From: Bacteroidia bacterium | Lineage (GTDB): Bacteria; Bacteroidota; Bacteroidia; UKL13-3 | Length of the DNA stretch: 34,388 nucleotides | Assembly (NCBI GenBank): GCA_025454975.1 | Contig: JALONK010000031.1 | Span: forward strand, 1 to 34,388 | Direction: 5' to 3' | In this document: positions 1 through 34,388 of the stretch, one piece after another | Layout of the letters: each line of letters begins with the position of its first letter | How positions within the stretch are numbered: position 1 is the first letter of the stretch | Program-made: the position numbers and the translations under genes | The notes under the pieces: generated by a model | Told to the model about the DNA's origin: nothing | What the model saw: the letters and a program-made list of their open reading frames with translations, nothing else | Database searches by the model: none

Positions 1-174
1 ATGCACTTCTTGTGCTTGAGTAATATCTAAAGTTTGATAAAGGTATCCTTCCTGATAAGCATAACGATCACCCCCTTTTGCTGTGGCAATCAGAGAAACA
101 TCGGTACGAGTTTTATAATAATCAGTAAGCTTTTGGCCTAATAATCCATTACTTCCGGTAACTAAAACTTTCAT
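1..174 (-). CDS. NAD-dependent epimerase/dehydratase, RmlD-like (5' part only)
   Basis: This is the first 58 codons of a gene that runs off the left edge of the window. The protein begins MKVLVTGSNGLLGQK, in which GSNGLLG is the Rossmann NAD(P)-binding GxxGxxG loop right at the N-terminus. That placement is typical of extended short-chain dehydrogenases such as dTDP-4-dehydrorhamnose reductase. The stretch ending in LDIT at residues 49-52 fits the conserved aspartate after the second beta-alpha unit that marks the edge of the cofactor pocket. The ATG is the only good start and puts the glycine loop at the usual distance. The catalytic YxxxK region lies outside the window, so the exact substrate cannot be told; RmlD is the best guess. 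Confidence 0.75.
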   Translation of the reverse strand, partial: MKVLVTGSNGLLGQKLTDYYKTRTDVSLIATAKGGDRYAYQEGYLYQTLDITQAQEVH

Positions 175-889
175 GCTGCAATGATACGAAAAACATCAGG
201 GTAATTCGTAATTAAACGGAATGGTAATTTTAAACATCACAAGGATTGCATCATACATCAACTTTTTATTGATGTCATAACGAAAGTATGTTTCACAATG
301 AGCATCAATCGGTTCTACATTTAGAAGAATGAAGCCTTACTTAACTGTACAGAAAACAAGTGTTGTATCTGATAACCAAATTTAAAGATGACCTAAATGG
401 GTAATTAAATGATTGTTATTAAAATTGATTTTGAAGTAAACAATTGATAACATCTAAAGGTAAATAGTAAGTGCAATGTTATGATGAAGTAGGATATTGG
501 TTTGTTTAACAAATGAGGATGAGATAAATCCACAAGAATTAATACTCATTCTATGTTCAGCGATAGTATTGATAATATCCATAATCATGGTGGTATTTAC
601 CAATAAATCTTTAATACAATAATTTATATTTGAATATAAATCTGTTAACTATTTTATGAAACAAACCATTGTTGACTGCTTTTGGACAAACGCCCGGTTA
701 TTCGTTGTAAAAACCTTACCGATTCAGATTAGGTGTTATTATACTTTAAATCTTGCTACAAGCATGTTCACTTCCTCAACAATTTATTTACGTGCAAACT
801 AATTTCATTATTCCGTTGTTCACTTAATTCAACAATAAATAAGAGCCTTAAAAGCTGAAATAGAACTGTTAAAACAAACCTTGATTGGT
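175..889. other. Long intergenic stretch without a recognisable gene
   Basis: About 715 bases between the divergently transcribed reductase and the lipoprotein gene. All frames are broken by frequent stops; the longest ATG frame I followed, at 329, is 18 codons. I see no tRNA, rRNA or insertion-sequence ends. The only clear structure is the palindrome at 622-641. The region is strongly AT-rich and probably holds promoters for both flanking genes, but I cannot place them with confidence. Confidence 0.6.
622..641. repeat. Perfect 20-bp palindrome, candidate operator
   Basis: Arms atttatatt and aatataaat are exact reverse complements (9 bp each) around a 2-base centre. The left half plus centre also contains TATATTTG (625-632), a match to the Bacteroidota -7 promoter element TAnnTTTG, but I see no TTG at the proper distance upstream. 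It could be a binding site for a dimeric regulator or a chance AT-rich palindrome. Confidence 0.4.
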
Positions 890-1711
890 ATGAAAATGCT
901 AAATTATTTTTTGATATTATTTATACCATTTAGCAGTTTGGTTTTTAACTCTTGTAAAGAAACCAAAGAGGAAACACCTTGCAATGATCCCACCAACAGA
1001 AACTGTCCTAACTTTAATCCATGCTTGATAGACAAGCCTACTACCGCTGATTTTCACATGTATGAGGAGAATGCCTTTTTATCAATGGAAAATATTTGGG
1101 TGTATTATGATACCGATACCAGCATTACCGACAGGGTAAGGTTTGAAGCATTAGACAAAAATGCATTGAGTTATACTTGGCATATTGGTACCGAACCTGA
1201 ACCCCGTACCCAAAAATCTTTTACAATCAATTTTGTTGACAGCAGAACACCTAAACGTATCAGACTTATTGTGAGAAAGGCGCCAAACCTGCGTTGTTTC
1301 CCTAATGATGATGGTGTAGATACTGTTGACCGTATGTTGTATTTTGTAAATAGATATGACTCGTTGAATATACCTATGATTGGAACATTTAAAGGAATAT
1401 CTACTAAAGATCCTAATAAGGAAATTGAAGTGCGTATTGGCTATTTCTTTAGGCAAGGTTTTTGTACAACTTTTACCGGACTTAATGATTGTACGGCTTA
1501 CGTAAGTGGTGGTGATATGGGATTCAGGCAGTATAATCCATGGGAAGTTAATCACCGAGTATTTATAGCTCCGGGAGTAATGGCTGAGCGGTGTAACTTG
1601 TTTGATGTGATGTGCCGCATGCCTGATAATTCAGACTCCATATATGTGCAATACAAACAGTGGGGAAGAGATAGCACTCTACATTATTTTAGAGGAGTAA
1701 AAATTCGTTGA
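890..1711 (+). CDS. Predicted outer-surface lipoprotein, unknown function
   Basis: A 273-residue protein. I start it at the ATG at 890; a TTG three codons upstream and an ATG two codons downstream are also possible. The N-terminus is a lipoprotein signal: a hydrophobic run (FLILFIPFSSLVF) followed by NSC, then a charged linker KETKEE. The box FNSC is a loose match to the lipobox. The middle, around residues 65-110, has a run of beta strands with a YTWHIG motif resembling PKD/Ig-like folds; this is a weak impression. Six or more further cysteines occur, compatible with disulfides outside the cytoplasm. It ends 25 bp before a T9SS-exported protein, so the two are probably co-transcribed and may act together at the cell surface. 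I do not recognise the family. Confidence 0.65.
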   Translation: MKMLNYFLILFIPFSSLVFNSCKETKEETPCNDPTNRNCPNFNPCLIDKPTTADFHMYEENAFLSMENIWVYYDTDTSITDRVRFEALDKNALSYTWHIGTEPEPRTQKSFTINFVDSRTPKRIRLIVRKAPNLRCFPNDDGVDTVDRMLYFVNRYDSLNIPMIGTFKGISTKDPNKEIEVRIGYFFRQGFCTTFTGLNDCTAYVSGGDMGFRQYNPWEVNHRVFIAPGVMAERCNLFDVMCRMPDNSDSIYVQYKQWGRDSTLHYFRGVKIR

Positions 1712-1736
1712 TGTATAACTTTTAAACGATAGATAA

Positions 1737-4346
1737 ATGAAAAAATATATTTTCTTTTATTCCATATTTTTACTGTCATTAGGATGGTCAAATTTATTAC
1801 AAGCACAATGTGATACGTCTATCATTTCAACCTATCCACCGGAAAGTAATACAGGAAACCAGACAGGAAATTTACCTCCACAAAATAAAAACCCTGAACG
1901 TCCTAATATGCGAAGTACTTTTAATTGGATGTTAGATGACCCAAATACATGGATGACGGAAGCATTTTTGAATGGGTTTACCTATTCATTTATAAACTCA
2001 AGGGTTCCCAATCCATTTATGCAAAACGGATTTCCATTAAAACCTGTACCACCCATTATTTCTAATTCAGACTTTCATCCCGAAGATGGTTGGGAACTTA
2101 TTCAAAGAGGATTTGGGCGTGCATTAGATAATTCGGCAGCAAGAGGAATAGCAGGTTCAATTGAAATTCCTTATTTCATCTTATATAATAAATTTGAATC
2201 TACGCTTCGGGTGTTTACCATGGCTAACGTTTCGGGGTATGATATTGCCAATATTATTTTAAATTTTAAATCGTCGGAACAAGTTGCCATTACATTTAGT
2301 AATAACAGTTCAGCGGCTCAAGCCCTTAATCAAAAAACAAACATTATTGAATTGGCCTCACCTGCTGTGTATCCGGTTAGTAATTACCGCTGGTTTTATG
2401 GCGACTTTAAAATGGCATACGACCCTTGTGTTTGCGAATTTGATAGTAGAATTGAAGTTCATGTCGAGTTTGTTGAAAGCGGTGATATCAAACTTCATGG
2501 TCGGCCTGATTTATCATCAAATCCTATAACTTATTTAAGAGGCAGTAATGCAACCGCTTCACTCAATCAAAATTTTTTAAGCTCAATGGATTACAGATCC
2601 GGAATTGGCGAAGTGAAATCAGGTGTTTTGTTCTACAAAAATTTAGACACATTGGTTGCTGATTACCACAAACAGATGAAAAATTATAATAACGAGAACA
2701 GAGATGATGAGCATTTAAGAGTATGGAGTACCGCAATAACCATGGGCGCTTATGTTGCATCCGGTGGTCAGGAATTCTTCACTAAAAAAATCAAGTTGTT
2801 ATTATTAGGCGATTCAGCGTTAAGAAATGATAAAAGTATTAATATTCTTGAAGGTTTAATTTTTGGAGCAAAGGTTGCAGGAAAATATACTGATTATTAT
2901 GCGGGCAGGTTAAAAGAAGAAGCTAAAATGCCGGGCCTGCCGGGCGTTATTCCAAATGCCATGAGCATTAAGGGATCGCTCATAAACCTTGATAGAAGTA
3001 AGAGGACAGAAATAGGCAATCCGGGAAGTAAAAATACTAATGCAATGGATGATTCTGATTGGCCATTTTATCCTTTTTATAATGAACCTTTAGGAGTATT
3101 TGCATTATTCGAACAACCACAAATTGTTTTACATTACAATAGAAAATCAACAGGAATTGTCGTTCAGTCGAACCCAAAATCAGGAGGCTATCAAGTAGTA
3201 ACTGATAGGCACACAATTGCAACAAGACTAAACAATGATTTAAAATATAAAATAAATCCGGCGGTTAAACCCAGCCCAAATACTAAGGTTTATTTTTCAT
3301 TACGAATGGATCATCAAGTACCAACCAATGCAACATATTCATCACATTTAAACTGGGACATCAGGTATAGAAAGGTTTTACCAAAGGCAAATCATGTATT
3401 CTTACAAACGCCTTATTTGCCTGCATCATGTTTTGAGAAACTTATAACAGCTATTGATTTTTCCTCACTAGCCATTGGACCGCAAGACTATAATCCTGTT
3501 TTCCGAGAAGATTTTAATCCATATCCAAAGCATTTAACCTTATGTGTGATGGTTATATTAGAATCGAAAGAGTTAAATATGGATAATGAAAATAATCGAG
3601 CTGTACACCTATTCTCCTATCCTGTTGAAGTTATTGTAGATAGTACCTCATTTGAATCATTCCCAAATGAATTTATCCCACAAGGTTTCACTAATTATCG
3701 TTATACAAAAAGTGCCATGTTTGATGATGCTCTAAAAATTAACGCAATAAATTTAACCGGTAACAACCAACAACATGCTAAACAGCGTACAGTTCTTAAA
3801 AATGTAACCATAACTAACAACGGTAATTCAATAGGGCATGAAGCCGAAGATGATTATGAAAAATTAGATGATAATATCGCTTTAGTTGATAGGGATGATG
3901 TAACTGCTAAGCTTTTTGATTTAGAAGATACACCGCCACCATGCGCTTACGATAATACCGGTTTGATGGAAGATAGAAATGAGTTAGAAAATTTTTGCAG
4001 GAATGGAAAATATAAAGGGAATCAGTTATCAGAAACAGTAATAGAAGAGCAAAAGAAAATACAACAAAAGAAATCAGTATTTAATCCGAATGAATCAAAA
4101 ATTTATCCGAATCCAACCTTAACCGGTAACTTTATTGTTGAAACCTATTTGCAAGAAGAGTCTTTTATATCAATAAGAGTATTTGATTTAAGTGGAAAAA
4201 TATTAACTACGTACCAATCAACCGGTTCGCTAAAAAGAGGAAATCATCAAACAGAGTTCCGCAACTCCGATTTAGAACCCGGGATTTATTTGGTTGAAGT
4301 AGAAACTAATCGAGGTAAAAAAACTTATAAACTAGTTAAAAATTAA
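1737..4346 (+). CDS. Large T9SS-exported protein with C-terminal sorting domain, unknown function
   Basis: An 869-residue protein. It has a Sec signal peptide (MKKYIFFYSIFLLSLGW, with cleavage likely after LLQAQ near residue 24). The last ~80 residues form a type A T9SS sorting domain: it opens with KIYPNPT, continues through the strand pattern ISIRVFDLSGKIL, and ends with LEPGIYLVEVETNRGKKTYKLVKN-type features in which PGIYLVEV and the terminal KLVKN are diagnostic. The protein should therefore cross the outer membrane through the type IX system and be released or anchored. The 700-residue body shows no domain I recognise; it is rich in Asn, Tyr and Pro, and residues around 700-760 are acidic. 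It follows the lipoprotein gene by 25 bp. Function unknown. Confidence 0.8.
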   Translation: MKKYIFFYSIFLLSLGWSNLLQAQCDTSIISTYPPESNTGNQTGNLPPQNKNPERPNMRSTFNWMLDDPNTWMTEAFLNGFTYSFINSRVPNPFMQNGFPLKPVPPIISNSDFHPEDGWELIQRGFGRALDNSAARGIAGSIEIPYFILYNKFESTLRVFTMANVSGYDIANIILNFKSSEQVAITFSNNSSAAQALNQKTNIIELASPAVYPVSNYRWFYGDFKMAYDPCVCEFDSRIEVHVEFVESGDIKLHGRPDLSSNPITYLRGSNATASLNQNFLSSMDYRSGIGEVKSGVLFYKNLDTLVADYHKQMKNYNNENRDDEHLRVWSTAITMGAYVASGGQEFFTKKIKLLLLGDSALRNDKSINILEGLIFGAKVAGKYTDYYAGRLKEEAKMPGLPGVIPNAMSIKGSLINLDRSKRTEIGNPGSKNTNAMDDSDWPFYPFYNEPLGVFALFEQPQIVLHYNRKSTGIVVQSNPKSGGYQVVTDRHTIATRLNNDLKYKINPAVKPSPNTKVYFSLRMDHQVPTNATYSSHLNWDIRYRKVLPKANHVFLQTPYLPASCFEKLITAIDFSSLAIGPQDYNPVFREDFNPYPKHLTLCVMVILESKELNMDNENNRAVHLFSYPVEVIVDSTSFESFPNEFIPQGFTNYRYTKSAMFDDALKINAINLTGNNQQHAKQRTVLKNVTITNNGNSIGHEAEDDYEKLDDNIALVDRDDVTAKLFDLEDTPPPCAYDNTGLMEDRNELENFCRNGKYKGNQLSETVIEEQKKIQQKKSVFNPNESKIYPNPTLTGNFIVETYLQEESFISIRVFDLSGKILTTYQSTGSLKRGNHQTEFRNSDLEPGIYLVEVETNRGKKTYKLVKN

Positions 4347-4371
4347 TTCATGACTCATTAGATAGCTAAAG

Positions 4372-4394
4372 CCAAATTAAGTACCTTAAGTTGG
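4372..4394. terminator. Hairpin between convergent genes, possible bidirectional terminator
   Basis: Arms ccaaattaag (4372-4381) and cttaagttgg (4385-4394) pair over 10 positions with one mismatch around a 3-base loop. It sits in the 56-bp gap between the end of the T9SS protein gene and the end of the convergent beta-barrel gene. No strong T-tract follows on either strand, so termination is likely but not certain. Confidence 0.4.
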
Positions 4395-4402
4395 AATACG
4401 TT

Positions 4403-5062
4403 TTATTTCAACCGATAAAACATACTGAGTCCAATACCTGCACTCCAAATTTCAGGGTCATATTTATTGAAGGAAGCTACCGAAGAGGTAAAATTAGGTT
4501 CAACCCGAACAGTAATATTTTCAATACTATACTCTGCCCCAATAGCTAAGATGGAACCAATATAAAAATTATTTTGACGGTAGTTGCTGTTTAAAGACTT
4601 TGAGGTTCCACTATATACATCTATTGTTTTGCCTGTAACCCTATTATTGGTAATGTAACTTAATGTTGGACCAAAGGTGAAGCCGAATTTTAGTTGATTA
4701 CCAAAATAAGCCGAAAACAGTATTGGCATTTGAAAGATATTATTCTTAAAAGTAGCTTCAGTTTTATATAGCTCTAATAAAGTTATGTAGCTATAGCTAG
4801 TATTCATTGTTGTGGCATGAAGTTGATATTGTAATCCACTAATCAAGGAATAGTTTTTATCAAAATCATGTTTGAACCTAAAACCTATTTGAGAGCCAAT
4901 TCCACTTCTTTCGCCATAGCTTAAAAAGTCGTGATTATAAAAAGGCATTGTATAGTCGTAAGACAAACTAATACCAATTGAGTTTTTTGATTGTGCGAAG
5001 CAAAATTGATACATTGATGTGGTGAGGATAATCAATGTTAAAGTTAAACTCTTCATAAGCAT
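4403..5062 (-). CDS. Outer-membrane beta-barrel protein
   Basis: About 219 residues from the ATG at 5062; another ATG at 5056 (MKSLTL) is equally good, while the frame open to 5080 begins with TTG. A signal peptide with core LTLTLIILTTSMY is followed by the cleavage site FCFAQ. The mature part is a series of amphipathic alternating strands, for instance SIGISLSYDYTM and IGSILAIGAEYS, ending with an aromatic strand AGIGLSMFYRLK. These are the features of small outer-membrane barrels of the PorT-like/OmpA-like beta-barrel type common in Bacteroidota. The gene lies 44 bp downstream of the last gene of the polyamine-type operon on the same strand, so read-through is possible, though it may be independent. 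Its cargo or partner is unknown. Confidence 0.75.
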   Translation of the reverse strand: MLMKSLTLTLIILTTSMYQFCFAQSKNSIGISLSYDYTMPFYNHDFLSYGERSGIGSQIGFRFKHDFDKNYSLISGLQYQLHATTMNTSYSYITLLELYKTEATFKNNIFQMPILFSAYFGNQLKFGFTFGPTLSYITNNRVTGKTIDVYSGTSKSLNSNYRQNNFYIGSILAIGAEYSIENITVRVEPNFTSSVASFNKYDPEIWSAGIGLSMFYRLK

Positions 5063-5106
5063 AGATTTAAAGTCTATCAATATTACATAAAATTATTATT
5101 AATACC

Positions 5107-6180
5107 TTAACGAATGACAAATTGTTTCCAATTAAATTTATCTGTTTTCATTTTCCAGATAAATCCATCAATAACATAATGTAACAATTGTGGTAATGCT
5201 AAAAGCGGAACAAGAAACGGCATACTTTGTTGTGTGAGGTAACCTAAACTAATATCAAAAAAACTGAATATACTTTTATGTTCCAACCAAACAAAACTAT
5301 CCCACAACCACTCTTCAACAAAAGCTAAGCTTAACACTATACCTAAAAAAATCCATATAGCTGATGGTTTAAACAGTGTTGTTTTGGATGATTTATCGGC
5401 TGCATTCATTTTTTTATACCCCCAAATCCAAACCAATGCCATATAGGGAATACCATGAGCAACTACGTTTAACAAAGTAAAAACTAAATCTCCGTTATAC
5501 ATCACAATACCAACATACCAACTTAAACCCGTACCTGCGATTAATATAAATTTAGAAATATTGAATTGTTTATGCAGGGCTAAATACACTTCTTTAAAAA
5601 CAAAAACGGTTAGTATACATAGATAAATAGACCAAAAAACAGGTAATAAAGCGGGGAACTGAAAATAAAAAAAATCGCCTTCAATAAACCAGTTAAACTT
5701 TTTTGGTCCGGTGAGGTGCCAATAAATTATTGGAAAAAGTGTAGAGGTATAAATGGTGATTGTATCAATCCATTGAAAATATTTATGGGTTGGCTGTTGA
5801 TGACTATACAAGCGCATAAATCCGTATTGTTGACGAATGAAATGAAAAACAGCTAAGTAGGCCAAACATCGCCAAAAAAAACCTTCGCCAATGGCATAAG
5901 CAAGCACCGCAAATACATAACAAAGAATTGGTGTGATAATAAAAAACATGCGGTTATTACGAACAGCTTGTTTATCAAAATAGGTTCGATATAAGGTAGT
6001 GTACACGTGCGCTACATCAATAAACACAACTAAAATCAGCCATGCTATATCAGGTAAATGATCATTGCTTTTATATGATGAAGGAAGAAGTATAATAATG
6101 ATAAGCGCCCAAAAAGGCACCCCTAAAATAAATAGATAATCGAACAACGGATGATATAAATAATTACCCTTGATGCGCAT
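5107..6180 (-). CDS. Polytopic membrane protein with conserved-looking intramembrane histidines
   Basis: A 357-residue integral membrane protein with roughly eight to ten hydrophobic helices. I chose the ATG at 6180 (MRIKGNYLYHPLF); the frame is open further upstream but that extension lies in the upstream gene. The start overlaps the end of the amine oxidase gene by 17 bases, so the two are translationally linked. Histidines fall inside or at the ends of helices: H58 in DVAHVYTTLYR, H113 in FHFIRQQYGF, H242 in VAHGIPY and H334 in HYVIDGFIW, with D55 and D338 near them. Such His/Asp spacing recalls membrane metalloenzymes (for example Brp/Blh-type carotene dioxygenases or diiron oxygenases), but I do not recognise a family and the function is unknown. 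It closes the operon that begins with the SpeD-like gene. Confidence 0.75.
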   Translation of the reverse strand: MRIKGNYLYHPLFDYLFILGVPFWALIIIILLPSSYKSNDHLPDIAWLILVVFIDVAHVYTTLYRTYFDKQAVRNNRMFFIITPILCYVFAVLAYAIGEGFFWRCLAYLAVFHFIRQQYGFMRLYSHQQPTHKYFQWIDTITIYTSTLFPIIYWHLTGPKKFNWFIEGDFFYFQFPALLPVFWSIYLCILTVFVFKEVYLALHKQFNISKFILIAGTGLSWYVGIVMYNGDLVFTLLNVVAHGIPYMALVWIWGYKKMNAADKSSKTTLFKPSAIWIFLGIVLSLAFVEEWLWDSFVWLEHKSIFSFFDISLGYLTQQSMPFLVPLLALPQLLHYVIDGFIWKMKTDKFNWKQFVIR

Positions 6181-7759
6181 GTAATATTTGATTAGCAGCA
6201 GATAAACCTTGATGAAATGCTTCTTCAAAAATAGATATTCCTGAATAATCAGTATGGGCAAACAATATTCGTTTGGATGAGTATTCGTGTTTTATCTTCA
6301 ATAATTTTTTCTTTAAGCCAACGGCAGGTAAAACCATTCCATGTCCCCAAATCCATACCTCTATATTGCTCATATAATGTTTAATATTTGGGTGTGCTTG
6401 TTTAAGTTCGTCTATAACAAATGTTTTCCAATCATCTTCATTCCAAAGTTGTATTTTTTGTCGCTCAAGTGCCGGAGTTTGTTTACAAAAACAGTAATAC
6501 AAAGTAATAACGGTATCTTGATTGGGCAAACGTATAGCTTGGTGTTGGGCATGCACATAGCCTAAATTTTCGGCACCATAAATAATATTATCCCAACTTA
6601 AGGGAATGCCTCTGGTGCTTGCAAAATCAGCATTCAAGGTAATATTAATTACAGCCCAAGGTGATGATTCAATGGTTAACTTATTAAATGCTTCAGGTGG
6701 TTGTTTAAGTAATCGTTTGTTGATAAAATGCGGTGTAGCCATTACAACCTGGTTTGCCTTTACGTTAAACGTATGATGTTCTTGCTTCACCTTCACCAAA
6801 ATTGTATCCCTTGATTGGTCGTCAACTTCAACTGCTAAACTATTATTGATGATGTGTTCTTGTAAATCTTTTTTCAGTTTATTTACCAACCAATAATTTC
6901 CTTCGGGCCATGTAATTACGGCATCGCTTTCGGCGTTGGCTGCATTTCCTCGTCGTGAAGCAAAATAATGCAGTCCGGCCCAAGCAGAAACTTGTTGTGC
7001 ATGTCCACCGAAATCATCCTTTAAACAATAATTGATATACCAATACAAAGCACCAGATGTAATTCCGTTTTTAGTAAGAAAATCATGAAAGGAGACATCG
7101 TCTAATTGCAACCATTTTTCATCCATTGATGCTGATTGAACAGGAATTGTAAATGCATGTTTACCATCCTTACCCATGCTTAATTTATATTCATGCATCA
7201 AAGCAAAAAAGCGTTGAAATTGTTGCCGGTCGGCCTCACTTATTTGTTGATGAGGTATTAATCCATCATTCCAAATACCATTCATAAAATGTCGTTCATC
7301 CGGTGCATGGCATATAAACTCTTCATTAATTATTGGTAATTGTTGTTCGTTAAATCCAACAATTACACCAACCTCGTGTAAAAAACTGATTAATGGTTTA
7401 TCATTAGCATCAGGAATGGTAATATAATGAGCACCATAAGGATAGCCGGTGATGTGATTATTACCTGCCAGTGCATTACCTCCTACCCTATCATTTAATT
7501 CGAGTAACAGAAATTGTTCATACCCATTTTTCTTCAAAAAATAGGCTGTTGTTAATCCGGAAACACCACCACCAATGATTAAAGTTTTTATGTTTTTGGT
7601 TTCTTTAGCTACTAGCTTAGATGGTTGCCTGAGTTGATGACCAAGGTGATGAGCGGGTCCGTTAATGGTAACCGAAATTGGTTGTAAGGAGAATTGATTG
7701 CAGGCCGAACCGATGAGCGATGATGACCAAAGAACGGATATGAATTCTTTTCTTTTCAT
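6164..7759 (-). CDS. FAD-dependent amine oxidase-like oxidoreductase, probably exported or lipid-anchored
   Basis: A 531-residue flavoprotein of the flavin-containing amine oxidase/protoporphyrinogen oxidase superfamily. The dinucleotide fold begins at residue 60 with LIIGGGVSGLTTAY (GxGxxG at 63-68), followed by the FAD-ribose glutamate in LLELNDRVGGNA (residues 85-96). The C-terminal FAD motif is present as GISIFEEAFHQG. The N-terminus MKRKEFISVLWSSSLIGSAC looks like an export signal ending in a cysteine, so the enzyme may be exported folded (Tat-like, though only one Arg precedes Lys) and perhaps lipid-modified; this is uncertain. The start at 7759 lies one base after the aminopropyltransferase stop. 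Together with that neighbour, oxidation of a polyamine or an aminopropyl product is a reasonable guess, not shown. Confidence 0.8.
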   Translation of the reverse strand: MKRKEFISVLWSSSLIGSACNQFSLQPISVTINGPAHHLGHQLRQPSKLVAKETKNIKTLIIGGGVSGLTTAYFLKKNGYEQFLLLELNDRVGGNALAGNNHITGYPYGAHYITIPDANDKPLISFLHEVGVIVGFNEQQLPIINEEFICHAPDERHFMNGIWNDGLIPHQQISEADRQQFQRFFALMHEYKLSMGKDGKHAFTIPVQSASMDEKWLQLDDVSFHDFLTKNGITSGALYWYINYCLKDDFGGHAQQVSAWAGLHYFASRRGNAANAESDAVITWPEGNYWLVNKLKKDLQEHIINNSLAVEVDDQSRDTILVKVKQEHHTFNVKANQVVMATPHFINKRLLKQPPEAFNKLTIESSPWAVINITLNADFASTRGIPLSWDNIIYGAENLGYVHAQHQAIRLPNQDTVITLYYCFCKQTPALERQKIQLWNEDDWKTFVIDELKQAHPNIKHYMSNIEVWIWGHGMVLPAVGLKKKLLKIKHEYSSKRILFAHTDYSGISIFEEAFHQGLSAANQILHAHQG

Positions 7760-7760
7760 G

Positions 7761-9278
7761 TTATTGATAAACACTCCACTCTTGTTCAAATAGATGAACC
7801 AACATTTGGTTATTCAACTTATTAATTTCCTTTGTATCAACTTTCATATCGGGAGTAAAGTAGGTTGATTTATTAAACTCATCAATTGTAAAATAACGTG
7901 TTTGTATAGGGATTGCATAGGTTAATAACCGGGGCTGATGTTTAGCTGCAAGATGAAATCCCCATTCACCAAAAGAAGGAACATTGGTATGATAGGGTAA
8001 TGTTTTAAATCCGGCAAATTGAAGAGTATTGTTGATACACCAAAACGATTTTGGTGCAACCAATGGTGAAGTAGATTGTATAACCACCATTCCACTATCA
8101 GCAAGTTTATCATACAACACCTGATAAAAAAGGGTGGAATACAATTTTCCGATGGCGTAATTAGAGGGATCGGGAAAATCAACCACTATTCCATCAAATT
8201 GTTCAGGTTGTGATTTTAACCATTGAAAGGCATCTGTATTAATTACTTTAACTTTTGGATGTACTAATGATGCTTGATTAAGCTGCTGAAGCAAACTGTT
8301 TTTAGAGAATAAATCAGTCATCTTTGCATCTAAATCAACTAAGGTAATTGAGGTAATTTGGGGATATTTTAACAACTCGCGAACTGCCATTCCATCGCCA
8401 CCGCCAAGCACTAGAATTTTCTTATAGTTGTGTTGATGCATTAACGGATGAACCAATGCCTCGTGATAACGATATTCATCAACGGCACTAAATTGAAGGT
8501 TTCCATTTAAGTATAAGCGCAAATCTTTTTTATCTTGGGTAAGCACAATACGTTGGTAAGGTGAAGAACATGAATAAATAATATTTTCATTAAATACCAG
8601 CGACTCGGTCCATGTCATTAAGTAATTAGAAAAAATAAATCCCAACAGCAATAATAGCGCCGATAGAAAACCATAGAGTTTAAGACTAAGGTGATTGTTG
8701 AGTTCTTTACTAAATTTAAATGCCACAATTAATGCTACCGAAATATTAATCAAGCCAAACAGGTAAGAGGTTCGCATTAAACCAAGGTGAGGAATCATTA
8801 CCAATGGAAAAATGATTGAGGCTAACAATGCACCTATATAATCAAAGGTAAATACTTTCGACACCAAGTCTTTAAACTCATACCTATGCTCCAGGATACG
8901 CATCAGCAGCGGTATTTCAAGTCCTACCAATAATCCGGTAATGCCCACCAATGCATACAATATCACTTTAAAAGAAACGGCCAAACCAAATAAAGTAAAT
9001 AATAAAGTTGAACTGATACCGCCAATTAAGCCAACCATTATTTCAATCTTCACAAACCAATTGAGGAGTTTATCTTTAAAAAATTTCGACAAATAAGAAC
9101 CAATACCCATCGAAAAAAGATAAGCCCCAATAATGGTTGAGAATTGAGTTACCGAGTCGCCTAATAAATAACTGGCAACAGTTCCTGCTATTAATTCATA
9201 AATTAAACCACAAGTGGCTACTACAAATACTGAAAGCAGCAACAATAAAGGCTTATCTACTGCTTGTTTATTATCCAT
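7761..9278 (-). CDS. speE: Membrane-fused spermidine synthase-like aminopropyltransferase
   Basis: A 505-residue fusion. Residues 10-222 form about seven transmembrane helices, as in the MFS/spermidine synthase fusions of bacteria. Residues 230-460 are a spermidine synthase-type domain: SPYQRI, YLNGNLQFSAVDEYRYHE (lead-in and the DEYRYHE substrate region), the nucleotide-binding GGGDG at 292-296, the aspartate in LVDLDAK, the DAFQWL motif, and the catalytic-loop equivalent VVDFPDP at 365-371. The key acidic residues appear intact, so aminopropyl transfer from decarboxylated S-adenosylmethionine is expected. The acceptor is unknown; membrane attachment argues against a purely cytosolic putrescine role. 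The ATG at 9278 overlaps the DUF350 gene stop by 8 bases; the longer open frame would run into that gene. Confidence 0.85.
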   Translation of the reverse strand: MDNKQAVDKPLLLLLSVFVVATCGLIYELIAGTVASYLLGDSVTQFSTIIGAYLFSMGIGSYLSKFFKDKLLNWFVKIEIMVGLIGGISSTLLFTLFGLAVSFKVILYALVGITGLLVGLEIPLLMRILEHRYEFKDLVSKVFTFDYIGALLASIIFPLVMIPHLGLMRTSYLFGLINISVALIVAFKFSKELNNHLSLKLYGFLSALLLLLGFIFSNYLMTWTESLVFNENIIYSCSSPYQRIVLTQDKKDLRLYLNGNLQFSAVDEYRYHEALVHPLMHQHNYKKILVLGGGDGMAVRELLKYPQITSITLVDLDAKMTDLFSKNSLLQQLNQASLVHPKVKVINTDAFQWLKSQPEQFDGIVVDFPDPSNYAIGKLYSTLFYQVLYDKLADSGMVVIQSTSPLVAPKSFWCINNTLQFAGFKTLPYHTNVPSFGEWGFHLAAKHQPRLLTYAIPIQTRYFTIDEFNKSTYFTPDMKVDTKEINKLNNQMLVHLFEQEWSVYQ

Positions 9279-9489
9279 TGATAGCAGAGGCGATAATAAT
9301 GCCCAATGCAATAATAAAGGCACCGATTACAATAGCAACGGCATTGTTTTTATGTTCAACAATTTGTTTCCAAACATTTTCGGGTGTAATTTTTTCTACA
9401 ATCCAAAAGGCAATTAATAGCACTACTATTCCGATTCCGGAATAAATTAAAGCGGCTAAGATGTGTTTCAAATCAATTAATTCGTTCAT
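9271..9489 (-). CDS. DUF350 family small membrane protein
   Basis: A 72-residue protein with two transmembrane segments, roughly residues 9-31 and 48-70. The pattern matches the DUF350 (YjfL-like) unit: a first helix ending in IAFWIVEKITP, a short polar loop, then an amphipathic-to-hydrophobic helix beginning NNAVAIVIGAFIIALGIIIA. Most family members have several such units in tandem; here a single two-helix unit is present, so the protein probably oligomerises. DUF350 genes recur beside SpeD/SpeE-like, DUF4178 and PspA-type genes in bacteria and are associated with envelope stress, although the molecular activity is not known. The start lies 11 bp after the preceding small gene. Confidence 0.8.
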   Translation of the reverse strand: MNELIDLKHILAALIYSGIGIVVLLIAFWIVEKITPENVWKQIVEHKNNAVAIVIGAFIIALGIIIASAING

Positions 9490-9500
9490 TGTTGTATGTA

Positions 9501-9689
9501 TTATTTATGATAAAATCTACTTCTTCCTCCCCCGGAATGATGTGTTCTTCCTTTGCTTTCGCTTACATTTTCTACTTCATCTGAGTTAAAAATTTTCCAA
9601 CCGGTATAACTTGCATAGCTATATAATAAAATCATCCCTAATAAAAGTGATGCCATGACAATATTTAAAGGATTTAAAAAATTTTTCAT
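9501..9689 (-). CDS. Very small single-pass membrane protein
   Basis: A 62-residue protein starting at the ATG at 9689, which overlaps the stop of the upstream DUF4178 gene in an ATGA arrangement. That overlap decides the start over the longer frame. One transmembrane helix (about residues 10-27, IVMASLLLGMILLYSYA) is followed by a short hydrophilic tail ending SGGGRSRFYHK, rich in Ser, Gly, His and Arg. The size and its place between the DUF4178 and DUF350 genes suggest an accessory subunit of a membrane complex. I do not recognise a family. The tight overlap on one side and the 11-bp gap on the other are good evidence that it is a real gene. Confidence 0.65.
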   Translation of the reverse strand: MKNFLNPLNIVMASLLLGMILLYSYASYTGWKIFNSDEVENVSESKGRTHHSGGGRSRFYHK

Positions 9690-10981
9690 GTTTGGTAAAA
9701 TGATATTTGTCGAGAAAAATTTGTTGCCTCCCAACGTTTGTTTTCAAATAAATATAGTCGCAATAATTGAATGGCCGGTAATAGCAATCCAATAAATAAA
9801 AGCCAAACAAAATTAGAAGTAATAGATACGCCTTCAAAAACTTTAATGGTGTAGGTAACTTGATTTAGCGAAGGATTTGTTAAGGGATAAAGGTTTAAGT
9901 GATAAGTACCCGCAGGTACTTGAGAAATGATGATATAATCGCTTTTACTACCTTCAGACCAATAACCTTCGCTATCATAACCTCGATAAAACTCAATTGA
10001 TTTTGCTCCTTCATAACGTTGGAAGGTAACATCATTCACTAGTTCAAAATCGAGGTCAAACCAATTATTTGTTACATCAGCATACACATCAACTTGCAAT
10101 GAAGTAGGATCACCTGTAACCTGAAAAGGAGGTGTAACTAAAACTGATGCAGTATCTGTTGCCGATTTTGTAAATGTTTGTCCAAACACTTTTCGTTCGA
10201 TATTATTTTGATTCAGGAAGGCATATAAGAAGCTTATCAAAACAACATAAGCCACAAGCATGTATAACAAATGGGAAGCCTTTTGATAAAATGACATGGT
10301 TTGAATGGCACCGATATCAATTTTCGCCGGCATCACCAGAATATCAAATGCTTTTTTAATTACAGATGATTTTATTTCTCGTGCCATGTACCAAAGTTCT
10401 TCCTCATCCTTAAATTCTTCTTTGATTAACATTAAAGGAGGAGCAATCCATTCCGTACATTTATATTCTTTATCGTCGAGAATATCGGCAGCAAATTCTC
10501 CTGCTGCTTCTACTACTGTTGAACGATATGAATTATACATTTGAAATTTGATGCCATCTAAAATTGCCACCCGATTGATTTGCTTGTATTCAATGTTGTT
10601 TTCCCGTGAAATGGGCTCAATCAGCATCCAATGCCCATCTGATTCTACCAAACTTCTTAAACCAACCTCAGGATTAAAAAGTATATATTCATTCCACGTA
10701 TAAACTTTTCCAATCTGTTTATGCTTGGCAAATCCTACAACAGTGTATGTGGTATCGAATAGCTTTGCAGTTTGGTTAATTAAGATGTCGGGCATTGGTT
10801 TATTAGAAAAGGTATGTTTGCTTACCCATCCTAACCCATTATGATTTACATGATAATTACCGCATTTGGTACATACCCAACCTGCAGATGAATAACCGAA
10901 AGTAATGGTATTTTTATGACTGCATTGTTTACAGTGTACTTCATACCGTTGAGGTGATTGCGTTGTTTGAATGTCAGTCAT
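9686..10981 (-). CDS. Zinc-ribbon DUF4178 protein with an extracytoplasmic beta domain
   Basis: A 431-residue protein in several parts. Residues 17-40 carry two CxxC pairs (CKQC and CTKC), a zinc ribbon. Residues ~68-210 fit DUF4178: a strand pair around YTVVGFAKHKQIGKVYTWNEYILF followed by a WMLIEP strand. A transmembrane helix at ~237-257 leads to a beta-rich segment (~265-385, with motifs such as FDLDFELVND and VPAGTYHLNLYP), then a second helix at ~388-410 and a short basic tail. The beta segment should therefore lie outside the cytoplasm. The start overlaps the preceding gene by one base (TAATG). DUF4178 proteins recur next to SpeD/SpeE-like and DUF350 genes; their biochemical role is not established. 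Confidence 0.75.
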   Translation of the reverse strand: MTDIQTTQSPQRYEVHCKQCSHKNTITFGYSSAGWVCTKCGNYHVNHNGLGWVSKHTFSNKPMPDILINQTAKLFDTTYTVVGFAKHKQIGKVYTWNEYILFNPEVGLRSLVESDGHWMLIEPISRENNIEYKQINRVAILDGIKFQMYNSYRSTVVEAAGEFAADILDDKEYKCTEWIAPPLMLIKEEFKDEEELWYMAREIKSSVIKKAFDILVMPAKIDIGAIQTMSFYQKASHLLYMLVAYVVLISFLYAFLNQNNIERKVFGQTFTKSATDTASVLVTPPFQVTGDPTSLQVDVYADVTNNWFDLDFELVNDVTFQRYEGAKSIEFYRGYDSEGYWSEGSKSDYIIISQVPAGTYHLNLYPLTNPSLNQVTYTIKVFEGVSITSNFVWLLFIGLLLPAIQLLRLYLFENKRWEATNFSRQISFYQT

Positions 10982-11598
10982 TATGGTTTCACCTCCAATG
11001 TTTTATTCGCTGCTAAAAACCTAACAAATCCACCAAACAATACTATGTATTTATTTTTATTTTTAATTAATACACACAAGTTTCCACTTTTGTTGGTTGC
11101 TTTACTAATAAAAAAAGTATCGGTTAATAGCCTGCTATTAGTTACCTCACCTGCCAAACGTGTTAATTCATTTTTGCTGTTATAACAGATGTAATATGGA
11201 TTATCTTTTGTTTTTAAAGTGTATGGCGAACCTAATTTCATAGGCCAAACAAATGAAGGTACATCCATGGATAACTCCAGCAGCATTATTTCGCCAACAG
11301 TTTCCCATACATACAATGTAGGATGTTGGGCATGATACAAAACCCATACATGCTGAATGGAACTGTCAATAAAAAACTGGTAACAACCTATGATGGTATA
11401 GATTTGCTGATTAAAAGTTATGGAATCGCCTAATGAAAATCGCGAATAGGATTTTACCACAAGAAAGCCTTTTTCCGGTTGATTATCGCCACCATAAGTT
11501 TCGTTGCGTTTAATATAACTGCAACAACTCACACAGCTAAATACATCTGCCTCCGGTAGCACAAATTGATGGGTATAATTACAAACCAAACAAGCCAT
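10981..11598 (-). CDS. Zinc-ribbon DUF4178-like protein, short paralog
   Basis: A 205-residue soluble protein. It opens with a zinc-ribbon-like pair CLVC (3-6) and CVSC/C (22-26). Residues ~53-120 resemble the DUF4178 core (FSLGDSITFNQQIYTIIGCY, then VWVLYHA and ETVGEIMLLE), the same order as in its larger neighbour. A second, weaker repeat of the beta pattern follows to the C-terminus. It overlaps the SpeD-like gene and the larger DUF4178 gene by a single base on each side (TAATG), so coupled translation is likely. The paralogy with the downstream gene suggests a duplicated sensor or scaffold pair, one cytosolic and one membrane-bound; this is inference. Confidence 0.7.
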   Translation of the reverse strand: MACLVCNYTHQFVLPEADVFSCVSCCSYIKRNETYGGDNQPEKGFLVVKSYSRFSLGDSITFNQQIYTIIGCYQFFIDSSIQHVWVLYHAQHPTLYVWETVGEIMLLELSMDVPSFVWPMKLGSPYTLKTKDNPYYICYNSKNELTRLAGEVTNSRLLTDTFFISKATNKSGNLCVLIKNKNKYIVLFGGFVRFLAANKTLEVKP

Positions 11599-11957
11599 TA
11601 CCTGTAAATTTCGTGATAGTTAATGTGCTCGGTCTTAAGCCAATTTTTAACCGACTCGTAGATAGATTTTGTTTTTGCATTATTATCAAACTGATAATTG
11701 GACAAAAAAACATCAAAAGTAGCTATTCCATATTCGGGCCAGGTATGCATGCTTATATGCGATTCGGTTAAACATAAGTTTGATGTATATCCCCCACCTT
11801 CAAACCGATGATGTACCTCGCCAATAAGTTGCAACTGATGTTGTGCTAATAATTGGTGCAAGAGCAATTTAAATCCGGTTAAATCAGTTAATGGTTCCCC
11901 ATTTACTTCTTTAAAATCGGCTATGATATGCAATCCGGGTGTATACATGCGTGGCAT
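11598..11957 (-). CDS. speD: SpeD-like pyruvoyl-dependent decarboxylase (S-adenosylmethionine decarboxylase family)
   Basis: A 119-residue protein of the short bacterial/archaeal AdoMet decarboxylase family. The block HRF, then LTESHISMHTWPEYG, matches the family signature. The self-cleavage serine that becomes the pyruvoyl group is Ser66 (ESH), and the processing histidine is His71 (MHTWPE). Twenty residues after the serine the family has a catalytic Cys in DxFTCG; here the sequence is DVFLSN, giving Ser86 instead. The enzyme may thus be slow, altered in substrate, or use another proton donor. SpeD homologues acting on ornithine or arginine are known, so the substrate should not be assumed. 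I start at the ATG at 11957; the frame extends to a GTG at 11993 through a ten-base A run, which looks less likely. First gene of the operon. Confidence 0.85.
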   Translation of the reverse strand: MPRMYTPGLHIIADFKEVNGEPLTDLTGFKLLLHQLLAQHQLQLIGEVHHRFEGGGYTSNLCLTESHISMHTWPEYGIATFDVFLSNYQFDNNAKTKSIYESVKNWLKTEHINYHEIYR

Positions 11958-12207
11958 TTTTCGCTCAATATAATTTTTTTTTTGATAACTCACTTCGAGC
12001 GCTATTCTAAATAATTATTCATAATAGTTTATAACCGATTAAATCATTTTGTGCATTAGCTTTTATATGCGGTATCAGGTTTGGTTATAGGTATAATCCC
12101 TTTGTTTTAAATTGGATACGGAAACCGGAGTTTCGGGAGTGTATTTTTAGAAACCCCTGCCACTCTGTCATATTTTTTATTATATTCGCACTCTTTTTTA
12201 ATAGAAT

Positions 12208-13593
12208 ATGAAAGGACTTGTAGGAGATATTCCGGTAGAAACAGCCACTCGTAATTTGTATATCGAGACTTATGGGTGTGCAATGAATTTAGCAGATAGT
12301 GAAGTTGTAGCTTCTATTATGGGAAGCGAAGGATTTAAAACAACAGGAGAATTAGAAAATGCTGATGTGGTTTTCATCAACACATGCGCGATTAGGGATA
12401 ATGCTGAGGCAAGGATTTGGGGACGATTAAGAGAAATGCGCCAGGCTAAAAAGCAAAAACCGGGAATGATTGTAGGTGTATTGGGTTGTATGGCCGAGCG
12501 CTTAAAAAAACAATTATTCGAAGAGGAAAAAATAGTTGACATCGTGGTTGGACCCGATGCTTACCGTGATATTCCGAAGTTAATTGCCGAAGTAGAAGAG
12601 GGTAATAAAGCGGTTAATGTATTATTAAGCCGAGAGGAAACATACGCAGAAATTACACCGGTAAGGTTGAGCAGCAATGGAGTTAATGCCTTTGTTAGTA
12701 TCATGAGGGGTTGTGATAACATGTGTTCATTTTGTGTGGTACCATTTACACGAGGAAGAGAAAGAAGCAGAGACCCTGAATCTATTTATCGTGAATGTGT
12801 TGATTTGCATCAACAAGGATATAAGGAAGTAACTCTACTCGGGCAGAATGTTGATTCATACAAGTTTGAAGATGAACAAGGAAACATCTCATGCAATTTT
12901 GCTCAGTTGTTAGAAAAAATTGCGAATATTAGTCCCGAGTTGCGCATTCGTTTTTCATCATCACACCCAAAAGATATTACAGATGAAGTGTTATATACCA
13001 TGAAAAAATATAACAACATTTGTAACTATATTCATTTCCCGCTTCAAAGTGGCAATTCAAGAATTTTAAAATTGATGAATAGAACGTATGATGCCGATTG
13101 GTTTAAATTACGTTTGGATAAAATACGTGAAATTATTCCGGATTGTGGAATAAGCACAGATGTAATAGCAGGATTTTGCTCTGAAACAGAAGAAGAACAC
13201 CAAGATACGCTTGCCATGTTTGCTTATGCAAAATTTGATTTTGCATACATGTATCAATATAGTGAACGTCCGGGAACACTTGCCGCAAGAAAATATCCTG
13301 ATGATATTCCGGCTGATGTAAAAAACAGAAGATTACAGGAAATTATCAATCAACAACTTTTAATTGGCAGGGCCAAAAACGAATCAGATGTTGGAAAAAT
13401 TCATACTGTTTTAATTGAAGGTTTCAGTAAAAAAAGTGATGCTGACTATGCAGGCAGAAACGACCAAAATAAAACTGTGATTTTCACTGTAGGTGAAGGT
13501 TATGGCAAGGGCGATTATGTGAAAGTGTTGGCTGAAAAATGCACCCAAACCAGCTTAATAGGCAAAGTGGTTGAAGTGATTAAACATCCTTAA
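12208..13593 (+). CDS. miaB: tRNA-2-methylthio-N6-dimethylallyladenosine synthase MiaB
   Basis: A 461-residue radical-SAM methylthiotransferase that thiomethylates i6A37 in tRNAs reading codons starting with U. The three N-terminal Cys for the auxiliary 4Fe-4S cluster are present: C24 (TYGCAMN), C60 (NTCAIRD) and C94 (GVLGC). The radical-SAM cluster motif is [19 protein letters not shown] (C169, C173, C176). The C-terminus carries a TRAM-like RNA-binding segment (residues ~385-455). Length is normal for MiaB. It starts 250 bp from the divergent speD-like gene; TATATTCG at 12181-12188 loosely resembles a -7 element. The next gene begins 13 bp after the stop, so a polycistronic unit with the sigma-54 activator is likely. 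Confidence 0.95.
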
Positions 13594-13606
13594 CAATTAC
13601 GCCGAC

Positions 13607-15043
13607 ATGGAAGCCATTATAATTTTTATCTTACTCTTGCTCGTCATTTTTTTGTCGAGTTGGCGCAATATAAAATACGGTGTGCTTACTAACTTTGCTT
13701 TATCTAATAAAACAATTGTTTTACTTCCAACGGATGTATTTAAAGAAGTATGGTATCCTTTTTTAAATATGTACTTTCCTTATTTCCAACAACTGGATGA
13801 AGCAGGGAAAGATAAGTTTAGCAGTAAGTTAATTAAAAACCTGCGCAGCTTGGAGATCTTCGGCAGAGATGACTTTGAAGTGAATGATGAAATGAGGGTA
13901 TTGTTATGTGCAACCCTTACTCAACTTACTTTCGGACTCAAAAGGCAAGGACTTGATGGGTATAAAGTTATCCATGTATATCCTTCATCATTTTACAGCA
14001 AATATGAAAAAGGCTACGTGGATGCTGTAACATTTAATAAAAACCTGATCTCTATTTCTTGGCAACGATTTGAAAAAGGTATCTTAAATCAAACCGACGG
14101 CATAAATTTAGGCTTGGCAGAAATGGGGCTTGCATTGGTTCATACTATTAAAAACGGCGAATCATTCGATTTACATTTTGCAAGTTACTATGATAAGTGG
14201 GTACAAATTGTTGAGGAATCGGAAGATATTGTTTCGTTCTTAGATTATATTGGTGTATCTGCTGAATACACAAACAAAGCCGAATTATTTGCTCAAGCAG
14301 TGGTTTACTTTTTTGAAAAGCCACATGAGTTTAAATCTAAATATGCTACTCAATATGCGCATTTGTGTTTGTTGTTAAACCAAAATCCTGTTGCTGATGA
14401 AAAAAATTACAGCTACGAGCGTGATGCATTTAAACATAAGTCGCTAACCTACGAACTGCCTTCAAAGGTTAGTACCAGTTATCAATACCACACTTGGCAT
14501 TGGATCTATTCCTTTTCTATTATCACACCAATGGCATTGCCCTTTTTGGCTAGTTATTATTTCATGGCTGATCATGTGATTAATGTAACTGAATTGGTTT
14601 TTATAATGATGGCTATTGGTTTGCTTTTAACCGGAATTTTATATCAATACAATTTTAAAAGTAAGCTGTTTAACAATTCCTTTAAACTTGGCGGTTTTTG
14701 CACCTTAGCAGTTTCACCATGGCTATTGGCCATAGGGCTGATGATTAATGACCGAATTATCTTAACTACTTACAACGAATCACACCCAATATTAAATGCC
14801 ACGGTTATTTTTGAAGGTGAAACCAGAAGAAGTTCAGGGTATGCTAGTGAAGTCGAATTTTTGTTTGCCGATCAATTTTTGGAAGATTATCCTTATGCCA
14901 GAAGGGCAAATAATATGCCCGGTGAAATGGGTGCTTTTAAAGATGCATATATTTCATTTGAACTTTGCAAAGGAATATTTGGTATTACTTATATCAGGGA
15001 TAAAAAAATAATTCAATCTAAACCTAATCAAATCAACTCCTAA
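13607..15043 (+). CDS. MtfA-like protein with a lost zinc-peptidase motif and membrane anchors
   Basis: A 478-residue protein. One N-terminal transmembrane helix (residues 3-18) is followed by a domain (about 45-260) that follows the order of the MtfA (M90) peptidase family: FEVNDEMRVLLCATLTQL, VIHVYPSSFY, ISISWQRFEKG, then the place of the NLxxHEFAH motif, and later ELFAQAVVYFFEKP. At the HExxH site the sequence is GLAEMGLALVHT, so both zinc histidines are gone (Ala171 and Leu175) while the glutamate remains. The later Glu226 is kept. Proteolysis is therefore unlikely. About three transmembrane helices (residues ~295-395) and a ~90-residue tail follow. It sits between miaB and the sigma-54 activator with gaps of 13 and 4 bp. 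A binding or scaffold role is my inference. Confidence 0.6.
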   Translation: MEAIIIFILLLLVIFLSSWRNIKYGVLTNFALSNKTIVLLPTDVFKEVWYPFLNMYFPYFQQLDEAGKDKFSSKLIKNLRSLEIFGRDDFEVNDEMRVLLCATLTQLTFGLKRQGLDGYKVIHVYPSSFYSKYEKGYVDAVTFNKNLISISWQRFEKGILNQTDGINLGLAEMGLALVHTIKNGESFDLHFASYYDKWVQIVEESEDIVSFLDYIGVSAEYTNKAELFAQAVVYFFEKPHEFKSKYATQYAHLCLLLNQNPVADEKNYSYERDAFKHKSLTYELPSKVSTSYQYHTWHWIYSFSIITPMALPFLASYYFMADHVINVTELVFIMMAIGLLLTGILYQYNFKSKLFNNSFKLGGFCTLAVSPWLLAIGLMINDRIILTTYNESHPILNATVIFEGETRRSSGYASEVEFLFADQFLEDYPYARRANNMPGEMGAFKDAYISFELCKGIFGITYIRDKKIIQSKPNQINS

Positions 15044-15047
15044 TTAT

Positions 15048-16304
15048 ATGAATTTACAGGAAGTAAAACAACGTTTTGAAATTATAGGAAATTCACCCCT
15101 ACTCAATATTGCTTTAGAAACAGCAATTAAAGTAGCTCCAACCGATATTTCGGTATTAATTTATGGTGAAAGTGGCGTAGGTAAAGAGGCTTTCAGTAAA
15201 ATCATACATGCATTAAGCAACCGGAAACATGGTAATTTTATTGCTGTAAACTGTGGTGCAATTCCTGAAGGCACAATTGATTCGGAATTATTCGGACATG
15301 AGAAAGGTTCGTTTACCGGTGCACACGACACACGCAAAGGTTATTTTGAAACCGTAAATGGCGGAACCATTTTTTTGGATGAAGTTGGTGAACTTCCATT
15401 GGAAACACAAGCCCGTTTGTTGCGCGTTTTAGAAAGTGGGGAATTTATTAAAGTAGGTTCATCAAAAGTTCAAAAAACAGATGTGCGTGTAGTGGCTGCC
15501 ACTAACAAAGATTTATTAGAATTGGCTTCGAGAGAAAAATTCAGAGAAGATTTATATTACCGCTTAAGTACTGTTCCGATTAAGGTTCCACCATTACGCG
15601 AACGCAAGGAAGATATTCATTTGTTGTTTAGAAAATTCGCCGCAGATTTTTCTGAAAAATACCGCTCCAAAATTGTAACCCTAGAACCCGATGCTTTACA
15701 AATGGTACAAAACTACAGTTGGCCGGGTAATATTCGTCAGTTAAAAAATATTGCCGAACAACTAAGTGTGCTTGATGAAGATAAAGTGGTGAACGGTCAT
15801 GAACTTCAACGAATATTGCCGCCTGAACGCACCAGTTTACCGATGTTGCTGGGCACTCAGGTAGAAAACGGTATGAGCGAACGTGATATTTTTTACAAAG
15901 TACTTATTGACCTTAGAAAAGATATGAACGACCTAAAAGGCATAGTATTTGGAATGTTACAAAACGGAGCCTCAACAGAAGCCATGAATACTGTTGTGCA
16001 AAGCATGAACAGAACCATGCATCAATCTGAACAATTGAATACGGTTGTAGCTGCTGCTCCTAATTATTACCAACCTGTTCAGCAGGTAATGCCAATTAAT
16101 GGAGGCGTTCAACCCATCAATCATATTATTGAAATTGATGATGCCACTCCATTGCCCGAGTCGCTTTCTATTGAAGATAAAGAAATTGAATTGATAAAAA
16201 AAGCCTTACAAAAATATAATGGCAGAAGGAAAAAGGCGGCTGCCGAACTCGGTATAAGTGAACGAACTTTATACAGAAAAATTAAACAATACGATTTAGA
16301 ATAA
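15048..16304 (+). CDS. Sigma-54 interaction (AAA+) transcriptional activator without receiver domain
   Basis: A 418-residue bacterial enhancer-binding protein. The AAA+ domain starts almost at the N-terminus: Walker A GESGVGKE (40-47), sigma-54 contact loop GSFTGA (87-92, a Ser variant of GAFTGA), Walker B GGTIFLDE (105-112), and the arginine-rich RLSTVP/PPLRERKEDI region. A linker of about 110 residues is followed by a Fis-type helix-turn-helix at the C-terminus (YNGRRKKAAAELGISERTLYR). There is no receiver, GAF or PAS domain, so its activity is probably controlled by another protein or by its level. The membrane-anchored MtfA-like protein directly upstream (4-bp gap) is a candidate partner, as MtfA of enterobacteria binds a transcription factor (Mlc); that link is inference. 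Confidence 0.92.
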   Translation: MNLQEVKQRFEIIGNSPLLNIALETAIKVAPTDISVLIYGESGVGKEAFSKIIHALSNRKHGNFIAVNCGAIPEGTIDSELFGHEKGSFTGAHDTRKGYFETVNGGTIFLDEVGELPLETQARLLRVLESGEFIKVGSSKVQKTDVRVVAATNKDLLELASREKFREDLYYRLSTVPIKVPPLRERKEDIHLLFRKFAADFSEKYRSKIVTLEPDALQMVQNYSWPGNIRQLKNIAEQLSVLDEDKVVNGHELQRILPPERTSLPMLLGTQVENGMSERDIFYKVLIDLRKDMNDLKGIVFGMLQNGASTEAMNTVVQSMNRTMHQSEQLNTVVAAAPNYYQPVQQVMPINGGVQPINHIIEIDDATPLPESLSIEDKEIELIKKALQKYNGRRKKAAAELGISERTLYRKIKQYDLE

Positions 16305-16320
16305 TTTACGAACTTGCATT

Positions 16321-16680
16321 ATGCGATTTATTTTATGTTTCGCCTTAATTTTAGGCGGATACTTTACTGTTCAATCACAAGTAATTGATGAAAATAATGG
16401 TAAAACTTATTACTATTACGACAGCATAAGCCATAAAAAGGTAAAGGAGATTTTTCACCACATTCAAGAGTATCGTTTTTTTTATGATAAAGATGGTAAC
16501 ACCATTGATACCTTAGTGTTTATCAAAAATGGTCCATATACTCGATATCACGAAAACGGGAAACTGGCTTGCAGTGGTTATTATAAACGCGACCGCAAAA
16601 CCGGAACATGGAAATATTATTCAACATCAGGAACTTTAATAAAAACAGAAGAATGGCTCGATGGAAATTTAAAACAATAA
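16321..16680 (+). CDS. Exported YwqK/MORN-variant repeat protein
   Basis: A 119-residue protein with a signal peptide (MRFILCFALILGGYFTVQSQ, cleaved after the SQ). The mature part contains repeats of the MORN-variant type seen in YwqK-like proteins: NGPYTRYHENGKL, then KTGTWKYYSTSGTLIK, ending EEWLDGNLKQ. Such repeats form small beta meanders in exported Bacteroidota proteins. It begins 16 bp after the sigma-54 activator, and the next gene starts inside its last codons, so these are one transcription unit. In many Bacteroidota an LptE-like gene follows this activator; this protein is not LptE as far as I can see. Role unknown. Confidence 0.75.
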   Translation: MRFILCFALILGGYFTVQSQVIDENNGKTYYYYDSISHKKVKEIFHHIQEYRFFYDKDGNTIDTLVFIKNGPYTRYHENGKLACSGYYKRDRKTGTWKYYSTSGTLIKTEEWLDGNLKQ

Positions 16681-17090
16681 CAAGTACTCTATTATTCACC
16701 TTTATGTGCAGCCTTTCTTTTGCTCAGCAAAGTGGTGAAATTAAACAAATAGAAGTTGGTGGATGGGTAAAAATATTGCCCTGTAAAAAAGGACAAAAGA
16801 ATATGAAGTATATTGATTTATATTCTAAAACGCGCTTCCCCGAGGTACAAATTAAGGTTGATACGTTAACAGGTGAAGGGTTGATGGAAAGTTTTTTTAC
16901 GCCCGGTGATTTTGATGCCCAACGCTTACCGTGCAGATATACCAATAAACGATACAAGGTTGCAGCTTTACAGGAATTAGAAGCCGACGGGAAATTAAAA
17001 CGAGTAATGCTTTTATATACAGATAAAAAGAATGAATTGATATGGGTTGAATTTGACCAAGCAGTTGAACAAGGCGAGGTTACTTGGTAA
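16653..17090 (+). CDS. Exported protein of unknown function
   Basis: A 145-residue protein. I chose the ATG at 16653 because it gives a proper signal peptide (core TSTLLFTFMCSLSFAQ, cleavage after FAQ); the frame is open 15 codons further upstream but that adds a charged, non-signal extension. The gene overlaps the previous one by 28 bases. The mature region is a small beta-rich, lysine-rich domain with paired cysteines (LPCKKGQK and LPCRYTNK). It ends in an acidic tail. I recognise no family. Co-location with the exported repeat protein suggests related periplasmic roles. Confidence 0.65.
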   Translation: MARWKFKTITSTLLFTFMCSLSFAQQSGEIKQIEVGGWVKILPCKKGQKNMKYIDLYSKTRFPEVQIKVDTLTGEGLMESFFTPGDFDAQRLPCRYTNKRYKVAALQELEADGKLKRVMLLYTDKKNELIWVEFDQAVEQGEVTW

Positions 17091-17189
17091 CTTATCTAAC
17101 TTTTAATTTTCCAATACATAACCGCGACAATCCGGTTCAAAAAAAAATTAACAGGATAATGAATTTCACTTTTGTGCGTTATGTGTCAT

Positions 17190-19352
17190 ATGTTGCCCAT
17201 CAGCCTAACCGGAGCAAATAAAATCAACCTTAAAAAATGGTTGGTACTACTTTGTAGTATATTGCTACAGCAAGGGTTGTACGCGCAAAAACAATTTTCA
17301 ACAGCATCTTTAAATACCCCAAATAAATTTGGAGATGAGTTTCGTTCGTTATTTAAGGTTATTGAAATTCCTGAGTTTAAATGTGACACCGTAAAACAAT
17401 CTATTTGTATTGAAAATGGTTTGAGAAGTTCAACCTATATAAACATTGAGGATTGGTTGGAAGTGAAAAATGAAGTGAAAGTAACCGGGGTATCTGTAGT
17501 ATTTTCAAAATATCCTATTGTAAATGGTGTATATCCAAAATTTCACCAATTGTTGTGCGATCGTTTAAAAAACTTATTTGCCTTTGCACCTGAGTTAAAT
17601 GTTAAAAATTTATCATGGGAAATGATACTGCAAACCAATTGTATAAATGATGCACAGGTAAATACGTTGTTTCATGGGGTGGTGATTAAATATGAGCCAT
17701 TAACAACATCCCCAAAAACTTTGCCTAATAATGTATATAACAAACCATTTGACATTAATAAACCCGATGAAGTAATTATTAATGAAGGTTCGAAAAGTGC
17801 CTTGTTCCCAGCGGACTTTCACGAACGAATGAGCAAAAAACCACAGCGAGTTCGCATTGATTCTATGATTGCCTATTTAGAGTCGAACCTAGTATCTGAT
17901 GAAGATTTTAATCGCTCAAATAAAGATAATAAAAGTGTTGAGGCAGATAAAAAACAAGTATTGAACATCTTGAAAAAGTTTGGATTTAACCAGAACGAAA
18001 AATCAATTAATGAAATATTTAATAGAAATAAAACTTGGAAAAACGTGTTGGTGGTGGCTGATTGGACAGGCAGCATGTATCCTTACGGTGCACAAGCATT
18101 AATTTGGCATATTAACCATCAAAACGAATCGCCCATAAATTATTATACCTTATTTAATGACGGCGACAACAAACAATTAAAGGATAAGCTTATCGGTAAA
18201 ACCGGAGGTATTTATCATGCAAAGGCTGATAATTTAATCAGAATTGCTCAGCTTTATCAATTGGTAGCGATGAAAGGCGGTGGTGGTGATGGACCTGAAA
18301 ATGATATTGAAGCTTTATTAGCAGCCATGCAACATTTTCCGGAACATGAAAGTTTGGTGTTAATTGCAGATAACCATGCTTGTATTCGTGATATGAGTTT
18401 AGTTGACTCCATTAAAAAACCCGTACATATTATCGCCTGTGGATATAATAAAGATTATGGTGTAAACCCTCAGTTTATTCAATTAGCACTTAAAACCGGA
18501 GGCTCTATTCATACCGCCGATGGTGATATTACAGATATTAAAAATGCAACCATAAATAACAATAGCATAACTTCGGGCAAGGCTCAACTAACCATAAGTG
18601 TTTTACCTTGCTTTGATCTATCGTCGGTTGTGATTTTTGAAATGGGTTTGAAAGGCTTGGATGCAACAGTATATAATTCTATTGAAGGTATTGAAGAAGC
18701 AGGAGTTTCGGGCCATCAACTTGATTTAAGCAATAGATTATTAACCAAACTACCACGACAACTATTTAAGGTTGAATCTATGCGCGTGTTAAACTTAAGC
18801 CATAATTTACTTGCTGTTGTTCCTGATAAAATTAGCGCATTATACAACCTCAATATATTAAATATTTGCAACAACCACCTGCGAGAGGTCTCGGAAGAAA
18901 TTGGTAAGTTGAAGCGCTTAAACAAGCTCGAATTATCAGAAAACAGGTTGGATACCTTACCCGAGTCTTTATTTACTTTACCCATATTAACTACTTTAAA
19001 CTTAAGTTATAATAACATCAAGTATTTAAGCGACCGTCCTACCTGTCGCAAATTGGAATATTTATTTCTTGAACATAATAAATTGTTGAGCTTGCCAACG
19101 TTTATGCAAGCATTCAGAAAACTTAGGGTATTGCAGGTGTCAAACAATAAACTTACTTATTTGCCTAAAAGTATTGGGTCATTAACACGACTTGAGGTTC
19201 TTGATTTATCGTATAACCAACTTACACAATTGCCACCTGCTATTGCAAAACTTACCAATTTAAAAGCGCTTAAACTTACCGGTAATCCTATATCTAACGA
19301 AGAACTTATACGAATTAAATTATGGTTACCGAACACCGTAATCGAGTTTTAA
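17190..19352 (+). CDS. Secreted protein with a vWA-like domain and nine leucine-rich repeats
   Basis: A 720-residue protein. The start at 17190 places a signal peptide (LKKWLVLLCSILLQQGLYAQ core) near the N-terminus; an ATG at 17181 is also possible. Residues ~284-445 look like a von Willebrand factor A fold: VLVVADWTGSMYPYG carries a DxTxS metal-site (MIDAS) motif (D291, T293, S295), GGGGDGPEND (363-372) is the usual second loop, and ESLVLIADN and HIIACGYN give the later strands. Residues ~510-705 hold nine leucine-rich repeats of the form LxLSxNxLTxLP. There is no T9SS tail, so it is probably periplasmic or surface-held. vWA and LRR are both protein-binding folds; an adhesion or envelope-scaffold role is inferred. 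It stands alone, 99 bp after the previous gene. Confidence 0.75.
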   Translation: MLPISLTGANKINLKKWLVLLCSILLQQGLYAQKQFSTASLNTPNKFGDEFRSLFKVIEIPEFKCDTVKQSICIENGLRSSTYINIEDWLEVKNEVKVTGVSVVFSKYPIVNGVYPKFHQLLCDRLKNLFAFAPELNVKNLSWEMILQTNCINDAQVNTLFHGVVIKYEPLTTSPKTLPNNVYNKPFDINKPDEVIINEGSKSALFPADFHERMSKKPQRVRIDSMIAYLESNLVSDEDFNRSNKDNKSVEADKKQVLNILKKFGFNQNEKSINEIFNRNKTWKNVLVVADWTGSMYPYGAQALIWHINHQNESPINYYTLFNDGDNKQLKDKLIGKTGGIYHAKADNLIRIAQLYQLVAMKGGGGDGPENDIEALLAAMQHFPEHESLVLIADNHACIRDMSLVDSIKKPVHIIACGYNKDYGVNPQFIQLALKTGGSIHTADGDITDIKNATINNNSITSGKAQLTISVLPCFDLSSVVIFEMGLKGLDATVYNSIEGIEEAGVSGHQLDLSNRLLTKLPRQLFKVESMRVLNLSHNLLAVVPDKISALYNLNILNICNNHLREVSEEIGKLKRLNKLELSENRLDTLPESLFTLPILTTLNLSYNNIKYLSDRPTCRKLEYLFLEHNKLLSLPTFMQAFRKLRVLQVSNNKLTYLPKSIGSLTRLEVLDLSYNQLTQLPPAIAKLTNLKALKLTGNPISNEELIRIKLWLPNTVIEF

Positions 19353-19361
19353 TTTAATAGG

Positions 19362-19388
19362 AGTTAATCCATAAATAAGCCATTAACT
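19362..19388 (+). terminator. Weak AT-rich hairpin after the vWA-LRR gene
   Basis: Arms agttaat (19362-19368) and attaact (19382-19388) pair perfectly over 7 bp with a 13-base loop, ten bases after the stop codon. Only a short T-rich stretch follows, so termination here is possible but weakly supported. Confidence 0.25.
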
Positions 19389-19424
19389 TTATTAACGTGT
19401 ATACCATATCAAGGTGATAAATAT

Positions 19425-19432
19425 TACTTTTG
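19425..19432 (+). promoter_or_regulatory. Candidate -7 promoter element just before the PolX-like gene
   Basis: TACTTTTG matches the Bacteroidota -7 consensus TAnnTTTG exactly and lies four bases before the ATG at 19437. No TTG is seen at the expected -33 distance. If used, the transcript would have almost no leader. Confidence 0.3.
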
Positions 19433-19436
19433 AGGC

Positions 19437-21113
19437 ATGACGAACGAAGACATTGCTGATAAATTAAAATGGTATGCTGATTTAAGTGAACTGCATCAAG
19501 CAAATACGTTTAAAATAAAGTCGTATGCTAATGCTGCTTATAAAATTGATAAACTTCCTTCGCCCCTAGCCGATAAAAGTTTATCCGAACTTGAAAAAAT
19601 TGAAGGCATAGGAACAAGCATAGGTGGTAAGGTGGTTCAACTACTTGAAACCGGTAGTTTTGATGAACTGGATGAACTATTGGCACTAACGCCTGATGGT
19701 GTTCAGCAATTATTTAGCATTAAGGGAATTGGACCTAAAAAAATAGCGTTTATTTGGAAAGAATTAGGCATTGAATCGCCGGGCGAGCTGTTATATGCAT
19801 GCAATGAAAATAGGTTAGCCGAAGCCAAAGGATTTGGAATAAAAACACAAGAAAGCATTAAAAAAAGTATCGAGTTTATGTTTTCTAATGCTAATAAATT
19901 TCATTATGCGCAATTAGAACTTTTATCTACTCAAATATTACAAGATTTGTCAACTACTTCTGCTGCGCATGCAGTTGCACCTGTTGGTGCGTTAGCAAGA
20001 AAGGTAGAAATTTTGGAACAACTTGAATATATAGTTGCAACTGAACTAGCAATTGATGAATTAGCCTCGTTATTGGCTGCATTGTTTAAAAGTGAAATGA
20101 ATATAAAACTTGATACCATTACAACGGTATTTAACCAACATATTCCTGTTCACTTTAAAGTAGTATTACCTTCACGATTTAGCTATGAACAATTTTTGGC
20201 TGAGTCGAGTGAATTACATTTGCAACAATTAACACAATTGATTCCTGATTTGTTTACTCAAGAACCGCAATCAGCAGAAGAAATCTATAGCAAGGCCGGA
20301 TTACCATTTATTCCGGTTGAGATGCGCGAAGGTATGCGAGAGATTGAACTTGCATCAGCAAATAAAATACCGACATTGCTAGAGCTTGGCGACCTCAAAG
20401 GCATACTGCACAACCACACCACCTATTCCGACGGAATAAATACACTAACCGAAATGGCGGTTGCTTGTAAATCATCAGGCTTCCAATATTTGGGGATATG
20501 CGACCATAGCAAATCAGCTTTTTATGCTAAAGGATTAAAAGAAGAAACTATACTTCAACAACATGCAGAAATTGACAAGTTGAATGAACAGCTAGCACCG
20601 TTTAAAATTTTTAAAGGAATTGAAAGTGACATTTTAAATGATGGTGCCTTGGATTATGCACCGGAGGTTTTAGCATCGTTTGATTTTATTGTGGCAAGCA
20701 TTCATAGCAATTTAAAAATGACAGAAGAGAAAGCTATGCATCGCTTAATAAAAGCTATTGAAAACCCTTACACAACCATATTGGGTCACCCAACCGGACG
20801 ATTATTATTGATGCGAGAAGGATACCCGGTTGACCACAAAAAAATGATTGATGCCTGCGCTGCTAATGGCGTTGTAATCGAAATCAATGCTCATCCTTTT
20901 CGCCTTGATTTAGATTGGCGTTATATTGATTATGCATTAAGTAAAGGTGTAAAATTAAGTATTAATCCGGATGCCCATCGCACCGAAGGATACTTGGATA
21001 TGAAATATGGTGTGTATATTGCACGTAAAGGTGGGTTAAGCAAAGACATGTGTTTTAATGCTTTGAACCTCCAAGAAATCAGTACTTATTTCAATCAACG
21101 CAAACCCAAATAA
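19437..21113 (+). CDS. polX: PolX-family protein: degenerate polymerase domain plus PHP phosphoesterase
   Basis: A 558-residue protein with the PolX layout: an 8-kDa-type helical region with helix-hairpin-helix motifs (IEGIGTSIGGK near 55-65 and IKGIGPKK near 95-102), a polymerase X region (~155-300) and a C-terminal PHP domain (~320-555). The PHP metal ligands look complete: LHNHTTYSDG (324-333), CDHS (355-358), GIESD, SIHS, GHPTGR, NAHPFR and NPDAHR. In contrast the polymerase palm has lost its three aspartates: Q195 and E197 stand where DxD is expected, and H239 where the third is expected. DNA synthesis is thus unlikely, while 3'-5' exonuclease or AP-endonuclease type activity of the PHP domain remains possible. 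A glycosyltransferase gene overlaps its stop by one base. Confidence 0.88.
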   Translation: MTNEDIADKLKWYADLSELHQANTFKIKSYANAAYKIDKLPSPLADKSLSELEKIEGIGTSIGGKVVQLLETGSFDELDELLALTPDGVQQLFSIKGIGPKKIAFIWKELGIESPGELLYACNENRLAEAKGFGIKTQESIKKSIEFMFSNANKFHYAQLELLSTQILQDLSTTSAAHAVAPVGALARKVEILEQLEYIVATELAIDELASLLAALFKSEMNIKLDTITTVFNQHIPVHFKVVLPSRFSYEQFLAESSELHLQQLTQLIPDLFTQEPQSAEEIYSKAGLPFIPVEMREGMREIELASANKIPTLLELGDLKGILHNHTTYSDGINTLTEMAVACKSSGFQYLGICDHSKSAFYAKGLKEETILQQHAEIDKLNEQLAPFKIFKGIESDILNDGALDYAPEVLASFDFIVASIHSNLKMTEEKAMHRLIKAIENPYTTILGHPTGRLLLMREGYPVDHKKMIDACAANGVVIEINAHPFRLDLDWRYIDYALSKGVKLSINPDAHRTEGYLDMKYGVYIARKGGLSKDMCFNALNLQEISTYFNQRKPK

Positions 21114-22090
21114 TGCCGGTTAAATTCTTAATTCTTCGGTTCAGTTCAATTGGTGATATTGTATTAACTACTCCGGTGGTGAGATGCCTGAAAAAACAAT
21201 ACCCTCTTGCAGAAATTCATTATTTTACAAAGCCGGCCTTTGAATCAATCCTGTCTTCTAATCCTTATATTGATAAGGTGCACATACTCGACGATAAGTT
21301 ATTAAACAAGTCGTTACAACTAAAACAGTTAGGTTTTGATTATATTATTGATTTACATCACAACCTTCGAACCGCTATCATAGCAGGCATTTTGCAGTGT
21401 CCTGTATTTAGTTTTAACAAGTTAAATTTAGAAAAATCAACATTGGTATTATCAGGCATTCATACCTTACCCGATGTACATATTGTAGATAGATACTTAG
21501 ATACATTAAACACCTTTGGAATAGTGAATGATCAGGAAGGATTAGATTTTTTTATTCCCGAAGAAACAAGGCAGCAGTTTTCATTTGAAAAATACGGTGT
21601 AAACCACCCATTTATTGCAATGGCTATTGGTGCGCAACATTCAACCAAAAGAATGCCCGTTGCACAATTAATAGCAGTGATAAAACAATTACAATTGCCT
21701 GTAGTATTGCTTGGTGGTGGTAGTGATGAAGAAGTAGGCAAAACCATAGTTTCACAATTACCCGACAAGGTAATTAATTTATGTGGGCAATTAACATTAA
21801 ATGAATCAGCGTCAATGATTGAGCGTTCAAATTATTTAATTACACATGATACAGGATTGATGCACATAGGTGCAGCCTTAAAAAAACCAATTGTATCTAT
21901 TTGGGGAAATACCATTCCTTCGTTTGGGATGTATCCATACTATGGGAAATACAACATACCACAACGCATGCATGAGGTTGCTGATTTAACTTGTAGGCCT
22001 TGTTCAAAAATTGGTTACAACGAATGTCCGAAGAAACATTTTAACTGCATGAATAAGCAAGATGTGCAAGCCATTGCACAAATCCTGTAA
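21113..22090 (+). CDS. Glycosyltransferase family 9 (heptosyltransferase-like)
   Basis: A 325-residue protein of the ADP-heptose:LPS heptosyltransferase group. Typical features are the N-terminal ILRFSSIGDIVLTTPVVRCL, a mid-protein IAMAIGAQHSTKRMP segment, the LLGGGSDEEVG strand-loop and the C-terminal donor-binding block ITHDTGLMHIGAALKKP, followed by PCSKIGYNECPKKHF. It transfers a sugar during lipopolysaccharide core assembly on the cytoplasmic side of the inner membrane; donor and acceptor cannot be told from sequence. The ATG overlaps the PolX-like stop (TAATG), indicating coupled translation, although the two functions are unrelated. It ends 7 bp from the convergent DUF1653 gene. Confidence 0.9.
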   Translation: MPVKFLILRFSSIGDIVLTTPVVRCLKKQYPLAEIHYFTKPAFESILSSNPYIDKVHILDDKLLNKSLQLKQLGFDYIIDLHHNLRTAIIAGILQCPVFSFNKLNLEKSTLVLSGIHTLPDVHIVDRYLDTLNTFGIVNDQEGLDFFIPEETRQQFSFEKYGVNHPFIAMAIGAQHSTKRMPVAQLIAVIKQLQLPVVLLGGGSDEEVGKTIVSQLPDKVINLCGQLTLNESASMIERSNYLITHDTGLMHIGAALKKPIVSIWGNTIPSFGMYPYYGKYNIPQRMHEVADLTCRPCSKIGYNECPKKHFNCMNKQDVQAIAQIL

Positions 22091-22097
22091 ACTCTAC

Positions 22098-22319
22098 CTA
22101 TTTTAATAACTCGAAACGATTTACAGTAGCGCCGTTTACAATAACTGTTCCGGTAAACATATCCAATGGGCGCACCCAAAGTGCACCATAGCTATGATCG
22201 TTTGATTCATATAATGCTTTATACACTACTAATTTTTCAAGGGTTTCGCTATGATGAGCAACACCAATCACTTCATAGAGTTTGCCTTTATAATGTTTAT
22301 AAACGCCGGGCTGTATCAT
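22098..22319 (-). CDS. DUF1653 family protein
   Basis: A 73-residue protein matching the small DUF1653 family along its full length. The opening PGVYKHYKGKLYEVIGVAHH, then ETLEKLVVYKALYE, and the closing LWVRPLDMFTG are the standard pattern. Family members fold as a small beta barrel and have no settled function. Its ATG overlaps the stop of the penicillin-binding protein gene by one base (TAATG), so the two are co-translated. Confidence 0.9.
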   Translation of the reverse strand: MIQPGVYKHYKGKLYEVIGVAHHSETLEKLVVYKALYESNDHSYGALWVRPLDMFTGTVIVNGATVNRFELLK

Positions 22320-24517
22320 TATTCTTCTATCAGTTGTAGCTTTTTAGGATCGCTGCTTTCATATTGATCGCAGTTGATTTCTACGTTAAGTGGAGTATTT
22401 GGTGGCTGCCAATATTGCAACACTTTTACGGTTGCCGTATCACTTAAAGCTTTATTCATAAACTTCCCGAAAATAGGCATTGCCATGGCACTTCCACTAC
22501 CCAAACTCATGCTTCTAAAATGTATGGCACGATCTTCAAAACCTGTCCAAACACCTGTAGCCAAATACGGAGTGATGCCTATAAACCATCCATCGCTATA
22601 GTTTTGTGTGGTGCCTGTTTTGCCACCAACTGCTCCGGGAACCTGATATAAATATTTAACCTTTGCCGCAGTACCATGAGCAGTAACACGCTCCAACATT
22701 TTTTCCATTATATATGCTGTTTGTTCGCTCATTGCTTCAACACGCTTAGGTACAATTTCCCGAATTAAATTTCCATTTTTATCTTCAATACGTGTAATAA
22801 ATATCGGTTCGGTCCACACACCCTTATTAGCATAAGTACTAAAGGCTCCCACCATTTCATAAACACTTATATCTGCCACTCCCAATGCAATAGATGGATA
22901 AGGGGGCAATTCACTTTTAATTCCCATTTTTCTTGCCAACTCAATAACACTGTTTGGTGCAGTCGGGCCAAGTTGCTTCATCACATGCATCACAATATTA
23001 TTCACCGAAAATTGTAACCCTCTGTATAAAGTCATTTCAGGTTCATTATATTTATCATCAGCGTTGTCGGGCGAATAATTTTCATAATCTTCAAACACCA
23101 CTCGTTGGTTTGGAGCTTTATAACAAGGGCTCCATCCATTATCAATTGCCAAAGTATAAACCAATGGCTTAAATGTTGAGCCTACCTGCCGTTTAGCATT
23201 TATATTTACGTGGTCATATTTAAAATATTTATGGTTTACGCCTCCAACCCAAGCTTTAATAAAACCGGTAGTTGGATCCATACTCATCAACCCACATTGC
23301 ATAAAATATTTATAATATTTAATTGAATCAAGCGGAGTCATTACCGTATCAATTTCACCTCTTGTATAACTAAACACTTTCATCTTCACAGGCGTATTAA
23401 AACTTTTTTCAATTTCAGCTTCACTTAAGCCGGCATTTTTTAAAATCCTATACCTGTCGCTCCTTTTCATGGCTTGCGTAATCAACTCTTTAAACTGTCC
23501 CCAAGGTTCACGCCCTTGCCAATGCTCATAAAACTTCTTCTGCATTTCTTTAACATGCGAATGCACGGCTTCTTCAGCCAAGGTTTGAAGTTTACTGTTA
23601 ATTGTAGTATAAATTTTTAAGCCATCTTTATATAAATTATATCCATTCTCTTCGCACCAGGTTAACAATTCCTGACGTAGATATTCTCTGAAATAAGGAG
23701 CTAATCCATCATTATGGTCTTCTTCTTTATATTTTAATTCTATTGGGGTTAACTTTAAAGTATCAAAAGCTGCTTGGTTAATTACATCATATTTCAACAT
23801 CTGTCCCAAAACTGTATTACGTCTGCCTAAAGCATTGGCAGGGTTGCGTACCGGACTGTATTTGGTTGGTGCCTTCAACATTCCTACCAACATGGCCGCT
23901 TCCTGTAGGTTAAGTTCGCCGGGCGATTTCCCGAAAAATGTTTTAGCAGCGCTGTTGATACCAAATGAATTGCCACCAAATTCAACGGTATTCAAATACA
24001 TGGTAATAATTTCCTCTTTGGTGTAACGTTCTTCAATTCGAATGGCTGTAATCCATTCTTTTATTTTCGTGGTTGCTTTTTGAAACACATTATTAAAGCG
24101 TTTACGCGGAAATAAGTTTTTTGCTAACTGTTGAGTAATAGTACTGGCTCCTCCCCTTGTACCTAAAAATAATAAGGCTGTAGTAAATCTTTGAAAATCT
24201 ATTCCTGAATGATCATAAAATCTAAAATCTTCTGTGGCTACCAACGCATTAATCATGTTAGGAGAAATCTCTTGATAGGACACCGGACTTCTATTTTGTA
24301 AATAATATTTCCCTATAACCACACCATCCTCTGCATAAATTTCGGAAGCCAATAAAGTTTTAGGATTTTCAAGCTCTTCTAATGCAGGTAGTTTATCAAA
24401 CCACTCCCAACTAACCATAAATACAAACAAAATAAACAATGCAATGCCACTAAACATGGCTATCCAAAGCCATTTTAAATAAGAATTAAACTTACTGCCT
24501 ATTAAATACTTCAGCAT
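22319..24517 (-). CDS. mrcA: Class A penicillin-binding protein (PBP1A-like)
   Basis: A 732-residue bifunctional peptidoglycan synthase. One membrane anchor (residues ~15-37) is followed by a GT51 glycosyltransferase domain with ATEDFRFYDHSGID (catalytic Glu96) and GGASTITQQLAKNLF. The transpeptidase domain has SxxK as STFK (447-450), SxN as SVN (504-506) and KTG at 633-635. All catalytic residues are present and the length is normal. It polymerises glycan strands and cross-links peptides in the periplasm. It is followed by the DUF1653 gene (1-base overlap) and preceded by the PorW/SprE-like gene only 3 bases upstream, so cell-wall synthesis and the T9SS/gliding lipoprotein are co-expressed here. 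Confidence 0.95.
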   Translation of the reverse strand: MLKYLIGSKFNSYLKWLWIAMFSGIALFILFVFMVSWEWFDKLPALEELENPKTLLASEIYAEDGVVIGKYYLQNRSPVSYQEISPNMINALVATEDFRFYDHSGIDFQRFTTALLFLGTRGGASTITQQLAKNLFPRKRFNNVFQKATTKIKEWITAIRIEERYTKEEIITMYLNTVEFGGNSFGINSAAKTFFGKSPGELNLQEAAMLVGMLKAPTKYSPVRNPANALGRRNTVLGQMLKYDVINQAAFDTLKLTPIELKYKEEDHNDGLAPYFREYLRQELLTWCEENGYNLYKDGLKIYTTINSKLQTLAEEAVHSHVKEMQKKFYEHWQGREPWGQFKELITQAMKRSDRYRILKNAGLSEAEIEKSFNTPVKMKVFSYTRGEIDTVMTPLDSIKYYKYFMQCGLMSMDPTTGFIKAWVGGVNHKYFKYDHVNINAKRQVGSTFKPLVYTLAIDNGWSPCYKAPNQRVVFEDYENYSPDNADDKYNEPEMTLYRGLQFSVNNIVMHVMKQLGPTAPNSVIELARKMGIKSELPPYPSIALGVADISVYEMVGAFSTYANKGVWTEPIFITRIEDKNGNLIREIVPKRVEAMSEQTAYIMEKMLERVTAHGTAAKVKYLYQVPGAVGGKTGTTQNYSDGWFIGITPYLATGVWTGFEDRAIHFRSMSLGSGSAMAMPIFGKFMNKALSDTATVKVLQYWQPPNTPLNVEINCDQYESSDPKKLQLIEE

Positions 24518-24520
24518 ATT

Positions 24521-27256
24521 TTATTTATTTTTTTTGATTAATGTAGGTAGTTGTTTCTTGAAAAATGCTTCATATCCATCAATCTTTTTATCCTTCAGCA
24601 ATTTTTTAAACTGCTCAGCCGATACTACAAAATGTAAAAAGTTAACATTAGCTGATATTGCTGTGTTATAAAAATTAACCAAGTTAATTCCTGAGTAATA
24701 ATTAATGGCTGCATCTAATTTGGGAAAATCGCGCACGTACACCAATTGATAACCATCTGCACTAATTAATGTGTTTACCCTAAGGCTTTCGAATTGATGA
24801 TATTCATCGTTATAACCAATTAACTTTTGTAACAAATCATTTACATCAAATTTTTCAGATTTAGTTGCAAACACGTAATAATTTACACCTTCAGGCAATA
24901 ATGCGAACTCAGGCTCCGCAATATTCGCTGTACCATTATTGGTTTCACTTCTGCGTTTAATTGCTGTTAACATTTGTTGGGCATTTAGCGCAACATCAGT
25001 TTGAGGATAAGCTTTTACTATGTCTTCCAATTCTTTCTTAAATAATGATAAACTATCAGTGCGACCCACGGCTAATGCATACAACAAATCAAATTTAGCT
25101 TGCATAGCGTTACCGGGAAAGTTTTTATCTACTTCACGTTTACCTGTTTTAACCGCGCTGTAGTTGCCGGTAAGATACTCATTATAAAGCGACTCATAAA
25201 CCTTTATCAATTCTTTGTTCGCATTAGCTTCATTAGAGGTTATTACCTTGTTTTGTAGAATAGCTGCATACTTACTTTCGGGATATTTATTTATGAGCAG
25301 TTGTTTGGTTGCATCGGCATTTTTTTGATCCTTTAGGTTGATATAAATTTTATACATGTTATATAAAACTTCAGCTTCATACTCATGATCGGGGTAGCGT
25401 TTATTTAAGGTATTATAATTATTAATGGCTTCTTTGTAATCTTTTATTTTTACATCATACAGTATTCCAATATTATAATAAGCATCAATAATGCGCTCGT
25501 TTGATTTTGTTATTTCATCTTTGGTATAAGGAATATTTTTCACCCATGCACTTCTGTCGTCACTTAAGGTTGGTTTATTTATTTTTTCTTGCGATGAGTC
25601 ATCAACTTTTTGGGCTTGGTCGGGTAACTTATTTGTGCTATCCTTAGGCGCACCCGGTGCAGGATTATCACCAACTGAAGGTTTTATTTTTTCTCGGGCT
25701 GCAATCCTCCAAAAATCTTCGCTTTCACGTCGCCCCCATTTACGTTGACTAAAAAATTCGGCTTGTCCTGCTTGCATTACAGAAGCATTGTAAAAATACC
25801 ATTGGCCTTGCTCGGCACTTCCCGGCAAAGCAGGTAATCCCGGACCACCAATAGGTTTATTTAGTTCGGCTTGACGTTCTTGTTCTTTTTTATTTTTCTC
25901 GGCCTTAGCTTGTTGCTCTGCTTTTAACTTAGCAGCAGCAATCCAACTATCAACGCGCTTTTCTAATTCAGTTTTTGATAATTTACCTAAACGTTGCAAA
26001 CTATCTTCTGTTTCTATAACAAGAATATTACTTATCAACTCATTTAATACTGTTTTTCTGTCTTGAATTTTTTGATAATCCTTGTATTCTTTTGGAATAG
26101 TGGCAGCAGCACTATCGTAGTAAGCTTGACCCAACTTATAATCCGGTCGTTCAAGATATATATTGCCAAGTGCTAAATAACTCAGGGCTTTTTGGGTAAC
26201 ATTTTTTGAACTTTTTGCTATTGACAGTTGATAGTGCTTTATTGCATTAGGAATATCCTTGTCTAAATATTCAACTCGGGCCAATTCAAACAAAATCTGA
26301 TCATAAAAACCTTCATTCTTATCATCCCTCAACATGCGTTTTAAATTACGCTTAACCTGCTTCACTTCCTTTTTATTGGTAAGATCGTAAGTTTTTATCA
26401 GGTTAAGGTTAGCATTAAATTCAAAATCATATGGCGCAAGTAGTTTAGTTACCTTTAAAAAATGGTGTTTAGCGGCAGGAATGGTATCATTTAATAACGA
26501 CAATTGACCTAAAATATAATTATATCGGATGCGCATAGGTTTGGTTGGTGCATATTCCAATGCAACGGCCAAACGGTCAAATGCCAGTTTATTTTTTTCT
26601 TGTCGTAAATATAAATCAGCGGCCACCGCATATATGAATGAGCGTTGTTCTGCTTTTACTTTATTGGTTTTTTCCTGTGCCTTTTTAGTTGAATTTCTTT
26701 TACCAACCAACTTTACCGGATCAAGTTCATTAATTAATAATCCCATAACGGCTTCGGCCTCGCCTTGTTTATTCAAAGCTGCATAACACCGGGCAATCCA
26801 TGCAGTTGCTACAAACCTAAGGTTGCTTGTTTTGTATTTCGAATTAATATACTGAAAGGTTTCCAGAGCCGCATAATAATCACCTTTATAAAATTGAGCT
26901 TTACCCATGAGCAAGTAACTATCATCGGTATACGACCCAATGTTGTGCATAGAAATAGAGGTAGACATTTTCTTAATCACCTCATCCATCGCTGCGGTTA
27001 AACCTTTAGAGGCCGCTTCATCAGGCGTGATTAATACCGGTAATGTTCTATTAAAATCGTTGGGGATTCCTTTTTCGTAGGCAGTAATAGCTTCATTAAA
27101 TTTAGTTTCGCCGTTAAAATATACATTATAATGTCCGGTTAAGGTATGCCATTTACGATTTATCCACCTGTCGCGGGTAGGATTACAGGCAGTAATAACC
27201 AGTAATAGGAATAAAAACTGCCATAATAATTTCGACTTGATACTTGTGTATTGCAA
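24521..27256 (-). CDS. sprE: TPR outer-membrane lipoprotein, PorW/SprE-like (T9SS, gliding)
   Basis: A 911-residue TPR protein. The lipoprotein signal is clear: SKLLWQFLFLLLVITACN with ITAC as lipobox. After it comes a segment (RWINRKWHTLTGHYNVYFNG) that resembles the start of SprE of Flavobacterium johnsoniae and PorW of Porphyromonas gingivalis, factors required for type IX secretion. Several TPR units follow (e.g. AQFYKGDYYAALETFQYI and NIGILYDVKIKDYKEAINNY), with a charged coiled-coil segment near residues 410-470 and a C-terminal alpha/beta domain of SprE type. No ATG is available near the signal, so translation probably starts at the TTG at 27256. A T9SS role agrees with the T9SS-exported protein at 1737. 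Assignment to PorW/SprE is by recognition, not search. Confidence 0.75.
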   Translation of the reverse strand: MQYTSIKSKLLWQFLFLLLVITACNPTRDRWINRKWHTLTGHYNVYFNGETKFNEAITAYEKGIPNDFNRTLPVLITPDEAASKGLTAAMDEVIKKMSTSISMHNIGSYTDDSYLLMGKAQFYKGDYYAALETFQYINSKYKTSNLRFVATAWIARCYAALNKQGEAEAVMGLLINELDPVKLVGKRNSTKKAQEKTNKVKAEQRSFIYAVAADLYLRQEKNKLAFDRLAVALEYAPTKPMRIRYNYILGQLSLLNDTIPAAKHHFLKVTKLLAPYDFEFNANLNLIKTYDLTNKKEVKQVKRNLKRMLRDDKNEGFYDQILFELARVEYLDKDIPNAIKHYQLSIAKSSKNVTQKALSYLALGNIYLERPDYKLGQAYYDSAAATIPKEYKDYQKIQDRKTVLNELISNILVIETEDSLQRLGKLSKTELEKRVDSWIAAAKLKAEQQAKAEKNKKEQERQAELNKPIGGPGLPALPGSAEQGQWYFYNASVMQAGQAEFFSQRKWGRRESEDFWRIAAREKIKPSVGDNPAPGAPKDSTNKLPDQAQKVDDSSQEKINKPTLSDDRSAWVKNIPYTKDEITKSNERIIDAYYNIGILYDVKIKDYKEAINNYNTLNKRYPDHEYEAEVLYNMYKIYINLKDQKNADATKQLLINKYPESKYAAILQNKVITSNEANANKELIKVYESLYNEYLTGNYSAVKTGKREVDKNFPGNAMQAKFDLLYALAVGRTDSLSLFKKELEDIVKAYPQTDVALNAQQMLTAIKRRSETNNGTANIAEPEFALLPEGVNYYVFATKSEKFDVNDLLQKLIGYNDEYHQFESLRVNTLISADGYQLVYVRDFPKLDAAINYYSGINLVNFYNTAISANVNFLHFVVSAEQFKKLLKDKKIDGYEAFFKKQLPTLIKKNK

Positions 27257-27299
27257 ACTTTTTAAAATGCTTAAACCAGAATACTTAACTTTGAAAACG

Positions 27300-27329
27300 C
27301 AAAATTATTTTAATACCTCACTCTACAAA
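27300..27329 (-). promoter_or_regulatory. Promoter of the PorW/SprE-PBP1A-DUF1653 operon
   Basis: On the minus strand TTTG (27326-27329) is followed after 18 bases by TAATTTTG (27300-27307). This matches the Bacteroidota major sigma factor consensus TTTG-N19-TAnnTTTG within one base of spacing. Transcription would start near 27293, giving a leader of roughly 35-40 bases before the TTG start at 27256. Confidence 0.6.
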
Positions 27330-27365
27330 ATATAATTATAAGTTTAGTGAGGGTAAATTAGAATT

Positions 27366-27734
27366 ATGGAAAAGAAAAAAAAGAAACTAATTCAAAAGCT
27401 TAAAAACAGGTACAGGATAGTACTTATCAACGATACTACTTTTGAAGAAAAATTTTCATTTAGTTTAACTCCGATGAATGTATTTGTTGGCTTTAGTTCA
27501 TTTTTGGTATTTTTCACTTTTATTATTACCCTATTAATCATTTTCACCCCACTTCGAGAGTATATACCGGGTTATAGCGACCCTGATTTGAAGCAAGATT
27601 TGGCCAGAACTTTATACAAAACAGATTCACTTGAACAGGCGTTAAAAGACAAAGATGCATATTATAAAAACCTGCTGAATATTGTTAATGGAACCATACA
27701 GGACGAGCCTGCTGCCGGTCCGAATGGCAAATAA
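27366..27734 (+). CDS. Membrane-anchor protein resembling the N-terminus of Bacteroidota M23 peptidases, peptidase domain absent
   Basis: A 122-residue protein with a lysine-rich N-terminus, one transmembrane helix (~residues 39-61) and a short extracytoplasmic tail. The block NRYRIVLINDTTFEEKFSF and the post-helix FTPLREYIPGYSD are characteristic of the N-terminal part of M23 family metallopeptidases of Bacteroidota. Those proteins usually continue for 150 or more residues into a LytM/M23 domain. Here a stop follows a helical tail (KTDSLEQALKDKD), and the 144-bp gap to the next gene shows no obvious peptidase remnant. It may be a truncated gene or a genuine anchor-only form. The next gene is a bactofilin, the usual neighbour of such peptidases, so a scaffold role at the envelope is plausible. 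Confidence 0.7.
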   Translation: MEKKKKKLIQKLKNRYRIVLINDTTFEEKFSFSLTPMNVFVGFSSFLVFFTFIITLLIIFTPLREYIPGYSDPDLKQDLARTLYKTDSLEQALKDKDAYYKNLLNIVNGTIQDEPAAGPNGK

Positions 27735-27792
27735 ATTATTGCCTTGATTACTTTAGATTTAATCGGTTGAGGTGCTGAATCATTTTTTATTG

Positions 27793-27822
27793 TTGCATTC
27801 CAAACAGAAAAAACTAACTTTG
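27793..27822 (+). promoter_or_regulatory. Promoter of the bactofilin-ATP synthase operon
   Basis: TTG (27793-27795), a 19-base spacer and TAACTTTG (27815-27822) match the Bacteroidota consensus TTG-N19-TAnnTTTG exactly. The expected start is near 27829, leaving about 50 bases before the bactofilin ATG at 27879. Confidence 0.6.
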
Positions 27823-27878
27823 TTTATTAGTATTTTACTGAAAGGTAAATAGTTTTAACTCAACATTTAAGAAATTAT

Positions 27879-28322
27879 ATGGCACTATTTAATAACACAA
27901 AATCAGCCGCAGTGGCATTCAATCCTAATACGTTAAACATTATTAACAGTGGAACTCAAATTACCGGAGATGTAAATTCGGATGGAGATATGCGTGTTGA
28001 TGGAACCATAAAAGGCTATCTTACTTCAAAAGCAAGGTTAGTACTAGGGCCAACTGCAATTATTGATGGTGATATAAAAGCAGCAAACATTGAAATTTCG
28101 GGCGAAGTGAATGGAAATATTTATGCATCGGAATTATTAACCATAAAAGCATCAGCTAAAATTAATGGTGATATTATTTCGAATAAACTAATCATTGAGT
28201 CAGGTGCAAGTTTTAATGGTAATTGTAAAATGAACAAACCAAAAGAAGCGTCTATCAACAATTCATCGAATGCAGCCAAACCAGCACCAAAACCGGCAGC
28301 AAAAGAAGCCGTTGCTCAATAG
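27879..28322 (+). CDS. Bactofilin (polymer-forming cytoskeletal protein)
   Basis: A 147-residue bactofilin. The core (~residues 20-115) is the right-handed beta-helix of the family with regularly spaced Gly and hydrophobic residues: GTQITGDVNSDGDMRVDG, then TIKGYLTSKARLVLG, AIIDGDIKAANIEISG, EVNGNIYASELLTIK and AKINGDIISNKLIIESG. A Pro/Lys/Ala-rich tail follows. Bactofilins polymerise without nucleotides, often at the membrane, and position cell-wall enzymes. The adjacent anchor-only M23-like protein fits that role. The next gene, atpZ, begins inside its 3' end, so it is co-transcribed with the ATP synthase genes, probably from the promoter at 27793. Confidence 0.92.
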   Translation: MALFNNTKSAAVAFNPNTLNIINSGTQITGDVNSDGDMRVDGTIKGYLTSKARLVLGPTAIIDGDIKAANIEISGEVNGNIYASELLTIKASAKINGDIISNKLIIESGASFNGNCKMNKPKEASINNSSNAAKPAPKPAAKEAVAQ

Positions 28323-28509
28323 TTATGCAAAATTTAGTGCCATTGCCTTTCAAATGGTAATACTATTTGCCGGGCTTGCACTTGGTGGAAATCACCTCGA
28401 CAATTACTGGGAATTTAATTTCCCGTTTTTAACCCTTTCAGGTGTTTTATTGGCTATGATAGCAATGGTGGTTATTTTGTTAAAAGTAATCAATAACAAC
28501 CCCGAATAA
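28270..28509 (+). CDS. atpZ: AtpZ/AtpI-family F0F1 ATPase accessory protein
   Basis: A 79-residue protein with two transmembrane helices. The sequence YAKFSAIAFQMVILFAGLALGG followed by a short loop and LTLSGVLLAMIAMVVILLKV matches the AtpZ-type protein found at the head of ATP synthase operons, thought to aid divalent cation supply or c-ring assembly. The only in-frame ATG (28270) lies 53 bases inside the bactofilin gene. A TTG at 28312, giving LLNSYAKF, is a realistic alternative with an 11-base overlap and would remove a polar Gln/Lys/Asn N-terminus. Confidence 0.8.
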   Translation: MQPNQHQNRQQKKPLLNSYAKFSAIAFQMVILFAGLALGGNHLDNYWEFNFPFLTLSGVLLAMIAMVVILLKVINNNPE

Positions 28510-28525
28510 TATCCAGCAACCTTTG

Positions 28526-28930
28526 ATGATTTTTATCAGATTCTACTTATATCTTGTAGCCTTAACCTTAATCCAAATAGGTATTGTTTTAGGTTTTCCA
28601 CATGTATTTTATACCAATGAATGTATCAAGGCTATTCTATTTTTAGGATTAATCACCGGACTATCCTACCCTATTGCTAACATTGGAGTTGGCAGTAAGG
28701 ATGGGTTTACTTTTATTAGCTCGGCATACTTATCAATTGGTATTAGATTAGTGTTAAGTATGGTTTATATTGTGTACTATAAACTAGCCAAGCATCCATT
28801 CAATTTAAGTTTCATCTTTACGTTTTTTGCTGCCTACATTTTTTACACAATATTTGAAATTATCTACCTAACCGCTAAATTGCGCCCCAATTCAAAGGAA
28901 AAAACAAGCAGTAATGACTCCGATAACTAA
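28526..28930 (+). CDS. Four-helix membrane protein at the AtpI position
   Basis: A 134-residue protein with four transmembrane helices and a hydrophilic tail (NSKEKTSSNDSDN). The start is the ATG at 28526; the preceding TTG is unlikely. It lies 16 bp after atpZ and its end overlaps atpB by 17 bases. In this position other bacteria have AtpI (ATP synthase protein I), which has the same size and topology and is involved in c-ring assembly. Sequence similarity to AtpI is not obvious to me, so the assignment rests mostly on context. Confidence 0.75.
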   Translation: MIFIRFYLYLVALTLIQIGIVLGFPHVFYTNECIKAILFLGLITGLSYPIANIGVGSKDGFTFISSAYLSIGIRLVLSMVYIVYYKLAKHPFNLSFIFTFFAAYIFYTIFEIIYLTAKLRPNSKEKTSSNDSDN

Positions 28931-30044
28931 TAGATTTTCAGCGAAAAACACAGTGAAAGCAGCCATATTTTTTATCCTGTCGCTTATTACCATTACACAA
29001 GTAATGGCTAATGAGCCGGAAGTTGCAACTACTAATGTTACCTCGGATTCAGTTGCTACAGCATCACACGAAGAATCAAAACACGAAGAGAAGTTTAATA
29101 CCAGTGAAGTTATCATGGAGCACATTGCAGATGCTCACGACTGGCATTTATGGGGACATACATCTTTTCATTTGCCTGTGATTTTATATACAGATAAAGG
29201 TTTAGAAATATTTTCATCAGGTAAATTTGACCACGGACATGCAGTACATGCAGGAAAATATTATAACTATAAAAATGTTCACGAACATATTAAAATAGTT
29301 GATGCGGCAGGAAATATTGATGAAGCGGCATCATCACACGTGATTGATTTTTCAATAACCAAGAATGTTGCTTCCTTGTTAGTTGCTTTTACCTTTTTAC
29401 TAATCATTTTTATTAGTGTAGCCAATGGTTATAAAAAGCGTGGAATTGCTGCTCCAAAAGGTTTAGGTGCTTGGTTAGAGCCAATCATTTTGTTTGTTAG
29501 AGACGACATTGCAAGGCCGAATTTAGGCGACCAATATCACAGGTTCATGCCTTACTTATTAACTGTATTCTTCTTTATTTGGATGAATAATGTGTTGGGA
29601 TTGGTGCCGTTTTTTCCGGGCGGAGCAAATGTAACAGGGAATATAGCAGTAACACTTGTGTTGGCAGTTTTTACTTTTATCCTTACCAATATTAATGGTA
29701 CAAAAACTTATTGGAGTCATGTGTTCACACCACATGTTCCCGGTTGGTTGTATCCATTAATGATTCCGGTTGAAATCATCGGATTATTTACCAAGCCTTT
29801 TGCATTAATGATTCGTTTATTTGCGAACATTACTGCCGGGCACATTTTAGTATTGAGTTTAGTTTGTTTAATTTTCATATTTAAATCAATGATGGTAGCA
29901 AGTGTTTCGGTTCCATTCGTAATTTTTATTAGTGTAATCGAATTGCTGGTAGCCTTCATTCAAGCGTTTATCTTTACCATTCTATCTGCATTGTATATAG
30001 GTATGGCTTTAGAAAAACCACATCATGAAAATGAACACCACTAA
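28914..30044 (+). CDS. atpB: ATP synthase F0 subunit a
   Basis: A 376-residue subunit a, the stator half of the proton channel. The essential arginine is R301 in KPFALMIRLFANITAGH. Five or more helices are visible from about residue 150 onward, with FMPYLLTVFFFIWMNNVLGL as another conserved stretch. The first ~140 residues form an N-terminal extension typical of Bacteroidota: a signal peptide-like segment (FFILSLITITQVMA) and then a His- and Glu-rich region. It overlaps the upstream gene by 17 bases and precedes atpE by 50. Confidence 0.97.
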   Translation: MTPITNRFSAKNTVKAAIFFILSLITITQVMANEPEVATTNVTSDSVATASHEESKHEEKFNTSEVIMEHIADAHDWHLWGHTSFHLPVILYTDKGLEIFSSGKFDHGHAVHAGKYYNYKNVHEHIKIVDAAGNIDEAASSHVIDFSITKNVASLLVAFTFLLIIFISVANGYKKRGIAAPKGLGAWLEPIILFVRDDIARPNLGDQYHRFMPYLLTVFFFIWMNNVLGLVPFFPGGANVTGNIAVTLVLAVFTFILTNINGTKTYWSHVFTPHVPGWLYPLMIPVEIIGLFTKPFALMIRLFANITAGHILVLSLVCLIFIFKSMMVASVSVPFVIFISVIELLVAFIQAFIFTILSALYIGMALEKPHHENEHH

Positions 30045-30082
30045 ACCAATAAATTGAAACTTTTTTTTGTTAAACAAAATAA

Positions 30083-30304
<222 letters not shown>

Positions 30305-30311
30305 TCACAGC

Positions 30312-30351
30312 AAAGCCCGATTGTAGTATTTTTCAGATCGGGCTTTTTTTT
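30312..30351 (+). terminator. Intrinsic terminator between atpE and atpF (operon attenuator)
   Basis: Arms agcccgat (30314-30321) and atcgggct (30337-30344) pair perfectly, extended by A-T pairs to 10 bp, with a 15-base loop and an uninterrupted T run to 30351. It lies 8 bases after the atpE stop and inside an operon whose later genes lack an obvious promoter nearby, so it probably acts as a partial terminator. Confidence 0.8.
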
Positions 30352-30394
30352 CCGATTACATTTTTCAATTTAAAAAAGTCAACATCTAAATAAA

Positions 30395-30889
30395 ATGGAT
30401 TTAGTTACACCTAGTATAGGTTTGGTATTTTGGTCAAGTATTTCATTCTTGATTTTAATGTTTTTGTTAACCAAGTTTGCTTGGAAACCAATTACGGCTG
30501 CACTTAAGGAACGTGAAGAAAGTATTGATTCTGCGATTAAACAAGCAGAAGCGGCTCGTGAGCAAATGATGGCTCTTAAAAGTGATAATGAGCGTTTATT
30601 AAACGAAGCACGTGCTGAAAGGGACCGTTTATTAAAAGAAGCCAACGAAATTAAAGAGCAAATTCTTGCTAAAGCAAAACAAGATGCTAAAACAGAAGGA
30701 GAAAAACTGATTTTATCAGCAAAACAAGCTATTGAGCAAGAAAAGGTGAATGCGTTGAATACACTAAAACAACAAGTTGCAATATTATCAGTTGACATGG
30801 CCGAAAAAATATTGGAAAAACAACTTGCCGACAGAGGTCAACAAGAAGCCTATATTAATGATAATTTAAAATCTATCAGTTTAAATTAA
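30395..30889 (+). CDS. atpF: ATP synthase F0 subunit b
   Basis: A 164-residue subunit b: one N-terminal membrane helix (~residues 8-27, IGLVFWSSISFLILMFLL), then FAWKPITAALKEREESID and a long charged coiled coil. It forms the peripheral stalk joining subunit a to the F1 head. Length and layout are normal. It starts about 45 bases after the terminator that follows atpE and ends one base before atpH. Confidence 0.96.
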   Translation: MDLVTPSIGLVFWSSISFLILMFLLTKFAWKPITAALKEREESIDSAIKQAEAAREQMMALKSDNERLLNEARAERDRLLKEANEIKEQILAKAKQDAKTEGEKLILSAKQAIEQEKVNALNTLKQQVAILSVDMAEKILEKQLADRGQQEAYINDNLKSISLN

Positions 30890-30890
30890 T

Positions 30891-31442
30891 ATGTCGGAAC
30901 ACAGAGTAGCAAGTAGGTATGCTAAATCACTAATTGATTTAGCCATCGAAAAAAATATCGTTGACGCAGTTCTTGCCGATATGAATACTTTTCTTGCTGT
31001 GGCGCATAACAATAGCGATTTCGCCTCAATGCTAAAATCACCTGTTATAGGTGGTGATAAAAAAAACGCTGTTATTACTGGTATTTTTTCAAAATACTGT
31101 CAAGTATTAACGATGGATTTCTTTAAAATCATCATCAGAAAAGGTCGTGAAAAATATTTAGAAGCTATTGCTAAAAATTATATCGAGCAATACAACAAGT
31201 TAAATAATATTATTAAAGCTAGCATTAAAACTGCTGTACCGGTTGGAGAGCAGTTGTTAAATGAGGTGAAACAATTCCTTGAAGCGCAAACAGGAAAAAA
31301 AGTCCAGCTATCGTCCACTGTTGATGCAAAACTGATAGGAGGAATCATGGTGATGGTGGAAGATAAATTGTTTGATGCAACCATTGCAGGCAAACTAGAT
31401 AAATTAAAACACGAATTAATAAACAGTTACATTTCTAAATAA
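30891..31442 (+). CDS. atpH: ATP synthase F1 subunit delta
   Basis: A 183-residue subunit delta (OSCP) that joins the b stalk to the alpha subunits. The N-terminal helical domain begins VASRYAKSLIDLAIEKN, and the C-terminal part has the family motif region KLIGGIMVMVEDKLFDATIAGKL. Length is normal. The start lies directly after atpF and the stop 6 bases before atpA. Confidence 0.95.
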   Translation: MSEHRVASRYAKSLIDLAIEKNIVDAVLADMNTFLAVAHNNSDFASMLKSPVIGGDKKNAVITGIFSKYCQVLTMDFFKIIIRKGREKYLEAIAKNYIEQYNKLNNIIKASIKTAVPVGEQLLNEVKQFLEAQTGKKVQLSSTVDAKLIGGIMVMVEDKLFDATIAGKLDKLKHELINSYISK

Positions 31443-31448
31443 ACAATT

Positions 31449-33029
31449 ATGGTAGAGATCAGACCTGATGAGGTATCTGCAATTATCAGAGAACAACTTA
31501 GCAACTTTAAATCGGCTGCCGAGTTAGAAGAAGTAGGTACCGTTTTGCAAGTGGGTGACGGTATTGCCCGTATCTACGGTTTAACTAAAGTTCAATCGGG
31601 AGAGTTGATTGAATTTAAAAACGGAACCCAAGCCATCGTATTAAACCTTGAAGAAGATAACGTAGGAGCAGTATTATTAGGTCCATCCGACCAAATTGTA
31701 GAAGGTGACACGGTAAAACGTACCGGAAGAATCGCTTCTATCAACGTAGGTGAAGGTTTATTGGGCCGTGTAGTAAATACTATGGGAAAACCAATTGACG
31801 GTAAAGGTCCGATTAAAGGTGATTTGTATGAAATGCCAATCGAACGTAAAGCACCTGGTGTAATTTATCGCGAACCGGTTAAAGAACCACTTCAAACAGG
31901 TTTAAAGGCAATTGATGCCATGATTCCAATCGGTAGAGGACAACGCGAATTAATTATCGGTGATAGACAAACCGGTAAAACCGCCGTTGCTATTGATACC
32001 ATTTTAAATCAAAAAGAATTTTATGACGCCGGAAAGCCGGTATATTGTATCTATGTAGCTATTGGTCAAAAAGCCTCTACAGTTGCACAGGTTGTAAAAA
32101 CATTAGAAGATAACGGGGCATTGCCATATTCAGTTGTGGTAAGTGCAACTTCTTCTGATCCTGCTCCAATGCAGTTCTATGCTCCAATGGCCGGTGCAGC
32201 AATCGGCGAATTCTTCCGTGATACCGGTCGTCCGGCATTAATTGTATTCGACGATTTATCAAAACAAGCCGTTGCGTACCGCGAAGTTTCTTTATTATTA
32301 AAACGCCCTCCGGGACGTGAAGCGTATCCGGGTGATGTGTTCTATCTACACAGTCGTTTACTTGAAAGAGCTGCTAAAATAAACGCAACCGACTACATCG
32401 CTCAACAAATGAATGATATCCCTCCTTCAATAAAATCACTCGTTAAAGGCGGAGGTTCGTTAACAGCATTACCAATCATTGAAACACAGGCGGGCGACGT
32501 TTCTGCTTATATTCCAACCAATGTAATTTCGATTACAGACGGACAAATATTCTTAGAGGCGAATTTATTTAATTCAGGTATTCGTCCGGCTATTAACGTA
32601 GGTATTTCGGTATCACGTGTTGGTGGTAACGCGCAAATTAAATCTATGAAAAAGGTTGCAGGTACGCTTAAACTTGACCAGGCGCAATACCGTGAACTTG
32701 AAGCGTTTTCAAAATTCGGATCCGACCTTGATGCCGCTACTAAAGCAGTACTTGCTAAAGGTGCACGTAACGTTGAAATCTTAAAACAAGGTCAGTACGC
32801 CCCTGTTTCAGTTGAAAAACAAGTAGCTATCATCTACCTTGGAACAAAAGGTTTGTTAAATAATGTTCCTGTAAATAAAATTCGTGAATTTGAAGTTGAA
32901 TTTCACCAATTTATTGAAGCTAAACACAGTTCGGTGTTGGCTGAATTGAAAAAAGGAAATTTAAGTGATGAAGTAACTGCTACCCTAGAATCGGTTGCTA
33001 AAGAACTTTCTACAAAATATAGCGCTTAA
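31449..33029 (+). CDS. atpA: ATP synthase F1 subunit alpha
   Basis: A 526-residue alpha subunit. The Walker A motif is GDRQTGKT (171-178), the family signature region with the arginine that reaches the catalytic site is [13 protein letters not shown], and [18 protein letters not shown] gives the conserved Walker B segment. It holds the non-catalytic nucleotide sites of the F1 head. The codon use here is more regular than in the surrounding genes, in keeping with high expression. It is followed by an 8-bp hairpin before atpG. Confidence 0.98.
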
Positions 33030-33037
33030 AAACATTC

Positions 33038-33062
33038 ACAGAGGCTGAAATATTGCCTCTGT
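33038..33062 (+). other. Perfect hairpin in the atpA-atpG gap
   Basis: Arms acagaggc (33038-33045) and gcctctgt (33055-33062) pair over 8 bp with a 9-base loop. No true T run follows (aatatttt instead), so it may be a transcript-stabilising or processing hairpin rather than a terminator. Confidence 0.5.
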
Positions 33063-33084
33063 AATATTTTAATAATCCATTATA

Positions 33085-33960
33085 ATGGCGAATTTAAAAG
33101 AAGTAAGAACAAGAATTACATCAGTATCATCAACGCAACAAATCACTAAAGCGATGAAGTTGGTTAGTGCTACAAAACTTCGTAGGGCTCAAACTGCAAT
33201 CATACAAATGCGCCCTTATGCCGAAAAACTGAATGGAATTTTAAATAACCTTTCTGATAATATCGAACAGGAATCGTTGAAAATTTTCTTTGAAAAACGT
33301 GAGGTAAAAAAGATATTGTTAGTTGTGGTTACCAGCGATAGAGGTTTGTGCGGAAGTTTTAACAGTAGTATTATTAAACTTACAAACCGATTGATTAAAG
33401 AAAATTATGCCGGTAAAGAAGTTAGCATACTAGCTGTTGGTAAAAAAGGTGGTGAATTCTTTAGTAAAACTAAAACCCCTACCAACCTTGAATTTCGTGA
33501 TACCTTTTTACACCTTAATGCTGAAGAAGGATTTAAATTAGGAGAATATTTACTTGAGGTTTTTAAATCGAAAAAGTATGATGCGATTCAGTTGGTGTAT
33601 AACCAATTTAAAAATGCAGCAACGGTTATTTTAACCAATGAAGATTTTCTTCCAATCAACCCTGATAAATTTATTAAACATGGCACTCAAAAAGTAAATG
33701 ATTACATCTTTGAACCTTCTAAAGAAGAAATTTTAGAATCGTTGATTCCACGTATTTTAAAAACACAAGTGTATCGTGCATTGCTTGACTCTTTTGCATC
33801 AGAACACGGTTCGCGAATGGTAGCAATGGATAAAGCAACAGATAACGCAGGTGAACTAATAAAAGCGTTGAAGGTTGAATATAATCGCGCTCGACAAGCC
33901 GCCATTACCAAAGAAATTTCAGAAATTGTTGGTGGTGCAGCAGCCTTAAGTGGTTGTTAA
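33085..33960 (+). CDS. atpG: ATP synthase F1 subunit gamma
   Basis: A 291-residue gamma subunit, the rotating central shaft. The N-terminal helix motif ITSVSSTQQITKAMKLVSA and the C-terminal helix SEHGSRMVAMDKATDNAGEL are both intact, with DRGLCGSFN in the middle. The operon ends here with a clear terminator; beta and epsilon (atpD, atpC) do not follow, which is the common arrangement in Bacteroidota, where they lie elsewhere. Confidence 0.97.
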   Translation: MANLKEVRTRITSVSSTQQITKAMKLVSATKLRRAQTAIIQMRPYAEKLNGILNNLSDNIEQESLKIFFEKREVKKILLVVVTSDRGLCGSFNSSIIKLTNRLIKENYAGKEVSILAVGKKGGEFFSKTKTPTNLEFRDTFLHLNAEEGFKLGEYLLEVFKSKKYDAIQLVYNQFKNAATVILTNEDFLPINPDKFIKHGTQKVNDYIFEPSKEEILESLIPRILKTQVYRALLDSFASEHGSRMVAMDKATDNAGELIKALKVEYNRARQAAITKEISEIVGGAAALSGC

Positions 33961-33980
33961 ATAAATTTATTATCAAGTGT

Positions 33981-34011
33981 AAAAGCCATAAGTAATCTTG
34001 TGGCTTTTTTT
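33981..34011 (+). terminator. Intrinsic terminator of the ATP synthase operon
   Basis: Arms aaaagccata (33981-33990) and tgtggctttt (33999-34008) pair over 10 positions including one G-T pair, with an 8-base loop, and the T run continues to 34011. It lies 20 bases after the atpG stop. Confidence 0.75.
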
Positions 34012-34140
34012 GTGTTGTTTTGTTTAAACTTCATTAGCCAACATTGATTTTGATTAAGGTTTTACACTTATCACAAGTAATTATTTAATATATTGCAACA
34101 TATTTAATCACCTCAATCTTAAATATTCGATTCGGTTTAC

Positions 34141-34388
34141 ATGAAACAAACGGGGATTATCATAATTCTTTGTATCTTTTGCTACGGCGTTAAAGCACAA
34201 GATATGATTGTGATTAAACCTGCTGATACCTTGTATTGTAAAATAAAGGAAGTTGGTAATCTATTCATCAATTACACAATAAAAGAGAATAATAAAGCAA
34301 CATTAAAAAATGTTCCATTAAAAGATGTAGTTTATTACGAGTTTAACGTACAACGAAATCGAGAAACAACAACCAACAATGCAAAAAA
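34141..34388 (+). CDS. Exported protein, 5' part only
   Basis: The first 82 codons of a gene that continues beyond the window. A signal peptide (MKQTGIIIILCIFCYGVKAQ) is followed by DTLYCKIKEVGNLFINYTI and LKNVPLKDVVYYEF. This short beta pattern is common at the start of exported Bacteroidota proteins of unknown role. It has its own upstream region of about 130 bases after the ATP synthase terminator; I see no clear promoter match there. Confidence 0.7.
   Translation, partial: MKQTGIIIILCIFCYGVKAQDMIVIKPADTLYCKIKEVGNLFINYTIKENNKATLKNVPLKDVVYYEFNVQRNRETTTNNAK

Follow-up and report, generated by a model that had tools for sequence, protein, structure and literature searches.

In a 34,388-nucleotide stretch of DNA (the window) from Bacteroidia bacterium (GTDB UKL13-3; assembly GCA_025454975.1, contig JALONK010000031.1), the first gene of a conserved operon encodes an AdoMet_dc protein, here the window SpeD, in which a serine, Ser86, occupies the site of the catalytic cysteine of known AdoMet decarboxylases (AdoMetDCs). 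This replacement is a property of a whole Bacteroidota clade, not of the window genome alone. The reading that we favour, and consider probable on balance, is that the window SpeD is an AdoMetDC with Ser at the proton-donor site, which would feed dcAdoMet to its partner in the operon. Furthermore, the Ser form looks like a working natural variant rather than a broken gene, since the swap is common to an entire branch that keeps the gene in a conserved operon. The features of the locus are collected in Table 1.

Table 1. The speD operon of the window and the key codons of speD
Feature	Position	Strand	Basis or remark
speD-like ORF, 119 aa	11598..11957	(-)	AdoMet_dc protein, Ser86 replacing catalytic Cys
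Ser66 codon TCG	11760-11762	(-)	predicted self-cleavage site and pyruvoyl precursor
His71 codon	11745-11747	(-)	+5 from Ser66
Ser86 codon TCC	11700-11702	(-)	proton-donor Cys site in known AdoMetDCs
DUF4178-related protein, 205 aa	10981..11598	(-)	iterated HMM; no own Pfam match above cut-off; one-base overlap with speD
DUF4178 protein, 431 aa	9686..10981	(-)	Pfam
Small protein, 77 aa as listed	9501..9734	(-)	TTG start, true start uncertain; in 68/77 Ser-type loci
DUF350 membrane protein, 72 aa	9271..9489	(-)	family match
Membrane domain fused to spermidine-synthase-like aminopropyltransferase	7761..9323	(-)	NF002956, 652 bits; start probably somewhat downstream of 9323
FAD-dependent amine-oxidase-like protein	6164..7789	(-)	PF01593
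Membrane protein without family, 384 aa	5107..6261	(-)	ORF

The window SpeD, whose residues are counted from the ATG at 11957, matches the Pfam AdoMet_dc family over its whole length with 80.3 bits (gathering score 25), and reaches 72 bits with TIGR03330, the NCBIfam equivalog for AdoMetDC, just below the cut-off of 75.65. Residues Ser66, His71, Glu75, Phe52, Thr58 and Ser86 were placed by alignment to the AdoMetDCs of Thermotoga maritima and Aquifex; the Aquifex alignment reaches residue 85, and the Thermotoga alignment spans the whole stretch from 66 to 86, with exactly 20 residues from Ser66 to Ser86 and no insertion or deletion. The preliminary description had reported Ser66 and His71 at their usual spacing and, 20 residues past Ser66, FLSN where FTCG is expected, so that Ser stands in the position of the catalytic Cys; the minus-strand ORF and the gapless alignment bear out all of this. 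The window SpeD resembles the class 1b AdoMetDCs (SpeD/SpeH; T. maritima 1tlu, A. aeolicus 2iii) in fold, length, the Ser pyruvoyl precursor with His at +5 that serve self-cleavage, and the Glu and Phe positions, and differs from them in having Ser for the catalytic Cys at +20, a Leu85/Asn87/Asn92 signature and Thr58 aligned with Ser55 of the T. maritima enzyme. The AlphaFold model (mean pLDDT 94.9) is that of a predicted AdoMetDC fold: in a Foldseek search of the PDB the five best matches are all AdoMetDC chains (TM 0.76-0.82; 2iii 0.82, 1tlu 0.77), and human spermine synthase comes next, with a TM to the query of 0.52-0.58.

An initial search for AdoMet_dc among relatives gave matches in 8 of 58 genomes, own genome counted, and the five proteins of the window's subfamily that it yielded all read LSN. 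The named genome contigs gave no match when scanned with the window protein alone as query; with an alignment as query, the best 80 of 580 relatives were kept. To these was added a draw of 395 genomes across the phylum, 80 of which have an AdoMet_dc match, 17 ordinary high scorers (136-143 bits) being left unread. After removal of six short duplicate loci (L001, L004-L008), the alignment scan and the phylum draw together gave 147 usable SpeD rows, in which position 86 is Ser in 77 and Cys in 69, the remaining row (L091) being incomplete with no residue there. Such a split, with Ser in all 77 rows of the clade and Cys in the 69 other complete rows, is far above chance. Ser-type rows were found in Sphingobacteriaceae, Chitinophagaceae, Hymenobacteraceae, Spirosomataceae, Cytophagaceae and further Bacteroidota. 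Ten of the Cys rows (L123, L125, L128, L130-L136), here the Cys86 rows, have the LxN...DN signature of the subfamily but carry Cys86 together with Cys69. Two proteins outside the HMM matches, read by hand, both have Cys at +20; they are very divergent AdoMet_dc proteins (L137:8178-8522 and L139:8103-8447) that lack the ESH motif and retain the Ser, the His at +5 and the Cys at +20. Within the genus of the window, the AdoMet_dc gene was seen in only two (G000 and G001) of nine genomes (G000-G008), several of them incomplete, so the operon is patchy at this level. Three SpeDs of phages and plasmids were translated and all three have Cys. That of Croceibacter phage P2559S, which is listed among the AdoMetDC-encoding phages in PMC9992855, keeps the Cys and has Thr at the Ser55 position, and in the Persicobacter plasmid pPP3 (L157) a Cys-type speD is directly followed by an agmatinase-family gene.

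Throughout the 77 Ser-type rows, Ser66, His71, Glu75, Phe52 and Thr58 are invariant; Phe52 and Glu75 we take to be AdoMet-contact positions of known AdoMetDCs. Another Cys placed at the site, which the preliminary description had named as something that would overturn its reading, was looked for, and a substitute elsewhere in the protein is ruled out, no Cys being invariant in the clade: Cys62 is Ala or Gly in 15/77 rows, and the next commonest, Cys29, is present in 38/77. Leaving out the duplicates L013 and L127, the 75 non-duplicate Ser-type genes encode Ser86 by TCN in 63 cases and by AGY in 12. Close pairs of genes have dN/dS of 0.06-0.13 in the eight of 13 pairs that could be computed, two of them pairs of the Cys86 clade, the other five being saturated; on these values a decaying gene was rejected, and the speD-like gene is under purifying selection.

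The gene heads its operon, with the partner genes downstream on the same strand, and speD and the next two ORFs share one base with each neighbour. The arrangement is strongly conserved: in the 75 non-duplicate Ser loci DUF4178 was found in 75, the small protein in 66, DUF350 in 64, the aminopropyltransferase in 74, the oxidase in 72 and the last membrane protein in 59, some of the absences being due to contig ends, and the 363 matches to the five families checked for orientation are all, without exception, downstream of speD and on its strand. With duplicates included, 76 of 77 loci have the aminopropyltransferase, the exception (L065) being a contig of 4.6 kb. The HMM of the 205-aa protein and that of DUF4178 match the same ORFs, hence counts obtained with the two are not independent. 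The same set of genes accompanies the ten Cys86 rows (DUF4178 in 10, small protein in 9, DUF350 in 10, aminopropyltransferase in 10, oxidase in 8, membrane protein in 7). Among the 59 other Cys rows, many of them on loci of about 3 kb that give a partial view of the neighbourhood, DUF4178 was seen in 3 and DUF350 in 6; the genes for DUF4178, DUF350 and the aminopropyltransferase also form an operon in L143, L144 and L145, with an ordinary Cys-type SpeD at its end. In the operon of Solitalea agri (L017) the genes for DUF4178, the small protein and DUF350 occur twice, the duplication being at around 9.9-12.9 kb. In the window, a radical-SAM/TRAM gene adjoins the operon divergently and is followed by a sigma-54 activator and an M90 peptidase-like gene (15048-16304 and 13607-15043).

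The operon type is already known from the literature, and for the Ser variant of SpeD we found no printed mention in the open-access papers searched. The system of Li et al. 2019 (Biochem J) reportedly likewise has a SpeD adjoining a membrane-fused spermidine-synthase-like protein and DUF350, and is reported to pair working AdoMetDCs with membrane-fused synthase-like proteins that form no spermidine. The co-occurrence of a membrane-fused aminopropyltransferase, DUF350 and DUF4178 that is seen in the window also resembles the PSP-associated operon, which combines a spermine-synthase/7TM gene with DUF350 and DUF4178 (PMC11237479). The window operon differs in that it includes SpeD and a flavin oxidase, and none of its genes was recognised as PspA or CesT/Tir.

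In practically every row the partner domain preserves YQ, DExxYHE, GGGDG, DxD and DxxDP, which we take to be the motifs of the dcAdoMet site, and its PDB matches are thermospermine and spermidine synthases. The own genome has no other strong Spermine_synth match, the second, at 26 bits, having a stop inside. In all nine Ser-form genomes (G001 and G051 being incomplete) there is exactly one AdoMet_dc match. If the partner works, its dcAdoMet donor is most simply supplied by the Ser enzyme. As regards other polyamine genes, the own genome has an arginine-decarboxylase-like ORF (88 bits, below the SpeA cut-off); it has nothing above the cut-off for NspC of the carboxyspermidine route, with one match of 45 bits. 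Class 2 AdoMetDC had no match in 19 genomes, in which the control likewise matched nowhere.

The Cys of known AdoMetDCs supplies the proton to the carbon from which CO2 has departed, and human AdoMetDC without this Cys reportedly has lower activity and more transamination of the cofactor. Since Ser is a far weaker acid than Cys, protonation may be aided by water or by another group, the enzyme may be slow, or the cofactor may suffer stray protonation. The active-site Cys is needed for decarboxylation according to PMC10407285, and a weak enzyme, as the preliminary description had suggested, is possible. For the mechanism we infer self-cleavage, AdoMet as the substrate, the route of protonation and the kind of acceptor, as follows. 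The predicted SpeD would cleave itself at Ser66, and the resulting pyruvoyl group would form a Schiff base with AdoMet. Once CO2 has left, the carbanion would receive its proton by way of Ser86, probably together with a bound water or a nearby group. The membrane-fused aminopropyltransferase, whose gene lies about 2.3 kb further downstream in the operon, would then use the dcAdoMet to aminopropylate an acceptor, not necessarily putrescine. Leu85, Asn87 and Asn92, which also differ from ordinary SpeD in the Ser clade, suggest a rebuilt active site, and the same neighbours occur in the Cys86 clade, so that Ser is not the only residue that goes with this rebuilding.

The absence of the proton-donor residue from every member of the clade would also fit a catalytically poor or dead SpeD, retained for a regulatory or structural role like that of the trypanosome prozyme, and activation of AdoMetDC by a dead paralogue is on record (PMC6221367). 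We regard this as unlikely, however, because none of the nine Ser-form genomes holds a second SpeD to be activated, Ser66 and His71, both needed for self-cleavage, are invariant, and the downstream aminopropyltransferase would be left with no donor.

A new substrate, which the preliminary description had proposed as one meaning of the Ser, is disfavoured: the Phe and Glu at the presumed AdoMet contacts are retained in 77/77 rows, the partner preserves its dcAdoMet-site motifs, and the Cys86 clade sits in the same operon. Some features do stand against the AdoMetDC reading, namely a stem of 2.31 changes per column between the combined Ser and Cys86 clade and ordinary SpeD, and TIGR03330 scores below the cut-off in five of six Ser-type proteins (L060, at 78.3 bits, is above it); this long branch and these scores would agree with a SpeD homologue whose decarboxylation substrate is ornithine, arginine or some other amino acid, and with Leu85, Asn87, Asn92 and Thr58 changed too, a drift in substrate is conceivable. 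Such shifts are documented for many phyla in SpeDA and SpeDC, the pyruvoyl arginine and ornithine decarboxylases (PMC10407285), and substrate-shifted SpeDs are also described in PMC9992855. Like the window SpeD these are divergent SpeD homologues, but they differ in context, having been looked for in genomes without SpeE or with a second SpeD (PMC10407285), whereas the window SpeD is the single one of its genome and, like nearly all of its clade, has an aminopropyltransferase in its operon. The arginine-decarboxylase-like ORF of the own genome also argues against the shift, which we consider quite improbable.

Very unlikely is a reaction redirected by the Ser, in which the carbon of the cofactor would be protonated to give an aldehyde and an amino-cofactor, recycled or used once: the flavin amine-oxidase-like gene of the operon and the conversion of pyruvoyl to alanine in the normal enzyme (PMC10407285) would fit it, as would the human mutant mentioned above, but it would be suicidal without a recycling step, the partner retains a dcAdoMet site, and the Cys86 clade has the same operon.

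The AdoMetDC reading leaves the history of position 86 to be considered, for which trees were built on thinned sets (94 rows in a quick partner tree, 65 in a careful one and 101 in the SpeD tree). In the SpeD tree, Ser and Cys86 rows form one clade against the other SpeDs (support 96/99), within which the Cys86 rows are a clade (100/99), nested in the Ser rows with weak support (82/85). Position 69 is Cys in 10/10 Cys86 rows and Ser (73/77) or Ala in the Ser clade, and positions 69 and 86 thus pair as Ser/Ser in one clade versus Cys/Cys in the other. The Ser rows stood as one side of a branch in 0 of 200 bootstrap trees, and in the AU test their forming a single clade was not rejected (p 0.377), which makes the regain of Cys a lead rather than a result. 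Judged from these sequences, the order of events may have been a Ser replacement followed by a return of Cys, or the Cys86 lineage may have split off first. Few of the deep branches in the aminopropyltransferase trees are firm, and these trees do not settle the order; the quick tree places the partners of L143 and L144 inside the Ser-type partners with modest support, and the careful tree places that of L143 there with weak support. Our tentative and somewhat doubtful proposal is that of an AdoMetDC branch without the Cys donor, running on Ser or on a Ser-held water, in which one lineage has Cys again. If this is true, a residue held to be essential for protonation would be evolutionarily interchangeable within one operon.

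For the family, one practical consequence is that searches that insist on FTCG, or on a score above the curated cut-off, miss most of the Ser branch. The two clades provide natural Ser/Cys pairs for probing the role of the proton donor in pyruvoyl decarboxylases, and their operon, widespread in Bacteroidota, seems to yield some aminopropylated product.
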